Positions 1 through 64,000 of a DNA stretch of 64,000 nucleotides are shown one piece after another (the first letter of the stretch is position 1; each line of letters opens with the position of its first letter). The position numbers and the translations under genes were made by a program. This stretch comes from Aeropyrum camini SY1 = JCM 12091 (GTDB lineage: Archaea > Thermoproteota > Thermoprotei_A > Sulfolobales > Acidilobaceae), in assembly GCF_000591035.1 (NCBI RefSeq), contig NC_022521.1, positions 1,302,001 through 1,366,000 of the forward strand, in the 5' to 3' direction. The notes under the pieces were generated by a model, which saw only the letters and a program-made list of their open reading frames with translations, was not told the origin of the DNA and searched no databases.

Positions 1-106
1 TGCTCATCGACAGCAGTATAAGTATGATTAGCAGTGCTACTCCTACTGGTATCAGTGCCTGGCCTAGGAGGACGTTAACTCCTGGTATTATCATTACACC
101 CACCAT
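1..106 (-). CDS. 5' end of an unknown membrane protein (cut by window edge)
   Basis: Only about the first 31-35 codons are visible, reading leftwards out of the window. They encode a short polar start followed by a strongly hydrophobic stretch (VGVALLIILILL), so the protein probably begins with a membrane segment. ATG codons lie at 106 and 94. A TATA-like element (minus strand, about 120-113) is about 23 nt upstream of the ATG at 94, which favours a leaderless start there. The family cannot be named from this fragment. It is divergent from tatC. Confidence 0.5.
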   Translation of the reverse strand, partial: MVGVMIIPGVNVLLGQALIPVGVALLIILILLSMS

Positions 107-217
107 CCAAACTATTTATATGGAGGGTCTATGTTAATATGCTATCTTACTAAAGTCTCGGCATACCTAGCCAGGCATCTCCGTTCTGGGAGGTTAAGAT
201 ATCTAAGCCTAGGATGA

Positions 218-234
218 GATATACTTGATATACT
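218..234 (+). promoter_or_regulatory. Duplicated TATA-like element upstream of tatC
   Basis: The octamer GATATACT occurs twice, at 218-225 and 227-234. The first copy lies about 26 nt upstream of the TTG at 250, which fits a leaderless tatC transcript. The second could set an alternative start a few bases later. Confidence 0.45.
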
Positions 235-249
235 AGGGAGTAGAAAGGA

Positions 250-1104
250 TTGGGTGCGGGCGCTGTCGCTGAAGAGGAGCGGGTTGAGGAGAATAGGGAT
301 ATCGAGGCTGACGTATGGTTCCACGTTCAAGAGCTTATAATGCGGTTGAGAAAGGTTGCTATAGCTTTTGTTGTGGCATCGATAATCGTCCCATTGGTCC
401 CGGTGAGTATAACCCCTTATGTTCCGCTGTTGACCGTGTTCACAAAGTACTTTATAAACTCGGTGGTACCCAGCTCTGTAGACGTCTTGGGGTACCATGT
501 AGAGGTGAGGCTCATACAGACGAGCCCCTTCGCCGGCCTCTCCCTGCTTATAAAAACCGCGCTCCTCATGGGGCTACTAGTGGTTAGCCCCCTCCTGGCG
601 TACGAGCTTTATGCGTTCATAAAGCCCGCGCTTTACCCTCATGAGGACAGGTTTGTCAGGACACTCGGCCCCATAGCAGTTGGCCTCTTCATTCTCGGGG
701 CTCTAATAGCGTTTAAGGTTATTCTACCCCTAGGTTATGCTATAAGTTTTATCACAAGCGTTGTGCTTATAGGTGACAAGCTGGTAGCGTTCGCCGATGT
801 CAATAACATACTGCAGACAAGCATACTCGTTATAGTTGGGGTTGGCCTACTGTACGAGACACCCGTTCTACTATATGGGGCCGTCAGGGCCGGGATAGTG
901 AGCCCAAACATACTCTCAGGCGATAAGGGTAGGATGGTGCTCCTCGGCCTCTTGGCCTTAGGCGCGGTTATCAGCCCCGACGGCACGGGCCTTGGGATGC
1001 TCGTTCTAACTCTACCCCTGTTCATAGCATTGAAGCTGGCTGTATGGTTTGGGGCGCGGTCTAGGAAAGCGGCGGCCTCGGAGGCTCCCGGACTCCAGCC
1101 TTAA
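250..1104 (+). CDS. tatC: Sec-independent protein translocase TatC
   Basis: This is the core membrane subunit of the twin-arginine translocase, which exports folded proteins across the cell membrane. The 284-residue product has six predicted membrane segments, beginning near residue 34 after a charged cytoplasmic N-terminus. It carries the TatC hallmark near residues 119-137 (YELYAFIKPALYPHE), which matches the family's F-x-x-PALY-x-HE signature in the first cytoplasmic loop region. The start is TTG, positioned for leaderless translation. The gene converges on a short tatA whose stop codon lies within the same TTAA tetramer. Confidence 0.93.
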   Translation: MGAGAVAEEERVEENRDIEADVWFHVQELIMRLRKVAIAFVVASIIVPLVPVSITPYVPLLTVFTKYFINSVVPSSVDVLGYHVEVRLIQTSPFAGLSLLIKTALLMGLLVVSPLLAYELYAFIKPALYPHEDRFVRTLGPIAVGLFILGALIAFKVILPLGYAISFITSVVLIGDKLVAFADVNNILQTSILVIVGVGLLYETPVLLYGAVRAGIVSPNILSGDKGRMVLLGLLALGAVISPDGTGLGMLVLTLPLFIALKLAVWFGARSRKAAASEAPGLQP

Positions 1105-1280
1105 TCCAGACCCTTCTTCCTCCTCTCCTCACCCGCCTCTGACATGGCGCGTCTAAACTCTTTTACTGCGGTCCCAAGGTTTCTCGCTATCTCTGTGAGC
1201 CTCTCGGGCCCAAACACTATTAACGCTATAAGGAATATTATGATTAGCTCTGTTACACCCACGGTGTCGACTAGAACCAA
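1101..1280 (-). CDS. tatA: TatA-type Tat translocase subunit
   Basis: This short frame encodes 59 residues from TTG at 1280, or 53 from GTG at 1262. It has one membrane helix (ELIIIFLIALIVFGP), then the TatA/TatB hallmark FGPERLTEIARN with a following amphipathic helix, then a charged tail rich in E, R and K. This is the single-span pore-forming partner of TatC. Its TAA stop overlaps the TatC stop in the palindrome TTAA at 1101-1104. The frame is open upstream only to a TAA near the promoter, so one of the two starts must be used; I prefer TTG. It could equally be called TatB-like, but crenarchaea generally use TatA/TatC systems. Confidence 0.88.
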   Translation of the reverse strand: MVLVDTVGVTELIIIFLIALIVFGPERLTEIARNLGTAVKEFRRAMSEAGEERRKKGLD

Positions 1281-1368
1281 GGCTCCATACCCGTAGATTG
1301 TTTAATTAATTTTAGTAGCTAAAAGTGCTGAGTAATACTGTCAAAAAGATAGTGTCTCGCTGCGTATC

Positions 1369-1980
1369 TTAGGCTCTCCTCGCTACCGTAGTCTCCAGGG
1401 TCTTATGCACTATCGCGGCCCATAAGGCTCCGCTTGCTGCATAGGCTAGAGCTACAGCCGCCACAAGTATAGCCCCCTCTTTCGGCGATACTTCGAAGAT
1501 GAGTTCCCTATAGAGTGCGAAGTTAGCTATTAAAGCTCCCACACCAGAAGCCGCTCCTGCAAGGGCTGAGGTTATCACCGTGAGGTTGCGGTAGCCTAGG
1601 TAGAGGTATACAAGCTCTGCTGCTAGACCCTGGAGGACGCCGTAGACCAGGTTTGTGAAGCCCCCTGGCGTGGGGAGTATTGCTTCGAGGAAAGCTCCGA
1701 GGGTTTCTCCTAGAAAGGCGGAGCCCGGCTTCCTGACGAGGACAGCTCCCATTATAGCGCCTGTATACCATAGGCCGTAGGAGACTATAACGCCGAGTAT
1801 CGGCCCCAGCAGTGTAGTGCCGAAGTCGTAGACGTACCAGGCTAGGTAGAAGATTATAGAAGCTATTACCGCCACTACACCTAGCTTGGCAAAGTCCACT
1901 ATATAGTAGTAATAGGTTCTGGTCGCGTGTGTGCTTCCGGCCCCCACCGACATAGCCAACACCGTCAAAAATATTACCAC
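1369..1980 (-). CDS. ykoE: ECF transporter S component, YkoE-type (thiamine/HMP)
   Basis: This is a substrate-binding membrane subunit of an energy-coupling-factor vitamin importer. The 203 residues form about five or six membrane helices. The central segment, with motifs such as LWYTGAIMGA and FLGETLGAFLEAI, resembles the YkoE family, which in bacteria and archaea is linked to hydroxymethylpyrimidine/thiamine uptake. The start GTG-GTA-ATA sits inside a 28-bp palindrome. The energizing A and T subunits are encoded divergently just to the right, which supports the assignment. The substrate is inferred from the family, not seen in the sequence. Confidence 0.8.
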   Translation of the reverse strand: MVIFLTVLAMSVGAGSTHATRTYYYYIVDFAKLGVVAVIASIIFYLAWYVYDFGTTLLGPILGVIVSYGLWYTGAIMGAVLVRKPGSAFLGETLGAFLEAILPTPGGFTNLVYGVLQGLAAELVYLYLGYRNLTVITSALAGAASGVGALIANFALYRELIFEVSPKEGAILVAAVALAYAASGALWAAIVHKTLETTVARRA

Positions 1981-1997
1981 TTACTAGTGGTAATATT
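1970..1997. promoter_or_regulatory. 28-bp palindromic operator over the ykoE start
   Basis: The arms AATATTACCACT and AGTGGTAATATT are perfect inverted repeats separated by the spacer TACT. The palindrome covers the GTG start of the ykoE gene at 1980. A TATA-like stretch (minus strand, about 2008-1999) would start transcription nearly at the GTG. A protein bound here would block initiation. The same core, TRTTACYACT-N4-AGTGGTAATA, recurs at 2107-2130 over the divergent gene's start. Confidence 0.65.
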
Positions 1998-2106
1998 GGT
2001 TTTTACTAACCACTCGGGAGACAGTCGGCAAGGATCTTGTCTACGCTGCTAGGCGCCCTAGGGATTGAGGCCTCCGTGTATATGCCAGTGTTTAAAGTCT
2101 AACTCC

Positions 2107-2130
2107 TGTTACTACTTTCAAGTGGTAATA
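2107..2130. promoter_or_regulatory. Matching palindromic operator over the EcfA start
   Basis: TGTTACTACT-TTCA-AGTGGTAATA has the same 10-N4-10 geometry as the palindrome at 1970-1997, with an identical right half and 8 of 10 left-half positions conserved. It overlaps the probable GTG start at 2122. A TATA-like GTTTAAAG at about 2089-2096 lies 26-30 nt upstream, so the site would straddle the transcription start of a leaderless mRNA. Confidence 0.6.
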
Positions 2131-3531
2131 GTGTTGCTCAGAGCCGCGATAAGGGGTGCGGGGTACACTCAGGGCAAGGTTGTGTTGAGAAACGTTGAAG
2201 TTAGTGTTGAGAAGGGAGAGGTTATCATGATAGCCGGGCCCTCAGGCTCGGGAAAGACCACATTCTTCCTAGCATCCACCGGGGTCTTGACAAACCTGTT
2301 GCAGGGCTGGGTCGAGGGCAGCGTATCGCTAGGTGGGGTTAACCCGCTGTCGCCCAGCGGATTCAACGAGGTCCCCAGGCTTGTCGGCGTTGTGCTGCAA
2401 GATCCAGAAAAACAGGTGGCTATGCCCACTCCATATGACGAGGTCGCCTTCACACTAGAGAACCTCGGCTTCGGGGATATTGAAGAGAGGACTATGAAGA
2501 TGCTTAGGGAGGTAGGCTTGTCTGGCAAGGAGTTCCACAGCATAGAGGACCTCTCTGGCGGTGAGAAGCGGAGGGTGACAATAGCAGCGGCTATAGCTCA
2601 CGACCCAGACTACCTGTTGCTCGACGAGCCTACAGCGAGCCTCGACCCATGGGCGATAGCCAGCGTCAGAGGGTTCGTCGCGGAGATGAAGAATAGGGGT
2701 AAGCACGTTGTGGTTATAGAGCATAAGGCACGCTACTTCCTGGACCTGGTCGACCGCGTTATAGTAATTAGGGACGGATCCATGGCCTACGAGTCTCCTG
2801 GCACAGGGGCGGACGTAAAACTTCTGGAGAAGCTTGGCGTGGACGCGGGAGAACCTAGTGTTGCTGAGGGTAGGAGTGTCTGCGAGGAGCCTATAGCCTC
2901 CGCACGTAGACTTGTAGCGGGCTATAGAGGGGGCTACACAGTCGAGGTACCGGAGTTCGAGGCTTGTAGGGGGGAGGTTGTTGCTATAGTTGGCCCCAAC
3001 GGCTCAGGCAAGACTACTCTACTTAAAACGTTGGCTGGCCTGCTAAAGCCTATTGAGGGCAGGGTTAGCGTTAAAGGCAGGAGCTTCTACGTGCCTCAGG
3101 TTCCGGACTACGTTTTCGTAGCACCAACGCTGGAGCGGGAGGTGGCTGAGGCTAGGGTCAGGGGCGGCGGCGATCCTGAAAGACTGCTCTCCAGATTCTC
3201 CTGGTATAGAGCTTTGAAGAACTCTTCACCCTACAGCCTTAGCCACGGGCAGAGGAGGATTGTGGGTCTAGCGGTGGCCCTGGCGTATAGGCCAAAACTA
3301 GCTCTTCTAGACGAGCCGACTACAGGGCTCGACAAGAGTGCCTACGAGAGTGTGCGATCCGCCATGCTAGAGCTGTCTACTGACTCTGCCGTTGTGGTGG
3401 CCACCCACGACGTTAGGCTTGTGGCCGACACGGCCGATAGGGTGTATATGGTTAGGGAAGGAATAGTCTCGGAGGTCGATAAGCGCAGGGCTGTTGAGGC
3501 TATGGAGGAGGCCTGGAGGCACTGGGGTTGA
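2122..3531 (+). CDS. ykoD: ECF transporter ATPase, two fused ABC domains (YkoD/EcfAA')
   Basis: This is the energizing subunit of the thiamine/HMP-type ECF importer. From GTG 2122 it is 469 residues with two complete ABC domains. Domain 1 has Walker A GPSGSGKTT (39-47), signature LSGGEKRR (144-151) and Walker B LLLDEPTASLD. Domain 2 has Walker A GPNGSGKTT (291-299), a diverged signature LSHGQRR and Walker B LALLDEPTTGLD. A frame extending up to 2065 adds a Cys-rich peptide over the promoter, so I reject it. The T subunit follows with a 4-nt overlap. Two fused ATPases are usual for the YkoD type. Confidence 0.9.
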   Translation: MVIVLLRAAIRGAGYTQGKVVLRNVEVSVEKGEVIMIAGPSGSGKTTFFLASTGVLTNLLQGWVEGSVSLGGVNPLSPSGFNEVPRLVGVVLQDPEKQVAMPTPYDEVAFTLENLGFGDIEERTMKMLREVGLSGKEFHSIEDLSGGEKRRVTIAAAIAHDPDYLLLDEPTASLDPWAIASVRGFVAEMKNRGKHVVVIEHKARYFLDLVDRVIVIRDGSMAYESPGTGADVKLLEKLGVDAGEPSVAEGRSVCEEPIASARRLVAGYRGGYTVEVPEFEACRGEVVAIVGPNGSGKTTLLKTLAGLLKPIEGRVSVKGRSFYVPQVPDYVFVAPTLEREVAEARVRGGGDPERLLSRFSWYRALKNSSPYSLSHGQRRIVGLAVALAYRPKLALLDEPTTGLDKSAYESVRSAMLELSTDSAVVVATHDVRLVADTADRVYMVREGIVSEVDKRRAVEAMEEAWRHWG

Positions 3532-4253
3532 AGGCGGTGGCCAGGCTTAAACCTAGGCCATGGGCTCTCTTCATCTATGGCGTTCTAGTGACCGTTATAG
3601 CTATAGTGGGGAGTGGGAGGGAGCTGCTGGCTACATTCCTAATCACAGGCGTGCCGGGCTTTTTGCTAGGCCTCGCTCGATATAGGTTTCTAGTGCTCCT
3701 AATACCGCTAACAGTCATTGGCACCTTCCTCAACGCCCTAGCAATATACTATACAGGGCTCGCCAGGGAGCCGGGAGAGGTGGTGGCTAAGATCTGGGTA
3801 GTCGAGATACCCCAGTTCGCGGTGGAGACGACGGCTGTTATAGCGTTGAGAGTCTTCAGCTTTGCCGGCGCCGGGCTCCTCCTCGTCTCACTGGTAAGCC
3901 CTAGAGATGCCTTGAGGAGCCTTACCGAGGAGCTAGGGCTACCTAAGGGGTTGGCCTTCAGCCTTGCCTTCGCCCTCAGACTCTTCCCTCTGATAAGGAG
4001 GGATCTGAGCGAGGTCATGGCAGTTAGGAGGCTGCGGGGCTACAGGACCATACCCATCTCGCCAGGCGACTACATGTCGATAATAGCTCCTCTCTTAAAC
4101 GTCTCCCTGGAGAGGGCCGTCTGGGTGGGGATATCCGCGGAGTTAAGGGGGTTTAGGCTGAGACGTGTGAAGAGGAGGCTGGTTTTAGGCCTGCCAGAGG
4201 CAGTTTTAGCAGTTCTGCTCGCCGTGCAGGCTGCGGCGCTCTTTGTGCTGTGA
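3528..4253 (+). CDS. ykoC: ECF transporter T component (YkoC/EcfT)
   Basis: This is the transmembrane coupling protein of the ECF importer, 241 residues with several membrane segments. The two short cytoplasmic motifs that contact the ATPases are visible as AVRRLRGY (about 165-172) and SAELRGF (about 205-211), matching the A-R-G style EcfT coupling helices. TTG at 3528 overlaps the EcfA stop, so translation is probably coupled. Together with the divergent S component this completes a dedicated transporter. Confidence 0.87.
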   Translation: MKAVARLKPRPWALFIYGVLVTVIAIVGSGRELLATFLITGVPGFLLGLARYRFLVLLIPLTVIGTFLNALAIYYTGLAREPGEVVAKIWVVEIPQFAVETTAVIALRVFSFAGAGLLLVSLVSPRDALRSLTEELGLPKGLAFSLAFALRLFPLIRRDLSEVMAVRRLRGYRTIPISPGDYMSIIAPLLNVSLERAVWVGISAELRGFRLRRVKRRLVLGLPEAVLAVLLAVQAAALFVL

Positions 4254-4264
4254 CGCGTTTTGAC

Positions 4265-5182
4265 CTAGAAGTGGAGCCTCTTCCACTCCCCCCTAATGGC
4301 GGTGTCCAGCAAGCCCAGTATAGTCCCCCTGTACATGAACTCCGAGATTATGGGGTTCTTGGCCCTGTAGGCTTTACCAGCGTTTTCAAGCTTGTCTGCG
4401 AGAAGCCTCATGAGCTCCTCCGCGTCACCCCCGCCTCTCGAAACATACTCGACAGCTTCCCTGATCCACCTTATAATATCCTCCCTATGCCACCTCAAGT
4501 ATTCCATGCCCTCTCCTCTTACGCCATAGTGGGCGAACGCCAGCCTCTCCGGCCTGAACCTCGCCATCGCCTCCAGACTATTTACATACTCCACCGGCTT
4601 GAAGGGGGGAGGTGTTGTGGGGAACTCTATCAACGTTCCGTCATCGTCCTGCAGGGAGACGCCAGCCGAGTCTCCCGTGAACATGATATTCCCCTCGGGC
4701 AGGTAGAAGCTCATATGGTGCGATGCATGGCCCGGCGTGTAGATAACGTGCAGCCTAACCCCCTCGAAGAGTTCGAGGACCTCCCCGTCACCAGGCACTA
4801 CGATTTTATTCTCCGGCACAGGCTCTGGCTTGCCGAAGAAGTCTGCATAGTCTCCGAGAAACTGTTTTGACGCCTGCCAGAGCCTCTCGGGATCAGCCAT
4901 GTGGCGGGCGCCTCTGGGGTGGACGAAGACGGCTTCCACGGTTTCCAGGCTACGCACTATGCTGCCAGCTGCGCTAGCGTGGTCGAGGTGTATATGGGTG
5001 AGTATAACATATTTCAGCCTGACCCCCATAGATCGTATCTCCTCGCCGACTCGACTCCAGGAGGTCTTTGGCCCGCTGTCAATCATAGCGGCTTCGCCAT
5101 CCGGCGATACTAGTATGTAGCTGCCCATCTTCCCCGAGAACGGGTCGGGCGTTGTGTCTATAATTTTCACCTCAACCAACAC
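4265..5182 (-). CDS. Metallo-beta-lactamase fold hydrolase
   Basis: This is a zinc-type hydrolase of unknown substrate. The metal motif THIHLDH lies at residues 62-68, followed by a His in TPGHASHH (about 152), an Asp in TGDS (about 171) and a late His in AHYG (about 218), so all metal ligands are present. I place the start at GTG 5182 (305 aa). The longer frame to 5380 runs through a TATA-like element (TTATATAG, near 5240) and into the divergent gene at 5295. The C-terminal 90 residues are helical and lack a known signature. It converges on ykoC with an 11-nt gap. Glyoxalase II-like and flavoprotein-type relatives exist, but nothing here decides the substrate. Confidence 0.85.
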   Translation of the reverse strand: MLVEVKIIDTTPDPFSGKMGSYILVSPDGEAAMIDSGPKTSWSRVGEEIRSMGVRLKYVILTHIHLDHASAAGSIVRSLETVEAVFVHPRGARHMADPERLWQASKQFLGDYADFFGKPEPVPENKIVVPGDGEVLELFEGVRLHVIYTPGHASHHMSFYLPEGNIMFTGDSAGVSLQDDDGTLIEFPTTPPPFKPVEYVNSLEAMARFRPERLAFAHYGVRGEGMEYLRWHREDIIRWIREAVEYVSRGGGDAEELMRLLADKLENAGKAYRAKNPIISEFMYRGTILGLLDTAIRGEWKRLHF

Positions 5183-5294
5183 GGGGTCCCCGCTGGATAG
5201 GGTTGCAGGTTTGGGGTCTAAGCCTTTCACCGTAGCGCTATATAAGCCTATTAGCAGGCTAGAACCACTTAATTTCAACTCTACATAGTATACA

Positions 5295-6068
5295 GTGGTA
5301 TCAAGGGGCCCGAAGGAGTTGCCCGGGGAGAGAGTAAGGCTTGCTAAAGCTCTACTAGACCTGGCCAGGTCAACGCTCAAGAGCGTGTGGAGCGATATGG
5401 CGGCTGGAGACTATAGATGGGTTATACTAAAGTCGTGGAGAGCGGCAAAGGAGGCTCTGCTATCGCTCTCGTACAGTGGCATAGCTGAGGGGCCTGTTGA
5501 CGAGGACCTCTCCGGGCTCTACGCTCTGCTATACAACTCGTGCCCCTCGATAGAGTGGAGCGACGTGGCACTCCTAGACTATGCGCGCACCCTTGTTGAG
5601 GACCTAGGGCTCTACATGATATTCTACTCGGCGGGGCCCGGGCCCAGAAGAAAGGATGGGATCCAGTCTCTCGAGGCATCTGTTAGGATAGTGGAGTCCG
5701 CCGTGCGATGTATCGAAGAGCCATTATCAGGAGCTAGTCCCACAGCAGGCATACCATTCCCGCTAGATGCTCTCAGGAGGAAGATATCTACATTCAGCGG
5801 GGGTAGGGTCACTGTTGTTAGATCGGGGAGAAAACTCTATATTATAACTGCTGAGATGCCCGACGATATAGTGGGTAGGATAGAGCTTGTGAGGGGAATA
5901 GAGGCTCCCCTAGGCTTCCAGGTACTACCTCTGGCCGCCGAAGAAGCCTACAGTTACGTTAACCTACCCTGGACGGCTCTCGAGGACGTTGAGGTTGTGA
6001 GAGACGACCTGGGTCTAGGCCAGTTCTTCGAGGTTAGATCTGTAAACCAAGGCCACGCGATCTTTTAG
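5295..6068 (+). CDS. HEPN-like helical protein of unknown function
   Basis: The product is 257 residues from GTG 5295, which lies 25 nt behind an AT-rich TATA-like element (CTTAATTT), so it is probably leaderless. The first 60 residues show a HEPN-style pattern (helix, DYRWVILKSWRAAKEALLSL), in which regularly spaced Ala and aromatic residues resemble HEPN nucleotide-binding/RNase families. The R-x4-6-H catalytic motif is not evident. The C-terminal half (residues about 165-257) is mixed alpha/beta with no family I can name. No MNT nucleotidyltransferase partner sits beside it. The function is unknown; the HEPN call is a pattern judgement. Confidence 0.5.
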   Translation: MVSRGPKELPGERVRLAKALLDLARSTLKSVWSDMAAGDYRWVILKSWRAAKEALLSLSYSGIAEGPVDEDLSGLYALLYNSCPSIEWSDVALLDYARTLVEDLGLYMIFYSAGPGPRRKDGIQSLEASVRIVESAVRCIEEPLSGASPTAGIPFPLDALRRKISTFSGGRVTVVRSGRKLYIITAEMPDDIVGRIELVRGIEAPLGFQVLPLAAEEAYSYVNLPWTALEDVEVVRDDLGLGQFFEVRSVNQGHAIF

Positions 6069-6417
6069 AATCGAACTGGCGATAAACACTCGGATTTTAA
6101 GGAAGGAAGTAGGAAACGTAAGATTTTGGTTTCCCCGCTGAGATGTGTATTCTTTTGTCTTGGTAGGACCCATACTCTCTCCGCCTATACGGCTTCTTTA
6201 GCCTGAGCTTTTTGGGCGGTGGGAGCGGGTGCTCCCGGCCTTGGGTGGTGTGAGGTGGGGCCATAGCCGGTGAAAACCATGCTACTATAGAAACAGGGTG
6301 ATGCGGTTATGGGAAACAGTTTGTTCTAGGATTCTAGTCGTTCTAGGCTCCTCTACTTAAACCGGTAAAAGGTGCTGGATTTGGAGATACTTCTCGCGGC
6401 CTGTCCCTTTAGCTGGG
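6069..6417. other. 349-bp non-coding stretch with a hairpin
   Basis: I see no credible gene here. A perfect hairpin GGGAGC-GGGT-GCTCCC lies near 6221-6236. TTCTAG is repeated three times at 6324, 6332 and 6341. I searched by eye for RNase P, SRP and C/D box signatures and did not find them. The stretch separates the ends of the HEPN-like gene and the acyl-CoA dehydrogenase gene, which converge here. Confidence 0.5.
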
Positions 6418-7617
6418 CTAGAATTTAAGGCCGAAGGCCTGCCTGACGAGCTGTCTGACTATTGTCAGCCTCTGTATCTCGTTTGTACCCTCGTAAATCG
6501 TCGTTATTATGGCGTCTCTTAGGTACCTTTCAACACCGGTCTCAGGGTCTACTCCATAGCCCCCGTGGATCTGTATGGCCTGCCTCGCTATCCACTCAGC
6601 GGCCTCTGTTGCGAAGGCCTTCGCGAGGCTGGCTGCTACTATAAACTCTCTTTTGCCTTTATCAGCCAGCGTGGCCGCCCAGTAAGTGAGGAGGCGTGCC
6701 GCCTCTAGCTTCATATACATGTTAGCAAGCTTGTCTATTATCATCTGGAACTGTATCAGAGGCTGCCCAAACACCTCCCTTTGGAGCGCGTAGTTTAGGG
6801 CTTTCTCGAACGTGGCCTGCGCTATGCCCACAGCCTGGGCCGCTATACCTATCCTTGTGTAGTCGTATGTCGACACTATTACCTTGAAACCTTCGTTCTC
6901 ATTTCCAACCAAGTTCTCGGCGGGGACTTTAACATCCTCTAGTATAACCTCGTAAGGCTGCTCGCCCCTCATGCCAAGAACCTTAAACTGCTGCCCTATT
7001 TTAAGACCGGGCATATCCTTCTCAACTATAAACACGCTTATCCCCCACCACCTCTTATCCTCCCTCGGCGGGCTGGTCCTGGCGGATACTACGAGGTAGT
7101 CGGCATCCTTGGCACCGCTTATGAAGACCTTTCTACCGTTTATCACGTAATGGTCGTTAACCTTGCGGGCAGTCGACCTTATCCCCGCTACGTCGCTCCC
7201 CCCAGTGGGCTCTGTGTTGGCGTGCGCGCCCCTCGCCTTCCCTTGTGCTATAGGGGTCACATACTTCCTCTTCTGATCCTCCGTCCCGAAGAGGAGTATA
7301 GGGACAGCGAAGAGGTGGTTAACCCCTATAGTCACGCCTAGCGCGGGAACAGCTCTCGCTATCTCCTCCGTCAAAAGAGCAGTCATAAGATGGCCTCCAC
7401 CCTGGCCGCCATACTCCTCAGGTATACCTACGCCGAAGATTCCGAGCTCTGCAGCCTCTTTTAGTATCTCCTCTGGTATTCTATTAGTCTCCTTAATCTC
7501 CCTCCAGCGAGGCAAAACCTTAGACTCTACGAACTCCCTTATAGACTTCCTAAACAGCTCGTGCTCCTCCGTAAGCTCTATCCTAAAATCCTCCGAGGAG
7601 GCGAAGGGAAATACCAT
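6418..7617 (-). CDS. Acyl-CoA dehydrogenase
   Basis: This is an FAD enzyme that makes the trans-2 double bond in an acyl-CoA during beta-oxidation or branched-chain/aromatic acid degradation. The product is about 399 residues, standard for the family. It has the FAD/substrate region TEPTGGSDVAG near 140 and the C-terminal YEGTNEIQ motif, whose Glu aligns with the catalytic base of short/medium-chain enzymes. I favour ATG 7617 over GTG 7629 because AGGTGGGG lies just upstream of the ATG. A TATA-like TTTTAAAT is near 7665. No electron-transfer flavoprotein gene is adjacent. Substrate chain length cannot be read from the sequence. Confidence 0.9.
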   Translation of the reverse strand: MVFPFASSEDFRIELTEEHELFRKSIREFVESKVLPRWREIKETNRIPEEILKEAAELGIFGVGIPEEYGGQGGGHLMTALLTEEIARAVPALGVTIGVNHLFAVPILLFGTEDQKRKYVTPIAQGKARGAHANTEPTGGSDVAGIRSTARKVNDHYVINGRKVFISGAKDADYLVVSARTSPPREDKRWWGISVFIVEKDMPGLKIGQQFKVLGMRGEQPYEVILEDVKVPAENLVGNENEGFKVIVSTYDYTRIGIAAQAVGIAQATFEKALNYALQREVFGQPLIQFQMIIDKLANMYMKLEAARLLTYWAATLADKGKREFIVAASLAKAFATEAAEWIARQAIQIHGGYGVDPETGVERYLRDAIITTIYEGTNEIQRLTIVRQLVRQAFGLKF

Positions 7618-7707
7618 ACCGTTCCCCACCTTATTAGACTGAATTGTGTTATTCTAGTGGATTTAAAATGGAGGTGTTAATAGTGAAGATATGCGGCCTA
7701 GAGTTGA

Positions 7708-7850
7708 GAATATATAAGTACTGCTAGCTCCCGTCCCCGCTGCCTTACAGCGGTGTTGGTTAACCAGGATACTCGCTCCAGCCGTCGCCCATCCGTGGGG
7801 AGAGAGCTACTATCAGCCTCAGCCAGCCGCTCCAATAGCTAGCAGTTGTT
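7708..7850 (+). ncRNA. Possible structured RNA behind a TATA box
   Basis: This non-coding stretch between two minus-strand genes has RNA-like features. A TATA box (ATATATAA, 7710-7717) is followed at the expected distance by a perfect stem CCGCTG-CCTTA-CAGCGG (7737-7753) and then a palindrome TTGGTTAACCA. ACTGCTAGCT (7719-7728) and AGCTAGCAGT (7838-7847) form a perfect 10-bp inverted repeat enclosing the region. The left arm overlaps the -10 zone of the predicted transcript, so either the promoter or the outer helix is real, not clearly both. I recognise no known RNA family. It could instead be a 3' structure of the upstream amidohydrolase mRNA on the minus strand. Confidence 0.35.
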
Positions 7851-7869
7851 GCGGTGTTCTCGGAAACAG

Positions 7870-9339
7870 CTATCTCTCGAGGTTAAGTCCTTTAAACCTC
7901 AAGTTCTCCAGCTCTCTGCGACCAGAGTTGAGGATGTCAACGTTAGCCACAGCGAAAAGCGCCGGCACCCCCCGCTGGAGCCTGGCAAGGCTTAATACGG
8001 GGCCTCCCGAGGCTAGGACGGAGTTTAGGGTGTAGAGCTTGAGGGTCTCCCTGGGCGTGAGGGACTCGCTTTCCCTGCAGAGCCTCGAGCTGCATAAGCC
8101 TATCGCGGCCTTGAAAGTCTCAGCGGGGTCGTAAGTCTCTACTGGAGCGTCGGTCGATATCGCGAGCTTTACGCCGGCTTTGAGCATTGAGGCGAAGGGA
8201 TAGGCTGCATGAAGCATGTCAGCCCCCACCCTGCTCTCCAGCCACCAGTCGCTAACCCTGAACATAGGCTGCACAACAGTCCACACGCGAAGGCTGGCTA
8301 GCCTCTCTATCTGGCTGGGCCAGGCTAGGCTAGCGTGCTCTACCCTAAGCATCCCCGGCTCTACACCCCTGGAAACAGCCCTGCTGAAACCCTCCAGGAC
8401 CTCGTCCAGCGCGGCATCGCCTATAGCGTGAACCGCTGTTGCAAGACCCAGTGAGCTGTTGGATACTGCAGCCTCCTCTATATCACCGCTGGAGAGTAGT
8501 TTCAAGCCTCGCCACCCATCACGCTCTCCCGAGATGTAGGGGTTTCTCAGGTAGGCGGTTCGCCCCCCAAGGCTCCCGTCGGCGAAAAGCTTCACCCCCA
8601 CAACACCCCATTTCACACCCTCCCTTCTAGCCGGCGGATTTACACCGCGCCTCAGATAGCACGCCACCCTAACCTCCAGTGTATCGCCAACCCTAGATAG
8701 GGCGAGGACCTCATCCTCGCTGCACGCCATTGAAGAGACCCCAAACACCCCTACCGAGGCTAGCGCTGCGGCCGCGTCCCTAAGGAGCTCCTCGTTATTG
8801 AACGTCTTCATGGCTACGGATACTGCGTATGAGACGGCGTCCTCGAGGAGAAGGCCCCTCTCTTTATCGACAAGATTGGGGTAGAGCTTGTCGATCCCCG
8901 TCTCCCTGATGAAGGCGGAGTTTGCGACGGCTACATGCCCACAAATCCTAACAGCGAGGGCAGGCTTATCACCTAGATAAGAATCCAAAACCCTCCTATC
9001 AAGGCTAGACCCCGGCTGGAACTCCTCCTCGTTCCACCCTCTGCCCACCGCTATGGGCGAACCGGCCGCTGCTAGCCTCTTGGCAACCTCCTCCGGGGAA
9101 GCGGCTCCCTTTAGGTTGACTATCCTGAAGCTAGCCCCTAAGGAGCGCATGTGCAGGTGGGCATCGACCAGCGGAGGTAGGAGGACCCCCTCGAGAGACA
9201 TTTTCTTCCCCACAGAAACCTGGGGTTCACCCCTGCTAACAGTCTCCACACGCCCGTTTTCCACGAGAACATAGTCCCCCATGTAATCACCTTCATGAGA
9301 GTAGACCGCGCTTGCCGAGACTATAACAGACCGGGCCAT
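7870..9339 (-). CDS. Amidohydrolase family 3 (YtcJ-like) protein
   Basis: This is a predicted metal-dependent amidohydrolase of 489 residues. It carries the N-terminal H-x-H metal pair (DAHLHMRS, about 60-67), the YtcJ-type segment KLFADGSLGGRTAYL (about 250-264) and the late STDAPVETYDP motif with the metal Asp (about 397-407). Members of this family act on N-substituted amides and related compounds, but most have no assigned substrate. ATG 9339 is preceded by GGGTGAGG as a ribosome binding site. It stands alone, followed by the possible RNA at 7.7 kb. Confidence 0.85.
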   Translation of the reverse strand: MARSVIVSASAVYSHEGDYMGDYVLVENGRVETVSRGEPQVSVGKKMSLEGVLLPPLVDAHLHMRSLGASFRIVNLKGAASPEEVAKRLAAAGSPIAVGRGWNEEEFQPGSSLDRRVLDSYLGDKPALAVRICGHVAVANSAFIRETGIDKLYPNLVDKERGLLLEDAVSYAVSVAMKTFNNEELLRDAAAALASVGVFGVSSMACSEDEVLALSRVGDTLEVRVACYLRRGVNPPARREGVKWGVVGVKLFADGSLGGRTAYLRNPYISGERDGWRGLKLLSSGDIEEAAVSNSSLGLATAVHAIGDAALDEVLEGFSRAVSRGVEPGMLRVEHASLAWPSQIERLASLRVWTVVQPMFRVSDWWLESRVGADMLHAAYPFASMLKAGVKLAISTDAPVETYDPAETFKAAIGLCSSRLCRESESLTPRETLKLYTLNSVLASGGPVLSLARLQRGVPALFAVANVDILNSGRRELENLRFKGLNLER

Positions 9340-9575
9340 TAATAAGCCTCACCCACTATAGCAATAATTGGTCTACAAAGCTGAATTGTTTCTCCACCCT
9401 AGACAGGCCCGTGGATTTGTATGTGATTCCCAGAGGCTAATGCTGGGGACACTGGCCAGGAGCTGGAGTAGAGTCTATGTCACCCGTGGCGAGGATGGAG
9501 TTTAATAGACCTCTCAGTATTATCCAGTGAAATTTTTAGGATTATATACATTCTCCTTACCCTACTTTATTAACT

Positions 9576-9596
9576 ATAGAACATTCTATTATAGAA
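9576..9596. promoter_or_regulatory. Alternating inverted repeats upstream of the cstA operon
   Basis: ATAGAA-CA-TTCTAT-T-ATAGAA gives three half-sites in alternating orientation within 21 bp. They lie downstream of a TATA-like ATTATATAC (9541-9549) and upstream of the small membrane gene that precedes cstA, so they would overlap or follow the transcription start. The layout suggests an operator bound by a dimer. Confidence 0.45.
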
Positions 9597-9635
9597 ACTT
9601 AGAGCAGCATTACCCACTATGTGGGGGTGGGTTTA

Positions 9636-9857
9636 GTGGAGCCGAAGCAGGCAGCAGGTGCTCTCCTCACCGCTGTCGGAGTGCTGCTGATACTCTATGC
9701 TATATACTCGGGTTTTGTGAACGAGACGATAGGGTCTACGGAGAAGTTCTCCGCGGACGCTGCCGCCCTGATACTTGGATGGTTCGCCGTGTTGATAGGC
9801 CCTGCTCTCCTCTTCGGCGAGACGCCAGCAGCTGTTAAGAAGGCGGCGGGGAGGTGA
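9636..9857 (+). CDS. Small two-helix membrane protein preceding cstA
   Basis: The product is 73 residues from GTG 9636, which has GGGGGTGG five bases upstream. An in-frame GTG at 9621 is possible but lies before this ribosome binding site. Two hydrophobic segments (AGALLTAVGVLLILYAIYS; ALILGWFAVLIGPALLF) flank a short polar loop. It ends six bases before cstA and is presumably co-transcribed with it. It may be an accessory subunit of the CstA transporter, like the small proteins that accompany some bacterial cstA genes, but I cannot assign it to a named family. Confidence 0.7.
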   Translation: MEPKQAAGALLTAVGVLLILYAIYSGFVNETIGSTEKFSADAAALILGWFAVLIGPALLFGETPAAVKKAAGR

Positions 9858-9863
9858 TTTGCT

Positions 9864-11675
9864 GTGAGTATGCCTATACTAATCCTGGTAGCTATTATAC
9901 TGGCGATATATGCTGTGGCCTACCTTTTCTACGGTAGGAATATACTCCAGGAGAAGGTCGTTAGGGCGTCCCCAGAGAGGGAAACACCAGCTATAGCGAA
10001 GTTCGACGGGGTAGACTACGTACCCGCCCACAGGTTCGTCCTCTTCGGCCACCATTTCGCCAGCATAGCTATGGCCGGACCTATAGTCGGCCCGGCCATA
10101 GCTATGGCCTACGGCTGGCTTCTCCCCCTAGTCTGGGTTCTCTTCGGCAACGTCTTCATGGGGGCCGTCCACGACTACCTATCCCTAATGGCGAGCGTGA
10201 GGTACGGGGGCATCTCTATAGTTAGCGTTGGCGAGAATCTGATGGGGAGAAGGGCTAGGTACCTCTTCTTGATATACGTGTTGTTCACGCTGATACTAGT
10301 CTACGCTGCCTTCGCAAGCATAGCAGCATCGCTCTTCGCTAGAGACCCGAGGGTTGCAACGCTATCTATACTCTTCATGCCCTTAGCCCTACTGCTAGGC
10401 ATCATGATGTATAGGATGGGCCTTGGTATGGGGCCGTCAACAGCTATAACAATTGTTCTAGTCGTCGCCGCGTTCATATATTCCTACAACCACGGCGTGG
10501 TGATCGGCACCTTCGACCCGAGCCTCCCACCCGGAGAAGGAGGCTGGGTAGCCTATCACAGGTGGGTCATAATACTGGGGCTCTACGCGCTCCTCGCGGC
10601 TAGCCTGCCAGTATGGTATCTACTGCAGCCTAGGGACTATCTAAACGCCTACATACTCTGGGCTGGCCTAGGTCTGGCTGCGATAGCAGCCATACTACTC
10701 GGAACACAGAGCCTCAAAGGGCCGGCGTACACATCCTTCCAGCCCAACATAATAGCTGGCCAGCCAACACCGTTCTGGCCGGCCATACCGCTCATAATAG
10801 CCTGCGGCTCCCTAAGCGGGTTCCACAGCCTAGTTGCCTCGGGCACGACGAGCAAGCAGCTAGCAAGCGAGCTTGACGCCCTCTTCGTAGGCTACGGTGC
10901 AATGCTCCTCGAGGGAGCCCTCTCCGGCCTGGCCGTTATAATACCGATATCCTTCGCGTGGAACGCCCCAGAGCTTATACAGAAGGGCGTTATAGAGAAC
11001 AACATGCTGGAGCTCGCTGCTGTACCGAGATACGCGGTGGGCTACGGCTACACGCTTGCGAAGACGTTCGAGATGTTCGGAGTGGGCTTCGACACGGGAT
11101 ACAGCTTCTTCACCCTGTTCGCAAGCCTCATGCTCTCCATGTACGTCCTCACCACCCTCGACACGGGTACAAGGCTTGCCAGGTTCGCCTGGCAGGAGCT
11201 ATTCGACTGGCTTGCTAACGTTGATAAGAACCTATACTCCATAATCACCAACAAGTGGGTGGCTAGCCTAGTAGTGGTGATAATAGGCAGCGCTATGGCG
11301 TACCCGGTTCTCGAGATAGGCACTGGATACAGGGCAGCATATAACGTAGTCTGGCCTGCCTTCGCCGGAGCAAACCAGATGCTCGCCGCCATAGCCCTAC
11401 TGACAAGTGCCCTCTGGGTCTACGGCGTGCTAAACGTGAGGGGCGGGACAGGACTGCTGATACTACTGCCTTCCCTATTCCTCTGGGTAACAGTGACTGC
11501 GGGACTGGCGTGGTGGCTCCTTGTGGTACTGCCAGTACTGCCTGTTATACAGCAGGTGGGCGCAGGCTCCATGATACTATTCACCCTACTGCTCAGCCTG
11601 CTGCTGTTCGCCCTGTTCGTGATCAACTTTAACAGGCTCAGCGGCCAGGCTGCTGCGACGCAGCAGCAGGCATAA
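9864..11675 (+). CDS. cstA: Carbon starvation protein A (CstA) family transporter
   Basis: This is a large membrane protein (603 aa, many helices) of the CstA/BtsT family, which in bacteria imports pyruvate and peptides, often during starvation. Family-typical segments are visible, for example DYLSLMASVRYGG (about 107-119), GFHSLVASGTTSKQL and the C-terminal region with VWPAFAGANQMLAA. The GTG start is preceded by a near-perfect ribosome binding site (GGAGGTGAT) that overlaps the stop of the small upstream gene, indicating an operon. The substrate here is an inference from bacterial relatives. Confidence 0.9.
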   Translation: MSMPILILVAIILAIYAVAYLFYGRNILQEKVVRASPERETPAIAKFDGVDYVPAHRFVLFGHHFASIAMAGPIVGPAIAMAYGWLLPLVWVLFGNVFMGAVHDYLSLMASVRYGGISIVSVGENLMGRRARYLFLIYVLFTLILVYAAFASIAASLFARDPRVATLSILFMPLALLLGIMMYRMGLGMGPSTAITIVLVVAAFIYSYNHGVVIGTFDPSLPPGEGGWVAYHRWVIILGLYALLAASLPVWYLLQPRDYLNAYILWAGLGLAAIAAILLGTQSLKGPAYTSFQPNIIAGQPTPFWPAIPLIIACGSLSGFHSLVASGTTSKQLASELDALFVGYGAMLLEGALSGLAVIIPISFAWNAPELIQKGVIENNMLELAAVPRYAVGYGYTLAKTFEMFGVGFDTGYSFFTLFASLMLSMYVLTTLDTGTRLARFAWQELFDWLANVDKNLYSIITNKWVASLVVVIIGSAMAYPVLEIGTGYRAAYNVVWPAFAGANQMLAAIALLTSALWVYGVLNVRGGTGLLILLPSLFLWVTVTAGLAWWLLVVLPVLPVIQQVGAGSMILFTLLLSLLLFALFVINFNRLSGQAAATQQQA

Positions 11676-11690
11676 TTCTTTACCCGCCAC

Positions 11691-11700
11691 TACTCTTTTT
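11691..11700 (+). terminator. Oligo-T terminator candidate after cstA
   Basis: CTCTTTTTC on the coding strand lies 20 bases behind the cstA stop. Oligo-U runs are the usual archaeal termination signal. The next gene at 11744 has its own TATA box, which supports a transcript boundary here. Confidence 0.4.
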
Positions 11701-11743
11701 CACCCTGCATCAACACACTTTTTAACTAATGGGATGACAAGTC

Positions 11744-12052
11744 ATGCCTGTATCCCTCGTACAGGCTGTCTATAAGCTTTCGGAAGTGCTTAAAGGCATG
11801 TTCCACGAGCTGGCAATAACCCTAAGGGCTATGATGTCTGGCCATGCTATTGATACTCTGCAGATGGAGCTTGAGGAGCTTGAAAACGTCTTCGCCACAG
11901 TCATAATAGGTAGCCTGGCTGGAATGCCCCTAGCGCCGCTGGGCCTTGCGGTAGAGCTGGCTGCTCATATGGAGGAGGAGATAGCTGTTATGGTTGAGAA
12001 ACACGCCAAGTATAGAGACGGGTTAGCGGCTTATGCGAGCCTAGGAGGATAG
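11744..12052 (+). CDS. Small helical protein upstream of a Get3/ArsA-like ATPase
   Basis: This is an unrecognised 102-residue protein, mostly helical. Residues 1-50 form amphipathic helices with an acidic stretch (MELEELENV). Residues 51-75 are hydrophobic (ATVIIGSLAGMPLAPLGLAV), long enough for a membrane segment or a buried helical hairpin. ATG 11744 lies about 21 nt behind TTTTTAAC, so the mRNA is probably leaderless. The Get3-like ATPase follows after 6 nt, suggesting the two act together. It is not a known Get or Tat component that I can name. Confidence 0.75.
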   Translation: MPVSLVQAVYKLSEVLKGMFHELAITLRAMMSGHAIDTLQMELEELENVFATVIIGSLAGMPLAPLGLAVELAAHMEEEIAVMVEKHAKYRDGLAAYASLGG

Positions 12053-12058
12053 AGAGCC

Positions 12059-13051
12059 GTGGGCGGTGTTGGTTTAGGAGGGCTGGTGGAGAAGGCCATA
12101 CCCGCTATCACTGGCAGCGAGGGTCCGCATGTGGTTTTTGTAACTGGCAAAGGGGGTGTGGGGAAAACTACGGTCAGCATACTGTTGGCAACCCTCTTAT
12201 CGAGGCTAGGCGAGACACTAGTCATCAGCCTAGACCAGGCTAAGCATCTTCAGGAGTATCTAGGGCTGGAGGAGGTTAACAGGGTTTACAACGTTAGAGG
12301 GAGCCTATACGCCATGCAGTTCGACACAGGCGGGGATATCGACAAACTCAGCTCCGAGTACATGACGCTGATGAAGCGTATCATGCCGGGCCTGAAGGTT
12401 CTAAACCTAGAAAGCACTGTGGAGATAGTCAAGAACGCGCCAGGCCTAGAAGAGGAGGTGTATCTCAGGAAAGTACTGGAGCTCTACAGCGACACGAGGT
12501 TTAGGTATGTGGTTGTAGACACGCCTCCAACCGGGCTGACGCTCAGGATACTTGGTCTACCCAGGCTCTACACATTCTGGATCGAGAGCCTGATAGGGAT
12601 CAGGGAGAGGATAGTCAGTTTAAGGTATGTCATAGCGAGGAGCATAGGGCGGGAGCCGGAGGTGGACGATCCTGTGCTCGACAGGCTGAGAGAGTTGAAA
12701 GAGAGGTATTCAAGGCTATCGAGGGATCTGGGTAACAGGGAGAGGACCTCGTTCGCCATAGTCGCGACTCCAGAGCCGCTCCCCGTCTACGAGGCCCGCA
12801 AGACGGTGGAGTTCCTCGAGAGCATGGGTGCTAAGCCGTCCATAATAGTCGTCAACAGGATACTCCCCGCTGACATAGCCTCGCGCCTAGGCGTCCAAGA
12901 GATCCAGTCTAAAGCTTTAAACGAGATTAGGTCTGGAGTGTGTAGGAAGCCCTGCGTGCTTGTAGAAATACCCATGGTGGAGACTGTGCCAAGCTCCCTC
13001 GAGGCTGTGGTAAACCTGGTGGAGAGGTCGAAGGGCGCCGTGCTCGAATAA
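12059..13051 (+). CDS. Get3/ArsA-family ATPase
   Basis: This is a SIMIBI-class ATPase of 330 residues. The deviant Walker A GKGGVGKTT (about 30-38) has the intermonomer lysine typical of Get3 and ArsA. A switch I Asp (LDQAKHL) and the switch II/Walker B region DTPPTGLTLRILGLP match Get3 better than bacterial single-domain ArsA. Conserved Cys pairs for metal binding are not apparent, although CRKPC occurs near the C-terminus. Archaeal Get3 binds tail-anchored membrane proteins, so such a role is inferred. GTG start with GGAGGAT upstream. It follows the small helical protein and converges on alaS. Confidence 0.85.
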   Translation: MGGVGLGGLVEKAIPAITGSEGPHVVFVTGKGGVGKTTVSILLATLLSRLGETLVISLDQAKHLQEYLGLEEVNRVYNVRGSLYAMQFDTGGDIDKLSSEYMTLMKRIMPGLKVLNLESTVEIVKNAPGLEEEVYLRKVLELYSDTRFRYVVVDTPPTGLTLRILGLPRLYTFWIESLIGIRERIVSLRYVIARSIGREPEVDDPVLDRLRELKERYSRLSRDLGNRERTSFAIVATPEPLPVYEARKTVEFLESMGAKPSIIVVNRILPADIASRLGVQEIQSKALNEIRSGVCRKPCVLVEIPMVETVPSSLEAVVNLVERSKGAVLE

Positions 13052-13067
13052 GGTAGTGCATACAAGT

Positions 13068-15770
13068 CTACAGTTTCTTCTCAATCGCCTCGGCCAGCAG
13101 CTTCTCCAGCTCGGCCGCGGAAAGCCTTCCCTCCACTCTCATGCTTGCATAGCTACCTCTCCCCCCTCCGCGGCCTCTAACCCTCTCTAAAACCGATTTT
13201 ACCACCGCACCCAGGTCGACTTTCTCCGCGGCCGTAGAGCCCGCAGCCATCTCGACCTGAGTGTAGCCTTCACCCTCTATAACGAGAGCTGCTATGAGGT
13301 CCTCATGCCTTGAGGTCAGCTTCCTAAGTATATCCTGGACAGTCCTTCTGTCCCTCTCGATCGACTCCACGGCAAGTATCTTAACCCCCTGGACCTCTTT
13401 GGCTCTGGATGCATACGCCTCTTCAACCATCTTAACCCAATACTCCCTATACCTCTTGAGGTCCGCCCTAGCCTCCTCGAGGCTGGCTAAGAGCCCCCTA
13501 ACTCTAGCCTCCTCCTGCCCCCGGGATGCTTTTACGGCGTCTCCAATGCGGGCTAGCCTCTCCTCCAGCTCCCGCGCGTACATAGCAACCCTATCACCAG
13601 CCACATACTCTAGCCTGACGACGCCGTCCTGTATTCTAGAGTGGGATACGATCTTGAAACCTCCTATCTCCCCAGTGTTTCTGACGTGCGTTCCAAAACA
13701 GGCCTCTACATCCCAGTCCTCCACGAAAACCAGTCTAAGCTTCTTCTCCATGGGAACCCCGCCCTGGTATATCGTGAACCCGTACCTCTCCTCCGCGACG
13801 TTCTTATCCACAAGCTCCTCCCAAACTCTGCGCCTCTCCCTTATAACCTGGTTCACAACGTTCTCCAGCTTCTCTATGTCAACCCGTGTCAGAGGTTTGT
13901 GGTGTGTTATATCGAGCCTACCCTTCTCCTCGGTCTTCTCTGCCCCAGCCTGCCATGCATGGCGGCCTAATACCCTCCTAGCCGCGGCTATAAGAACATG
14001 GGTTACCGTGTGATGCCTCATTATGGCGTAGCGCCTCTCCCAGTCAATCTCCATCTCAACCTCGTCACCCGGCTCAGCGGAAATATCCCTCTCGGCGACA
14101 TGGACTATAGCATCTCCCACCTTCTGGACGTCTACTATCCTGTACTGCTGGTTGTTAACTCTCACTAGCCCTGTATCATGTATCTGCCCCCCACCGGTGG
14201 GGTAGAAAATCGTGGAGTCTGTTACGAGGTAGCGGCCCCTGACGCCGAGAACCCTCGCCTTCCACGACCTAGCGTAGGGGTCCTCGTGGAACACCCTTCT
14301 CGTCTCGCCAAACCCGCTAGCCCACTCCACCACATCCCTAGGGAGTTTCGCCTCCTCGAAGCCATACCCCCTCACCTTCTCAGGACCTCTGTGCCTCGCC
14401 GCCACTAGCGAGTAGAAGTTGTGGGGAACCTCAACCACTACCCCCCGGCTTGACGCTATCTCGGCTGCTATCTCGGGCGGTATGCCCATGCTGTCGTACA
14501 GTCTTACTAGGTCGTCTACACCCAGCTTCCTCTTCCTCTTTATCTCCCTCTCCACCACGCTCCTGGCCCTCCTCAGGACCTCGCGGAACCTCTCCTCCTC
14601 AAGGGACACAGCGTCGAGTATATAGTCCAGGTTCTCTCTAAGCTGTGGGAAGTCTCTCATCCAGAACTTAACCTGCCTCTCTACAAGGTCGACCAGCGGG
14701 GCCTCGGCGTTCAGTAGTGATAGCTGTCTTAGCGCCCTCCTAACGACAAGCCTGGCTAAATAGCCCTCGCCGGAGTTGCTCGGCACTATGCCGTCTCCAA
14801 GCATGAGTGCTATTGTCTTGGTGTGGTCCAGCACGCTATAGAGCCTCGCCTCCCTGGTGAGGATAGTCTTAACAGCGTCTGTGTCAAGGCCTGTGGCGGA
14901 GGCCACCCTATGGTAGTAGCTTCTCAGGCTCTCGGGATCCTCAGGATCTAGGAAGCCTGCAACCCGAAATGCAGCCCACATAACGCTGTCATCGGGCTTG
15001 TCGACGCCGAGCATGCTCCTAAAGTCGTCAACAAGCCTGCCGTATATGGCATGGAAGGCAGTCGGAGTCTTCTGGGTGAACCACGCTAGCCTCTCAACCC
15101 CATAACCCGTGTCAACTATCTTTAGCGGTATCTCCTCATACCTCCCGTCCACAACCCTATACTTCATGAACACCAGCGTGGCTAGCTCGAGCCCTCCGAC
15201 AGCCACCTCGAAGCTCGGCCCCGCGTTACCGCCGCCCTCCCACCATGACTCCTTAAACACTATAAGCTCCGGAGGTATGCCGAGTACTTGTGTGAAGAAC
15301 TCAAAGGCGAGCCTCACCGTATCCTCCTTCCAGTAAACCTGCTTATCGGGGTAGTTGAATGCGTGGTGTGCAGCCATCTCGAAGGAGGTCAGGTGCCGCC
15401 CTATAGTTATCCCAACATTGTCGATATCCTCAAGCCTTATGCTAGGCTGGCTTATGACCAGGGGGTTCGCGGGAGGGGGCACCAGGCCGCTTGTAACGTG
15501 GGGCTGGAACACCACAATGCTGGCTATAGTTAGGTAGAGGTCCTCCCTCCACCTAGCAACCACGGGCCTTGGGGGAACCCTCGTGTGGCCATGCTTCTCG
15601 AAGAAGCTAAGGAAAGCCTCACGAGCCTCCCCCACACTCATGCCAGGTACAGACTTGACCCTGTCGAACCAGTATTCAACGCAGGGCGCGTCCTGCGGCT
15701 CGCTAAACTCCGGATTTAGAGTCCAGAACGCCTCTCTACACCTAGAGCCCTCCTTCCTAAGGAAGCCCAT
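13068..15770 (-). CDS. alaS: Alanyl-tRNA synthetase (archaeal type)
   Basis: This enzyme charges tRNA-Ala with alanine. It is about 900 residues and contains the class II catalytic domain with long blocks identical in kind to Sulfolobus AlaRS (for example PSIRLEDIDNVGIT and WWEGGGNAGP). The editing domain has zinc-type motifs HHTVTH (about residue 580) and CFGTH (about 690), and a C-terminal oligomerisation domain follows. The listed start is the first ATG, but the conserved archaeal N-terminus continues upstream in frame, as described in the entry at 15816. It closes the secE-spt5-L11-L1-L10-L12 cluster, 230 bp behind the L12 gene, with its own AT-rich promoter region. Confidence 0.96.
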   Translation of the reverse strand: MGFLRKEGSRCREAFWTLNPEFSEPQDAPCVEYWFDRVKSVPGMSVGEAREAFLSFFEKHGHTRVPPRPVVARWREDLYLTIASIVVFQPHVTSGLVPPPANPLVISQPSIRLEDIDNVGITIGRHLTSFEMAAHHAFNYPDKQVYWKEDTVRLAFEFFTQVLGIPPELIVFKESWWEGGGNAGPSFEVAVGGLELATLVFMKYRVVDGRYEEIPLKIVDTGYGVERLAWFTQKTPTAFHAIYGRLVDDFRSMLGVDKPDDSVMWAAFRVAGFLDPEDPESLRSYYHRVASATGLDTDAVKTILTREARLYSVLDHTKTIALMLGDGIVPSNSGEGYLARLVVRRALRQLSLLNAEAPLVDLVERQVKFWMRDFPQLRENLDYILDAVSLEEERFREVLRRARSVVEREIKRKRKLGVDDLVRLYDSMGIPPEIAAEIASSRGVVVEVPHNFYSLVAARHRGPEKVRGYGFEEAKLPRDVVEWASGFGETRRVFHEDPYARSWKARVLGVRGRYLVTDSTIFYPTGGGQIHDTGLVRVNNQQYRIVDVQKVGDAIVHVAERDISAEPGDEVEMEIDWERRYAIMRHHTVTHVLIAAARRVLGRHAWQAGAEKTEEKGRLDITHHKPLTRVDIEKLENVVNQVIRERRRVWEELVDKNVAEERYGFTIYQGGVPMEKKLRLVFVEDWDVEACFGTHVRNTGEIGGFKIVSHSRIQDGVVRLEYVAGDRVAMYARELEERLARIGDAVKASRGQEEARVRGLLASLEEARADLKRYREYWVKMVEEAYASRAKEVQGVKILAVESIERDRRTVQDILRKLTSRHEDLIAALVIEGEGYTQVEMAAGSTAAEKVDLGAVVKSVLERVRGRGGGRGSYASMRVEGRLSAAELEKLLAEAIEKKL

Positions 15771-15815
15771 TTCCCTAAAGAACTCTAGCTGATACTCTGA
15801 AGGGTCTACACTAAC

Positions 15816-15831
15816 CAGGCCTCTGCACCCC
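15816..15831 (-). promoter_or_regulatory. alaS: Ribosome binding site and probable CTG start of alaS
   Basis: Upstream of the first ATG (15770) the alaS frame stays open and encodes VSVDPSEYQLEFFRE, which matches the N-terminus of archaeal AlaRS (Sulfolobus has EEEYRLNFF at this place). No ATG, GTG or TTG exists in this extension. The only near-cognate codon placed correctly is CTG at 15818-15816, seven bases behind GGGGTG (15831-15826). This would give a 916-residue enzyme. Confidence 0.6.
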
Positions 15832-16002
15832 TTGAATCATAAGAACGTAGTGCGAGAGGGCTAAATTTGTCTTAATTATCAGCCGAACATGGATCGCAAC
15901 GTTGGACTAGCCAAAACATGGGAGAGCTGGGGGGAAAAGCTGTGCCAAGGGGCTTTGGATGGGGAGTGGTGGATTCGGCTGTCAAGCGTGTTGCCGGTTT
16001 CC

Positions 16003-16338
16003 TTAGAAGCCGAACATGCCTGAGAGGCCGGAGAGGTCGACCTCTTCCTCCTTCTTCTCCTCTTCCTCCTCTTTCTTCTCCTCCTCGGCCTTCTCTTCTG
16101 CTGCTGGTGCTGCCGCCGGGGCGGCCGCCGCGGCTGCTACTGGGGCTGCCACGGCCTGCTTCAGCACTTCCTCCAGGTTCACCTCCTCCAGGCTGGCTAC
16201 CAGCATCTTTATCTTAGCCTCGTCTACCTGTAGCCCTATTGCTTCGGCTGCTTTCTTGAGTGTCTCCTCATCTATTTTACCGCCCGCGTAGTAGATGGCT
16301 AGGGCGAGGTGTATATACGCCTTCCCCTCCTGGGCCAT
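16003..16338 (-). CDS. rpl12: Ribosomal protein P1/L12 (archaeal)
   Basis: This is a stalk protein of the large subunit, 111 residues. It has an N-terminal helical dimerisation domain, an Ala-rich hinge (about 65-85), a Lys/Glu-rich segment and a terminal SGLSGMFGF tail that recruits translation factors. ATG 16338 is preceded by GGGTGAT. It is the last ribosomal gene of the cluster. The charged tail is encoded by DNA identical over 85 bp to that of L10. Confidence 0.97.
   Translation of the reverse strand: MAQEGKAYIHLALAIYYAGGKIDEETLKKAAEAIGLQVDEAKIKMLVASLEEVNLEEVLKQAVAAPVAAAAAAPAAAPAAEEKAEEEKKEEEEEKKEEEVDLSGLSGMFGF
16043..16127. repeat. 85-bp perfect direct repeat, copy in L12
   Basis: This is identical base for base to 16435-16519 in the L10 gene. 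It encodes the Ala-rich to Lys/Glu-rich hinge and tail shared by both stalk proteins. Identity at synonymous positions points to recent gene conversion or duplication. Confidence 0.9.
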
Positions 16339-16391
16339 GTCGTATCACCCTAATCCTCTCCCGAAAGTCTCCTATTCGCCCTAATAAGGGT

Positions 16392-17420
16392 TTAGAAGCC
16401 GCCGAAGATACTGTCGAGTCCGCTGAGCTCCTGGTCTTCCTCCTTCTTCTCCTCTTCCTCCTCTTTCTTCTCCTCCTCGGCCTTCTCTTCTGCTGCTGGT
16501 GCTGCCGCCGGGGCGGCCGTTTCTATTCCCAGCTCTCCCGCCTTGTCGCCCAGGAGAGCCACGACTGCCGCCTCCTCGGCTATAGCCTTTCTGACAACAT
16601 CCTCTACAGTGCCGGGCGCTATAAACCCTGTCTCCGCCGCCACCGCGGAGGCAGCAAGCGCCGCCTTCACTATGGCTGCCTCGACGGCTTCAGGCACTGG
16701 GATGTAGACTATCTCCGCGGCTAGGCCTAGGGCCTCCTTCGCTGTCTCCAGGATATCGCTTCTGAGAGCATCTATGTCCGGCCTCAGGAGCTCCTCGGTT
16801 ATAAGCACGCCCCCGTCTAACGCGAACTTGACCCTAACCCCCTTCTCAATAGGCCTTATCCCAAGCGCCATAAGGAGCCCGGCCAGGTCCTCGCTTATTG
16901 TGTCGCCCGGCTTCGCCACGACAGTCTCCTTGGCTATGTAGATCTTACCACCCCTCACCTGGTATTGGATGCGCAGCTTCCCGAAGACGCTCAGTATAGG
17001 GCCGGGAGTGAGGTTTGTCATCCCCTCTGGTATCCTGATCTCCGACTCAGCCTTATCCCCAGGCTTGACGGGCATGGCAACCTTCTCCTTCTCCACCTCC
17101 TTAACGATCTTGAAGGGGTTACCGTCTGCGAAGACAAGGAGCATCTGACCCCTGACTAGATCGTCCAAGAGATTCTCGTCAAGCTCGACGCCAGCCGACT
17201 TCATAGCCCTGAGTATAATCCTCTTCTTAGCCACCATCATAGGATACTTCTTCCAAAGCTTCTTCCTCACCCTCTGCACAACGAATGTCGGCGTGCCTGT
17301 GAGGTCTGCAAACAGCACAACCCTGTGCTTCCTGAAGAGGTCCTCAAGCTCCCTTAGCATTCGAGTCTTCCACTCGGGTATAGGCTTCTCCCTCTTATAC
17401 ATCTGCCCTACAAGGCTCAC
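16392..17420 (-). CDS. rplP0: Ribosomal protein L10/P0
   Basis: This is the stalk base protein that binds 23S rRNA and carries L12 dimers. Its 342 residues comprise an N-terminal rRNA-binding domain (LFADLTGTPTFVVQ near 37-50), the archaeal insertion domain, spine helices for L12 dimers (about 230-300), and a hinge and acidic tail ending in SGLDSIFGGF, nearly the same as the L12 tail. GTG 17420 has a GGGGTG site six bases upstream. It sits between L1 and L12 in the usual archaeal order. Confidence 0.97.
   Translation of the reverse strand: MSLVGQMYKREKPIPEWKTRMLRELEDLFRKHRVVLFADLTGTPTFVVQRVRKKLWKKYPMMVAKKRIILRAMKSAGVELDENLLDDLVRGQMLLVFADGNPFKIVKEVEKEKVAMPVKPGDKAESEIRIPEGMTNLTPGPILSVFGKLRIQYQVRGGKIYIAKETVVAKPGDTISEDLAGLLMALGIRPIEKGVRVKFALDGGVLITEELLRPDIDALRSDILETAKEALGLAAEIVYIPVPEAVEAAIVKAALAASAVAAETGFIAPGTVEDVVRKAIAEEAAVVALLGDKAGELGIETAAPAAAPAAEEKAEEEKKEEEEEKKEEDQELSGLDSIFGGF
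16435..16519. repeat. 85-bp perfect direct repeat, copy in L10
   Basis: This is the partner of 16043-16127, 392 bp away in the same orientation. Divergence begins sharply on both sides (Gly-Asp-rich versus Gln-Glu-rich tail ends), which marks the borders of the homogenised tract. Confidence 0.9.
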
Positions 17421-17434
17421 CGTTCACACCCCCC

Positions 17435-18088
17435 TCAACCTAGAGCGGGGACCTCGACAGGCGGCCCCATAGTCTTCTTCACGTAAACCCTTGCGATCTT
17501 ACCTCTACCAAGCCTGTTCTCTATAACCTGTATTACGGCGAGCGCGTTCTCAGCAAGCTCCTTAGGGCTCATATCCTCAGTACCAATCTTGGCCATAACC
17601 TGGGGCTGGTTCCTAATCCTAACCCACACGGCCGCTTTATACCTCTCTATCAAATCCTTTATGTTCGCGTTGGGCGGCACAGGCACGGGAGCCTTCCCCC
17701 TAGGCCCTAGTGCGGGGCCAAGTATCCTGCCTGCGAGGCCCATAAGATCGGCCCTTACAAGAACCCAGTAGCACCTCCGGGCCAGCTTCTTAATCTCCCT
17801 CTTATTCTGCGAGAGGTTCTGGAGATCCTGCCGGTTCAGGACCTCGACTCCCGCCTCCCTGGCCTGGAGCTCCATGTCTCCATGAGCAACGACGCACACT
17901 TTAGCCTCCTTGGGAGGCCTGTTTGGAAGGAAGACAGTCTCCCTTATCCTGGCCTGCGGGCTCTTCAAGTCTATATCCTTAAGCGCCACTATAATCTCCA
18001 CAGACTGCTTGAACCTCTTACCCCTACCCAGCTTCAGAGACTTGCTTATAGCCTCCTCGATGCTGGCGAACACTGCTTCCTGCGACAA
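17435..18088 (-). CDS. rpl1: Ribosomal protein L1
   Basis: This is the large-subunit L1 stalk protein, 217 residues from TTG 18088. It contains the family segments SVEIIVALKDIDLKSP near the N-terminus and GPALGPRGKAPVPVP in the middle. I chose TTG 18088 because GGGGGTG lies six bases upstream; an in-frame GTG at 18097 would overlap that site. Archaeal L1 often represses its own operon by binding the mRNA leader. I did not identify such a site here. Confidence 0.95.
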   Translation of the reverse strand: MSQEAVFASIEEAISKSLKLGRGKRFKQSVEIIVALKDIDLKSPQARIRETVFLPNRPPKEAKVCVVAHGDMELQAREAGVEVLNRQDLQNLSQNKREIKKLARRCYWVLVRADLMGLAGRILGPALGPRGKAPVPVPPNANIKDLIERYKAAVWVRIRNQPQVMAKIGTEDMSPKELAENALAVIQVIENRLGRGKIARVYVKKTMGPPVEVPALG

Positions 18089-18133
18089 GCACAACACCCC
18101 CTATTGGCCTAGAGCATCATAGGGGATATATTA

Positions 18134-18460
18134 TTAGCCTTCCGCCTCTTCCCACTTTCCCTCGTACTTGGCTAGGACCGCGTCGTAAACACCCTCATCT
18201 ACCTGCCTAGTCACCTCTTTGGCGTCTTTCCCATCTACAGTCACACCTATGCTTCTGGCCGAGCCGAGTATAGTCTTTACCGCAGCCTTCAGGGTTTTTG
18301 CCAGGAGGTCCGGCTTCTTCTCAATAGCTATCTCAACTATCTTCTCGAAAGGCAGATCCCCAATCTTCTGGTGGATGGGATCGCCGCTGGGCGCCTTAGC
18401 CCCCACAGCCTTGAGCAGCAGCTCGGTGGTCGAGGGCTTCACCTGGCTTCCCTTTACCAT
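18134..18460 (-). CDS. rpl11: Ribosomal protein L11, lacking the N-terminal domain
   Basis: The product is 108 residues and aligns only with the C-terminal rRNA-binding domain of archaeal L11. It begins at the linker ([18 protein letters not shown] matches TTSLLLKAINAQEPSGDP in Sulfolobus L11) and runs to the end ([10 protein letters not shown]). The usual first 60-70 residues, with the Pro/Gly-rich KPGPPLGP loop that faces translation factors, are absent. This is not a start-site error: a TAG closes the frame eight codons upstream of ATG, a GAGGGTG ribosome binding site precedes ATG 18460, and the Spt5 stop is only 82 bp away. A full-length copy elsewhere in the genome cannot be excluded. 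Confidence 0.9.
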
Positions 18461-18542
18461 AATGCCTACACCCTCAGAGAGCTAGAGGAACGCAGGGTTA
18501 AATTCGTAAAGAAGAGGGGGAGCCTGCTGGGGGCTGTGTGTG

Positions 18543-19007
18543 CTACTCCTCCAGGGGTCTGACCTCGTCGATTGGTATGGTGGCTGTAGCTCTGAAGAGG
18601 GGCTCTAGTAGGGATACTGTGACCTGGCCTTTAGCCTGGTTTACGTCTATAACCTTGGCCTTCATACCTTTGAACGCGCCCGCCACTATCTCGACGACCT
18701 GGCCGGGCTTCAAGGCCGGTATCTCTACCTCAGGCTTGACAAGTTTCATAACCTCCTCGAATTTGAGTATGAGTGGCCGCCTCCGCTTCACATGCCTTAG
18801 CCCCCTCGTGGCGTCGTACACGTCCCCGGGGTCGTGTGCCTCTAGTATTACGTAGCCCTTTATCCTGGGGGGTACTATTATGCTCCTTATGTCCAGGCCT
18901 AGTGCTCTAACTCTCTCGGCTATTATGGTTGCAACATTAACCTCAGCACCGCTAGTTACAAGTATGGCGTAGAACCTCGCGTCAGCCTCTCCGTCCAAAG
19001 GCCTCAC
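18543..19007 (-). CDS. spt5: Transcription elongation factor Spt5 (NusG)
   Basis: This is a transcription processivity factor that clamps RNA polymerase. It is 154 residues, with an NGN domain (about 10-90, containing RIKGYVILEA) and a KOW domain (PGQVVEIVAGAFKGMKAKV, about 100-118). The GTG start overlaps the secE stop by four bases (GTGA), so the two are translationally coupled. This is the standard archaeal partner order. Confidence 0.95.
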   Translation of the reverse strand: MRPLDGEADARFYAILVTSGAEVNVATIIAERVRALGLDIRSIIVPPRIKGYVILEAHDPGDVYDATRGLRHVKRRRPLILKFEEVMKLVKPEVEIPALKPGQVVEIVAGAFKGMKAKVIDVNQAKGQVTVSLLEPLFRATATIPIDEVRPLEE

Positions 19008-19186
19008 CCGGAAGTTAATATTATGTAGCCTATGTGTATCAAGTAGCCTATACCGCCCACTAGTGTGAACCCCAGCAAGTTCAGCTTGAGGAGCAGCGAG
19101 TACTCCTCGTCGTCAGGCTTCCTGGCTAGGGTTAGTATACGGCGCCAGGCGACTATGTACTCCCTGGCTGTATCGACTATACCCAA
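19004..19186 (-). CDS. secE: Preprotein translocase subunit SecE (Sec61 gamma)
   Basis: This is the small single-span subunit that stabilises the SecY channel. Its 60 residues comprise an amphipathic N-terminal helix (EYIVAWRRILTLARKP), then KLNLLGFTLVGGIGYLIHI as the membrane helix. Length, pattern and position directly before Spt5 are all typical of archaeal SecE. Confidence 0.93.
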   Translation of the reverse strand: MGIVDTAREYIVAWRRILTLARKPDDEEYSLLLKLNLLGFTLVGGIGYLIHIGYIILTSG

Positions 19187-19209
19187 TCTCCTGCTGCACC
19201 CCCCTTAGC

Positions 19210-19734
19210 CTAGGATTTTCTGAGCCTACTAAGCTTAATAGCCTCCTCAAGGGTTTTCCTCATATTCCTCCAGTGAGCCCCCTCCCAATACACTTTTCCG
19301 CAGCGTGTGCAGACGTAGAACTTGTCGACGACGCTATAGGTAGCCTCGGGGACCCTATCTCTAACGGCCTCCTTGTCCACGGGCTTGAGTTCTCCGTTGC
19401 ATAGGGGACACCTGCTCCTCCCAGGGTCGAGGGTAAGATCCACTCTGGCCTTAGCCGCAAGCTCTGCAAGCCTCTCCTGGGTTGAAAGGGATTCTATGTA
19501 TATGGATTTCAAGCCCATCTTTCTAGCCTTGCTGTGCAGCCATCTATCCCTAGTTACTATTATCCTCCCGGAACTCTTGGCTATCCTAAGTATCTGCCAG
19601 TCTGAGTATGTTCTTGAGTATAGGGTGTCATAACCCATCAGCCTAAGCCATTTAGCCAGGCTACCCAGCATAGAGTCTACTATAAACCTCGCCCCTCTAC
19701 CTCTCCTCTCCTCTTCCTCCTCCACAGGTCTCAC
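19210..19734 (-). CDS. Mut7-C RNase domain protein with zinc ribbon
   Basis: This is a 174-residue PIN-fold protein of the Mut7-C (DUF82) type. The family opening RFIVDSMLGSLAKWLRLMGY (about 16-35) is followed by IIVTRDRWL with acidic and basic active-site residues (about 58-66). A C-terminal zinc ribbon has CPLC (about 118-121) and CTRC (about 147-150). It is expected to be a ribonuclease or RNA-binding protein, but its substrate is unknown. It lies 23 bp upstream of secE and may head that transcript. The glutamate-rich N-terminal stretch may partly be upstream of the true start. Confidence 0.85.
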   Translation of the reverse strand: MRPVEEEEERRGRGARFIVDSMLGSLAKWLRLMGYDTLYSRTYSDWQILRIAKSSGRIIVTRDRWLHSKARKMGLKSIYIESLSTQERLAELAAKARVDLTLDPGRSRCPLCNGELKPVDKEAVRDRVPEATYSVVDKFYVCTRCGKVYWEGAHWRNMRKTLEEAIKLSRLRKS

Positions 19735-19835
19735 CGCCGAGACTCGGCGCCTCTAACCTACCGCCAGCACGTCTCAAGCCTGCTGATGTAGGGTAGCCGT
19801 CTTGCAGCTTCTATCGGTGGCCCTGGGGTGGGTAG

Positions 19836-20672
19836 CTACTTTCTCGCTAGGAGGAAGTTAACGAGCTCGATACCGCTGATAAAGCCCACGGGCTTCTCAT
19901 TATCAACAACTATAACAGCCCTATACCTCTTCTCCAACATCTTCTCGGCTGCTTCCGCCAGGCTTGCATCAGGCGTCACTACAGGCGGCCTCATCCTGAT
20001 TGCGTCAGCGACTATGACGTACTTCAGCGGGGTATGCCTCCTGGGCTCCCCCCTCGCTAGGTTGTAGAAGCTCTTTATCACGGCAAGCAGCTCGTCCAGA
20101 CCTACCACTCCTATGAAGCGGCCCTCATCCATAACCGGTATAACGCTAATATCATACTCGTAGAGCAGCTGTCTAACGTGGAGGATCCTTGTCTGCAGGT
20201 TCACGCTCACAAGGAACGTCCTCATGACATCCCTGACACTGGCATCCTGGGAGACCTCTAGGTCCTTAACAAGTTTTGCCAGCTCAAACCTAGTTATACC
20301 ACCCTCCACCGACCCCTGGCTATCAACCACTGGGATGCTGGTGAACATCCCGTTAGCCATTATTTCAAGCGCTCTCGACAGCTCCTCACCCGCCTGGACA
20401 TACTTTACTGGCTCGTTCATGAAGCTGCTGCCGTGAAGCCCCCCAATATAGGCTTGCTTCGTCCTAACAGTTGCAATCTTATCCAGCACATCCCGGAACG
20501 TGAGAACGCCCCTTATGGCATTACCCTCTGTAAGGAAGGCTCTATCAACCTTAGCCTTCTCTATAGCCTTCAGTATCTCGGCGAGGGAGAAGTCCTTGTC
20601 TAGCACGGGAACCTCTTTCCCAGCAGCCTCTTCCACGGGACTGGATAGCAGTTGCGAGACACCCCTGGCCAT
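19836..20672 (-). CDS. Four-CBS-domain protein
   Basis: The product is 278 residues from ATG 20672 and consists almost entirely of two CBS pairs. Each CBS repeat shows the usual pattern of a hydrophobic strand followed by G-(V/L)-(V/L/I)-T/D and a helix (for example IRGVLTFRDVLDKI, IPVVDSQGSVEGG, IPVMDEGRFIGVVGLDEL, AVIVVDNEKPVGFISGIEL). CBS pairs sense adenine nucleotides or SAM. With no effector domain it may act as a free regulator. A frame extended to 20927 crosses the divergent DUF72 gene and is rejected. Confidence 0.85.
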   Translation of the reverse strand: MARGVSQLLSSPVEEAAGKEVPVLDKDFSLAEILKAIEKAKVDRAFLTEGNAIRGVLTFRDVLDKIATVRTKQAYIGGLHGSSFMNEPVKYVQAGEELSRALEIMANGMFTSIPVVDSQGSVEGGITRFELAKLVKDLEVSQDASVRDVMRTFLVSVNLQTRILHVRQLLYEYDISVIPVMDEGRFIGVVGLDELLAVIKSFYNLARGEPRRHTPLKYVIVADAIRMRPPVVTPDASLAEAAEKMLEKRYRAVIVVDNEKPVGFISGIELVNFLLARK

Positions 20673-20708
20673 AGTCCAACCCCCTTTAATAGACTCAAGA
20701 CTCCGGGG

Positions 20709-20716
20709 AAATATAG
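20709..20716 (+). promoter_or_regulatory. TATA box of the DUF72 gene
   Basis: AAATATAG lies about 28 nt upstream of the TTG at 20742, giving a near-leaderless transcript. It excludes the longer reading frame starting at 20652. Confidence 0.5.
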
Positions 20717-20741
20717 TTCGAAGCCCGGGAGGGGCAGCTTC

Positions 20742-21494
20742 TTGCGTGTAGTGGTGGGAACCTGCGGCTTCCAGAGGGGGAGGAGAATCCATTACAGGCT
20801 TCTCGACGCAGTGGAGGTGCAGCAGACATTCTACGACCCGCCTCCCAAGAGCCAGCTGGAAAGCTGGAGGAGGGAGGCGCCGGAGAATTTCGAGTTCACA
20901 GTTAAGGCTTGGATGCTTGTCACGCATGGTTACAACCTCCGGTTGTGGAGGAGGCTGAAGAGGGAGGTCGTGGGGGATAGAAGTGCGTACGGCGGCTTCA
21001 AGCTCACCAGGGAGAATCTCTGGGCGTGGAGCGTAACCCTAGAGTCAGCCTCAGCCCTCAAGGCTAGGATTATCGTCGTCCAGACGCCCGCTACATTTAG
21101 AGCCTCGGAAGACAATTCGGAAAGGGTGGTAGAGTTCTTCAATAATGTGGAGAGAGGAGGCTTCACTATAGCGTGGGAGCCCAGGGGAACCTGGTGGAAT
21201 AACCGGGATCTCCTAGAGGAAACTGCTAGGAAGGCTGGCCTCATAATAGCCGGGGACGTTCTGAGGGAGAGGCTACCGCCTCGAGGACAGGAGATAGTGT
21301 ATGCGAGGCTCCACGGGCTGGGTGGTGCCGAGGTGAACTATAGGTATAAGTATACGGACAGCGACTTGGAGATGCTAGCGTCAATAATATGTGGTGGCGG
21401 GTGGAGGGAGGCGTACGTAATGTTTAACAACATACACTCCTTCGACGACGCTCTAAGGTTTAAACAGAGGCTGGGAGGCTGGTGCGGGAGCTAG
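20742..21494 (+). CDS. DUF72 (YecE-like) protein
   Basis: This is a TIM-barrel protein of unknown function, 250 residues from TTG 20742. It carries family hallmarks: the opening VVVGTCGFQ, then VEVQQTFYDPP (about 25-35), FEFTVKAWMLVTHG (about 50-63), AWEPRGTWWN (about 145-154) and the near-terminal YVMFNNIHSFDDA. The family has been linked to Fe-S or metal handling and is widespread in archaea, but no reaction is established. It is divergent from the CBS gene. Confidence 0.88.
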   Translation: MRVVVGTCGFQRGRRIHYRLLDAVEVQQTFYDPPPKSQLESWRREAPENFEFTVKAWMLVTHGYNLRLWRRLKREVVGDRSAYGGFKLTRENLWAWSVTLESASALKARIIVVQTPATFRASEDNSERVVEFFNNVERGGFTIAWEPRGTWWNNRDLLEETARKAGLIIAGDVLRERLPPRGQEIVYARLHGLGGAEVNYRYKYTDSDLEMLASIICGGGWREAYVMFNNIHSFDDALRFKQRLGGWCGS

Positions 21495-21700
21495 GCTAAC
21501 GGGCTAAGCGTTATCACCACAATTTATCCAATAGGGTATACTGGCCTCAACCGATGAACCGCGGCATCCGCGGCGGGCTACAAGCCCTGGGAGGAGCCCG
21601 TTGGGGTAGGCCGCGGCGAGGGATGATGGCTTCAGCGCTTACACCCTATAAGTGCCGCGATGCCGACCAGCATGACGGTGGACGGGGTGTTGAGGTTACC

Positions 21701-21958
21701 ATGCCCAGGGGTGTGTTGAGGTGGCTGGCCTGTAGCATGTGTGGGAGGAGCCCCGCAGCCTACGAGTGTGGAGACCATCCTATCTGTGGTCACTGCTTCA
21801 ACCTACTAGGTGCATACATGGGATGCGGCGGCGGAAGGGCCAGGCATAGGAGGACGGATGTTGACGTGGAGTTGCTTGAATCCGTTAGAAGGGCAAAACC
21901 GGGCGGGGGGCCTGGAGGCGGCAAGCTCTCTAGGAGGATTAGGAAAGAGACCCCGTAA
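21701..21958 (+). CDS. Small Cys-rich zinc-binding protein
   Basis: This unrecognised protein has 85 residues from ATG 21701, which follows GGTGTTGAGG. A compact zinc site, CSMCGRSPAAYECGDHPIC followed by GHC, gives C-x2-C, C-x5-C and C-x2-C style spacing, resembling treble-clef or RING-like knuckles. The tail is basic and Gly-rich (GGGPGGGKLSRRIRK), which suggests nucleic-acid binding. The frame is open up to 21554, but that extension is low in complexity and lacks a ribosome binding site. It converges on the PCNA gene with a 9-nt gap. Confidence 0.6.
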   Translation: MPRGVLRWLACSMCGRSPAAYECGDHPICGHCFNLLGAYMGCGGGRARHRRTDVDVELLESVRRAKPGGGPGGGKLSRRIRKETP

Positions 21959-21967
21959 TGCTACCCC

Positions 21968-22723
21968 CTAGCCAGCTAGGCTGGGCGCCATATAAAGTTC
22001 CATCTTCTCACCGTTTGGGAATGTGTACTCTATTTTCATCGGGTAGTCGCTTGCGAACGATACTTTAACGCTTTCGGCGGCCCCCACGGGCTTTGTGGCT
22101 ATCTCCAGGACCTGCCTAGAGTATATCGACTTAGCGTTCTCCTCAACCTCCAGGCTGAGAAGCACATCGCCGGGCTTCATAACCCACTCGTACTCCTTCT
22201 CCTCGGCCTGGCTCCTAACGACTACCTGCCCCTCGCTGGCCTCGAACTCGGCGAAGTCGCCTACGACCTTGACATCCTGGATCATTGCTTTAAGGTCGTC
22301 AGTTAGAATGGTGAAGGACACCGTGGGCTCGAGCTTGAGCCTCCTCATCTCCTCCGCACCAACGGAGGTGGCGGGAACCAGGAACTTCCGGGAGAACCCC
22401 AGCTTCCTGTCTCTCAACTCCACTTCAAGAGCCTGCTCCTCCGCATTCCACTGGAAAACAATGTCATCGTTTCTCGTGGCCCTCCTCGATATCTTATTCA
22501 GCTCGTCCGTCCTCAAAACTACCCTCATCTCCTCCTCAACCATGTACTCGTCGAAGCTAAGCGAAGGCATCTCCAGTATAGCCAGGCTAGTCTTATCGGG
22601 GCTCATTATCCACGCTCTCAAACCGTCAAGAGAGAACTCGAAGACGCCCTCATCGTTTATCTTAGCCAGGGTCTGGGCAATATACTTGAACTTAGTCGAT
22701 GCAGTGTAAACCAGCCTGAACAA
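21968..22723 (-). CDS. pcn: PCNA sliding clamp
   Basis: This is the replication clamp that holds polymerase, FEN1 and ligase on DNA. From TTG 22723 it is 251 residues, beginning [19 protein letters not shown] as expected for the family. GGGGGTG lies seven bases upstream and decides the start over in-frame GTG 22729 and the frame opening at 22756. The interdomain connector and C-terminal segment ([19 protein letters not shown]) are intact. Aeropyrum carries several PCNA paralogues that form mixed rings. This is one of them; which one I cannot say. Confidence 0.95.
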
Positions 22724-22797
22724 CCACACACACCCCCGAGAGGCGCTATCCAACACGCCCCCAGCATATCCAATAGTGTAGGGTGGATTAGCTAGGA

Positions 22798-22833
22798 TAT
22801 ATAACGTGGATATCTCGATCTAATGAGGGGGTG
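22798..22833 (+). promoter_or_regulatory. TATA box and ribosome binding site of the 22840 gene
   Basis: TATATAA at 22798-22804 and GAGGGGGTG at 22825-22833 place transcription start close to the ribosome binding site. Together they favour ATG 22840 over GTG 22831, which lies inside the ribosome binding site. Confidence 0.55.
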
Positions 22834-22839
22834 CGGAAT

Positions 22840-23235
22840 ATGCCGGAGAAGGGTGTGGTGGAGATAGTCGTCGACCTGGGGAAGTATAAGTATATCGAGC
22901 TCGAGGCTTCCGAGGCTGAGAGGCTTCTCAAAGAGGTTACTCGGAGGCTGGGGTTCGAGTCGCAGGACGCCAGCGAGACCTACAGGATAATCAGGAATTT
23001 CGACGCGTTCTACGATATGGCGAAGAAGAAGTTCAAAGACTATATAGTGCCCTCAAAGAGCATGAACGATATGATACTGGGCAAAGTTATAGTAGACAAG
23101 GTAAAGCTGGTTAAGGAGGGCGACAAGAGGATAGTCGGCATACACTTTGACAGGAGGATAAACGAGGAGACTCTTGCAGAGATACTCAGAAGCATGGGAT
23201 ACGAGGTCGCGATAAAGAGGCTGGAGATAGCTTAG
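22840..23235 (+). CDS. Conserved-looking protein of unknown function
   Basis: The product is 131 residues, soluble, mixed alpha/beta. It starts with a beta strand (VVEIVVDLGKYKYIELEA), has a central helical region with basic patches (YDMAKKKFKDYIVPSKS) and ends in a strand-helix-strand (RIVGIHFDRRINEETLAEIL). I do not recognise the family. It is divergent from PCNA and has a strong promoter and ribosome binding site, so it is probably well expressed. The last 15 bp of the gene recur 56 bp downstream at 23274-23288. Confidence 0.7.
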   Translation: MPEKGVVEIVVDLGKYKYIELEASEAERLLKEVTRRLGFESQDASETYRIIRNFDAFYDMAKKKFKDYIVPSKSMNDMILGKVIVDKVKLVKEGDKRIVGIHFDRRINEETLAEILRSMGYEVAIKRLEIA

Positions 23236-23358
23236 GGCACCCCTGATTTCCTGGGCCCCCTGGGATCGCCCTCAGGCTGGAGATAGCTAGATGTATTTGC
23301 ACGTCGGGTAACCGCTAAGCCTCAAACTATAGATAAGGATAAGGTATGGATATGGGGT

Positions 23359-23793
23359 CTATTTTGAAGAAGCTTTTTTGGATTTACTCTTGCTCTTCGA
23401 CTTTCCGCTGGAGCTCTTCTTAGTCTTAGCCTTGGTTTTCTTTGCAGCAGCCTTCTTCTCCTTCTTCTTGGCCTTAGTTTTCGATCTTTTCTTAACGGGC
23501 TTTCTAGTCTGCGCCAGGACCTCTTCAATACCTTCTGTGGATAGGTAGGCTAGGGCCTCGCTTACAGTAGTGTCGCCTTTAGCGACTGCTTCTAGCGTGT
23601 CAGCTACTTTCAGCATAACATCTATGAGTTCTGGCTTTGTTATGTCGAAGATATATGCAACCTCATCCTCAGCCTCCTCCTCCACGGCTTCCTCTGCGGC
23701 AGCCTCCTCTGTCACCAGCTCGAGACTCCCCGGCTCTTCCTCGGCTACGACTTCCTCCTCCCTCTCAACATCTTCCGACAATAGGAGCTGCAC
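23359..23793 (-). CDS. rpo13: Candidate RNA polymerase subunit Rpo13
   Basis: The product is 144 residues in three parts: an acidic N-terminus (residues about 8-45, mostly E/A), a middle helical unit (residues about 48-85: DITKPELIDVMLKVADTLEA, then VAKGDTTVSEALAYL) and a long Lys/Ala/Ser tail. This is the architecture of Sulfolobus Rpo13, whose core reads LSIQDIELLMRN then LLNGKITLEEAKKLF; the G-x-x-T-x-x-E-A turn and the helix spacing match. Rpo13 is a crenarchaeal polymerase subunit with a DNA-binding basic tail. The alternative is an unrelated low-complexity protein. GTG 23793 starts 2 nt behind the upstream stop. Confidence 0.5.
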   Translation of the reverse strand: MQLLLSEDVEREEEVVAEEEPGSLELVTEEAAAEEAVEEEAEDEVAYIFDITKPELIDVMLKVADTLEAVAKGDTTVSEALAYLSTEGIEEVLAQTRKPVKKRSKTKAKKKEKKAAAKKTKAKTKKSSSGKSKSKSKSKKASSK

Positions 23794-23795
23794 CC

Positions 23796-24743
23796 TTAAG
23801 GTGGATAGGCTTCAGGCCTATTCAACTCTTTCACACCGGAGTTAGTGTTACGCGGCGCCACCACCAGCACCTCCCCCCTGCAGCCGTGGTATACGAGCTC
23901 TCCCCCCATCTTCAGGATCTTCTTAACCGTCCACCCCTCTCCTTCAAGGGTCTCATACTGGTCTTTAGCCGTGAACGATCTTTCACCCACCCGGGGCTCG
24001 CCTGCAGCGCATGCCACCACCCTACCATCGGCTAGGACCTCAAGCCCCCGGGTTGGCCAGGTCCTGGCTATGGCGAGCACTAGATCACCCTCGATCCTAC
24101 GTCCCGGGCACGAGTAGCAATAGGGCTTGAAGGATGCTGCCAGCGAGGAAACAAGGAGGGATGCGGGGCCAAATATTGATGCGAGGCCCAAGACCACGCC
24201 GGATAGCCTGCCTGTGGAGAATGGTGAGAGCATTATAGATGCCGCGGCAGCCGAGACTAAGGCAAGCCATGGAGGCAGGGAGACCTTGGGGGGAGGGAAA
24301 CCTAGCCATAGTGCTGCTGAAAAGCCGACGGCAGTTGCCAGAGCCGCCGGACTAAACCTACCCGCCAGTACCACGGCTTCTATAGAGGGGTCGATATAAG
24401 GGCCTTCAATTCTAGGCCTTGCAAAAACCCTTGCAGAGACCGCGGCCAGGAGCGAGAGTGCGGCGTAGACGGAGGGGTTGACCGGAGTACCATCGCCCGG
24501 GGGCCAGAGGTAGAGGGGGAGGGATAGCACTGAGAAGCCTGCTATAAAGCTGCTTGAGACCCTGTAAACTATAGCTCCTAGAACCCAATAGACGGCCACT
24601 AGGCCAGCGAAGACGGCGTCTTCCAGCCCTAAATAAACTGCAGCGGCCATAGGTAGTATTGTGGCTATGGCTATGGAAGCTGGCTTTAGATACCATATCC
24701 GACAGGCCTTGGCAACGCCGGCCACGGCGGCTGCACGCCCCAA
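23796..24743 (-). CDS. Multi-span membrane protein of unknown function
   Basis: The product is 315 residues with about eight hydrophobic segments in the first 210 (for example VFAGLVAVYWVLGAIVY, VYAALSLLAAVSARVF, WLALVSAAAASIML), followed by a soluble C-terminal domain of about 100 residues. A pair of Cys (YCYSC) lies at the membrane exit, and the soluble part resembles a small beta domain. I recognise no family. It is followed immediately by the Rpo13 candidate, so the two are probably co-transcribed. It is divergent from the helicase gene. Confidence 0.65.
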   Translation of the reverse strand: MGRAAAVAGVAKACRIWYLKPASIAIATILPMAAAVYLGLEDAVFAGLVAVYWVLGAIVYRVSSSFIAGFSVLSLPLYLWPPGDGTPVNPSVYAALSLLAAVSARVFARPRIEGPYIDPSIEAVVLAGRFSPAALATAVGFSAALWLGFPPPKVSLPPWLALVSAAAASIMLSPFSTGRLSGVVLGLASIFGPASLLVSSLAASFKPYCYSCPGRRIEGDLVLAIARTWPTRGLEVLADGRVVACAAGEPRVGERSFTAKDQYETLEGEGWTVKKILKMGGELVYHGCRGEVLVVAPRNTNSGVKELNRPEAYPP

Positions 24744-24865
24744 CCAGACCGAGCCCCAAGTGGATTACGGGGAGTTTTAGTGCTTGTTAAGCCCTCTAGC
24801 AATATTGTATTATGTCTGGCGGCAGTGTGAGGCACTGGAAACCCTAGGCGGCTGTGTGGTGTGCT

Positions 24866-27712
24866 ATGGAGGGGTCTAGCATACCGGGATGGGTTTTGGA
24901 ACTGCTGAAGTCAGCGGGCTACAGGAGACTACTGCCTATTCAGGAGAAGGCATTTCCCATAATATATCGCGGTCTTAACGCACTGGTTGTGGCGCCCACA
25001 GGCTCGGGCAAGACTGAAGCCGCTCTGGTTCCCCTTCTCGCCAGGATGAAGGACCGGGGCGTGCCTAGGGGCGGCGGGGTCAAGATAGTTTACGTTACCC
25101 CCCTTAGGGCGCTGAATAGAGACCTGGGGGGGAGGGTTGAGAGGCTGGCGGGGCTCTTTGGCTATACAGTCCAGGTAAGGCACGGGGATACCGTCCAGTC
25201 CTTAAGGAGGAGGTTTCTCGAGAGGCCGCCGGACATAGTGATAATTACCCCCGAGAGCTTGGCACTCCTCCTAACAGTTAGGAGGGCGAAGGAGGTTCTG
25301 AAACATGCTAGAGCAGTTGTTGTGGATGAAATACATGAGATAATGGAGAGTAAGCGCGGTGTCGAGCTCTTCCTCAACATGGAGAAGCTGGAACTCATGG
25401 CTGGTATGAGGCTTCAGAGGGTGGGGCTCTCCGCAACAGTGTCTAAACACAGCCTCTCAAGAGCGGCCTCACTACTTGGTTCCGGCAGGCACGTCTCTAT
25501 GGTCATAGACACTAGCCCGAAGGAGTATGACGTTGAAGTAGTGGTTGTTAGTGATGAAGGCAGGTTTTGGGACAACAGTGTTAGGGCGATTGCAGAGATA
25601 GTTAAGAAGGAGGGCGGCTCCGTACTGGTTTTTGCTAACACAAGGTCCACGGTGGAGACGCTGGCCTACGCCCTCTCCCGGGAGCTTGGTGAGGAGGTGC
25701 CGGCACATCACGGCAGCCTCTCCCGCCATGTTAGGGAGCGTGTCGAGAGGGATTTCAAGAGCGGTAGGGTGAAGGCTATAGTAGCGACGAGCAGCCTAGA
25801 GCTGGGGATAGACGTTGGCAGGGTGGGCCTGGTGGTACAGTTCCTGTCGCCTCGTCAAGTAACCGCAATGGTGCAGAGGGCTGGAAGGTCTGGCCACAGG
25901 TTCGGCGAGAAGAGTAGGGCTGTGATAGTCACGGTGGACAACCTCTTCGAGGCCCTAGAGTCCCATGTAATAGCGTTCAGAGCTATGAAGGGCGATCTAG
26001 AAGACATTACCGTCCCTAAGAAGCCGTACGACGCTCTGGCCCACTTCATGGCGGGAGCCGCCATAGATTCGGAGCCCCCTACCCTGGAGGAGGTCTACAG
26101 GCTTTCCGTCTCCACCACGCCCTACAGTGAACTGAGGATGGAGGAGGTCGAGGACATAGCCAGCATCTTGAGCGACGTGAGAGTGATACGGCTAGGCCCA
26201 GGAGGCAGGCTGGGGAGGTCCTCTAGAACCTACAGCTACTTCTACAGAGTCTCGATGATACCGGACGAGAAGACTTTCAAAGTGCATGACGTTGTTTCCG
26301 GCCGGGATGTGGGTGAGGTGGGGGAAAGGTTTGTTCAGCTCAGGCTTATGAAGGCCTCTGACCCAAGGTCCAAGCCCTACATAGTGCTAGGGGGTAAGGT
26401 GTGGAAAATACTGGAGGTTGACATCGACGCTGGCAAGGTGCTGGTGTCGCCAGAGGGGGAGGTTGAGGGTGCCATCCCCGCGTGGGAGGGGGAGTTGATC
26501 CCTGTCGACTTCAAGGTTGCGAGGGAGGTCTGCAGCATCATAAGCCTTGCTATGAACGATAGGGAGGCTGGTAGGAGGCTCCTCAAGGCTAGGAGGCTTG
26601 AGGAGAGGTATGCAGAGAGGATACTGGATACTATTGAGGAGACAGCGAGACTATGGGGCACGGCGCTCTCGTGGAAGAGGCCTGTGGTTGAAGAGGCAGA
26701 GGGAGTGGCCATACTCTACGCTTGTCTCGGGAGCAAAGGAAACTTCGCCCTGAGCCTCCTCCTGTCCAAGCTTATGGAGAGCAGCGTCGCCGTAGAGTTC
26801 CACTATATACCATACGCTATAGTATTTAAGTCGCCCGCTTCGAGAGGTCTCGGCAGGCTTGTGGCAAAGTCTCTAAAAACCCTCGCCAAGCTCGACCCGG
26901 CTGAGAGGCTAGGAATGCTGTATGACGCAGTCAGGAGGAGTAGAGCCTATATGGTGAGGTTCTACCAGGTTGCTAAGAGGATGGGGGTTGTCGACCCCGA
27001 CGCCACCCTATTCCTCGACATTATAAGGAAGATGGCGGACGCCATGCACGGCACCCCAGTCGACATAGAGACTGTGAAGGAGCTTGTCCACGAGAAGCTC
27101 GATGTAGAAGCTCTGAACAAGTTTCTAGACGATGTAAGCGATGTAGCTGTAGTAGAGCTCAAACAGCTCTCCCCACTCGCCAGGGAAACCATAACTAACC
27201 CCTACCTTAGGGTAGACGCTGCTGTTAGCCTGAAAGCACTGGGCCTGGATAAGATAATAGAGGCCAAGAAGAGGAGGCTGTCGGAGAAGAGGATAGTGTT
27301 CCTATGCGTCTCATGCGGGAGGAGACATGAAAGAAGGGTGGCAGACCTCCCCTACGGAACAGCACATAGATGCCCCTACTGTGGATCCCTAGCCCTAGCT
27401 CCCCTACCTCCCACCGAGACTGGTGAGAAGCTTGCCGAAGCATACTCAAGGAAGAGGAAGGGGGCTAGACTCGCCCGGGATGAGGCGAAGCTCGCCAAGG
27501 AGGTTGAGGAGAGGGCTAGACTATACATCTCACTGGCTGTCGAGGGTAAGGCTAGATACATAGCTGAGGCGCTATCAGCCCAGGGAGTAGGGCCCAAGAG
27601 AGCTAGAAGCCTTCTAAGAGAGCTACAGCTCTACGGCGAAAACCGTTTTTACCTGGCGCTCATAAAGGCCGAGGAGGACTATGTCTCCACCAGGAGGTAC
27701 TGGAAGGGCTAG
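24866..27712 (+). CDS. lhr2: Lhr-type superfamily 2 helicase (aLhr2-like)
   Basis: This is a large DNA/RNA helicase of 948 residues. Motif I is APTGSGKTEA (about 44-53), motif II DEIH (154-157), motif III SATVS, motif IV-VI elements include VFANTRST, ATSSLELGIDVG and QRAGRSGH, followed by the Lhr-specific winged-helix and beta-barrel region. A C-terminal zinc knuckle (CVSC...CPYC, about residues 811-836) fits the archaeal Lhr2 group. Archaeal Lhr proteins unwind DNA:RNA hybrids and take part in DNA repair and possibly ribosome-linked RNA metabolism. ATG 24866 is preferred to GTG 24854. Confidence 0.9.
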   Translation: MEGSSIPGWVLELLKSAGYRRLLPIQEKAFPIIYRGLNALVVAPTGSGKTEAALVPLLARMKDRGVPRGGGVKIVYVTPLRALNRDLGGRVERLAGLFGYTVQVRHGDTVQSLRRRFLERPPDIVIITPESLALLLTVRRAKEVLKHARAVVVDEIHEIMESKRGVELFLNMEKLELMAGMRLQRVGLSATVSKHSLSRAASLLGSGRHVSMVIDTSPKEYDVEVVVVSDEGRFWDNSVRAIAEIVKKEGGSVLVFANTRSTVETLAYALSRELGEEVPAHHGSLSRHVRERVERDFKSGRVKAIVATSSLELGIDVGRVGLVVQFLSPRQVTAMVQRAGRSGHRFGEKSRAVIVTVDNLFEALESHVIAFRAMKGDLEDITVPKKPYDALAHFMAGAAIDSEPPTLEEVYRLSVSTTPYSELRMEEVEDIASILSDVRVIRLGPGGRLGRSSRTYSYFYRVSMIPDEKTFKVHDVVSGRDVGEVGERFVQLRLMKASDPRSKPYIVLGGKVWKILEVDIDAGKVLVSPEGEVEGAIPAWEGELIPVDFKVAREVCSIISLAMNDREAGRRLLKARRLEERYAERILDTIEETARLWGTALSWKRPVVEEAEGVAILYACLGSKGNFALSLLLSKLMESSVAVEFHYIPYAIVFKSPASRGLGRLVAKSLKTLAKLDPAERLGMLYDAVRRSRAYMVRFYQVAKRMGVVDPDATLFLDIIRKMADAMHGTPVDIETVKELVHEKLDVEALNKFLDDVSDVAVVELKQLSPLARETITNPYLRVDAAVSLKALGLDKIIEAKKRRLSEKRIVFLCVSCGRRHERRVADLPYGTAHRCPYCGSLALAPLPPTETGEKLAEAYSRKRKGARLARDEAKLAKEVEERARLYISLAVEGKARYIAEALSAQGVGPKRARSLLRELQLYGENRFYLALIKAEEDYVSTRRYWKG

Positions 27713-27873
27713 AGCAAGCGGGGAAACAGGCCTCCCGCCCCCCCTTCCTTGTGTAGCTAGGCGGGCGGGCTAGGCAAGGCTAATCAAGATTAAAAATAGC
27801 TCTTAAGCAACTATATACTTCACGGGAGGGCAGGAGCATTATACTCTAGACGAGGTTTAACGGGTGCTAGACA

Positions 27874-28938
27874 GTGGGGAAAGAGGCTAGGCTGAAGAAG
27901 GTTGTTATTGTTGCTGACTGGGATGCCGATGGCGTGGTCTCAGCAGCAGAGATCTACTACTCCCAGAAGTATAGGGAGGCTTTCCCCCATAGGGGGAAGG
28001 CTCTTGTGGAGATGGAGCCGTCGGGGCCCCGCGGGTTCCAGGAGAAGGCTGGGTCCCTGGGATGCGGGGATATTGTGGTTATACTAGACATACCGTACAC
28101 CGAGGAGGTTAAGGCTGGGCTGAAGACTTATCTAGAGAGCTGTGGGGAGAAGATAGAGTCTATGCTCTACTTCGACCATCACGACTCCACGCTCAAGAGG
28201 TCTAGGGAGCTTGAGGCGGAGTTCGGGATACTCCTCTTCTACGGGGTTATGCCGACTTCCCTTATAGTCAGGAACACGCTGGAGGCAGCTGGCATAAGGC
28301 TTACGCCAAGGCTCAACAACTTCGTCAAGGGTGTGGCAGTCCTGGAGGGCGGAGGCAAGGCTATAGGGGGCTTCGTGTCGAAGAGTATAGTAAACCTGAC
28401 AGCATCAATATCAAAGACTCTCAACAGGAGGAGGGACCCAGATGTCTGGAGGAGGTATGTTGAGTGGCTTGCAAACCCCCTCCCCTTCGAGCCTACCAAG
28501 CTGCCCGGATCGGGTGAGACGATAGTCGAGGCCAGCCTAGAGGAGTCTAGGGAGGCTGATGAGGAGGTTAGAAGGGTTGCAACAGACCTTGCCATGTCGT
28601 CTGTGAAGGTTGGCATAGTCTCCTTCGTGGACGCTAGGGGTAAGTGGAGGAGGCCAGGCGCCTCAGCCCTGGCGAGCTTCATACACAAGATAGTTAAAAC
28701 GCCGGTAGCCCTCCTATTCGAGAGAGACGACGGCGTGAGGGTTCTAGTGTTGAGGTCCTCCGCCGGAGAGGCTAAGATGCTGGCTAAAGAGCTGGAGGAG
28801 CTGGGCCTAGTTGAGGACCTCGGCGGCCACGAAAACGTCGCCACAGCCAGGCTGAGGGAAGACACTACGATAGAGAGGCTGACGAAAGGGCTGAGAAGAG
28901 CCTCTGTAAGCATAGTCGTCAAGAGGAATAGGGGGTGA
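27874..28938 (+). CDS. DHH-family phosphoesterase
   Basis: The product is 354 residues with the DHH superfamily metal motifs: DWDADG (15-20), LDIP (71-74) and DHHDS (101-105). All key Asp and His residues are present, so it should be active. The C-terminal part resembles DHHA1-like nucleic-acid-binding domains, with a late GGHENVATAR motif. Candidates are a RecJ-like single-strand nuclease or an oligonucleotide phosphodiesterase. The intact motifs argue against a purely structural Cdc45. GTG start; the gene stands alone, with the tRNA-Glu gene 18 bp behind it. Confidence 0.8.
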   Translation: MGKEARLKKVVIVADWDADGVVSAAEIYYSQKYREAFPHRGKALVEMEPSGPRGFQEKAGSLGCGDIVVILDIPYTEEVKAGLKTYLESCGEKIESMLYFDHHDSTLKRSRELEAEFGILLFYGVMPTSLIVRNTLEAAGIRLTPRLNNFVKGVAVLEGGGKAIGGFVSKSIVNLTASISKTLNRRRDPDVWRRYVEWLANPLPFEPTKLPGSGETIVEASLEESREADEEVRRVATDLAMSSVKVGIVSFVDARGKWRRPGASALASFIHKIVKTPVALLFERDDGVRVLVLRSSAGEAKMLAKELEELGLVEDLGGHENVATARLREDTTIERLTKGLRRASVSIVVKRNRG

Positions 28939-28956
28939 CTGCTACCCCCCAGCCTG

Positions 28957-29034
28957 TGGTGCCGCGGCCGGGATTTGAACCCGGGTCACGGGCTCGAAAG
29001 GCCCGCATACTGGGCCGGGCTATACTACCGCGGC
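28957..29034 (-). tRNA. tRNA-Glu (UUC)
   Basis: The complement folds as a full cloverleaf: acceptor GCCGCGG/CCGCGGC, D arm, anticodon stem CGGGC/GCCCG with loop CTTTCGA (anticodon TTC), T arm with GTTCAAAT, discriminator A and an encoded CCA. There is no intron. A TATA-like CATAAAACC lies about 30 nt upstream. Confidence 0.95.
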
Positions 29035-29077
29035 ACCCGGTAGCGGTATGGGTGTTCTCGCGGTTTTATGAGTTCTA

Positions 29078-29173
29078 TGGAGCCGGGGCCGGGATTCGAA
29101 CCCGGGAACTAACGGGTCTCTACGGGCGAGGTCCTCTGCAGCCCGCCGCCTTAGACCGCTCGGCCACCCCGGC
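29078..29173 (-). tRNA. tRNA-Cys (GCA) with an 18-nt intron
   Basis: The acceptor GCCGGGG/CCCCGGC with discriminator T (the Cys identity base) and encoded CCA is clear, as is the T arm CCGGG-TTCGAAT-CCCGG. The anticodon stem pairs GCGGG with CCCGT only if 18 nt (29118-29135, at the canonical 37/38 site) are removed. The remaining loop is CTGCAGA with anticodon GCA. Mature length is 78 nt including CCA. Without splicing it would mimic a long-variable-arm tRNA, but no Leu or Ser anticodon can be formed. Confidence 0.9.
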
Positions 29174-29225
29174 CCCAGTTAGTGTTTTTAGGTTGCTAGG
29201 AGGTTTTAGAGGTTCCCGTTTAGGG

Positions 29226-30554
29226 TTAGGGGGTTATCCTTTCAGTGTCTCTAGGCAGCATTCTAGCCTCCCTTATGTTCTCCAGCCTTAGGGTTTGCAT
29301 AACTATCCTCTCCAGCCCCATGCCCGCGCCGCCGTGTGGCGGTGCTCCGTGTTTGAAGAAGTCTAGGTAAAACTGGAAGCTCTCTGCGTCCAGCCCCTTG
29401 TCGTTGAGGTTATCCAGCAGCCTGTGATACCTGTGCTCCCTCTGCCCGCCCGTAACAATCTCGAGACCCCTGTATAGAAGGTCGAAGCTGTACGTCCAAT
29501 CCGGCTCGTCCTCCTTCCTCATGGTGTAGAAGGGTCTAACCTTCCAGGGGTATTCCACTATGAAGATGAAGTCCGAGTCTAGCTCCTCGCTGGCGTACGC
29601 GCCCATCAGCCTCTCACCCTCGCTATCCAGGTCCTCGCCGTGCTCAACCTTCTTCCCGAACCTCTCTTCGAGTATCTCGTAGGCCTTCCTTAACGGTATC
29701 CTGGGTATGCCTGATGCCGGTATCCTTGGAGGCTCGACCTTGTATAGCTCGAGTATCCTCCTACCCTCTTCCTCCAGCATCCTGGCTATAGCCCTCATGA
29801 AGCCCTCTACATAGTTCATAACGTCGTTGTAGCCCTCTATGAAGCCGACCTCTATGTCGAGGCTGTGATACTCGTTTAGGTGCCTCGAGGTGTGGTGGGG
29901 CTCGGCCCTGAAGACAGGGCCTATTTCGAAAACCCTTTCAAGCCCCGCTATAACAGCGAACTGCTTGTAGAACTGGGGGCTCTGGGCGAGGAAGGCCGTC
30001 TTGTCGAAGTAAACCACCGGGAAAACCTCGGCGCCGCTTTCCGTGCCCGCCGCGACAATCTTGGGTGTGAATATCTCCACGAAGCCCTGGCTCCAATAGT
30101 AGTCTCTAAAGACCTTCGCCACCATAGCCTCGAGCTCGAATATGGCGGAGACCATAGGGTTCCTCAGGTCGAGCCACCTGTACCTTAGCCTGGTGGGTAG
30201 CGAAGCCTTCTCAGACCCCTCAACTTCAAGAGGGAGGGGCTCGACCGGGGAGTTCAGAACCTCAAGCCTCTCGACCTTAACCTCAACACCCTCCCTGGTG
30301 GGAGCTCGCCGCAGCTCGCCTTCAATGCACACAACCGACTCTAGCTTCAGGTCCTCAGCGGCCCTGAGAGCCTCTTCAGGGCTCTCCCCCCTCTTGACAG
30401 TCGCCTGTATAACCCCGCTCCTATCCCTAACGAGTACGAACTTTAGCCTGCCAAGATCCCTTATCCTATGAGCCCATCCGCAGACCCTAACCCTACCCCC
30501 TAGTAGGCTATACTTCGAGGAGATTATATCGGCTATAAACCTGTCCTTCAACAA
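29226..30554 (-). CDS. aspS: Aspartyl-tRNA synthetase (archaeal type)
   Basis: This is a class IIb synthetase of 442 residues. The N-terminal OB fold (VRVCGWAHRIRDLG, about 21-34) reads the anticodon. Motif 2 (VFEIGPVFRAEPHHTSRHLNEY, in part) and motif 3 (GMGLERIVM) are intact. The length and lack of the bacterial insertion domain mark the archaeal/eukaryal type. With GatDE in this window making Gln-tRNA, it is possible that this enzyme also charges tRNA-Asn for transamidation; specificity is not decided by inspection. TTG start. Confidence 0.94.
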   Translation of the reverse strand: MLKDRFIADIISSKYSLLGGRVRVCGWAHRIRDLGRLKFVLVRDRSGVIQATVKRGESPEEALRAAEDLKLESVVCIEGELRRAPTREGVEVKVERLEVLNSPVEPLPLEVEGSEKASLPTRLRYRWLDLRNPMVSAIFELEAMVAKVFRDYYWSQGFVEIFTPKIVAAGTESGAEVFPVVYFDKTAFLAQSPQFYKQFAVIAGLERVFEIGPVFRAEPHHTSRHLNEYHSLDIEVGFIEGYNDVMNYVEGFMRAIARMLEEEGRRILELYKVEPPRIPASGIPRIPLRKAYEILEERFGKKVEHGEDLDSEGERLMGAYASEELDSDFIFIVEYPWKVRPFYTMRKEDEPDWTYSFDLLYRGLEIVTGGQREHRYHRLLDNLNDKGLDAESFQFYLDFFKHGAPPHGGAGMGLERIVMQTLRLENIREARMLPRDTERITP

Positions 30555-30644
30555 CCTCTAACACACCTCAGGCGGCCCGGCCTCTAGGAAGGTGTGGAAC
30601 TAGGGGCTAAAATAATGGGCCTACCCGCGCTGGATAGGGGGTTG

Positions 30645-31070
30645 CTAGGGGGATATTGTCACGAAGAAAATCGACCTGTACCTTGCTACTAGCTTCTGGA
30701 ACTGGGATACCGTCAGCTCCCCAAGCCCCTCCGGGCTGTAGTCGCCTCTAACTATTATCTCCACAAGCCTCTTCTGCCAGCTGTCCCCCTGAACCACGTA
30801 TCTTGCAACCCCTGAGGCGGTCTTCTCGTACCTCAAAACTATGGGTATCCTGGCAAGCTTCCAGAAGTACGGTGGTGCTATTTCTAGGATACTCTGCACC
30901 TCCGCCCTGTCGAGTATGTGGGTTTCGCCCGAGTACAGCGTTATTCTCACGCGTCCCCTAGACGCCTCGTATAGGGTTACCGTCTCCCTGGGTATGTTCT
31001 GTGCTAGCCTCTTCGCCGTCTCCCTATACCTTGTCTCTATGTATCTCCTGGTTGCCTTGCCCTGCTTCAT
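30645..31070 (-). CDS. DUF61/UPF0216-like protein
   Basis: The product is 141 residues with no membrane segment. Motifs such as YSGETHILDRAEVQSI (about 51-66) and ARIPIVLRYEK (about 73-83) resemble the archaeal UPF0216 (DUF61) family, whose function is unknown. It follows the Nop5-fibrillarin pair on the same strand with a 24-nt gap and may share their transcript, which hints at an RNA-related role. The family name is from memory of the pattern. Confidence 0.6.
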   Translation of the reverse strand: MKQGKATRRYIETRYRETAKRLAQNIPRETVTLYEASRGRVRITLYSGETHILDRAEVQSILEIAPPYFWKLARIPIVLRYEKTASGVARYVVQGDSWQKRLVEIIVRGDYSPEGLGELTVSQFQKLVARYRSIFFVTISP

Positions 31071-31094
31071 CTGGCCTACCTTCCGGGCCCAGCC

Positions 31095-31799
31095 TTACCT
31101 CCGCCTCATAATAGCGTAGATCATGGCGTGGTCCCTGTCGAACGGGTCTAGGTGTACGACGTCCTTTATCTCGAGACCCCCTTCCATTAGGGTCTTAATC
31201 TCCCTCTTGTAAACCTCGCTAGGCTCTGTGGTGACGTCTATGCTCCTCGCCTTTATAGCCATTAGCATGTACCCCCCGTCCCTAAGGAAGAATCTCGCGT
31301 TCCTAACTACTATTGCAGCCTGCTCGGGCTGGGCGACGTCGGCGTAGAGTCCGTCCACACCCTCCACCAGGTGCCTATACTTCTCCGGGAACCTCGCGTC
31401 CCCCAGGATAGGAAAGATGTTCCTCCTATCCCTCACTACCGTCAGCAGGTCCCTCATAACCCTGGGAGCGAACTCGACGCCGTATATCCTGCCGCGGGGC
31501 CCTATTATATCGCTAATGTGGCTTGCCGTCGTACCGCTTGCTATGCCTAGATAGAGTATCCTGTCGCCCTCCTTGATAGGCAGCTCTACTAGACCCTTGA
31601 GGAGTGCGGCCGCGAGCTTGCTCCTGTAGGCGTTCCACTCCCTATACTCCTCCCCGTTGTACCTGAATATTCTCTCGCCGTAGACCCTCTGGCCGGGTAC
31701 CAGGTTCTTTGTCGCTATCCTGAGGCTACCGTCCTCAAGCTCCACAACGTAGACCCCTCTCCACATATCATGCTCTCTAACGCTGACAACCTCAACCAC
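31095..31799 (-). CDS. flpA: Fibrillarin, C/D box RNA 2'-O-methyltransferase
   Basis: This is the SAM-dependent catalytic subunit of archaeal C/D box sRNPs, which methylates ribose in rRNA and tRNA. It is 234 residues. The SAM site [17 protein letters not shown] (about 84-100) and downstream segments [13 protein letters not shown] and [12 protein letters not shown] are classic, as is the C-terminal [14 protein letters not shown] start 15 nt behind the Nop5 stop; the pair is a conserved archaeal operon. Confidence 0.97.
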
Positions 31800-31814
31800 A
31801 GGTCCTCACCCCCT

Positions 31815-33089
31815 CTATCTCCTCCCTCCCCTCCTTCTCCTCGGCGGGCGGCCCCGCCTAGGTGGCCTAGCCCTTCTCGGCTGGGGCGGCTTCTCCTCCC
31901 TCTTCCTCTTGGGAGGCTTGGCGTATATCTTCTTGATCTCGGCTATCCTCCTCCTAAGCTCCTCCCTGAGCTTGTCGCCTATGAACCGGCCTGTGAAGGC
32001 GTCTACCTTAGCGGCTATAGCGAGCTTAGCGGCTAGGGCCCTTGCAATCTTACCCCGCTGCCACTTTGGGCTCCTATGTATGTCGGGATACTGGAATATT
32101 ATGCCGTGCTTAGGCGGTTTGCCCCCTGTCCTCAGAGCCCTGAAGAGAGCCTTCTCGGCCCCGAGGACCTGGATTGTGCTGGCGGGCATCCTGGCCAGCT
32201 TGTCCAGGCCTCCCGCCAGGCTGATAAGCCTGGCCCCCAGAAGCGGGCCTACCAACGCTGTTATGTTGGGGGCCACCTCGTTCATGACCTGCTCTATGTA
32301 CTCGGTCAGCCTACGCCTGAGCTGGTAGAGCTCGCTTGTTATCCTGGCTAGGGTCTGGACGGCCTGTATGTCGATCTCAGACAAATCTGCTCCTATGCTC
32401 TGCCTGGCCGCCTCTGCTATGCGCCTAGCCTTCTCCTCGCTGAAGCCGAGTTCAACGAGCCTCTCAACCGTTATGTTGTCTCTGTGCCCTACTGAGGAGA
32501 CTATCTTAACGTAGTCCTCGTGCTCCCTAACCAGGTCGTTTAGCTCGGGGAAGTGTATGCTATACCACTCCCTAAGCCTTGCTACAAAGAGGTTAACAGT
32601 CTTGTCTATATCGTCAATAGCTCTGATAGCCTGCGCAGCCAGCATATCCCTCTTCTGGGCAGCACCACGCAGCTTCCTCCTAGTATACTCGACTTCGACC
32701 TCGTAAAGCCAGTTAAGAGCGTCCTCCTCGCTGCCGAAGAAGCCGAGTTCAACGCCCAAGCTCACAAGCCTCTCCCTAGCCTGGAGGGCTACATTGTTTC
32801 CAGGCTCAACCTCCACGCTTAAACCTAGCTTGGAAAAGTGCCTGGCAGTGTCCTCACTCTCAACCACTAGAGCACCGACTCCTGACTCGGCCAGCTTCTT
32901 GCCAAGCTTCTCGTGGGCTAGAGTAAACCCCTCATCCTCAAGCCTCAACGCCTCAGACACAGCCTCATCCACGCTTCGGGGGAAGAGTTCGTACTCCTGA
33001 ATACTACCATCCTCCCTGAGGGCCACAGGACCTATAGCCAGATCTGCGATGTATACCCTGCCGCCGTTGCCGCTCAAGCTGGCCAGCAC
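31815..33089 (-). CDS. nop5: Nop5 (Nop56/58), C/D box sRNP scaffold
   Basis: This protein bridges fibrillarin and the L7Ae-bound kink-turn in C/D box sRNPs. It is 424 residues: an N-terminal fibrillarin-binding domain, a central coiled coil, the NOP domain with family block GARLISLAGGLDKLARMPASTIQVLG in part (about 286-311), and a basic Arg/Pro/Lys tail from about 390. The GTG start lies about 40 nt behind TTTAAATC on the minus strand. It is divergent from S30e. Confidence 0.96.
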   Translation of the reverse strand: MLASLSGNGGRVYIADLAIGPVALREDGSIQEYELFPRSVDEAVSEALRLEDEGFTLAHEKLGKKLAESGVGALVVESEDTARHFSKLGLSVEVEPGNNVALQARERLVSLGVELGFFGSEEDALNWLYEVEVEYTRRKLRGAAQKRDMLAAQAIRAIDDIDKTVNLFVARLREWYSIHFPELNDLVREHEDYVKIVSSVGHRDNITVERLVELGFSEEKARRIAEAARQSIGADLSEIDIQAVQTLARITSELYQLRRRLTEYIEQVMNEVAPNITALVGPLLGARLISLAGGLDKLARMPASTIQVLGAEKALFRALRTGGKPPKHGIIFQYPDIHRSPKWQRGKIARALAAKLAIAAKVDAFTGRFIGDKLREELRRRIAEIKKIYAKPPKRKREEKPPQPRRARPPRRGRPPRRRRGGRR

Positions 33090-33188
33090 CCCAGACTAAT
33101 ACCAAATCTAAACGTCTACCATTGAGATTTAAATAGATAATAAAGAGAGCCCGAGAACCTTGGGCCGCAGGGGCTGTTTTGACGGAGA

Positions 33189-33240
33189 TACAGTTTAAAT
33201 AGCCCTGGAGCCAGGGATAATGTAGATTTGGGGAGGATCT
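33189..33240 (+). promoter_or_regulatory. Promoter and ribosome binding site of S30e
   Basis: A TATA box (GTTTAAATAG, about 33190-33199) is followed by GGGGAGGAT just upstream of ATG 33241. This is a strong archaeal promoter and ribosome binding site. Confidence 0.6.
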
Positions 33241-33393
33241 ATGGGTACGCACGGCAGTCTAACCAAGGCTGGGAAGGTTAGGAAGCAGACGCCCCGCCTT
33301 CCGGCTAAGCAGAAGAAGAACTACCCGCCCAGGCTGAAAAACAGGCTGAAGTATCAGGTAAGGATAGAGAAGGTGGCTTCGGCTAGGGCTTAG
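33241..33393 (+). CDS. rps30e: Ribosomal protein S30e
   Basis: This is a very short gene of 50 codons. The product is basic and opens [18 protein letters not shown], followed by [14 protein letters not shown], the pattern of archaeal/eukaryal S30e of the small subunit. It stands alone with its own promoter and a ribosome binding site five bases upstream. A T-rich run (ATATTTTCTTTGTTT, about 33400-33414) behind it may terminate the transcript. Confidence 0.95.
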
Positions 33394-33542
33394 CTGGAAT
33401 ATTTTCTTTGTTTAAAACGTAAATCTCAAAAACTCTTTCCAGGCGGACTATATTTTAGGCCAGGATATTTCTACTCCTTCCATGCCACCCGTTCTACTCG
33501 GGGAAACAGATTATCCCCTCCAGGCTTTAACTGGAAGACACC

Positions 33543-33558
33543 GGGGTGGTTTAGCCTG
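33543..33558 (+). promoter_or_regulatory. gatD: Ribosome binding site and possible CTG start of gatD
   Basis: GGGGTGG (33543-33549) lies six bases upstream of CTG 33556, which is in frame with gatD and adds 14 residues (LAEASSGYYGYRGV). The nearest canonical start, GTG 33598, has GGGGTG only two bases away, which is too close for a normal ribosome binding site. The added Y-x-G pattern resembles the N-terminus of some GatD proteins. There is no ATG, GTG or TTG in the extension. Confidence 0.4.
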
Positions 33559-33597
33559 GCTGAAGCTTCTTCAGGCTACTACGGTTACAGGGGTGTT

Positions 33598-34926
33598 GTG
33601 GCCAGGCTCCTCTCGAAGGCTGGGGCTAAGCCTGGCGATATAGTTGAGGTTAGAAGGGGCGACGGATCCGTTTTCAAGGGCGTTCTTATGCCTAAGCACG
33701 AGACTTCTCATCCGGACACCGTCGTTATCAAGCTAGATAACGGGTATAATATAGGCGTTCTTGTCGGAGAGGGTGATGATATTGTTGTTAAGGGCAGCTT
33801 GAAGCCAGGGACGCCGGGCGCTCCCGTGCCGCTTCTGGAAGAGGCCATCAAGCCCCCCGGGGAGAAGGTCTTCATAATTGGTGCTGGCGGCACAATAGCT
33901 AGCCGTGTAGACTATGAGACGGGCGCTGTCAAACCTTACCTAGACGCCTCCGAGCTTGCATCCACTATACCGGAGCTCCAGAGGTACGCTTCTATCGAGG
34001 CCGAGCAGCTATTTTCAATACTAAGCGAGGATATGAAGCCGAGGATGTGGGAGGCCATAGTGGATAAGGCTGCAAGGGTTCTGGAGGCGGGTTACGAGGG
34101 CGTTGTAGTAGCTCACGGCACCGACACCATGGCGTTCACAGCCTCAGCCCTCTCCTTCGCATTCCACAGGGGCCTGCCGAGGCCGGTTATCCTGACAGGC
34201 AGCCAGAGGAGCAGCGACAGGCCAAGCAGCGACGCGGCCTTCAACCTCACAGCCTCCGTGCTGGCGGCGTCTCGGGCGCCTTTCGCCGAGGTGGCTGTTG
34301 TAATGCATGGTGAGACCGGGGATACTTATGCTCTCGCACATAGGGGTGTGAGGGTTAAGAAGATGCATTCTAGCAGGAGAGACGCCTTCCAGAGCGTGAA
34401 CGACAGGCCGCTAGCTAGGATATACCCGTTTGAAGGTAGGGTTGAGATGCTGCGGGGCGACTATAGGAGGAGGGGCGAGTCCGACCTCCAGGCTGAGAAT
34501 GGGTTTGAAGAGAGGGTGGCGCTGGTGAAGCACTTCCCCGGTTTGATAGGGGAGGTCCTGGACGCACTTCTGGACAGGGGTTTCAGGGGTATAGTAGTTG
34601 AGGGAACGGGCTTTGGCCACGTCAGCAGCGACGCGGTGAAGGTGTTGGAGAGGGCTAGGGACGAGGGGGTGCCTGTGGTTGTCACGACCCAGACGATATT
34701 CGGCAGGGTAAACTTGAACGTGTACAGCACTGGCAGGAAGATGCTTGCCGCCGGCGCCATACCAGCGGGCGATATGACGAGCGAGGCGGCCTATGCTAAG
34801 CTCTCCTGGATACTGGCTAGAACTCAGGACCTTAGTGAGGTTAGGGAGCTTTTTCACAGGAACCTCGCGGGGGAGCTAAGCGAGAGACACATACTAAGGC
34901 TATACCGCCATGTTGGGGGTGTGTAG
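33598..34926 (+). CDS. gatD: Glu-tRNA(Gln) amidotransferase subunit D
   Basis: This is the glutaminase-like (L-asparaginase fold) subunit of GatDE, which turns Glu-tRNA-Gln into Gln-tRNA-Gln in archaea. It is 442 residues from GTG. The N-terminal SH3-like domain (GDIVEVRRGDG, LDNGYNIGV) is followed by the asparaginase domain with GAGGTIASRVDYETGA (about 96-111), HGTDTM (about 168-173) and GSQRSSDRPSSDA. All catalytic Thr, Asp and Lys positions look intact. It is followed by gatE with a 2-nt gap. An alternative upstream CTG start is given at 33543-33558. Confidence 0.96.
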   Translation: MARLLSKAGAKPGDIVEVRRGDGSVFKGVLMPKHETSHPDTVVIKLDNGYNIGVLVGEGDDIVVKGSLKPGTPGAPVPLLEEAIKPPGEKVFIIGAGGTIASRVDYETGAVKPYLDASELASTIPELQRYASIEAEQLFSILSEDMKPRMWEAIVDKAARVLEAGYEGVVVAHGTDTMAFTASALSFAFHRGLPRPVILTGSQRSSDRPSSDAAFNLTASVLAASRAPFAEVAVVMHGETGDTYALAHRGVRVKKMHSSRRDAFQSVNDRPLARIYPFEGRVEMLRGDYRRRGESDLQAENGFEERVALVKHFPGLIGEVLDALLDRGFRGIVVEGTGFGHVSSDAVKVLERARDEGVPVVVTTQTIFGRVNLNVYSTGRKMLAAGAIPAGDMTSEAAYAKLSWILARTQDLSEVRELFHRNLAGELSERHILRLYRHVGGV

Positions 34927-34928
34927 CA

Positions 34929-36860
34929 TTGTCTAGGGTTGATTATAGGGATGTCGGCTTGAAGGTCGGGCTCGAGATACACCAGCAGCTGGATACTAGG
35001 GAGAAGCTTTTCTGCAGCTGTCCAGCGGAGCTTGGGGAGGAGGAGCATGACGAGTTCGTGAGGCAGCTTAGGCCCACTCGGAGTGAGCTGGGTGATGTGG
35101 ATCCCGCCGCCCTCTTTGAGTGGAGGAAGGGCCGGCTATACCTTTACCAGGCGCCTCTCGACCACTCGTGTCTTGTTGAGGCCGACGAGGAGCCTCCCCA
35201 CCCTATAAACAGGGAGGCGGTGGCTGTGGCCGTGGCGGTGGCGAAGGCCCTCGGCTCGTCGATAGTGGACGAAGTCCACGTTATGAGGAAGACTGTGATA
35301 GACGGGAGCAACACGAGCGGCTTCCAAAGGACGGCGGTTGTGGCGCTCGGCGGCTCAATCAAGGTTGGCGGTAAGGAGGTGCCTATAGAGACTATAGTTG
35401 TTGAGGAGGACGCGGCTAGGAAGGTGGGGGAGAAGGGTAGATACGTTATCTACAGGCTAGACAGGCTCGGCATACCCCTTATAGAGATCGCGACGGCCCC
35501 GGTTATAGAGACGCCCGAGGAGGCTAAGGAAGTGGCGCTCGCCATAGGAACCATGCTCAGGCTGACGGGCAGGGTTAAGAGGGGTATAGGCACTATCCGG
35601 CAGGACCTCAACGTCAGCATCAGGGGGGGCGCCAAGACGGAGATAAAGGGTGTCCAGAGGCTGGAGCTGATACCAAAGGTTGTGGAGTATGAGGTCCTGA
35701 GGCAGCTAAACCTGCTCATGATAAGGGATATGCTGAGGGAGAGGGGGGTAACCAGGGAGGAGCTGGAGAAGGTCGAGCCTGTCGACGTCTCCAGTCTTCT
35801 CGCAGGGTCCAGAAGCAGGGTTGTAAAGAGGGCGCTATCCAGCGGGGGCGTGGTTATAGCTGTAAAACTGCCTAGGATGAAGGGTATCGTAGGCATGGAG
35901 GTCATGCCCGGCAGACGGTTCGGAACAGAGCTGGCAGACTACGCTAGGTTCTGGGGGGGCGTGGGGGGCATTATACACAGTGACGAACTCCCCGGGTATG
36001 GTATAACGGGGGATGATGTTGATAAGATATATGAAGCTGTCGGAGGAGATCCTGGGGTGGACGCGTTCGCCCTCATAGCGGATAGACCTTCAAACGCTCT
36101 GAAAGCTGCTAAAGCCGTTCTAGAGAGGGTTGCAACAGCACTCGAGGGTGTACCCGAGGAGACTAGGGCCGCGTTGGAGGACGGCACAACAAGATATCTA
36201 AGGCCCAGGCCTGGGAGCGCTAGAATGTACCCGGAGACCGATATACCGCCCCTTAGGGTGGATGATAGTGTAATGTCGATAGCAGAGCGTTATGTACCAG
36301 AGTCTCCCGAGGCTGTTGCCAAGAGGCTTAAAGACCAGTACGGCCTCTCAGACCAGCTTGCGTGGGAGGTCATTAGGGATGAGAGGTACAGGCTTATAAC
36401 CACCCTTCTGGAGAAATACCGGGGAAAGCTGGAGCCCAGCTACATAGCGGGGTTCTTCGTCGTAGTACTCCGGGGCCTAGAGGGGGAAGGTATAGATGTG
36501 TGGAAGGTTAGCGATGCCAGCCTAGAGAAGATAATAGGAATGGTGGCCGGGGAGGAGATAGCTAGAGAGGCTGCAGCAGAGATAGTGAAGTACCTGGCCA
36601 GCAACCCAGGCTCTACCGTGGAAGAGGCGGTAGAGAAGCTGGGGCTGAAAAGGCTATCACGAGAGGAGGTGGAACGCATAGTTGACAGCATAGTAGCTGA
36701 GCTGAAGGAAGAGATTCTGAGGAGGGGGGAGAGGGCTGCTGGGCTGGTTATGGGCAGAGCCATGTCTAGGCTGAGGGGCAGGGCCGATGGGAGGCTGGTC
36801 TCCGAGATAGTCTCCAGAAAGCTAAGGGAGATGCTAGACTCCGGGGAGACGGCTGGGTAA
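34929..36860 (+). CDS. gatE: Glu-tRNA(Gln) amidotransferase subunit E
   Basis: This is the kinase/amidase partner of GatD, 643 residues. It begins with the GatB/E hallmark VGLEIHQQLDTREKLFC and continues with the cradle domain (KTVIDGSNTSGFQRT; GTIRQDLNVSI), an AspRS-like insertion typical of GatE, and the helical plus YqeY-like tail that binds the tRNA (from about 480). TTG start right behind gatD. The pair implies that this organism has no GlnRS. Confidence 0.96.
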   Translation: MSRVDYRDVGLKVGLEIHQQLDTREKLFCSCPAELGEEEHDEFVRQLRPTRSELGDVDPAALFEWRKGRLYLYQAPLDHSCLVEADEEPPHPINREAVAVAVAVAKALGSSIVDEVHVMRKTVIDGSNTSGFQRTAVVALGGSIKVGGKEVPIETIVVEEDAARKVGEKGRYVIYRLDRLGIPLIEIATAPVIETPEEAKEVALAIGTMLRLTGRVKRGIGTIRQDLNVSIRGGAKTEIKGVQRLELIPKVVEYEVLRQLNLLMIRDMLRERGVTREELEKVEPVDVSSLLAGSRSRVVKRALSSGGVVIAVKLPRMKGIVGMEVMPGRRFGTELADYARFWGGVGGIIHSDELPGYGITGDDVDKIYEAVGGDPGVDAFALIADRPSNALKAAKAVLERVATALEGVPEETRAALEDGTTRYLRPRPGSARMYPETDIPPLRVDDSVMSIAERYVPESPEAVAKRLKDQYGLSDQLAWEVIRDERYRLITTLLEKYRGKLEPSYIAGFFVVVLRGLEGEGIDVWKVSDASLEKIIGMVAGEEIAREAAAEIVKYLASNPGSTVEEAVEKLGLKRLSREEVERIVDSIVAELKEEILRRGERAAGLVMGRAMSRLRGRADGRLVSEIVSRKLREMLDSGETAG

Positions 36861-36913
36861 GGCATGCACACGGGGCCTCGGCAATCGCTCCCCCAGACAT
36901 AGACCCCGGTGGG

Positions 36914-36930
36914 GGCCTTTCTTAAAGGCC
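36914..36930. terminator. Perfect hairpin between convergent genes
   Basis: GGCCTTT-CTT-AAAGGCC is a 7-bp perfect stem with a 3-nt loop, lying between the ends of gatE and the pilus-type membrane gene. CCCC-GGT-GGGG sits just before it. It may end or protect transcripts from both sides. Archaeal termination does not need hairpins, so the role is uncertain. Confidence 0.35.
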
Positions 36931-36977
36931 AATACTCCTCATCGGCCTGGGCATGCTTTCCACGCCAGTAGAGGTAG

Positions 36978-38831
36978 CTAGCTTATGGGCAGTAGGAACA
37001 CCCCCAATGTTACTATTGCTAGAGTTATCACTATCAATATTATGCTGTGTATAAAGCCAGCGCCTATGGTACCCTCCCTTATCTTGCCAGCCATAAGTCC
37101 CATCATCCAGGAGTTGAGTATCACGCCTATAGCAAGTATAAGCCCTACAACACCTATGTTCTCCGGGACAACAGCGACAGCCGTGGCCCCCTCGGGGTTA
37201 ACTACCTGGAGAGTCTTTATAGTGTAGCCAAGCATTACCAGCGTTGAAGCGGCCACGATTATTGCTCCAAGATAGGGCATTATTATGTAGATTCTAGTCC
37301 TCTTCCTGAACTCATCCTGTATACTCACTAGCCCGTAGGTGTATCGCGCAAGAGCGTCTAACACCTCGGGGCTTCCTCCACCCACGCTTATAGAGTCAAC
37401 CAGGAACCTGAGAGCAGAAAGTGTAGCCCAATCCTTGATCCTCCTTACTGCACGTCTAACGGAATCCTCGAGGGACATGCCGAGCTGGAGGCTGGTTGCG
37501 ATACGCCTGATAACCCTTGAAAGGGGCCCATAGTCCCTGGAGGAGAGGGTTATTATACTCTGCTCTGGGCTAAGCCCTGTCTTCCTAGTTTCAGCCAAGT
37601 CTCTGAGGAAGTTTGACATGGCTAGCCCTATACCCCTGTTGGCTCTGGTCACGTTAAAGAATGAAATGGCTGGAGGTATGCTTATCATTATGAGGAAGAG
37701 CCCTGCGAGCCCCGATACCCTTAGAATGTCGGCTTTCGTGGGGCTTCCGCTAGCCAGGATGCTGTTAATCCCCGAGAGGGCGTAAATTATAGGCAGGAGA
37801 GCCAGCGCAAGGGGCAGGCTGTAAATAACCAGTGCCACCATATGATCGTTGATCTCTATCGGCTCCTTCGGCCTGGCTCTGTCTACCAGGAGGAGCATTA
37901 TAATGTTTATGGTTGGAAGCACAAGGAAACTGTAGAGTATAAGCTGGGTAGTGCTTGCGTACTGGGTCGAGCCCACGCCTCCCAGGTTGCCTGGGAACAC
38001 GCTGCTTATTGTGAAGAATATATAGAATACTATAGTGGCTATGACGGCCACCACAAGATATATCTCGAGATACAGGGTCATACGCTCTGCCAGTAGCCTT
38101 ATATCGTTGAGACGCCTCTCGAATAGATCCTGTGTTCTAATCTCCAGATAGTGGATCACGTCCGACCCTATTTTCACCGCGGTAGTGTAGCCCAGGATGA
38201 AATCCCTGAACACGCTGCTGGGGCTGTCTAGGACATGCTGTTCCAGAGCATCAAGAGGGTTTTTGCCTAGCAGCTTTATCTTTGTTTTTATCATTTCAGC
38301 CTCTACTCTCATAGCCTTAAATATCTTTAGGCTAGCTACCCTGTCTATCACTATGCTTACGGGTACACCACCTCTTCCCATTATGGAGAGGTAGGCTGCA
38401 AAGAAGGGTAGCTCAGTCTCGATCCCGCTCTTTCTCGACCCTATTTTGAGTGAGGGGTACATGAGACCCGCTGCAAAAGCTAGGAATGGAGCGGCAAGGG
38501 CAAGTAGGACTACCAGTGCTTTGATAATTATTGAGAGACCGCTAAGCAGGATCCAGAACGAGAAGTAAGCGCCTAACAGGAATACAGTTGCAGATATTAA
38601 AAGTAGACGGGACATGTACATGACGGGGTACACTGGTATACCGGCTATTCTAAGGTTTCTCTCAAGCTCGAACGTTTTAACAAGCCTTACCGCCAGCCAT
38701 GAGAAATAATTGTAGGCTATATAGTCTACGATGTCGGAAAAGGTGATTCTAACCTCGGCCCTGTATACCCCCTCCCTCTGCCTCCGCCTCCTTAACCTCC
38801 GGGCAAGCGGTATTCGATCTAGTATAGACAC
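36978..38831 (-). CDS. Type IV pilus/archaellum-type membrane platform protein (TadC/FlaJ-like)
   Basis: The product is 617 residues with two GspF-like halves. Each has a soluble helical domain (for example GRGGVPVSIVIDRVASLKIFKAM near 150-172 and the second copy near 405-440) followed by membrane segments. About eight to nine membrane helices are visible. This is the inner-membrane platform of an archaeal type IV filament machine. It is 51 bp downstream of its ATPase on the same strand. No pilin with a class III signal and no archaellum genes are nearby, so the filament it serves is unknown. Confidence 0.85.
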   Translation of the reverse strand: MSILDRIPLARRLRRRRQREGVYRAEVRITFSDIVDYIAYNYFSWLAVRLVKTFELERNLRIAGIPVYPVMYMSRLLLISATVFLLGAYFSFWILLSGLSIIIKALVVLLALAAPFLAFAAGLMYPSLKIGSRKSGIETELPFFAAYLSIMGRGGVPVSIVIDRVASLKIFKAMRVEAEMIKTKIKLLGKNPLDALEQHVLDSPSSVFRDFILGYTTAVKIGSDVIHYLEIRTQDLFERRLNDIRLLAERMTLYLEIYLVVAVIATIVFYIFFTISSVFPGNLGGVGSTQYASTTQLILYSFLVLPTINIIMLLLVDRARPKEPIEINDHMVALVIYSLPLALALLPIIYALSGINSILASGSPTKADILRVSGLAGLFLIMISIPPAISFFNVTRANRGIGLAMSNFLRDLAETRKTGLSPEQSIITLSSRDYGPLSRVIRRIATSLQLGMSLEDSVRRAVRRIKDWATLSALRFLVDSISVGGGSPEVLDALARYTYGLVSIQDEFRKRTRIYIIMPYLGAIIVAASTLVMLGYTIKTLQVVNPEGATAVAVVPENIGVVGLILAIGVILNSWMMGLMAGKIREGTIGAGFIHSIILIVITLAIVTLGVFLLPIS

Positions 38832-38882
38832 GCTCCCGCACCCCAGACTAGAGGCTATAACCGGTGTTTCGTGGAAACCGTG

Positions 38883-40637
38883 CTATATGGCATCCATCTT
38901 CAACTCTTTAGCTGCTTTCTCATATACCTCGTTAGGGTTATAATAGTACTTGAAGATTATCGGCGCCACCTCCCTATACCTCCTAATCCCGCTTTTTGCC
39001 ATCCATATTAGAACAAGTTTTCTTCTATCCACCTCTGTGAGGACCTCGTCTTTAGTTAGACCCACTAGCTTCCCTATCTCCTCCACGGCGACACTATTCT
39101 CTATGTAGTGTTCATGCTCCTTAGTGAACGGATTCCACCTGGCCACCTCTATGACTTCATTGCTGGATGGGCCTGTAATTTCCCAGACATCAGTTACCTT
39201 ACGCACTATCCTATGGCCCTCTGGGCTGGTTGGGTCCGGCAGCCTAACCCTCTTTACCGCGAGGGCGAATTTAAGTAGGGGTATATAACCTTCCGGTATG
39301 TTCATAGGGGGTGATGTAAGCCTTCTTATCATTGCCTCAATGGTCTCTGAGTGTATGGTGGTAAGCCCCCCATGACCAGTGGCTAGGGCCTGGAACAGTA
39401 CGTAGGCCTCTTCACCCCTGACCTCACCCACTATAATCACGTCGGGCCTGTACCTCAGGCTCACTCTAACCAGATCGTAAAGGCTTATCTCGCCCCTCGA
39501 CTCGCCCGTCACGCTGAAGCTGGGCCTTGACACTAGCTGAACCCAGTTCTCGTGGGGCAGCTTTATCTCTGGGGTGTCCTCTATAGTGACTATCTTGACG
39601 TTTGGCCTTAGGAGCGTTGCTATCGCATTTAGCGTTGTCGTCTTGCCGGATCCGGTTACACCCATGATTATCCCTGGCATCCTATACTCGGCCATCAGCC
39701 AGAGATATGCGGCTATCTCCGGGGAGAGAGTACCACCTATGATCAAATCTACAATGCTTAATGGTGTCGCCTTGAACTTACGGATGGTAAATGTTGAGCC
39801 TTGCGTGCTAACCTCCCTTCTAAAGGTTGCAGCGACCCTATGCCCTTCGGGCAGGACTGCGTCTAGCACGGGGAATGCGACGCTTATATGCTTCCCTGCC
39901 CTGTGTGCGAGCAGGAGTATCATATGGTCCAGTTGCCTCTCGTCTTCAAATATGATGTTGCTCTTTATGCTCTCGTACTCCTGATGCCAAACGTAGACAG
40001 GCCTTCCGACGCCGTCGCAGCTTATGTCCTCCAGGTATTCGTCCTTCATTAGAACGTCTATGGGGCCGTAGCCTACGTTGTTCCTAATCATGTAGTACAG
40101 TATTTTACTCCACGAAACCTCCTCGATGTCGCTTGCCATTCTTATCCTGTAGATGTTGACTATCCTCTTGATCTGCCGTACCAGGAATTCCCTCTCTTTC
40201 TCAGCTATTGTAGCTCCAGGTAAGCTCTTCAACTCCTCCTCCGTGGGGTGCCTTAGCTCCCAGTTCAGGATCTCCATTATCCTGTTGTAGGTGTCCTGCT
40301 CGGTCTTGTTCATTTCAACCTCGTTAACGTAGTATAGGTACTCGCCAGTGTCCTTGTGTTGAAGTATTATTACTCTAGCCCACGGGTCTTCTATGCTGTA
40401 GGTTTTTACGGGCTTATACACAACGCTTAGCCTGAGAAGCTTCGCATCTAGGCTGGCCTCTATGGCTGGTCTAAGAGCTATCTCCTCTCTCTTGATAACC
40501 TCGTCAAGACTCTCACTCTCTTCAAGGCCCCTGCTGGCTTGCCTGGGAGAGACGGGTCTACCGCCCTTATCCCCGCTGCGGAGTGATGATGGCAGCCGCG
40601 ATAGCTTCTTAAGGAACCTTCTCAAATCCAATAGCAC
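38883..40637 (-). CDS. Type IV pilus assembly/secretion ATPase (GspE/VirB11 family)
   Basis: The product is 584 residues. Walker A GVTGSGKTTTLNAIA (about 328-342) is followed by the Asp box IVTIEDTPEIKLPHE (about 352-366), Walker B RYRPDVIIVGEVRGEEA (about 399-415) and the His box GHGGLTTIHSE (about 425-435), all intact. An N-terminal domain of about 200 residues is typical of archaeal pilus ATPases. GTG start behind a TATA-like CTTTATATT near 40692. It forms a two-gene unit with the platform protein. Confidence 0.9.
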   Translation of the reverse strand: MLLDLRRFLKKLSRLPSSLRSGDKGGRPVSPRQASRGLEESESLDEVIKREEIALRPAIEASLDAKLLRLSVVYKPVKTYSIEDPWARVIILQHKDTGEYLYYVNEVEMNKTEQDTYNRIMEILNWELRHPTEEELKSLPGATIAEKEREFLVRQIKRIVNIYRIRMASDIEEVSWSKILYYMIRNNVGYGPIDVLMKDEYLEDISCDGVGRPVYVWHQEYESIKSNIIFEDERQLDHMILLLAHRAGKHISVAFPVLDAVLPEGHRVAATFRREVSTQGSTFTIRKFKATPLSIVDLIIGGTLSPEIAAYLWLMAEYRMPGIIMGVTGSGKTTTLNAIATLLRPNVKIVTIEDTPEIKLPHENWVQLVSRPSFSVTGESRGEISLYDLVRVSLRYRPDVIIVGEVRGEEAYVLFQALATGHGGLTTIHSETIEAMIRRLTSPPMNIPEGYIPLLKFALAVKRVRLPDPTSPEGHRIVRKVTDVWEITGPSSNEVIEVARWNPFTKEHEHYIENSVAVEEIGKLVGLTKDEVLTEVDRRKLVLIWMAKSGIRRYREVAPIIFKYYYNPNEVYEKAAKELKMDAI

Positions 40638-40774
40638 CCTTGAGCCAGGCTTCGAGGCTCCTCAGGATATTAAGGGTTAGTCCAGACGCAATATAAAGGT
40701 TTTAAGCCTAACTAGCGGGTAGTATATAGATAGGGGCTTCCACTAATTTACCGCTCGGTGATACTCTACCCCAG

Positions 40775-41218
40775 TTACTCCACTCTAACTTCCTCCTTGA
40801 CTGTCACACCGTTCCTAGCTAAAGTATTGTAGACCGGGCATAGCTCCTTTACCTTACCGACTATGAGCCTCGCCGCGCTGGGTTCAATACCTTTAAACAC
40901 GTATTTAACGCTTAGGCTTCGCAGCCCTTCGCCGACCTGTACATCAGCCGTGACACTCACCCTCACATCAAAGCTATTATAGCCGAGCATACGCCCCACA
41001 AGCCTGCTCATCAGAACCTCACAGGAAGCAAGGCTCGCGGCTAAAAGGCCGAGGGGTGTAAGACCCTTCTCGGGACCGCCTGCCTCGCGCTCAGGGTAGA
41101 CGGTTATCGATACACCACCGACATCTACCTTCACAGCCTCTCCTGCTGGAGAGGCTTCCGCAGTAACGGGTTGCAGCACTATCTTAAACTCCCCTGTTCT
41201 CCCGGCCAAAGCCACCAC
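40775..41218 (-). CDS. OsmC/Ohr-family protein
   Basis: The product is 147 residues of the OsmC fold. The two conserved cysteines that reduce organic hydroperoxides in this family are visible in LAASLASCEV (about 87) and VKELCPVYNTL (about 127). It probably acts as a thiol peroxidase, which fits an aerobic hyperthermophile, although some OsmC-like proteins have other roles. It stands alone. Confidence 0.85.
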   Translation of the reverse strand: MVALAGRTGEFKIVLQPVTAEASPAGEAVKVDVGGVSITVYPEREAGGPEKGLTPLGLLAASLASCEVLMSRLVGRMLGYNSFDVRVSVTADVQVGEGLRSLSVKYVFKGIEPSAARLIVGKVKELCPVYNTLARNGVTVKEEVRVE

Positions 41219-41360
41219 CGTACTAACAAGCAGGGAGAAGGATTCGTTTATAGATGAGTAAGGTTTTGTAGTTATCGTAAAAAGGTTTAAACAAGGAGAG
41301 TTTTAGAATAGTAGCTTGTTAAGGAGTAAATGGCTTCAGAATGAAGGCAGGGTGGTTGGT

Positions 41361-42239
41361 GTGGTATTTGATTTCTCTAGCCTTGTATGGCTCCTCTTCT
41401 GGCTACTACTGCTTGCTTCCATGCTGAACCCCGTACTAGCTGTAAGGAGGCTGCAGGCCGCTAGGCTGGAGCTGATAAGGAGTATGGAGAGGAAGTATGG
41501 CTGGCGGGTCATAACCATGATACACAGGGAGGAAAGGGTATCTTTCTTCGGAATACCCCTGAGGAGGTTTATAGATATAGATGATAGTGAGGCTGTGGTG
41601 AGAGCCATTAGAAGCACCCCCCCAGAGAAGCCTATTGCTCTTATCCTGCACACGCCAGGGGGCCTTGTGCTCGCCGCGAGCCAGATAGCCAGGGCTCTCA
41701 AGAGGCATAAAGGCAGGAAGATCGTTATAGTGCCCCATTATGCTATGAGTGGAGGCACTCTGATAGCCCTAGCCGCCGATGAGATAAGAATGGATCCCAA
41801 CGCCGTCCTAGGCCCCCTAGACCCTCAGCTCTCAGCTGGTCCCACCGGGCCCGCAGTCCCAGCTCCCAGCGTAGTGAAGGTTGCCAAGATGAAGGGTAAG
41901 GATGCGCAAGACACCACCCTGATAATGGCGGATGTTGCTGAGAAGGCTATAGAGGAGATGAGGGAGGTAATTACAGAGCTTCTTCAGGATAAGGTGGGTG
42001 TTGAGAAGGCTAGGGAGATTGCAGTTCTCCTAACAGAGGGGAGATGGACACATGACTACCCTATAACGTTTGAGAGGGCCAAGGAGATGGGTCTGCCTGT
42101 GAGCGACGAGGTGCCTCCCGAGGTCTACCAGCTAATGGAACTCTATCCGCAGGCCCCTGCCAACAGGCCGGGAGTCGAGTACCTACCCCAGCCGACACCA
42201 TACCTCCCAAGGCAGGGAAGTGCAGGAGAGGGGGGTTAG
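41361..42239 (+). CDS. Membrane-anchored ClpP-class serine protease (SDH/SppA-like)
   Basis: The product is 292 residues from GTG 41361, chosen because GGGTGG lies just upstream; TTG 41316 is an alternative. It has an N-terminal membrane segment (LVWLLFWLLLLASML), then a ClpP/crotonase-like core with LILHTPGGLVLAASQ (about 96-110) and HYAMSGGTLIALAADEI (about 125-141), whose Ser is the likely nucleophile. It continues with the GPLDPQL segment. This matches the serine dehydrogenase proteinase group of signal-peptide-peptidase-like enzymes. The substrate is unknown, probably membrane protein fragments. Confidence 0.85.
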   Translation: MVFDFSSLVWLLFWLLLLASMLNPVLAVRRLQAARLELIRSMERKYGWRVITMIHREERVSFFGIPLRRFIDIDDSEAVVRAIRSTPPEKPIALILHTPGGLVLAASQIARALKRHKGRKIVIVPHYAMSGGTLIALAADEIRMDPNAVLGPLDPQLSAGPTGPAVPAPSVVKVAKMKGKDAQDTTLIMADVAEKAIEEMREVITELLQDKVGVEKAREIAVLLTEGRWTHDYPITFERAKEMGLPVSDEVPPEVYQLMELYPQAPANRPGVEYLPQPTPYLPRQGSAGEGG

Positions 42240-42397
42240 CCGGGGGGTGGCTGCCAACTTATAACCAGCTCCGCTTTCCTAGCATATGTTGTACCCCCGA
42301 AGCCAATGTTTTGAATAGTCAAAACGACAATCCAGATTCTATATGTCATCTTAGCATAGACATAGTGGTAGAAAACCCTGTAGAGGAGGTGTAGTTT

Positions 42398-42895
42398 TTG
42401 GAGGTGTCTAAAGCGGCGACACCCCTTGTGCGTGTAACCCTGAAAGTAAACGGTAAGACGTATACCCACCACGTTCCGCCCAGGATGCTCCTCGTCCATT
42501 TCCTCCGCGACGTGCTAGGGCTCACAGGGACTCATGTCGGGTGTGACACGAGCAACTGCGGGGCGTGCACGGTACTCGTAAACGGTAAGGCGGTCAAGTC
42601 GTGCACAGTCTACACATTCATGGTGGACGGGGCGGAGATAACCACTATAGAGGGTCTCGAGCAGAACGGCAAGCTCCACCCTATACAGGAAGCCTTCTGG
42701 GAGAACCACGGCCTCCAGTGCGGCTTCTGCACGCCAGGCATGATAATGACCCTGCACGACTTCCTCAGCAGGAATAAGAGTCCTACCGAGAGCGAGGTCA
42801 GGAGGGCTATAGAGGGCAACCTGTGCAGGTGTACTGGCTACGTCAATATAGTGAGGTCAGCGCTATGGGCGGCTGAGAGGATGAGGGGTGGATAG
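42398..42895 (+). CDS. coxS: Molybdenum hydroxylase small subunit, two [2Fe-2S] clusters
   Basis: This is the electron-transfer subunit of a xanthine-oxidase-family enzyme. It is 165 residues. The plant-type ferredoxin site [16 protein letters not shown] (about 48-63) and the second cluster CGFCTPGM...CRCTGY (about 108-150) are both complete. TTG 42398 follows a strong GAGGAGGTG ribosome binding site, which supports this start. It begins a run of three co-directional subunit genes with gaps of 2 nt or less. Confidence 0.95.
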
Positions 42896-42897
42896 CC

Positions 42898-45255
42898 TTG
42901 TCGCAGGGAAGGAAGTATATCGGTAAAAGGGTTAAGCGTAAAGAGGACCCCCGCTTCATAACGGGTAGGGGCCTATACGTCGACGACATTAAGCTCCCGG
43001 GCATGGTGTACGCCGCGTTCCTGAGGGCGGGCTACGCTCATGCAAGGATAAAGTCTATAGACACGTCGAAAGCGGAGAGGATGCCGGGGGTCATAGGGGT
43101 CTACACGGGAGAGTATTTCAAAGACAAGGTCGCACCCCTCACCACAGCCTGGGCGCTGGCTAACGCCGACTTGAAACCCGTTTTCTGGCCTGTTGTAGCC
43201 CAGGATAAGGTGAGGTTTACTGGCGATATTGTGGCCGTTGTCGTGGCCGAGGACCCGTACACAGCCTACGACGCTCTGGAGGCTATAGACGTCGAGTACG
43301 AGCCGCTTCCCGTTGTTGTGGATGTAGAGGAGGCTATAAAGCCCGGGGCCCCCCAGCTCCATGACGAGGCTCCAGGCAACATAGCCTTCAAATGGAGGTT
43401 CACGGGCGGGGAGAGCTTCGATAAGGTCGCCGAGAAGGCTGACATAGTTATCAAGCAGAGGATGATAAACCAGAGGCTCATACCAAGCGCCATGGAGACT
43501 AGGGGTGCGGTGGCCAGCTACAACAAGGGCCTCGAGGAGCTGACCCTGTGGGTTACCTCGCAGAACCCCCACGTGCACAGGCTCGTCCTCTCCGGCGTCC
43601 TGGGCCTGCCTGAGCATAAGATCAGGGTTATAGCCCCCGATGTGGGCGGGGGTTTCGGAAGCAAGATACCCGTCTACCCCGGCGAGGTCATAGTATCCAG
43701 GCTGGCTATGGATCTGGGGGTGCCCGTAAAGTGGGTTGAGACGAGGAGGGAGAACTTCCTGGGCACCATACACGGTAGGGACCATGTGGAGTACGTGGAG
43801 GCCGCGGCAACCAGGGATGGGAGGCTTCTTGGGATAAGGGTTAAGACCCTGGCCAACATGGGCGCCTACTTATCCACAGCCGCCCCTGGAGTCCCCACCA
43901 TACTCTTCGGCCTCATGCTCCAGGGCCCCTATAAGATCGAGTCTGTCGACGTCGAGGTTCTAGGTGTGCTGACCAACACGACCCCGGTAGACGCCTACCG
44001 GGGGGCTGGGAGGCCGGAGGCGACGTATATACTAGAGAGGGTTATGGACCTGATAGCTAGGAGGCTGGGCCTCGACCCTGCCGAGGTTAGGAGGAGAAAC
44101 CTCATCGATGAGGCGCCCTTCACTACCGTGACAGGCCTGGTCTACGACAGCGGCAAGTACAAGGAGGTGTTTGAGAAGGCGCTTCAGATAGCAGAGTATG
44201 AGAAGTGGAGGGAGGAGCAGAGGAAGGCTAGGCAGGAGGGCAGGCTGATAGGGATAGGTATATCCAGCTATATAGAGATGTGCGGCCTAGCACCCTCTAG
44301 GATAGCTAGGGCCACCGGCTTCGGCCTAGGCCTATACGAGAGCGTCACCATAAGGGTGCACCCAACGGGCAAGGTGAGCGTCTACACCGGCTCCCACCCG
44401 CACGGGCAGGGGGAGGAGACTTCCTTCGCCCAGATAGTGGCTGAGGAGCTTGGCATCCCTGTGGAGGATGTCGAGATAATACACGGCGACACTGACGAGA
44501 CGCCCTTCGGCCTTGGCACCTACGGCAGCAGGACAACGCCGGTGGGTGGTGGCGCCGTGGCCCTGGCCGCCAGGAGGATAAGGGAGAAGGCGAGGAAGAT
44601 AGCGGCCGCCATGCTCGAGGCTAGGGAGGAGGACGTTGTATTCTCCGAGGGCAAGTTCTACGTGAGAGGCCATCCCGAGAAGAGCGTGTCGTTCCAGGAG
44701 GTGGCCCTCGAGGCCTATCTAGCCGACAAGCTGCCAGAGGGCCTCGAGCCCGGGCTAGAAGCCACCACATTCTACGACCCCGAGAACTTCGTATTCCCCT
44801 ACGGCACCCACGTCTGCATAGTGGAGGTTGACAGGGAGACGTGGAAGCCGAAGATACTGAGGTATGTGGCGGTGGACGACGCTGGCGTGATAATAAACCC
44901 GATGCTGGCCGAGGGCCAGGTACACGGGGGAGTCGTCCAGGGCATAGCACAGGCCCTCTTCGAGTACGCGGTCTACGACGAGAGCGGGAACCTCCTCACA
45001 GCAGGGTTCAACGACTACATGATACCCACCGCCAAGGACCTCCCGAACATAGAGTCGTACTTCGTGGAGACGCCCTCACCCCACAACCCGCTGGGCGCAA
45101 AGGGTATAGGTGAGACGGGCACCATAGCATCCACGCCAGCCGTCGTGAACGCGGTGCTAGACGCCCTGGCCCACATGGGCGTGGAGCACATAGACATGCC
45201 CCTGACGCCCCACAACATTTGGAAGGCCCTTAAGGATAAGGGGGTGGTGAAGTAG
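42898..45255 (+). CDS. coxL: Molybdenum hydroxylase large subunit (CoxL-like, form II type)
   Basis: This is the catalytic subunit that binds the molybdopterin cytosine dinucleotide cofactor. It is 785 residues. PDVGGGFGSK (about 247-256), the active-site loop TPVDAYRGAGRPEATY (about 360-375), the Gln/Gly-rich SHPHGQGEETSFAQ and the late LGAKGIGETGT with the catalytic Glu (about 742) are visible. The loop is AYRGAGR, not the AYRCSFR of true CO dehydrogenase, so the copper-binding Cys is missing. It probably oxidises an aldehyde, purine or other small molecule. Confidence 0.93.
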   Translation: MSQGRKYIGKRVKRKEDPRFITGRGLYVDDIKLPGMVYAAFLRAGYAHARIKSIDTSKAERMPGVIGVYTGEYFKDKVAPLTTAWALANADLKPVFWPVVAQDKVRFTGDIVAVVVAEDPYTAYDALEAIDVEYEPLPVVVDVEEAIKPGAPQLHDEAPGNIAFKWRFTGGESFDKVAEKADIVIKQRMINQRLIPSAMETRGAVASYNKGLEELTLWVTSQNPHVHRLVLSGVLGLPEHKIRVIAPDVGGGFGSKIPVYPGEVIVSRLAMDLGVPVKWVETRRENFLGTIHGRDHVEYVEAAATRDGRLLGIRVKTLANMGAYLSTAAPGVPTILFGLMLQGPYKIESVDVEVLGVLTNTTPVDAYRGAGRPEATYILERVMDLIARRLGLDPAEVRRRNLIDEAPFTTVTGLVYDSGKYKEVFEKALQIAEYEKWREEQRKARQEGRLIGIGISSYIEMCGLAPSRIARATGFGLGLYESVTIRVHPTGKVSVYTGSHPHGQGEETSFAQIVAEELGIPVEDVEIIHGDTDETPFGLGTYGSRTTPVGGGAVALAARRIREKARKIAAAMLEAREEDVVFSEGKFYVRGHPEKSVSFQEVALEAYLADKLPEGLEPGLEATTFYDPENFVFPYGTHVCIVEVDRETWKPKILRYVAVDDAGVIINPMLAEGQVHGGVVQGIAQALFEYAVYDESGNLLTAGFNDYMIPTAKDLPNIESYFVETPSPHNPLGAKGIGETGTIASTPAVVNAVLDALAHMGVEHIDMPLTPHNIWKALKDKGVVK

Positions 45256-46133
45256 TGTACCCGGCTAGCTTCGAGGTCCTCATACCCAGGAGCCTCGACG
45301 AGGCTCTGGATATGCTCGAGAAGTACGGGGAAAACGCTAAGGTACTGGCCGGAGGCCACAGCCTCATACCTATGATGAGGCTGAGGCTGGTGAAGCCGGC
45401 CTACGTGATATACATCGGCAGGATCCCAGGGCTCTCCTACATTAGGGAGGAGGGCGGCGAATTAAGGATAGGGGCGTTGACGACCCACAACGAGATCGAG
45501 GAGTCGAGCCTGCTGAAGGAGAAGAACCCCCTGCTCAGCGAGACGGCCTCCAAGATAGGGGACCTCCAGGTGAGGAACATGGGCACCATAGGGGGCAGCC
45601 TGGCCCACGCAGACCCCGCAGCCGACTACCCGGCGACCCTAGCCGCTCTCGAGGCCAGCGTCGTCCTCAAGAGCAAGTCGGGGGAGAGGGTCGTCAAGCT
45701 AGAGGACTTCATAATAGGCCCCTACATAACAGACCTCAGGCCCAACGAGCTCCTAGTAGAGATCAGGGCGCCGGCTCTCACAGGCTCCTTCGGAACAGCC
45801 TACGAGAAGCTGGTCTTCAGAGCCTCAGACTTCGCTATAGTGGGGGTGGCAGCCTTAGTACAGCTCTCCGGTGACGGGACTGCGGAGAAGGTGAGAGTGG
45901 GCTTGACGGGCGTCGACGAGAAGCCTGTCAGGGCTAGAGGCGTTGAGGAGGAGCTTGAGGGCAAGAAGCTCAGCGAGGACCTCATCGCCAGGGCGGCGGA
46001 GAGAGCCTCGGAGGGTATAAACCCGCCCACAGACATCAGGGCCTCCGCAGAGTATAGGAGGAGGATGGCTAGAGCCCTTACAAAGCAGGCTCTAACAAGG
46101 GCTTTCAAACGCGCTTCCAGGACACAAGGCTAA
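45255..46133 (+). CDS. coxM: Molybdenum hydroxylase medium subunit (FAD-binding)
   Basis: This is the FAD subunit that passes electrons to the acceptor. Its 292 residues have the FAD motifs AGGHSLIPMMRLRL (about 32-45) and GTIGGSLAHADPAADYP (about 111-127), then the C-terminal CO-dehydrogenase flavoprotein domain. GTG 45255 overlaps the last base of the coxL stop. It completes the S-L-M heterotrimer; this order differs from the M-S-L order of classical cox operons. Confidence 0.94.
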   Translation: MYPASFEVLIPRSLDEALDMLEKYGENAKVLAGGHSLIPMMRLRLVKPAYVIYIGRIPGLSYIREEGGELRIGALTTHNEIEESSLLKEKNPLLSETASKIGDLQVRNMGTIGGSLAHADPAADYPATLAALEASVVLKSKSGERVVKLEDFIIGPYITDLRPNELLVEIRAPALTGSFGTAYEKLVFRASDFAIVGVAALVQLSGDGTAEKVRVGLTGVDEKPVRARGVEEELEGKKLSEDLIARAAERASEGINPPTDIRASAEYRRRMARALTKQALTRAFKRASRTQG

Positions 46134-46255
46134 ACCCCCCGAGCCCCACGCTACACCCACATTTTTAACCTCGCATGCTCCTAACCCCTATCCATACTGG
46201 GGCTATAGAAGCTTCTAGCCCTGGGTTAAGCTACTGTATTCGAGGTTGGTGTTTG

Positions 46256-47149
46256 ATGGAGGGGGAGTGGGAGAGATTCCTGAGGCAGCTTACCCCGGAG
46301 AAGCTTGAGTATCTCCTCCGGAGCAGGGATTACATACCCAGCAAGGACCTCCTTATGGCCCTCTACCTGGCCCTGAAGCTTGGGAAGCCTCTTCTGGTCG
46401 AGGGGGAGCCGGGTAACGGTAAGACGGAGCTCGCCAAGGTTCTCGCCGAGGCCCTGGGAACAGAGCTGATAAGACTCCAGTGCTACGAGGGTATAGACGC
46501 CTCCCAGGCCCTCTACGACTGGAACTATCCTAAGCAGCTGCTTGCTATAAGGATGTTGGAGAGGAGTGGTGATGTGGAGAGTATAGAGCGGGAGATCTAC
46601 TCTGAGAAGTACCTGGTGAAGGGGCCGCTCCTAAGGGCGGTCACATACAGGGGGCCTAAGCCCCCCGTCCTGCTGATAGACGAGGTTGACAGGGCCGACG
46701 AGGAGTTCGAGGCTTTCCTCCTCGAGTTCCTCGCCGAGTTCCAGGTGACGGTGCCGGAGATAGGCACCTTCAGGGCGGAGAAGAGGCCTATAGTGATAAT
46801 CACCTCGAACAGGACACGGGAGGTTGGCGAGGGTCTCAGGAGGAGGTGTCTCTACGTCTACGTAACCTACCCGCCCAAGGAGAGGGAGGTGGAGATAGTT
46901 ATGAGGAGGGTGAAGGGTGTTGAGAGGAGGCTTGTGGAGAAGGCTGTAGACGTTGTGGCCAGGATAAGGGCGTCTGAGGCTGTTTTGAAGAAGCCGGGCG
47001 TCTCCGAGACCATAGACTGGGTGGAGGGGCTGAGGGCCCTCGGCTACAGGGATATAGACAGGAGGGCCCTAGAGGACACGGTCTCCTGCCTGTTCAAGGC
47101 CAGGGAGGACCTAGAGGCGGTCTCCCTAGACGACCTTCTAGGGGGCTAA
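46256..47149 (+). CDS. coxD: MoxR-type AAA ATPase (CoxD-like)
   Basis: This is an AAA+ chaperone of 297 residues from ATG 46256. Walker A GEPGNGKTEL (about 42-51), Walker B LLIDEVDRADEEFE (about 138-151), sensor 1 ITSNRTREV and an arginine finger region RRRCLYVYV are intact. CoxD relatives work with CoxE in inserting sulfur or metal into the Mo active site. The preceding TTTTTAACC (about 46161-46169) may be its own promoter. A frame extended to 46175 would cover the leader and is rejected. Confidence 0.9.
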   Translation: MEGEWERFLRQLTPEKLEYLLRSRDYIPSKDLLMALYLALKLGKPLLVEGEPGNGKTELAKVLAEALGTELIRLQCYEGIDASQALYDWNYPKQLLAIRMLERSGDVESIEREIYSEKYLVKGPLLRAVTYRGPKPPVLLIDEVDRADEEFEAFLLEFLAEFQVTVPEIGTFRAEKRPIVIITSNRTREVGEGLRRRCLYVYVTYPPKEREVEIVMRRVKGVERRLVEKAVDVVARIRASEAVLKKPGVSETIDWVEGLRALGYRDIDRRALEDTVSCLFKAREDLEAVSLDDLLGG

Positions 47150-47156
47150 CGCGGCT

Positions 47157-48242
47157 TTGCAGGCAGTAGGCCTGGAGGAGAGGGTTGTAGAGTTCGCCAG
47201 ACTCCTCCGGGAGAACGGGATAAGATGCACAGTCGCCGAATCCATAGACGCGGCCCTCGCCGCGAGCCTCGTAGGCACAGAGGACCTCGAGAGGCTGAAG
47301 CAGGCCCTCAGAGCGGCGCTGGCCAAAGACCCAGGTCGCCACAGGCTCTTCGACTACCTCTTCGACGTCTACTGGAGGGGGGCCTGGACGGCTATTCAGG
47401 TCCCAGGGAGGAGGGTCGCTGTCAAGGTGGAGGTTGAGGCGGGGAGCCCGGTTGAGAGGTTCCTAAGCATCTACAGCCCCGTGGACGCTAGCTGGGGCGA
47501 ACCCGGTGTTGACCTCCCCTCACCCAGCCAGGCCAGGGCTCTATACAGGAGCCTAGTCCTCCTCAGGAGGAGGCTGGGCTTGGAGGAGGGGAGAAGGCGG
47601 GTTCCTAGGAGGAGGGGTATGATCGACTTCAGAAGGTCTATGAGGAGGTCGCTCAGGACTTTCGGGGAGACCGTGAGGCTGGCCAGGTCTAGCAGGAAGA
47701 GGAGCAAGACCGACATACTAGTGCTGCTGGACGTGAGCAACTCTATGAAGGACTACTGGCCGTGGATACTGGGAATCCTAAACTCCCTCCGACGGCTACC
47801 GCCGGGCAGCTACGAGGCTTTCCTCTTCAGCACCAGGCTCGTTAGAGCCACCCCTCTGGTGGAGGCAGCCGGGGGGGCTGAGGACCTCAGGAGGTTTGTA
47901 TCCCGCGTGGAAGGCCTATGGGGGAGCGGCACCAGGATAAGCCAGTCTGTGGAGGAGCTGCTTGAGAACTACGGCCCCACGTTGCACAGGGGCGCCGCCG
48001 CCCTGGTGTTCAGCGACGGCTGGGACCTGGGCGACCTGAGACAGCTGGAGGCGGCTTTGGCCGAGTTGAGGCGGAGGGTTGGCTTCCTCGTATGGGTAAC
48101 CCCTGAGTCGCCGAGGAGGGACGCGGGGGGCGAGCCCTCGACTATGAGGGTAATACGGCGTCAAGCCCACCTCACCATAGACCTCGAGACCCTGCTTAAC
48201 ACCAGGAAGCTCCTAAGACTCCTCCCCAGACTCACCGGCTAG
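47157..48242 (+). CDS. coxE: vWA-domain protein (CoxE-like)
   Basis: This is the partner of the MoxR ATPase, 361 residues. The N-terminal half is helical and basic. The C-terminal vWA domain carries the MIDAS motif LLDVSNSMKD (about 189-198, D-x-S-x-S) and the later Thr and Asp ligands (GSGTRIS; VFSDGWDLGD). MoxR-vWA pairs are dedicated maturation machines. TTG start 7 nt behind coxD. The 3' end overlaps the convergent MobA-like gene by 30 bp. Confidence 0.9.
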   Translation: MQAVGLEERVVEFARLLRENGIRCTVAESIDAALAASLVGTEDLERLKQALRAALAKDPGRHRLFDYLFDVYWRGAWTAIQVPGRRVAVKVEVEAGSPVERFLSIYSPVDASWGEPGVDLPSPSQARALYRSLVLLRRRLGLEEGRRRVPRRRGMIDFRRSMRRSLRTFGETVRLARSSRKRSKTDILVLLDVSNSMKDYWPWILGILNSLRRLPPGSYEAFLFSTRLVRATPLVEAAGGAEDLRRFVSRVEGLWGSGTRISQSVEELLENYGPTLHRGAAALVFSDGWDLGDLRQLEAALAELRRRVGFLVWVTPESPRRDAGGEPSTMRVIRRQAHLTIDLETLLNTRKLLRLLPRLTG

Positions 48243-48905
48243 CCTAGAGCATTTTCTCGAAGCCCTATCCAGGTCCTCCGGAGTGTCTATGTCAAGGTGT
48301 AGCCCGGGGTCGTCAACCTCCACGACCTCCATGCGCCCCCTGTACTTCCCGAAGAGGCTCCTAACCCCGGTATCCCCCGAGAGCCTAAGCAGCTCGCCCC
48401 GCAGCCTGGAGTCCACGACTACGGGAGGGGCTATAGCCCCGCCAGCCATGGGGGCCGCTATAAGCGGCCTCCTGGCCATGTAGAGGGCGAGGACCCTGGC
48501 GACCGTGAGCCTAGAGACGAAAGGCCTGTCGCCGTTGAAGAACAGGTAGGCCCTGGCCCTGGGGGCGGCTTCAACCCCTAGCTTGACGGAGCTGCTCAAA
48601 CCCTTCCACGGCTCCCGGTTCACCACAACCCTGAAGAACCCCGGCCTCCCCGGAGGCCTCTCCCTCCCCAGGACCTCGGCTACCTCGCTGTTCGTAACAA
48701 CAACCGCACCCTCCAGAACACCCTCAAAACCCGCTACAAGCTCTAGAACGTGCCACAGAACCCTCTTCCCGCAGAGGGGTGCGAGCAGCTTGTTAAACCC
48801 CATCCTCCTCGAGAGGCCCGCAGCGAGCACTACGGCAAATACCCCTGACCTGGGCCTGAGCACGCCCGCCGCGGATAGTGCCATCAGGGTGTCGAGACCC
48901 TCCAT
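48213..48905 (-). CDS. MobA/MocA-like molybdopterin nucleotidyltransferase
   Basis: The product is 230 residues. The nucleotidyltransferase signature LAAGLSRRMGFNKLL (about 28-42) and FFNGDRPFVS (about 122-131, metal Asp) identify a MobA/MocA-type enzyme. In this setting it most likely attaches CMP to molybdopterin to make the cytosine dinucleotide used by CoxL-type enzymes; the nucleotide preference is inferred from context. It runs against the cluster and overlaps coxE by 30 bp. Confidence 0.88.
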   Translation of the reverse strand: MEGLDTLMALSAAGVLRPRSGVFAVVLAAGLSRRMGFNKLLAPLCGKRVLWHVLELVAGFEGVLEGAVVVTNSEVAEVLGRERPPGRPGFFRVVVNREPWKGLSSSVKLGVEAAPRARAYLFFNGDRPFVSRLTVARVLALYMARRPLIAAPMAGGAIAPPVVVDSRLRGELLRLSGDTGVRSLFGKYRGRMEVVEVDDPGLHLDIDTPEDLDRASRKCSRLAGESGEES

Positions 48906-48990
48906 GGCTCGCGACCCTTACCTCGAACTCATGGCCAGGTTAAGTAGTTCGGAAGCCTGCATATAACATAATTATTGAGGGGCTGGAGCA

Positions 48991-49437
48991 TTGAAGGTTA
49001 GGTATGAAGGCTCCTTCGAGGTCTCTAAGACTCCTGAGGAGGTTTTCGAGTTCCTCACCGACCCACGCAGGTTCTCCCGCGCCTTCCCAGGTTTCAAGTC
49101 CGTCGAGGTCGACGACGGAACGTTCACCATAGAGCTCAGGCTGAGCCTAGGACCTCTCCGCGGGGATGCGAGGGTTAAGGCCTCATTCGAGGACCTGGAG
49201 AAGCCTAGCAGGGCCACGGTGAGGGGCTCGGGCAGGGGCGCTGGCAGCACCCTCGACTTCACCCTAACCTTCACAGTAGAGCCCTCCGGAGGGGGCAGCA
49301 GGGTCAGCTGGGTTTTCGAGGGCAATGTAGGAGGCCTCGCTGCCAGCATGGGGGGCAGGGTGCTCGACAGCCTGGCAAGGAGGATGATAAACGACGTGAT
49401 AGCGGGGGTGAAGAGGGAGCTGGGCGAGGCGGGCTAG
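48991..49437 (+). CDS. coxG: CoxG-like SRPBCC protein
   Basis: The product is 148 residues of the SRPBCC/CoxG family. It opens KVRYEGSFEVSKTPEEVFEFL with the PRRFSRAFPGFKSVE segment typical of CoxG, and ends in a long helix (DSLARRMINDVIAGVKREL). CoxG has been proposed to recruit its enzyme to the membrane or to bind hydrophobic quinones. Here it supports membrane coupling of the Mo hydroxylase. TTG start with GAGGGG upstream. Confidence 0.88.
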   Translation: MKVRYEGSFEVSKTPEEVFEFLTDPRRFSRAFPGFKSVEVDDGTFTIELRLSLGPLRGDARVKASFEDLEKPSRATVRGSGRGAGSTLDFTLTFTVEPSGGGSRVSWVFEGNVGGLAASMGGRVLDSLARRMINDVIAGVKRELGEAG

Positions 49438-49526
49438 CCCCCTCACCCCAGGGTTTTACTCATGCTTATCACCCTTGGCCGCCCGTCTTGCTACACTGGG
49501 GCTAGGGTTTAGGTGGTGCGTAAAAG

Positions 49527-50423
49527 GTGGGAGGAGGCTACAGGTTCGACGAGGAGAGCCTCCGGGAGTTTGTGGATATGGTCAGCAGGCTTATGGAGGA
49601 GGAGAGGGAGTTCGTCATAGCCACCGTTGTCAGCGTGAGGGGCTCGGCGGCGGCGAGGGTGGGATCGAAGGGGGTTATACTACCCGACGGCACGGTAAAG
49701 GGGTGGCTTGGGGGGTGGTGTAGCGAGAACGCGCTGCTCACAGTAGCCCTCTCGGCCTTGAAGGAGGGGAGGCCGAAGCTTGTCAAGCTGGTCATGTCGG
49801 GCGAGACCCTTAAGCAGGTCTCCGAGGACGTTATAGAGGTGGGCACCCCATGCGGCGGAGAGGTGCTGGTCTACTTGGAGCCAGCCTACCCCAAGCCCCA
49901 TATACCGATATTCGGCCATAATGAGGTCACGAAGACCCTCTCCAGGCTGGCCCAGCTGCTCGGTTTCAAGGTCACCGTGGTCGACGCTGCAGCGAGGCCG
50001 GAGGACTACCCGGGGGCCAGGGTTCTCCCCTCCCTGGACGAGGCCGGAGTAAGGCTGGACCGCCACACATACCCGGTCCTCGCCACAATGGGCAGGACAG
50101 ACGTCGATGTGGAGATACTGCTCCGGATACTCGGCAAGCCTGTGGCTAGGGTCTTCCTAGTGGCTAGCGTGAACAGGGCGGAGGAGGTTCTAAGGAGGCT
50201 GGCGAGGAAAGGGGTGCCCCCGGAGCACCTGGAGAAGATAGAGAGCCCCGCGGGCATAGACCTGGGGGCCTCGACGCCGGAGGAGCTGGCCCTCAGCGTG
50301 CTGGCGGGCGTGGTAGCGGCTAGGAGGGGCGGTAGCGGCAGGCCGATGAGAGAGGTCAAGGGAGACCCCGTGGCCAAGGTGGTCAGAGAGCTTAGGAAAA
50401 AAGCCGAGGCTACCCCCTCTTAG
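49527..50423 (+). CDS. coxF: XdhC/CoxF-family molybdenum cofactor maturation protein
   Basis: The product is 298 residues. The N-terminal XdhC/CoxI domain has FVIATVVSVRGSAAARVG (about 32-49) and GWLGGWCSENAL (about 62-73), whose Cys is typical. The C-terminal part is the Rossmann-like XdhC domain (IPIFGHNEVTKTLSRLAQLL, about 129-148; GIDLGASTPEELALSVL near the end). XdhC proteins receive sulfur and load the sulfurated cofactor into the apoenzyme. The 3' end overlaps the convergent TusA-like gene by 14 bp. Confidence 0.92.
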   Translation: MGGGYRFDEESLREFVDMVSRLMEEEREFVIATVVSVRGSAAARVGSKGVILPDGTVKGWLGGWCSENALLTVALSALKEGRPKLVKLVMSGETLKQVSEDVIEVGTPCGGEVLVYLEPAYPKPHIPIFGHNEVTKTLSRLAQLLGFKVTVVDAAARPEDYPGARVLPSLDEAGVRLDRHTYPVLATMGRTDVDVEILLRILGKPVARVFLVASVNRAEEVLRRLARKGVPPEHLEKIESPAGIDLGASTPEELALSVLAGVVAARRGGSGRPMREVKGDPVAKVVRELRKKAEATPS

Positions 50424-50625
50424 TCACAACCGCCTCCCCACCGCCAAGACTCACGATCTCCACCATGCCGAGCTCGGAAAGCCTCTCCAGGGTAAGCCTA
50501 ACCTCCCCCTCCTGGCCCCCCTCATAGACAAACCTAATCCTATCACCAACCCTAGCCCTCCTCAGGGCTGTTACGATGGCTGCAAAAACGCCGCCACACC
50601 GCCTAGCCTCTGCAACTAGATCCAC
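50410..50625 (-). CDS. Small TusA-like (SirA fold) protein
   Basis: The product is about 71 residues from GTG 50625, which has GAGGTG six bases upstream; an in-frame GTG at 50664 would give 84. The layout beta-(Cys)-helix-beta-helix-beta (VDLVAEARRCGGVFAAIV, GDRIRFVYEG, LERLSELGMVEIVSLGGG) matches TusA sulfur carriers in length and pattern. The usual CPxP motif is CGGV here: the Cys is kept and both Pro are lost. Its place against XdhC suggests sulfur transfer to the Mo cofactor. The family call is by pattern only. Confidence 0.5.
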   Translation of the reverse strand: MDLVAEARRCGGVFAAIVTALRRARVGDRIRFVYEGGQEGEVRLTLERLSELGMVEIVSLGGGEAVVTKRG

Positions 50626-50801
50626 AACAGCACCTCTAGCAGCCAGGGTGCACCACCCCAGCACCCGGAGCAGAGCCTCGTACCGGGGGGTGCTGAGGAC
50701 CTCGCTGGCCCAAACACCCCCAGCCCACGATACTAGATATTATGCTGGGATCTTGTAAGCGTTAGACTGTATGGTCTTGCCCGGAGGGGCTGAGGGTCGG
50801 G

Positions 50802-52715
50802 CTATGGCTGGCGTTGGCGGGGCTGTTTGGGCAGCTCCTCGGCCGCCCTTTGTAGGAGAGTTATGTAGTATAGCCTGTCTATACTCCGGGGCGGCCCCTG
50901 CCATACTGGGTGCGGTCTTCCTCCCCCGGCTACAACGTATTTTACCGTGGGCGTCTGGATGGGGCTTTTAACCCACGCTCTTCTCCACGGCGTGTTCCTC
51001 GAGGAGGAGGGGTCTACCCTCCTCTCTATAACCAGCTTCTCTATCGGCGGTGTGCCCTCTCTAAGAAGCTTCACATACCTCCCTATCTCCCCCCACGCCC
51101 TCTCCACGGCCCCGGGCCACTCCCCGGGGTGCCTGGCCTCCGCCAGCCTTGCTATGGCTGACGCCTGCGCCTCCCTAACTATCTCAGGCGTGTCCCGCCT
51201 GACGGCCGCCACCCCCTTCAGCTTCACGCCCCCGCTCTCCAGGGCGCCGTAATACTTGTTAACCGCGCCGTGGCCCCTCCTGGTGGGAGGTATGTAGAGC
51301 CACGTATACTCGGCCTCTATCTTCACGGGAACCCCAGTCCGCCTCTCAATCTCCCAGGCGACCTCCCCTGGGGTGCCGCGGGGCTCCACTGGCTGTATGA
51401 AGATGGAGTCTACCAGGGAGTGTATGAGCCTATACCCCATCTCCACAGCCACCTCCTCCGCAGCGGCCAGAGCCCTCCTGGCAGCGGCCGTCACAGTCTC
51501 GTAGGCCGCTATGCTGCCGAAGAGGCTGTTCCTGAAGCCTAGGTAGCCGAAGCCGGAGACGAGTATCCACTTTATAGCCTCCTGCTCCTCCCTCAGCCCC
51601 CGCCTCCGGGCCTCGTCCCTGAGGGCCACAAGCCTGCCGAGGACCTCGGATACAAGCCCCCTCCTATCCATACACATCCTGTGCCCCCCGTAGCCGGGCG
51701 CGGGGTCTAGGGTGTTCTCGCACGGCGTGTCGACAGTTTCGGCGCTTATGTTATACATGGAGATGAGCCTCGGGTAGAGGCTAGAGTAGTCCAGCTGTAC
51801 AACCCCCCAGTAAACACCGGGCTCGGGCAGTCTAGCAGCCCCCGGCATGTCAGACTCCACAAGGCTCCTGAGGCTCCTGAACCTCTCGTGCCGGGGCGCA
51901 CGCTCGTCCAGGAGGTACCTCCTCCTATAAGCCTCCCTAGCCTCAGCCGCGGTCAGCACCCTGCCTATAGGGGCTCCATGGGCCATTGTGTAGGGCAGCC
52001 AGGATAGCCTCATCCACACTACGAGGCCCCGAGGCCCCACCAGGTTCCTGTCGGGCTCGAACCACATGTACTCGCGGAACCGGGAGGAACCCTCCAGAAT
52101 TAGCCTCACCGGGCTTCTGGCAACGACTACATGGGGCCTGCAGCCCCTGAGCACATCCAAAGCCCCGTCGACACTACCCACCGCCTCCTCCCAGCCTCCA
52201 CACACTACCTTGAACCGTCCAGGCTTCTCCACGGGGCTGGATATGGGGCCGTGCCAGGAGTAGGCCTCCACGACAGCCAAAGACAGGACCTCATAATCCT
52301 CGAGGGGGCCGCACACCCTGCCCAGGGGGCAGCCGGGGCGGAGGCCCAGGCGCCAGAGGACCTCCACCAGGGGGCCTGGATACTTGTTAACCCTCCTAGC
52401 AACTCCCCGGGCCTCGAGGGCCGAGGCCACACGCCCAACCCCTTCCCACCCGCCCTCCACAACAACGACCTCCACCAGCCTGTCATACCTGGGGGGAGAC
52501 AGCCAGTCCTCCACCCAGGCCTCCACACCCTCCGCCTCCACGCCCCTGGCCAGGGTGCTGGCATCCGTGTTGATGGGGAGTAGGTAGGCGCGGGCCGCCG
52601 CCCCGACATTCAGGGCCTCGAGCCCCCCGCCCGGCGATGCTACTGTTAGCTGGAGCAGTCTGCCGCCGAGGGGCTCAGCGTCAAGTATGAGCCTCTCCCC
52701 CACCCTCCCCACCAC
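50802..52715 (-). CDS. polB2: PolB2-like family B DNA polymerase with altered active-site motifs
   Basis: The product is 637 residues. The C-terminal half is a B-family palm and fingers domain: motif A LDYSSLYPRLI (D309) is intact. Motif B is KWILVSGFGYLG (from K382), with the usual Asn-Ser changed. Motif C reads HSLVDSIF (432-439) where active enzymes have YxDTDSIF, so the first Asp is replaced by Leu and only D436 remains. The N-terminal half is short for an exonuclease domain and lacks recognisable exo motifs. This fits the crenarchaeal PolB2 group, regarded as weakly active or non-catalytic. GTG start; it overlaps the upstream small gene by 35 bp. Confidence 0.85.
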   Translation of the reverse strand: MVGRVGERLILDAEPLGGRLLQLTVASPGGGLEALNVGAAARAYLLPINTDASTLARGVEAEGVEAWVEDWLSPPRYDRLVEVVVVEGGWEGVGRVASALEARGVARRVNKYPGPLVEVLWRLGLRPGCPLGRVCGPLEDYEVLSLAVVEAYSWHGPISSPVEKPGRFKVVCGGWEEAVGSVDGALDVLRGCRPHVVVARSPVRLILEGSSRFREYMWFEPDRNLVGPRGLVVWMRLSWLPYTMAHGAPIGRVLTAAEAREAYRRRYLLDERAPRHERFRSLRSLVESDMPGAARLPEPGVYWGVVQLDYSSLYPRLISMYNISAETVDTPCENTLDPAPGYGGHRMCMDRRGLVSEVLGRLVALRDEARRRGLREEQEAIKWILVSGFGYLGFRNSLFGSIAAYETVTAAARRALAAAEEVAVEMGYRLIHSLVDSIFIQPVEPRGTPGEVAWEIERRTGVPVKIEAEYTWLYIPPTRRGHGAVNKYYGALESGGVKLKGVAAVRRDTPEIVREAQASAIARLAEARHPGEWPGAVERAWGEIGRYVKLLREGTPPIEKLVIERRVDPSSSRNTPWRRAWVKSPIQTPTVKYVVAGGGRPHPVWQGPPRSIDRLYYITLLQRAAEELPKQPRQRQP

Positions 52716-52941
52716 TCCCCCTGCAGGACCTCGCTGCCTCCAGTATCATCGCTATGTAGACGGGCTCCATGGGGTCGCTCATCGGCACGTACCTGTAGGC
52801 CTCCAGTATCCTCCTGTAGCTGGAGAGCAGGTCCTCGAGGAGCCTCCTATCCTCGCTGCTCCTAAGGTGGCGGATGAGCCTGCGGAGCCTCTCAACCTCA
52901 GCCTCTACAAGTACTCTTCCAGGGGCCGCTGTCCTGCCCAT
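52681..52941 (-). CDS. Small helical protein between RecA-like and PolB2 genes
   Basis: The product is 86 residues, almost all helical and highly charged (VLVEAEVERLRRLIRHLRSS; RRLLEDLLSSYRRILEAYRY), with a Gly-rich tail. No known motif is seen. It overlaps the RecA-like gene by 37 bp upstream and polB2 by 35 bp downstream, so all three are probably translated together and made in a fixed ratio. It is likely an adaptor between the two larger proteins. Confidence 0.7.
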   Translation of the reverse strand: MGRTAAPGRVLVEAEVERLRRLIRHLRSSEDRRLLEDLLSSYRRILEAYRYVPMSDPMEPVYIAMILEAARSCRGSGGEGGGEAHT

Positions 52942-53570
52942 AGGAGCCTCACCCCCAACTCAGGCTCGGGGGCTAGAGCGGCCTGGGGCACGGGCTTCGC
53001 CGGGTGCTTCAGCAGCGTAGCAAACACCCCCCGCCCCCTCCACTCAGCCCGGGCTATCACGTGGACGCTGTGGTGGTGGAAGTGGCCCCCCTCAGGCCTT
53101 AGCCTCCCGAACTGGGAGACCCTGTTAGCAACGAAAACAAGGCTATCCCGGGCGGCGGCGCGGAGGGCCCCCGTTATGCGGGTTAGGAGGCTGTATGCCA
53201 GAGGGGTTCTGGGGGCGAACCTGAAGGGGTCCACCACGGCAACCGTGCCAGCGCCTGTTGAGGAGGCCTCCACCACCAGGCTGGCCACGTCGTGGAGCCT
53301 GAAGGCCCGGGCGAACAGTATGTTCCCCGGGTCCCCGCCCCTCAGCCTGGAGAGCCTGGCCGCCAGGTAGGGGTCGAACCCGCCGAAGTCCTGCACGTTA
53401 ACAACAGCCACCCTACCCCTGCGGGAAGCCTCAGCCACCGCGGTATGGGCCAGAAGCCTCGCCGCACCCCCATAGACCTCCACAACCCAGCCCGACCGAG
53501 GCACCGGGTTCAGGAGCCTGTCGAGAGTGGGGACGCCAGTAACACCCGTCAACACCCCGCACCTCGCCAA
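52905..53570 (-). CDS. Degenerate RecA/RadA-superfamily protein
   Basis: The product is 221 residues. The opening TGVPTLDRLLN...GWVVEVYGG has the RadA/KaiC-style lead into the P-loop, but the P-loop itself reads GGAARLLAHT (34-43) without the GK(S/T) core. The Walker B position is VAVVDPFRF (111-119, D114 kept). ATP binding is therefore doubtful. The rest (LFVANRV, VIARAEWRGRGVFATLLKHP) follows the RecA core pattern. TTG 53570 lies about 26 nt behind a TATA-like CATTTATC, so it is probably leaderless and heads the operon with polB2. Confidence 0.75.
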   Translation of the reverse strand: MARCGVLTGVTGVPTLDRLLNPVPRSGWVVEVYGGAARLLAHTAVAEASRRGRVAVVNVQDFGGFDPYLAARLSRLRGGDPGNILFARAFRLHDVASLVVEASSTGAGTVAVVDPFRFAPRTPLAYSLLTRITGALRAAARDSLVFVANRVSQFGRLRPEGGHFHHHSVHVIARAEWRGRGVFATLLKHPAKPVPQAALAPEPELGVRLLWAGQRPLEEYL

Positions 53571-53682
53571 TGTGAAAAGCCGTCCTGCTGATAAATGCGG
53601 CGGGGTAACGTGGAACCACGGGCCCCCTCACCCTCCCAAACCTAACCAGGGCTGAGCTGTAAGAAACCCGTCTACACCAGGG

Positions 53683-54399
53683 CTACGGGTATTCCACGGC
53701 GTGTGCTTCGGTCTTGAAGCCAGCCGGGGTCACAACCTCTGCCACAGACTTGAACGGCGTCTCCACCAGGAACACAAGGTTCTCGTCAACATAGTGGCCG
53801 GGCTTGAGGTCCACGGTCTTGAGGGCCAACTGGAATATGCAAAAGCCTTTGAGCAGGCTGCCTTCCCGGACGTCGAACTCAACCCAGAACCCCTGCCACT
53901 GAGGCTCTTCCCTGCCGAAGAACTCGTACACAGCCTTCCTGGTGTAGCAGGAAGCCAGCGGCCCCCCATACCCCAGCTCCACCGTCTCCCCGCCCAGGTT
54001 GGCCAGCGTAATGTAGACGTCCAGAAGCGCAAGATCATCCACGCCATCCGCCCAGGCCTCGGGGGCACTGTCGCACAGGTCGGCGGAACTCGAGCCACTA
54101 CAGTACTCCTCCAGGAGGGAGACAAAGTTCCTCAGTAGACTCTCGTCGGTGTAGAAGCTGTAGACAACACGGACCTCCAGCCCATCCACAGTAAACTCGT
54201 ACTCGATAGTCTTAGAGGGCTCGAAACCCTCGATAACGCTAGTCCTCCCAGAGAACTGGCCCATAGGCAGCATAAAATCTGAGCCGGAGCTTCCAGGCGA
54301 CAGCAGGAAGTAGGCTGCGGAGGCCACGGCTAGGAGAGCCGCTATAGCTGCTGCGAACAGCAGAGAGCCGCCTGGCCGGTGCCACTCAAGGATGGGCAA
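53683..54399 (-). CDS. Exported or membrane-anchored protein of unknown function
   Basis: The product is 238 residues with one N-terminal membrane segment (LLFAAAIAALLAVASAAYFLL, about 13-33), then an extracellular-looking domain of beta strands. Four Cys (in LEEYCSGSSSADLC, ASCYT, KGFC) could make two disulfides outside the cell. I recognise no family. It lies between the PolB2 operon and the AT-rich block, with normal base composition. Confidence 0.6.
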   Translation of the reverse strand: MPILEWHRPGGSLLFAAAIAALLAVASAAYFLLSPGSSGSDFMLPMGQFSGRTSVIEGFEPSKTIEYEFTVDGLEVRVVYSFYTDESLLRNFVSLLEEYCSGSSSADLCDSAPEAWADGVDDLALLDVYITLANLGGETVELGYGGPLASCYTRKAVYEFFGREEPQWQGFWVEFDVREGSLLKGFCIFQLALKTVDLKPGHYVDENLVFLVETPFKSVAEVVTPAGFKTEAHAVEYP

Positions 54400-54552
54400 A
54401 GTGAAGCCCCGCCAATATCATATAATCAGTGAAACCCCCTTTTAACAAGCTTAACACGAACACACAGCCGCTAGCTGTGAATATAACGTATCTCGTCTAA
54501 CCTATTCTCTACGATAATTGTGAGTGTCAAAGCAGTAGTTCCCAACTCTTGT

Positions 54553-55170
54553 TTAATCGTTGCCGCTCGTAACAAGTGCACTGGCGAGATCTACTAGGTT
54601 GTCCAGCTCTTCCCGTTGTATTTCGAAGGGGTTTGTACTGCTTCCGGCCCTCTCCAGTACGGCGGCTATTTTCTGTAGGGCTTCCCCGTCTTCGGAGAGC
54701 TTATTTACAATGTCCTCGTGCTCCTTACCGGTGAGGCCTGCGAAATACATGAATAGGCTCCCGTATACTAGATACCATTTTCTATAATGTTCGTCGCCCT
54801 CCAAATCATTTAGCGCCTTACTTAATGTTGCCAGTGCCTTCGAGTTAACTACCGCCGAGGCAACCAGGAAGCGCGTCCTCTCGGGGTCACTGTCATAGCT
54901 GCTGGCGAGCGCCATAATGTCGTCAGCCAGAATTGACACGTGGAATCCCGAGCCATCTACCAAGCTACTGGCAACCCTCTCTTCGTTTTTAACATACTCT
55001 AGGTTGGAGTATGCGCTAATAGCGAATGATACTAGCAACACGCCGAACAACATCTTAAACAGCCGAGGATAACCAAGTTTATGCATGACAATATACACCA
55101 CTAGATGATATTCCCGATTCATATTCATTATAACTATCATTATAACTAACCAGGCAAGAAGCTTAGACAA
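54553..55170 (-). CDS. Unknown protein with N-terminal membrane segment
   Basis: The frame gives 205 residues, but the real start is probably internal. Two candidates are the ATG opening MHKLGYPRLF and the next ATG before MLFGVLLVSFAISAY, which would be a signal or anchor. The rest is helical and acidic (DDIMALASSYDSDPERTRFLV; LDNLVDLASALVTS). No family is recognised. The gene is AT-rich compared with its neighbours and lies in the accessory block next to tRNA-His. Confidence 0.5.
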   Translation of the reverse strand: MSKLLAWLVIMIVIMNMNREYHLVVYIVMHKLGYPRLFKMLFGVLLVSFAISAYSNLEYVKNEERVASSLVDGSGFHVSILADDIMALASSYDSDPERTRFLVASAVVNSKALATLSKALNDLEGDEHYRKWYLVYGSLFMYFAGLTGKEHEDIVNKLSEDGEALQKIAAVLERAGSSTNPFEIQREELDNLVDLASALVTSGND

Positions 55171-55280
55171 ACCTTACTAATTATCCTAGCACTAAACAAT
55201 AGCGGCCAGTTGGTAGGCTAATCCTACTATATTTTAAACTAATTAAATTTAAGTTTACTCTAGAATGAAGGGGGCCCTTT

Positions 55281-56196
55281 GTGCGGAAACTCGTCGTACT
55301 CATGCTATTGACGGCTGCACTAGTTATATCATTACCCCTCCTAGCATACTTTCTAGCATTACCCCCTGGAGACACTAACAGGGATACTATGTCTGCTGCT
55401 GAACAAGTTGAGAAGAAGTATAGTGGTTGGAAGGGGGTTGAAAGCATGGTCACTCCCTTAGATGAGTACATAAAAGCTGTCACTGGTGGCGCTGCCTCGT
55501 TTAGCGACCTCATATGGCCTCATGCTGATTCCCAGAACCCATTCCAAGACCTACTAGATAGAGGGGTCGGTGTAGCTATTGTGACTATTACATCAGTTAA
55601 AACCGTCTACCGCTACAGTGATACCATCACTTATGTCGTCTACGATGCCAGGATTGACTAGGTAATCGTTAAACCCGAGAACACTATGACTATGCCTCCC
55701 AAATCGTAATGCATTAAATCCCCAGAGTTATGTGACCGTGCTGAGACTCCTGAGACTCAGAGCAGAGCCGTCGACGAGCTGATATCCACAATTAGGGATG
55801 GTAATACGGTCGAACTGTTGTTGCGTGCTTTCATAGCTAAAGACTCCATAAACAAGACCAACCTGACAATCGAGGATGTAGCATCTCCCTTCCCACTGCT
55901 AGAACCGGGGAACCAGTATCTTGTATTCATAAAACCCGAGCCAAACGGCATTCAGGTCTACTACGATTTCATCTGGGGCCCGTGGGCGTATCTAATACAG
56001 GATGGGAAGGTGTATAGCCTCAACAACGTTAAGCCCCCGGACAACGTAATCCTGGACCCGACAAAATTCTTCAAAAGCCCTTACATACACTGGGAACCCT
56101 ATCCTTATGATAAAGCTTAGAGAGATAGCCGTACAAAAGCTAAGCGCAAACGATGAACCTCTAGAAGATTTCATTTCAAAAATAACGGGAGGGTGA
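55281..56196 (+). pseudogene. Broken gene for an exported protein (two stops and a frameshift)
   Basis: One frame carries a signal peptide (MRKLVVLMLLTAALVISLPL) and a soluble domain up to TAG at 55659-55661, continues coherently (VIVKPENTMTMPP) to TAA at 55707-55709, and continues again (TVELLLRAFIAKDS...LEPGNQYLVFIKPEPNGIQ) to TAG at 56118-56120. The tail (REIAVQKLSANDEPLEDFISK) lies in the +1 frame and ends at TGA 56194-56196. Charged and hydrophobic patterns stay protein-like across all breaks, so the gene was lost recently. The intact form would be about 300 residues, exported, of unknown role. Confidence 0.7.
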
Positions 56197-56362
56197 AACA
56201 CAAGTGACACTGCAGAAGACAAGTTTATATTGAATTTTGCATTATTTTAATAATAGCCTTGATTGGCAGCACAATGCATGTGTATGCCTAGGCTCCTTAT
56301 AAACCAGATAGTGGACGGCCTAAATAGAGAAATCTGGTTGGAATGATTTCAGGAGTGGTTTG

Positions 56363-56441
56363 TGGGGCCCGGGCCGGGATTTGAACCCGGGACCTCCGGA
56401 TCCACAGTCCGGCGCTCTATCCAGGCTGAGCTACCCGGGCC
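56363..56441 (-). tRNA. tRNA-His (GUG)
   Basis: The cloverleaf has acceptor GCCCGGG/CCCGGGC, anticodon stem CCGGA/TCCGG with loop CTGTGGA (anticodon GTG) and T arm with GTTCAAAT. The extra G at -1 (position 56441) faces discriminator C73, the identity pair of tRNA-His. CCA is encoded. A TATA-like GTAAAATG lies about 26 nt upstream on the minus strand. Confidence 0.96.
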
Positions 56442-56643
56442 ACCCTCGTGGGTTGTCCGAGTCATTTTACGGTGCTCCTCGTGGCTCGGGATAGCAGATC
56501 ATCGCCCCCCGTGGCTGCGGGGCTCAACCCGGGCCCCAGCCGTTTATGTATGAATGCCTGCTGGACCCTATATAGATCTAGCATCACCACTTAGCCCAGC
56601 TCTTTACCCCGGTTTCTTAATGGGTTTGGCTGGCTGGGGTTGG

Positions 56644-57189
56644 TTGGGTGTGGGTAGGGAGGCCTATACGCTTGGCCATGGCTCGAGGAGTCTGGAGGAG
56701 ATTGCGGGTCTCGCCGGATCTGTGGGTTCTAGGGTTGTGGTTGACGTGAGGAGGTGGCCTAGGAGCAGGCGGTACCCATGGCTGTCTAGGGAGAGTCTGG
56801 AGGGTTTTCTCAGGGGCCGGGGCTTGGCTTATATCCACCTACCCTTCCTGGGTGGCTATAGGTCTTTCGGGAGGGATGTTGACCCTTCGCTGAGGTCCTC
56901 GTTCTCCTGCTTCGAGTCGGAGGGGTTCAACGCCTACGCAGCCTACCTCGCCTCGAGCCCCGCCGCCTGGAGGGGGCTGGAGGTTATAGCTTATCTGGCC
57001 GAGGCGGGGGCGAGGCCTGTTGTTATGTGTAGCGAGAGGCTTCCGTGGAGGTGCCACCGGAAGGTGATAGCCGACTGGCTCTATAACAGGGGTTTCAAGG
57101 TGTTCCACGTTCTGGAGCGGGGGAGGGTTGTGGAGCACGGGGGGACTAGGTGTGTGGAGATGCTCTCCCCCCGGCCAGGCAGGGTCTAG
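56644..57189 (+). CDS. DUF488 family protein
   Basis: The product is 181 residues from TTG 56644, which lies about 26 nt behind TTTCTTAATG, so it is probably leaderless. Family hallmarks are YTLGHGSRSLEEI (N-terminus), VVVDVRRWPRSRRYPWLS, the aromatic YIHLPFLGGYRSFG and the Cys motif VVMCSERLPWRCHRKVIADWL near the end. DUF488 proteins are of unknown function; the C-x6-C-H pattern suggests a metal or thiol site. The 3' end overlaps the convergent glycosylase gene by 44 bp. Confidence 0.85.
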   Translation: MGVGREAYTLGHGSRSLEEIAGLAGSVGSRVVVDVRRWPRSRRYPWLSRESLEGFLRGRGLAYIHLPFLGGYRSFGRDVDPSLRSSFSCFESEGFNAYAAYLASSPAAWRGLEVIAYLAEAGARPVVMCSERLPWRCHRKVIADWLYNRGFKVFHVLERGRVVEHGGTRCVEMLSPRPGRV

Positions 57190-57757
57190 GGGGTGGAGAG
57201 ACCCGGGCCCTAGAGACGAAGCGGCTTCCCACTATGTAGAACCTGAGGGGGAGTTCTAGGTCCTCGGCTACGCCCACACGGCCAGAGCACCCTATACTGT
57301 GCACCACCTCCCCCGGAGGGTCCTCAATCCTCAGGGGGGAGCTGCTAGAGTAGAGCGGGACTCCGTCATGCTCTTTGCCTATTGAGAGGGCCCTAGATAG
57401 CCTCCCAGGCCCTATGGGAGGGGGTTCTAGGCTCGGCGGCTCGAGGGGCTGGCAGGACCTCAGCAGCACCGCCCCGGCCATACCCTCGTTGTGGGCTACT
57501 ATGTTGAGCAGCCACTGTCTATGCATACCGTAAACCAGAGCCCTCCCAGGCTCCCCATGGAGGGCCCTCCATATCCTTCCCCTACCCCTCCTGGCCCTGG
57601 AGGCGGGGTCGCACTCGCCGAAGTAGGCCTCAGCCTCCGTCACCATACACCTCATACATGCTCCGCTGGTGCAGGAGACAAGGATTTTGCCCAGCAGCTC
57701 TCTAGCCACAATGTCGGGCTGTCTATGGTAAAAACTCTTGGGCAGGAGCCTATCCAC
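57146..57757 (-). CDS. mpg: Alkyladenine (3-methyladenine) DNA glycosylase, MPG/AAG family
   Basis: This base-excision repair enzyme removes alkylated purines. It is 203 residues. It opens with LLPKSFYHRQPDIVARELLGKILV, followed by the active-site region VTEAEAYFGECDPASRA (about 39-55, catalytic Glu) and YGMHRQWLLNIV (about 96-107), as in AAG enzymes. The tail beyond about 190 is low in complexity and overlaps the DUF488 gene, so the native protein end may be partly constrained by that overlap. Confidence 0.9.
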   Translation of the reverse strand: MDRLLPKSFYHRQPDIVARELLGKILVSCTSGACMRCMVTEAEAYFGECDPASRARRGRGRIWRALHGEPGRALVYGMHRQWLLNIVAHNEGMAGAVLLRSCQPLEPPSLEPPPIGPGRLSRALSIGKEHDGVPLYSSSSPLRIEDPPGEVVHSIGCSGRVGVAEDLELPLRFYIVGSRFVSRARVSPPPRPCLAGGRASPHT

Positions 57758-57790
57758 CCTCTACCCCCGAAGTCTTGGACGGAAAGCGGG

Positions 57791-59008
57791 CTAGCCTCTG
57801 GAGAGCTCCCTAGAAGCCCTGACTATTATCTCCGCCCCTTCCTTCACGTCGCTTGTTGCGGTGGCAAAACTCAACCTCACGTGCTCCCTCCCAACGTTCT
57901 CAGGGAAGCTGGTGCCAGGCAGGACGAGGACTCCGTAGTTGTATAGCAGTTTCTCGGCTAGCTGCTCAACGTTGAGCCCGGTCTTCTTTAGGAGGCCGGC
58001 TACGCGGGGGAACATGTAGAAGGCGCCCTCCGGTAGGTAAGGCTCTATACCCTCGGCCTGGGATAGTATGTCGTGGAGTATTCTCGCCCTTCTCCTGAAC
58101 TCGTCGACCATCTCCCTCACAGGCCCCCAGTCGCCCTTTAGGGCGGCTACACCGGCCTTCTGGGCTATGCTTGGGGGGCAGCTATATATGGTGACCGCGA
58201 GGTCTAGGGCCTTCGGTATGACCTCACTCCTGAGCACCACGTATCCAAGCCTCCAGCCGGTCATGCTGAAGGTCTTGCTGAACCCGTTGACGTAGACTAG
58301 GTTATCCCTCCAGTCGGGGAGGGATAGGGTGCTCTTGAACGGCTTGTCAGTGTAGAGAAAGTTGTCGTAGATCTCGTCGGCAAGTATGATTATCCCCCTC
58401 CTCCTCGCTATCTCGTGGATGGTTTCAACCTGCTCGGGGGGGAACACGCTTCCCGTCGGGTTGTGAGGGTTGTTTATAACTATCATCCTAGTCCTCTCGT
58501 TCACAGCCCTCTCTATAGCCTCTATATCAAACCTGAAGCCAAGGCCCGGCTCGAACCTCATGGGCACGTACACAGGCTTCGCGCCGAAGAGCTTGGCGAC
58601 CTGCGCGTAGGCGTAGTAGCTGGGGTCGGGTATTATAACCTCGTCCCCAGGCCTGAGATAGAGAGCCATACCCAGGAATATAGCCGTCTTAGCCCCAGTA
58701 GTCGCTATAACCTCGTCGGGGGAGACGTCCGCGCCGTACCTAGAGTTTAGGTACCATGCTATGGCCTCCCTCAGCTCAGGTATCCCGGCGGTCTCCGTAT
58801 AGCCTGTGAAACCCTCGTCCAGAGCCTTCTTAGCCGCCTCCCTGATATGGAGGGGCGTGGGGAAGTCGGGCTGGCCTATGCCGAAGCTTATAACGCGCCT
58901 GCCCTCCTGAGCGAGCTTCCTCGCCACGGCGAGGTATGCGAATGCAGTCTCACCCTCTATCTCCAAAACCCTCTCCTGAACATCCAGTGTGGGGTTCTCC
59001 CGGGGCAA
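57791..59008 (-). CDS. PLP-dependent aminotransferase (aspartate aminotransferase family, class I)
   Basis: The product is about 405 residues of fold type I. Key sites are ISFGIGQPDFPTP (about 40-52), the cofactor-binding ATTGAKTAIFLG and NPHNPTGSVFP, and the Schiff-base lysine in NGFSKTFSMTGWRLGY (about 241-256), with the substrate Arg near the C-terminus (VRLSFA). Substrate could be Asp, Ala or aromatic amino acids. GTG 59020 lies only a few bases behind the TATA box (59030-59022), so TTG 59008 is the better start. Confidence 0.9.
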   Translation of the reverse strand: MPRENPTLDVQERVLEIEGETAFAYLAVARKLAQEGRRVISFGIGQPDFPTPLHIREAAKKALDEGFTGYTETAGIPELREAIAWYLNSRYGADVSPDEVIATTGAKTAIFLGMALYLRPGDEVIIPDPSYYAYAQVAKLFGAKPVYVPMRFEPGLGFRFDIEAIERAVNERTRMIVINNPHNPTGSVFPPEQVETIHEIARRRGIIILADEIYDNFLYTDKPFKSTLSLPDWRDNLVYVNGFSKTFSMTGWRLGYVVLRSEVIPKALDLAVTIYSCPPSIAQKAGVAALKGDWGPVREMVDEFRRRARILHDILSQAEGIEPYLPEGAFYMFPRVAGLLKKTGLNVEQLAEKLLYNYGVLVLPGTSFPENVGREHVRLSFATATSDVKEGAEIIVRASRELSRG

Positions 59009-59073
59009 CAGCGTATCCACCTTAAAAATATGATAACGGCTCGGGCTAGAAATACCTATTATGGGAGTAGACC

Positions 59074-59631
59074 TTGTCGAAGTACAACGTTAGGGTGAGG
59101 ACCTTCCAGAAGAGCTACATCCGCATTGGCCCCGCGCTGCTGGGGGTTCTGCAGCTAGAGAGGAGTGAGGGCTTCACGGAGGAGGGCGACCCGCTTGACA
59201 CGCTTAGCTACGTTATAGAGAGCAGGGCTAAGACGAGCGACTATGTCGAGGTGGAGATAGAGTTTATATCCAGGAGCAGGAGCCACGAGACACTGCCCGA
59301 CAAGATAATAAGGGGGGAGTACGGCGTTGCGAAGAGGTTCCAGGCGAGGCCCCTCTTCCCCAGGCCCGCAAAGCTTCTGAGGGTGGGGGTGGTTAGGCTC
59401 CCGAGGATCATGGAGAGTATGAAAAAGCAAGGAGGCTACGCCTCGGTAAAGGAGGAGGATATAGAGTGGTACGCGCCATCGGGTAGCGTGTATGTGCTGG
59501 AGGGTGAGGCCGAGGTTCAGGAGGACGTGGCTTACCTGGTGCTCGAGACGGAGCATGGTAGGAGGTGGCTTAGGACCCTCACAAGCCTCGTCTTGAAGCC
59601 CCCCTCTCTGCAACACGATCAACAAGCCTAG
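59074..59631 (+). CDS. Conserved-looking protein of unknown function
   Basis: The product is 185 residues, soluble and basic, mostly beta strands (YNVRVRTFQKSYIRIGPALL; YVEVEIEFISRSRSHETLP; YVLEGEAEVQEDVAYLVLET). I recognise no family. TTG 59074 follows GGGAG. It is divergent from the aminotransferase gene and overlaps the convergent zinc-finger gene by 53 bp. Confidence 0.65.
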   Translation: MSKYNVRVRTFQKSYIRIGPALLGVLQLERSEGFTEEGDPLDTLSYVIESRAKTSDYVEVEIEFISRSRSHETLPDKIIRGEYGVAKRFQARPLFPRPAKLLRVGVVRLPRIMESMKKQGGYASVKEEDIEWYAPSGSVYVLEGEAEVQEDVAYLVLETEHGRRWLRTLTSLVLKPPSLQHDQQA

Positions 59632-59878
59632 CTATATCCCCCGAGTGAACCCTCACCAGGTGGATATAATACCCCCTCCGCGACTGCAGCCTGCGGCCAC
59701 AGAAGGGACAGACACCAGTCTCCCACTTAAGAAGGTCTGCAACCTGGGCTGCAGCATACGCCAGATGGGGGGAAAGATCTCCCTCCTCTAAACCCTCGCC
59801 GAAAGCAGCCATCCTAGCAACCCTGGCCGCTATACTACTCCCGGCCACCTGGTCGACACCAGAATAACGGTGCTGCAC
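59579..59878 (-). CDS. C2H2 zinc-finger protein
   Basis: The product is about 99 residues from GTG 59878; the frame is open to 59902, but a TATA-like GATTTAC near 59912 favours the later start. A single classical C2H2 finger, CPFCGRRLQSRRGYYIHLVRVH (C-x2-C-x12-H-x4-H), lies at about residues 57-78 after a helical N-terminal region. The rest is charged. It is likely a nucleic-acid-binding regulator; targets are unknown. It overlaps the gene on the other strand by 53 bp. Confidence 0.7.
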   Translation of the reverse strand: MQHRYSGVDQVAGSSIAARVARMAAFGEGLEEGDLSPHLAYAAAQVADLLKWETGVCPFCGRRLQSRRGYYIHLVRVHSGDIARLVDRVAERGASRRGL

Positions 59879-59963
59879 GACCCTACATAACCCGGAACAC
59901 ACTGTAAATCCGGGGTTTACCCTGAAGTGGGGTGGGAAGGTGTTGGGGTCGCCGGCTTGTAGG

Positions 59964-60875
59964 CTAGCCTTTCAGCCCTCCGCTATACGCTTCAAGCAGT
60001 AGCTTCTGGGTGAGTATGAAGAACACTATGGTCGGGAGGAGGTAGAACGTCCCGGCCGCTGCTATTATGGTTAGCTGGTAGTTCTCCGCAGCGGCCACTA
60101 TCTCCTCTATGAAGGTGGGCAGGCTGTCTATCCCGAATGGCTTGAGGAATACGTAGAAGTAGATGAACTCCTCCCAGCCAGCCAGGAATGTGAATATGAG
60201 TACAGCAGCTATACCCGGTTTCACTAGAGGCACTAGTATGCTCCACCACACCCTAACCCTGCTGGCGCCGTCAACGAGGGCGCTCCACTCCAGCTCCCAG
60301 GGGATCTTGTCGAAGAAGCCCTTGAAGAGCCATATGGCCATGGGCACCTCCAGCGCCGCCCTGGCGAGTATTATATAGGCTATGGCGTAGAACTCCTCCC
60401 CCAGCACGCCTAGGATGTCGCCTATTATCCTGAATATCATGTAGACTCCTATGATCAACGCTACCCCCGGGAAGGCGTGGAGCATTATCAGCCCGGCCGT
60501 GAACACCCCCCTCCCCCTGAACTCCATCCTGGATATGCTGTAGGCCGCTAGCAGGGAGACTAGGGTTGCGGTTAGTGCGACGCCGACGGCGACTGTTAGT
60601 GTTACGAGGGTCATCTCAATGACGTTCCTCTCGAGGCCTCCGGTGGCGTAGGTTATCTGGCCCCTGAGGAACATTATCCAGTTGTCGAGGGTTGGCTGGA
60701 AGTCGGTGAGCAGCGGGTCGGTCACCATGTTGGTGCTGAAGCTGCTCAGTATGAGGAGCCCGTAAGTCAGTATTATAGGGCTGCCGGCCAGTAGTAGGGC
60801 TAGGGCTATGACGATCTTGAGTCTCCTAGAGATGCTTCCACCAACAACCTCCTCCAGAGGGTTCTCACCCATCAT
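59964..60875 (-). CDS. ABC sugar transporter permease (MalG-like)
   Basis: This is the second permease of a CUT1-type importer, 303 residues with six membrane segments. The ATPase-contacting EAA loop is LVDGASRVRVWWSILVPLVKP (about 205-225). It overlaps the MalF-like gene by 4 bp. It is the last gene of the operon seen here; no ATPase gene follows. Confidence 0.92.
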   Translation of the reverse strand: MMGENPLEEVVGGSISRRLKIVIALALLLAGSPIILTYGLLILSSFSTNMVTDPLLTDFQPTLDNWIMFLRGQITYATGGLERNVIEMTLVTLTVAVGVALTATLVSLLAAYSISRMEFRGRGVFTAGLIMLHAFPGVALIIGVYMIFRIIGDILGVLGEEFYAIAYIILARAALEVPMAIWLFKGFFDKIPWELEWSALVDGASRVRVWWSILVPLVKPGIAAVLIFTFLAGWEEFIYFYVFLKPFGIDSLPTFIEEIVAAAENYQLTIIAAAGTFYLLPTIVFFILTQKLLLEAYSGGLKG

Positions 60876-61816
60876 ATGTCACCTCTAGGCTTTGTTATCA
60901 TCCTCTGGAACCCGAGTATCCTAAGTGTGATGAGGCCCAGGATAGCGCCTATCACAACAAGCACGGTAGCCGCTGCAGCGGCCAGCCCCTGCCTCAGCTC
61001 TCCCACCGGAAGGAAGGCTAGGTTGAACACTAGCAGGCTCCAGGTCTGGCCCCAGGTCCTGTCAACCACGCCCCACTCGTAGAGGAGGAATATGTGGGTG
61101 TAGGTTGTTAGGAGGCTCAGCATCTGCCAGACGGTCACGAAGAGGAGGTGCCACCTTATCATCGGGACTATTATCCTCCTGACTATCGTTAGGTTCGAGG
61201 CGCCGTCAACCCTCGCGGCCGCGAAGTACTCCCAGGGTATGCTCCTTATGGCGCTGTAGAACACGATCATGCCGAAGCTAACCCCGACTAGGCCGTTGAC
61301 GAATATGAGTATAGACCATGTGCCTAGGGGGAGCATGTAGCTGCCCCAGTTTATAGGTTTCTCTATAACCCCTGCTAGCAGGAGTATCCTGTTCAGCGTT
61401 CCTATAGCGTCGCTATGGAAGAAGTAGTACCATAGCAGGCTGTATACCGCCACGGGCGTCATACGCGGCAGAAGCCATAGGAGCCTGTAGTGTATCGATA
61501 TCCTCTCCTCGAGGAAGAACGTCAGTATGGCTAGAGTCAGGCCCCCAAGCACGTTGACGACTAGTGTGACTGCGACGAAAACCACAGTGGTTATAAGGGC
61601 GTTCCTAAACATCGGATCGTACTTGGCAAAGTGTATGAGCACCTTATAATTGTATAGGCCAACAATGTCGAAGAGATAGGCGTCGACGTTCCAGTTCCTC
61701 ATGTTAGTGAAGCTGGTGTAAACAGTCAGAAGCAGGGGGAGGAAGAAGAACGTAATCACGATCAGTAGAGCGGGGCCCAGGAAAAAAGCCAGTGTGAAGA
61801 GCCTATCTAGCCTCAA
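60872..61816 (-). CDS. ABC sugar transporter permease (MalF-like)
   Basis: This is the first permease of the importer, 314 residues with six membrane segments and the EAA loop AARVDGASNLTIVRRIIVPM (about 201-220). It follows the binding-protein gene by 15 bp and is coupled to the MalG-like gene. Confidence 0.92.
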   Translation of the reverse strand: MRLDRLFTLAFFLGPALLIVITFFFLPLLLTVYTSFTNMRNWNVDAYLFDIVGLYNYKVLIHFAKYDPMFRNALITTVVFVAVTLVVNVLGGLTLAILTFFLEERISIHYRLLWLLPRMTPVAVYSLLWYYFFHSDAIGTLNRILLLAGVIEKPINWGSYMLPLGTWSILIFVNGLVGVSFGMIVFYSAIRSIPWEYFAAARVDGASNLTIVRRIIVPMIRWHLLFVTVWQMLSLLTTYTHIFLLYEWGVVDRTWGQTWSLLVFNLAFLPVGELRQGLAAAAATVLVVIGAILGLITLRILGFQRMITKPRGDI

Positions 61817-61831
61817 CCTCCTCTATACCCC

Positions 61832-63559
61832 CTAGGGGCTTATCTCCCATCCAGTAGGTATGCTGCCGACTATTTCTATGGTTTCGGCGAGCTCGGGGTC
61901 TGCCTGTATCTTCTGGACGACGTAGTTCGTCGCCTCCTCGGGAGTCATCTGGCCCTTCAGCACGAAGTCCACTGCATCCTTGAAGAACTCGGCCAGAGGC
62001 TGGTAGGACGGGTGCAGCGGCGGTATGTGGGTGTACTCGAGCATGTAGGTGACGCTCTTCAGGAACTCTATGTTAATCGGGTGTGCAGTCTTCTTCGCTA
62101 TGTCGACGAAAGCTTGTCTGGCCTCGTCGGAGATGAACATGTCCAGGTTACCCTGGGCTAGCTTGTTTACAAACTGCTGGTCGTCCATCAGCTGGGCAGC
62201 CTTCTCCCTTATGGGTATGTGGGCGCTCACTATGCTGTGGATGGCCACGAGGTCGGGATCGTTAGCCTTCAGTATCAATAGGAACGCTATTCTATGATAA
62301 GCTTCCTTCAGATCGTCGTACTTCGGGTTAAGCTTACCAGCGTTGGCGCTTATCATCCAGACAAAGGGCTGGCTGAGGGTTACAGGCTTCTTGCCAGGCT
62401 CTCCCGCGGGGAAGAGGCTGTATGCGAACCTCTCCTTCACCTCCTCAGGAGTCAAGCCCCTCTGCTCACCAGTCTGTGGGTCTGTGTAGTACTTCTTGGT
62501 CTGCCACTCGGTCCAGTACCAGGTGCCTCCTATGTCGAACGCCGTCTTAGCCGACACTATGGTTGGGTGTATCTGCTTTGCCCAGTCCCACTCCAGCATG
62601 TTCTCCGGGGTGAGGCCGTTCCTGGCCAGGGCATATTCTACTGCGAGCCACTTGTAGAGGGCCTCAAGGTTTAGGTAGAGCTTGTCCGGGTTGCTGCCGG
62701 TGAACTCACCACCGAAGGCGTAGTAGAACTGCACCAGGTCGGGGTGGGCACTCCCCTTCCTGTGTATAACACCCCACTCGGAGCAGCCGTTATCCACAGC
62801 CTCCTTGGCAATCCTCATCACGTCTTTCCATGTATACTCGCCTGAGTCGATCTTCTTCGCAATATCCCATGCGTCGTAGCCGAGGCACTCCATAACAGGC
62901 TTCAGTATGTAAAGGGGCCTGGCCTCTGTGTCCTGGGGGAGGGCGTAAATCCTCCCCTTGTAGGTGACGCTGCTCCAGAGGCTGTCGTAGTAGTCCTCTA
63001 GCTCGGTCCCCATGTAGGCGTTCGCATAGTCAGTTATATCAAGCAGGTATCCCTCCTTGGCGAATGTGGATATCCACCTGTAGCTAACTGCAATTATATC
63101 AGCCTCCTGCTTCAAGGGGAAGCTCTGCTGGAAAACCTTCGCGGGCTCGTCGGCGTTGGCAGAGAACTTTATATCCTCTATAACTATTTTGAAGTTGACG
63201 CCCTCATCCTCAAGTATCTTGTTAAGCCTCGCCGCAGCCTCCACTATACCGTAAACCCTCATAATGCTGTTTGGATCGCCGGAACCGTGAACCCTGTATT
63301 TAGCCTCTGTGACTCCGTTCGCAGATAGGAAGCGTGCTATGTTGACTATGTCCTCCCGTACATTGCCGGTGAGAGGTTTAAGCTCAACCGCCTCGGCCTC
63401 AGTCTTGGTAGCAGGGGTTGTCTCCGCCGCGGTACCTGTCTCGGTTTCAACAGTCTCGGGAGCTTGCCTCGTTGCTATGTAGACGGCTGCCGCTATGATA
63501 ACTATGAGGACAATGGCTGCCGCTATGTAGATAGTGGTCCTGTTAGTCTGGAATCCCAT
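61832..63559 (-). CDS. ABC transporter substrate-binding protein, membrane-anchored
   Basis: The product is 575 residues from ATG 63559, with GGTGATG five bases upstream; an earlier in-frame ATG at 63583 lies at or before the predicted transcription start. An N-terminal membrane helix (YIAAAIVLIVIIAAAVYIA) and a Thr/Glu-rich linker (about 30-60) anchor the binding domain outside the cell. The domain has the periplasmic-binding fold of CUT1 proteins (ADIIAVSYRWISTFAKEGYLL; GRIYALPQDTEARPLYI; TAFDIGGTWYWTEW). The aromatic-rich pocket suggests a sugar or polyol, but the ligand is unknown. Confidence 0.9.
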   Translation of the reverse strand: MGFQTNRTTIYIAAAIVLIVIIAAAVYIATRQAPETVETETGTAAETTPATKTEAEAVELKPLTGNVREDIVNIARFLSANGVTEAKYRVHGSGDPNSIMRVYGIVEAAARLNKILEDEGVNFKIVIEDIKFSANADEPAKVFQQSFPLKQEADIIAVSYRWISTFAKEGYLLDITDYANAYMGTELEDYYDSLWSSVTYKGRIYALPQDTEARPLYILKPVMECLGYDAWDIAKKIDSGEYTWKDVMRIAKEAVDNGCSEWGVIHRKGSAHPDLVQFYYAFGGEFTGSNPDKLYLNLEALYKWLAVEYALARNGLTPENMLEWDWAKQIHPTIVSAKTAFDIGGTWYWTEWQTKKYYTDPQTGEQRGLTPEEVKERFAYSLFPAGEPGKKPVTLSQPFVWMISANAGKLNPKYDDLKEAYHRIAFLLILKANDPDLVAIHSIVSAHIPIREKAAQLMDDQQFVNKLAQGNLDMFISDEARQAFVDIAKKTAHPINIEFLKSVTYMLEYTHIPPLHPSYQPLAEFFKDAVDFVLKGQMTPEEATNYVVQKIQADPELAETIEIVGSIPTGWEISP

Positions 63560-63590
63560 GCTCGCATCACCTGCTACACTCATATAATCT

Positions 63591-63604
63591 ATATAATTAA
63601 AAGT
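63591..63604 (-). promoter_or_regulatory. TATA box of the ABC transporter operon
   Basis: TTTTAATTATATAG on the minus strand has its centre about 26 nt upstream of position 63572, giving a short leader that contains the ribosome binding site for ATG 63559. Confidence 0.6.
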
Positions 63605-64000
63605 ATGGTTGCAGAGATATTAAAGATCTCTTCGGCTAAATTAATATTGAATACAAAATCAAAGAAAACATAGAAACTTATGAACAACAGGAACAAGCAG
63701 TAAAACAATGTTATACGCCTGAAAATAAGAATCTTGAAGTAGCGGCTCTCCCTACACATAGTTTACAACAAGAGTGGAGGATAAAACTGTGAAAAGATAG
63801 GAGTAAGCTAATGGCCGCGAATGGAAGGCGGTGACAGGCTATGCATGATGACACGGGGTTTCCTGGACACCACCCTACAGGGGCGGTGTATGAAGAAAGG
63901 TAGAGACGCTGATAGAGCTAAAGCACATTAACACTGGCTCGAGAGATGAAGACAGGCTGTTAGGGGCGGATAGGCTTTTTCCAAACTCGAGGATAATGCG
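63605..64000. other. Non-coding right end of the window
   Basis: I see no convincing gene here. The first 150 bp are AT-rich and probably belong to the regulatory region of the ABC operon. The remainder is of mixed composition with short frames only. A C/D-box-like arrangement near 63845-63912 was examined and rejected. Confidence 0.5.

Follow-up and report, generated by a model that had tools for sequence, protein, structure and literature searches.

The alanyl-tRNA synthetase gene (alaS) in the window, a stretch of 64,000 nucleotides of the Aeropyrum camini genome (1,595,994 bases in a single contig), raises the question of where translation of an essential gene begins if its reading frame holds no ATG, GTG or TTG codon ahead of the conserved N-terminus of the protein. 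The first-pass annotation of this DNA had proposed a CTG codon as the start.

The reading frame of alaS and its leader

Counted from the CTG at 15816..15818, alaS lies at 13068..15818 of the minus strand and comprises 916 codons plus the stop codon. Its reading frame is bounded upstream by an in-frame TGA (15837..15839), and the first in-frame ATG is at 15768..15770; from this ATG back to the TGA the frame is open for 22 codons. None of the codons ATG, GTG and TTG occurs in the alaS frame between TGA 15839-15837 and ATG 15770, which bears out what had been noted for this region, the coordinates being exact on the minus strand. Read on that strand, the leader consists of TGA (15839-15837), TTC AAG GGG TGC AGA GGC and CTG (15818-15816), and the codons between CTG 15818 and ATG 15770 are GTT AGT GTA GAC CCT TCA GAG TAT CAG CTA GAG TTC TTT AGG GAA. 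The hexamer GGGGTG, a putative ribosome binding site (15826..15831, minus strand), stands 7 nt 5' of the CTG, also in agreement with the first-pass annotation. No Rfam family matched the segment 15700-16050 at E values up to 1, thus there is no known leader RNA at alaS.

Judged from its conservation, the stretch upstream of ATG 15770, which encodes the segment SVDPSEYQLEFFR, codes for the conserved N-terminus of AlaRS. In a comparison with relatives, 54 of 60 genomes were matched, and the column counts given here refer to 30 loci among the matches listed, that of A. camini included. The motif [ED][YF]...FF was found upstream of the ATG in 29 of these 30 loci, and a looser form of it in all 30, as against a methionine at the ATG column in 8 of the 30. 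The family profile TIGR03683 (full-length archaeal AlaRS) covers residues 7-910 of the 916 and profile positions 2-899 of 902 with a score of 1195.6 bits, above the curated cut-off of 744.7; its position 2 aligns with residue 7 of the CTG-started protein, which is ten residues ahead of the ATG. The earlier recognition of an archaeal AlaRS N-terminus (EYQLEFF) in frame upstream of the ATG was therefore correct, and by this profile the A. camini protein is a full-length member of the archaeal family in which the start codon alone is unusual. Of the solved chains 3wqy, 2ztg and 2zze, all of which we take to be archaeal AlaRS, the first two align from query residue 5 and the third from residue 12, the ATG being residue 17. 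Between the CTG and the ATG, the protein shares 11 of 15 residues with its counterpart in the sister genome (G004, taken here to be A. pernix K1), and the nucleotide differences at codon positions 1, 2 and 3 number 3, 2 and 5, respectively.

These observations have to be weighed against translation from ATG 15770, which would leave the 16 upstream codons untranslated. This ATG has AGGG a short way upstream, and it is present in A. camini, in G004 and in the other matched genomes of the genus (G002, G003 and G005). However, an AlaRS started there would be without the N-terminal part covered by TIGR03683 and by the solved chains, the conserved motif in its looser form lies upstream of the ATG in every locus listed, and, while methionine at the ATG column is restricted to the 8 loci mentioned, a canonical start was found at or near the CTG column in 28 of the 30 (see below). 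Initiation at ATG 15770 is considered very improbable; most likely, this ATG is an internal methionine codon.

Another match to the class II Ala tRNA synthetase family, a short one (profile positions 473-552), lies elsewhere in the genome, at G000:C1:554495-554737, and is perhaps a free-standing editing protein.

The start codon of alaS in related genomes

In G004 (1,669,696 bases) the leader of alaS reads TGA TTC AAG GGG TGT GGA AGA CTG GTC GAG GTA GAC. The TGA at equal distance, the AAGGGGTG ribosome binding site, the spacing and the CTG are all as in A. camini, and likewise no ATG, GTG or TTG was found between the TGA and the ATG. As far as the neighboring bases can tell, the agreement in the CTG is more than a lack of time for divergence, because four of the seven bases between the ribosome binding site and the CTG differ between the two species and the leader farther upstream has diverged.

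The sister genome also bears on two readings that involve the upstream ATG at 15840. With one base changed near the GGGG run, the alaS frame would come into register with this ATG, so that a sequencing error or missing base, against which the first-pass annotation had cautioned, might conceal a canonical start. G004 was sequenced independently, and its frame, stop, ribosome binding site and CTG have the same layout, with no ATG at the equivalent of 15840; we regard such an error as excluded, the residual probability being negligible. Alternatively, the ribosome could start at ATG 15840 and shift into the alaS frame afterwards, since in A. camini this ATG opens a 9-codon frame (15840-15811, minus strand, MIQGVQRPG) that overlaps the alaS CTG. 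In G004, however, the equivalent position is occupied by TTTGATTC, which contains no ATG, and the TAG ending the frame in A. camini is absent, which leaves this route scarcely conceivable as well.

With these alternatives set aside, the CTG start can be viewed against the wider set of relatives. Among the 30 loci listed, the codon at the alaS CTG column is TTG in five, GTG in four, ATG in three, CTG in two and some other codon in 16, i.e. a canonical start stands exactly at the column in 12 of the 30. If the range is widened to codons -5 to +3 relative to the CTG, an ATG, GTG or TTG is present in 28 of the 30 loci listed, the two exceptions being A. camini and G004. An alignment with close relatives had been suggested, to see whether they carry ATG at this position. 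Within the genus the codon is TTG at exactly the CTG position in G002 and G003 and CTG in G004, and G005 has a GTG at -2 and a TTG at +1 relative to the column; ATG was found in the three loci mentioned. The conservation in G004, the canonical starts near the codon in all 28 other loci listed and the spacing of the ribosome binding site strongly support the proposed start, and alaS very probably begins with CTG 15818, as in the sister species.

Further genes with CTG at the predicted start

Aligned stretches of the two genomes were searched for other starts of this kind. The first sample consisted of 464 kb of A. camini, including the window, and 480 kb of G004; 1575 reciprocal hits, 946 of them coding-like, were reduced to 434 ortholog pairs once overlaps had been removed. 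A scan for columns with CTG in one genome and a canonical codon in the other yielded what were regarded as largely internal codons; it was replaced by a start caller that scores each aligned codon by the match to a ribosome binding site and by the onset of coding-like substitution. The weights of the ribosome binding site were trained on ATG starts, and the caller has no start-codon preference. For the 277 pairs whose best site had a ribosome binding site in both species, the most frequent top sites were TTG/TTG (57), GTG/GTG (43) and ATG/ATG (38), followed by two mixed canonical types (7 each), CTG/CTG and GTG/TTG (6 each), GAG/GAG and others (5), with many rarer types after them. The caller does recover real starts, with a noise of about one codon.

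A strong case was defined as a pair whose best site lay upstream of every canonical column and outscored each of them by more than 12 log units, this margin having been set after the list was seen. Nine of the 434 pairs passed the margin, and three of them (A0|+|381261, A0|-|159974 and A0|-|318833) were removed because a canonical codon lay upstream of the best site. The remaining six were five CTG/CTG pairs, namely alaS, gatD, an agmatinase-like gene, a DUF2139 gene and orc1/cdc6, and one TGT/TGC pair in a ferredoxin-type fragment. Given that CTG makes up 2.3% of identical codon pairs, five of six corresponds to P ~4e-8, a value to be read with the post hoc choice of the margin in mind. At lower margins CTG accounted for five of 9 cases (margin 9), five of 14 (margin 6) and five of 23 (margin 4). 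In the five genes of both species GGTG is located 6-8 nt upstream of the CTG in 10 of 10 sequences, and at exactly 7 nt in seven of them.

A further 200 kb per genome, taken from elsewhere, served as the second sample and gave 751 reciprocal hits, 443 coding-like hits and 189 pairs. Of these 189 pairs, none had its best site upstream of the canonical columns at a margin above 12; the highest value was 11.9 and did not belong to a CTG, and one pair with a margin of 16.0 was dropped for its upstream canonical codon. CTG/CTG was absent from the fourteen commonest top pairs of this sample. About two CTG cases would be expected among 189 pairs at the rate of the first sample, and the chance of finding none is about 0.1. 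Codons other than CTG were each represented by a single case, if the first sample is taken above a margin of 9 and the second above 5. Overall, CTG starts were called in 5 of 623 ortholog pairs of the sampled stretches, a rate that is uncertain.

The TGT/TGC site in the ferredoxin-type fragment was not counted as a start, the fragment appearing frameshifted. An open frame of 94 codons encoding a ferredoxin part lies on the minus strand at about 194277-194558 of G000:C1 (within L079), has 38 codons free of ATG, GTG and TTG, and shows 97% identity between A. camini and G004. It presumably belongs to a LutB/LUD-like protein and looks like a frameshift common to both species, either programmed or decayed.

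The second gene of the window with a predicted CTG start is gatD (33556..34926, plus strand; TIGR02153), encoding subunit D of the Glu-tRNA(Gln) amidotransferase, with the CTG at 33556-33558 and a putative ribosome binding site GGGGTG at 33543..33548 of the same strand. CTG is found in both A. camini and G004, with GGTG 7 and 8 nt upstream, respectively, and GGAGGTG in place of the hexamer in G004. In A. camini the in-frame stop lies 55 codons upstream, and the frame holds no ATG, GTG or TTG from there to codon +14; in G004 none occurs from the stop at -12 to codon +19. A canonical codon exactly at the CTG column is absent from all four remaining genomes of the genus; G005 has CTG at the column and TTG at +1. 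The column is canonical in distant relatives only, by ungapped extension (ATG in G043, TTG in G038). The upstream part of the gatD frame (33394-33555, plus strand) is open for 54 codons without ATG, GTG or TTG; it is most likely untranslated, because the stop in G004 sits 12 codons upstream of gatD.

For the other three genes, canonical codons at the CTG column were found in relatives: TTG in G013 and ATG in G011 for the agmatinase-like gene, GTG in G005 for the DUF2139 gene, and TTG in G005 and ATG in G012 for orc1. Only alaS, gatD and DUF2139 are without a nearby alternative start in both species, because the agmatinase-like gene has a GTG at -3 in A. camini, which is missing in G004, and orc1 has a GTG at -5 in A. 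camini only and a TTG at +4 in G004 only. Taken with this reservation, the four further genes gatD, agmatinase-like, DUF2139 and orc1/cdc6 seem to start with CTG like alaS.

A solved Cdc6 chain, 2v1u, is identical to the Orc1/Cdc6 protein of G004 (L174) over the aligned part and begins at a leucine, residue 13, which is 12 codons downstream of the predicted CTG. The beginning of this chain is a construct or annotation start and is uninformative on the native N-terminus of Orc1/Cdc6.

CTG as a probable start codon in Aeropyrum

Rare CUG starts are known in bacteria and eukaryotes. Aeropyrum would resemble these systems in that initiation at CUG is confined to a minority of genes, but it differs in that the CTG is common to two archaeal species and is found in essential genes. 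No report on CTG starts in Aeropyrum was found in a literature search to which most of the subscription literature was beyond reach, hence this is no proof of novelty, and the accessible part of a review of archaeal initiation (PMC7531240) does not mention CUG. According to the accessible parts of PMC2848648, the ribosome binding motif of A. pernix is GGTG. The N-terminal work on A. pernix by Yamazaki et al. 2006, as quoted in the accessible part of PMC5911459, gave 52% TTG, 28% ATG and 20% GTG; these percentages leave no room for CTG and are a point against CTG starts. TTG starts of A. pernix and the CTG starts described here have in common the genus, the GGTG-type ribosome binding site and a codon whose first base alone fails to match the initiator anticodon. 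In contrast to TTG, the commonest start with 52%, CTG is absent from the list as quoted and was called in the 5 of 623 pairs only.

The comparison of the two genomes suggests that Aeropyrum uses CTG as a fourth, minor start codon, and the CTG starts are probably derived from TTG. At alaS, the tail of the 16S rRNA most likely pairs with the GGGGTG located 7 nt before the CTG, which would bring the CUG into the P site. There the usual methionyl initiator tRNA would pair with CUG through UG only, as with UUG; the ribosome would start at the CTG, and the first residue of AlaRS would be methionine. On this assumption the N-terminus is predicted to be VSVDPSEYQLEFFR or MVSVDPSEYQLEFFR in A. camini and VEVDPAEYK or MVEVDPAEYK in G004. 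In the simplest history, a TTG start would have become CTG by one T-to-C transition in the ancestor of both species. We infer that CTG is a tolerated descendant of TTG, read as methionine by the usual initiator tRNA, because a system that mostly uses UUG already tolerates that the first base of the codon mismatches the initiator anticodon, and CUG requires no more than this; initiation with leucine is a possible alternative.

The first-pass annotation had suggested that the CTG could limit expression on purpose; as a weak start, it would be retained to hold the synthesis of AlaRS down. It is consistent with this that each of the five genes has CTG in both species, and that the top list of the start caller contained no mixed pairs of CTG and a canonical codon among the 277 pairs with a ribosome binding site in both. 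But five genes carry little power, and the five are functionally unrelated. The ribosome binding site looks strong rather than weak, GGTG being spaced by 7 nt from the CTG in seven of the ten sequences, relatives carry canonical starts at the CTG position, and the likely ancestral codon, TTG, is one transition away and is the commonest start reported for A. pernix. The notion of a purposeful limit is not supported by this combination of unrelated functions, probable TTG ancestry and strong-looking ribosome binding sites, and we consider it unlikely. On the sequence data of the two species, it is highly probable that alaS is translated from CTG 15818. CTG would then be a fourth, minor start codon of the genus, for which the data indicate no particular role in regulation.

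It appears likely, though with less confidence, that start-codon recognition in this genus has become relaxed at the first base, so far that all four NTG codons serve, with TTG as the main and CTG as a standing fourth start, the latter kept through the species split in the essential genes alaS, gatD and orc1, and that gene finders restricted to ATG, GTG and TTG misplace or lose such starts. If this is true, the starts of AlaRS, GatD and Orc1 would be misplaced by any tool of this kind, for example Prodigal, which by its own account, in the accessible part of PMC2848648, allows only these three codons. Archaeal initiation would then tolerate CUG in essential genes with an ordinary Shine-Dalgarno leader, and first-base discrimination (by aIF1, aIF2 and the initiator tRNA) would become directly testable in a genus dominated by TTG starts.

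Follow-up and report, generated by a model that had tools for sequence, protein, structure and literature searches.

An archaeal operon encoding iRadA, PPB2 (arCOG07300), and PolB2 (also called Dpo2) was predicted by Makarova 2014 (PMC4104785), and the three proteins have been modelled as a heteropentameric mutasome (Timinskas 2025; PMC11791011). Feng 2020 and 2022 demonstrated that the Sulfolobus enzyme is active. The Sulfolobus islandicus Dpo2, whose motif C reads IID, performs robust primer extension and has no exonuclease activity (PMC8764526), and damage-induced mutagenesis depends on this polymerase (PMC7390963). An MGRT sequence and Arg9 at the N-terminus are the hallmarks of PPB2 (PMC11791011). 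A clamp-binding motif in iRadA or PolB2 is known from some mutasome members.

The E. coli Pol V mutasome (UmuD'2C-RecA) has a similar outline: a damage-tolerance polymerase, a RecA-family subunit, and a small subunit whose N-terminal arm is inserted (PMC11791011). However, its polymerase belongs to the Y family, its RecA is active, its small subunit is unrelated, and the complexes are not homologous. Eukaryotic Pol zeta (Rev3-Rev7-Pol31-Pol32) shares with the archaeal system a family-B extender, in which the exonuclease domain is dead, and the presence of small partners (PMC11791011), but the partners are unrelated and a Rad51-family subunit is absent.

The PolB2 operon of Aeropyrum camini

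The window analysed here is a 64,000-nucleotide stretch of the closed 1.6-Mb genome of Aeropyrum camini. Three minus-strand ORFs, in the order iRadA-PPB2-PolB2, occupy positions 50802-53570. They are present as described in the initial annotation, with overlaps of 37 and 35 bp. The iRadA (pseudo-RadA/Rad51) ORF (53570..52905, minus strand) starts with TTG and encodes 221 amino acid residues. The PPB2 ORF (52941..52681, minus strand) starts with ATG and encodes a helical, arCOG07300-type protein of 86 residues. The PolB2 ORF (52715..50802, minus strand) starts with GTG and encodes 637 residues. The iRadA and PPB2 ORFs overlap out of frame by 37 bp (52905..52941, minus strand), where iRadA ends in WAGQRPLEEYL* and PPB2 encodes MGRTAAPGRVLV. 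The PPB2 and PolB2 ORFs overlap by 35 bp (52681..52715, minus strand), while the start codon of PolB2 is ambiguous; three in-frame GTG codons give an overlap of 35, 32, or 23 bp. This second overlap was considered as a conserved feature and dropped because its length differs among relatives. A TATA-like sequence GCATTTATCA (53589..53598, minus strand), judged by eye, lies about 24 nt before the TTG codon of iRadA, and the TTG start may be near-leaderless.

The AF2 models, their Foldseek matches, and the MGRT...R9 hallmark of PPB2 assign the three proteins to their families, and the operon is the known PolB2 mutasome operon. Descriptions of both the operon and the role it likely plays have already been published; the main finding is a correct rediscovery. 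As in S. islandicus and other archaea, the same three genes are present, iRadA has lost its ATP site, PPB2 has the MGRT arm, PolB2 lacks the first aspartate of motif C, and, by family, PolB2 has no working exonuclease. In an alignment of 14 PPB2 sequences, G2 and R3 are invariant and T4 and R9 are near-invariant.

The surroundings of the operon were also inspected. Neither Orc1/Cdc6 nor LexA, which have been reported to adjoin the operon in other genomes, was found among the six neighbours scanned. The adjoining region (window 46175-50423) has genes of the CO-dehydrogenase/xanthine-dehydrogenase maturation type (MoxR-like AAA, VWA CoxE-like, MobA-like, CoxG, and XdhC). An 84-aa ORF without a Pfam match lies directly downstream of PolB2 (window 50410-50664, minus strand).

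Catalytic residues of iRadA and PolB2

For iRadA, the Pfam and PDB sequence searches gave no usable match (the closest relevant one was RadB, E 0.77), and its identification needed a structure model and a profile alignment. The AF2 model (pLDDT 84.9) has DMC1/RAD51/RadA as its best Foldseek matches (E about 1e-10), and the profile alignment runs along the RadA of the same genome. iRadA has a Rad51 fold with the N-terminal helical domain absent and the ATP site lost. Unlike an active RadA/Rad51 recombinase, it has no Walker A sequence GxxxxGK[ST]; the GEFGSGKT of RadA is aligned to YG-G-AARL, and the degenerate region (53451..53480, minus strand) reads EVYGGAARLL in place of ELFGEFGSGKTQ. The initial annotation had noticed a RecA-like protein without the P-loop lysine, and the same is true of its homologues, as no member of the iRadA family alignment has GK[ST] at this position. 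iRadA is best regarded as a pseudo-recombinase scaffold, and the reading that it is degenerate and therefore structural holds for this protein.

PolB2 has a Pfam DNA_pol_B match (E 7e-14), and its AF2 model (pLDDT 89.6) matches family-B polymerases over the full length in Foldseek (E 5e-31). Motif A (QLDYSSLYPRL; 51765..51797, minus strand) retains D309 and Y314, and motif B (KWILVSGFGYLG; 51537..51572, minus strand) has K382. Motif C (51405..51422, minus strand) is HSLVDS, where L434 replaces the first aspartate and D436 is retained, in contrast to the YGDTDS of canonical family-B replicases and of both other family-B polymerases of this genome. The damaged motif C pointed out previously is therefore real, and yet it is ordinary for the family. 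The first aspartate is found in 0 of 89 PolB2 sequences (I in 51, L in 28, M in 9, N in 1), which is a rule of this sample, as some PolB2s elsewhere retain DxD (PMC11791011). D309, K382, and D436 are invariant in all 89.

Other residues of PolB2 are less ordinary. In the D(K/R) motif, here D289-M290 (51846..51851, minus strand), the aspartate is present in 89/89 sequences, and the next residue is R or K in 74 and M in 7. R316, which follows SLYP in motif A, was found elsewhere only in a congener, G004, while Lys is found at this position in two other sequences. In Feng 2020, the Aeropyrum PolB2 is described as a variant. The YxGG change described there was considered as a lineage-specific trait and set aside; G-V at 304-305 is frequent in the family (20/89 sequences have G and 69/89 have V), which leaves R316 as the only change that looks lineage-specific. 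In addition, the IGRVLTAAEAREAYRR segment of PolB2 (51921..51968, minus strand) fits, in position and pattern, the Rad51-like oligomerisation motif through which PolB2 has been proposed to bind iRadA (PMC11791011). I250, G251, L254, E258, and A262 in this segment are invariant in 17 PolB2 sequences.

Is PolB2 broken? The initial annotation regarded the locus as encoding two degenerate enzymes and suggested a structural or regulatory complex at damaged DNA in place of ordinary synthesis and recombination. On this view, the complex would be catalytically dead and would bind damaged DNA or stalled forks without synthesis. A hypothesis close to this one was put forward by Makarova 2014 (PMC4104785) and was overturned for PolB2 by later biochemistry. 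The missing P-loop of iRadA, the lost aspartate, the oddities R316 and M290, and the variant status given to the Aeropyrum protein would all suit a dead complex. However, the other catalytic residues of PolB2 are invariant, the full fold is retained, the dN/dS ratio is 0.17 (see below), and Sulfolobus Dpo2 is robustly active with the same motif-C loss (PMC8764526). A complex without synthesis is thus improbable. What stands from the earlier proposal is the real and conserved operon, the lost ATP site of iRadA, and, likely, the complex of the three proteins; the exclusion of synthesis does not stand for PolB2. The reading preferred here is that PolB2 is a working translesion polymerase and that a pseudo-recombinase serves as its scaffold. 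By analogy with Dpo2, polymerase activity of the window PolB2 is likely, while R316 and M290, carried by both Aeropyrum-type PolB2s, mean that activity may have been lost in this lineage. R316 marks a lineage in which the activity of PolB2 needs measuring before being assumed.

Distribution, gene order, and selection

PolB2 is present in 18 of 60 relative genomes. When the linkage was looked for in these genomes, strong matches to both iRadA and PPB2 were found in 17 of the 18; in the remaining genome, a MAG of 75% completeness, PolB2 lies at a contig edge. Among the genomes lacking PolB2, there was no strong match to iRadA or PPB2, only a few weak ones (E 3e-4 to 0.01). Owing to this co-occurrence and joint absence, the association of the three genes is more than chance. 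On the other hand, the tight conservation of the operon layout claimed in the initial annotation is too strong a statement, as order and strand differ among relatives. The three genes may be contiguous as iRadA-PPB2-PolB2, iRadA and PPB2 may be divergent from PolB2, the order may be PPB2-PolB2-iRadA, or the genes may be dispersed. Most Sulfolobales loci examined have the order PPB2-PolB2-iRadA, in contrast to the window with its dual-coded junction. It is the 37-bp iRadA/PPB2 junction that is strikingly constant.

A search of the window genome and of 36 genomes from its family gave no Y-family polymerase, which sets this genome apart from the described mutasome carriers, as do R316 and M290. 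Two of the 60 genomes (G045 and G055) have a Y-family polymerase, and both belong to another family, f11.

Comparison with the congener G004 gave dN/dS ratios of 0.10 for iRadA, 0.23 for PPB2, and 0.17 for PolB2, indicating purifying selection. The nucleotide divergence from G004 is a few percent at 52500-52900 (PPB2 and the start of PolB2) and about 13% in iRadA. PPB2 has only 4 synonymous differences from that of G004. The drop in divergence may reflect recombination or constraint. The zero divergence in both overlaps (0/72 sites) was considered as extra support and given little weight, because divergence is low across the whole PPB2 gene and the start of PolB2.

Another congener, the Aeropyrum sp. 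MAG G005 (locus L073 is from the same contig), has a different arrangement. Its polB2 (contig C14, L041:1-2036, and L165) is split in a non-conserved linker into two head-to-head ORFs, the N-terminal one on the plus strand (1365-2036) and the C-terminal one on the minus strand (3-1223), running to the contig edge. The iRadA and PPB2 genes are intact about 20 kb from the split polB2. This may be either a real rearrangement or a misassembly of the MAG. Inverted repeats that would make the split gene an invertible switch were looked for, and none was found. The CO-dehydrogenase/xanthine-dehydrogenase maturation gene set lies beside the split polB2 together with CoxS/L/M-like genes, and an ORF resembling the 84-aa ORF of the window adjoins xdhC (L041:11974-12321). 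Two overlapping PolB2 ORFs were also seen in a low-coverage MAG (L097:4670-6632), which is probably a frameshift error or a split gene. Is the lineage losing the PolB2 system, with the window operon in decay? The patchy distribution within the family and the opposed pieces of polB2 in G005, away from iRadA and PPB2, are compatible with decay, but neither the window copy nor that of G004 is broken, both evolve under purifying selection, and decay is very improbable.

The 37-bp iRadA/PPB2 junction

The new part of this study is that a 37-bp stretch, whose length is unchanged between distant archaea, encodes in its two frames the conserved ends of two proteins. No earlier description of it was found: the main text of PMC11791011 deals with the MGRT arm and the clamp motif as separate topics and never uses the word "overlap", and a literature search on PolB2, overlapping genes, and PCNA in journals open without subscription gave no paper. 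The overlap is 37 bp in 23 loci, 40 bp in 1, and 49 bp in 6, all in phase. In the iRadA frame it usually reads W..Q..L.E[WY]L followed by the stop codon, a PCNA-binding-like tail; in the PPB2 frame it reads MGRT..S.R, the conserved arm. In the window, the PIP-like QRPLEEYL (iRadA residues 214-221; 52908..52931, minus strand) has a pLDDT below 50 and is disordered-like, ending in EYL rather than EWL. The PPB2 arm MGRTAAPGR (52915..52941, minus strand) was recognised by alignment, and its function is taken from PMC11791011.

Since archaeal operons commonly have short overlaps and some bases are fixed by the protein sequence of PPB2, the junction might be merely a device for translational coupling or an ancestral accident that became frozen, with the PIP-like tail as a by-product of the PPB2 sequence. 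The codons of PPB2 were resampled from the usage of each locus, with the PPB2 protein held fixed. The clamp pattern Q..[LIVM]..[WYF][LIVMF] occurs in the iRadA frame of 24 of the 30 overlapping loci, against 0.74 expected; for the window locus, the chance of the pattern is 3.5e-4. In clusters at 50, 60, and 70% PolB2 identity, which are not fully independent, so that formal P values are not to be taken literally, the tail is found in 9/12, 15/19, and 16/20, against 0.29, 0.47, and 0.54 expected. The bases left free by PPB2 are those that the tail needs: codon 4 is NCA in 24/30, codon 7 is NCT in 27/30, and codon 9 is NGA in 27/30. None of the 43 non-overlapping PPB2 starts carries the pattern. 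Moreover, iRadAs not overlapping PPB2 often keep a weaker, related ..LLxW tail, so the overlap alone does not produce the tail. An accidental or purely coupling origin is therefore improbable. Loci from a later search (L145, L147, and L152) agree with this result, as does the congener G005, whose iRadA ends in WDVQPRLLEWL*. In three loci (L039, L040, and L061), iRadA lies more than 1.1 kb from PPB2 and ends in YQPLS[AV]WF, which is near the canonical PIP pattern.

The sequence pattern predicts that the iRadA tail binds PCNA. Three PCNA genes are present in the genome, and its PolB of 803 aa also has a tail of this kind, QSTLLDFM. One of the PCNA genes is in the window (22415-22702, minus strand) and has the weakest match to the Pfam model of the three (E 1e-5).

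Taken together, it is highly probable that the operon encodes a PolB2 translesion-synthesis complex with a putative clamp tether and a dual-coded junction. PolB2 would be an exonuclease-dead family-B polymerase that is still competent in catalysis and extends primers beyond the damage, its two metals probably bound via D309, D436, and other ligands that replace the first aspartate of motif C. Damage induction has been observed in Sulfolobales; the initial annotation had mentioned the inducibility of Sulfolobus PolB2, in agreement with PMC7390963 and PMC11791011. iRadA, unable to bind ATP, would dock on PolB2 via the Rad51-oligomerisation-like segment, and its QRPLEEYL tail may tether the complex to PCNA. 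According to the published models, from which the complex formation and the arm contacts are taken, PPB2 would be a trimeric helical subunit that inserts its MGRT arm between PolB2, iRadA, and DNA, close to the active site. With the tail and the arm on the same 37 bp, the two contacts would be genetically tied, and the overlap could couple PPB2 translation to iRadA termination.

A broader proposal, which I hold with somewhat better than even confidence, is that in a large part of Thermoproteota a selected out-of-frame overlap of fixed length (37 bp, or 40/49 bp in phase) keeps the iRadA tail that binds the clamp and the PPB2 arm that contacts DNA and polymerase in one indivisible stretch, that the junction may help set the subunit ratios, and that the complex is the main translesion polymerase in this lineage lacking Y-family polymerases. 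The locus offers a clean test of whether PolB2 can act as a translesion polymerase where Y-family partners are absent. The 37-bp junction is a compact example of a single DNA sequence that has carried two protein-interaction motifs across long evolutionary distances, and mutations silent in one of the frames can separate the motifs.
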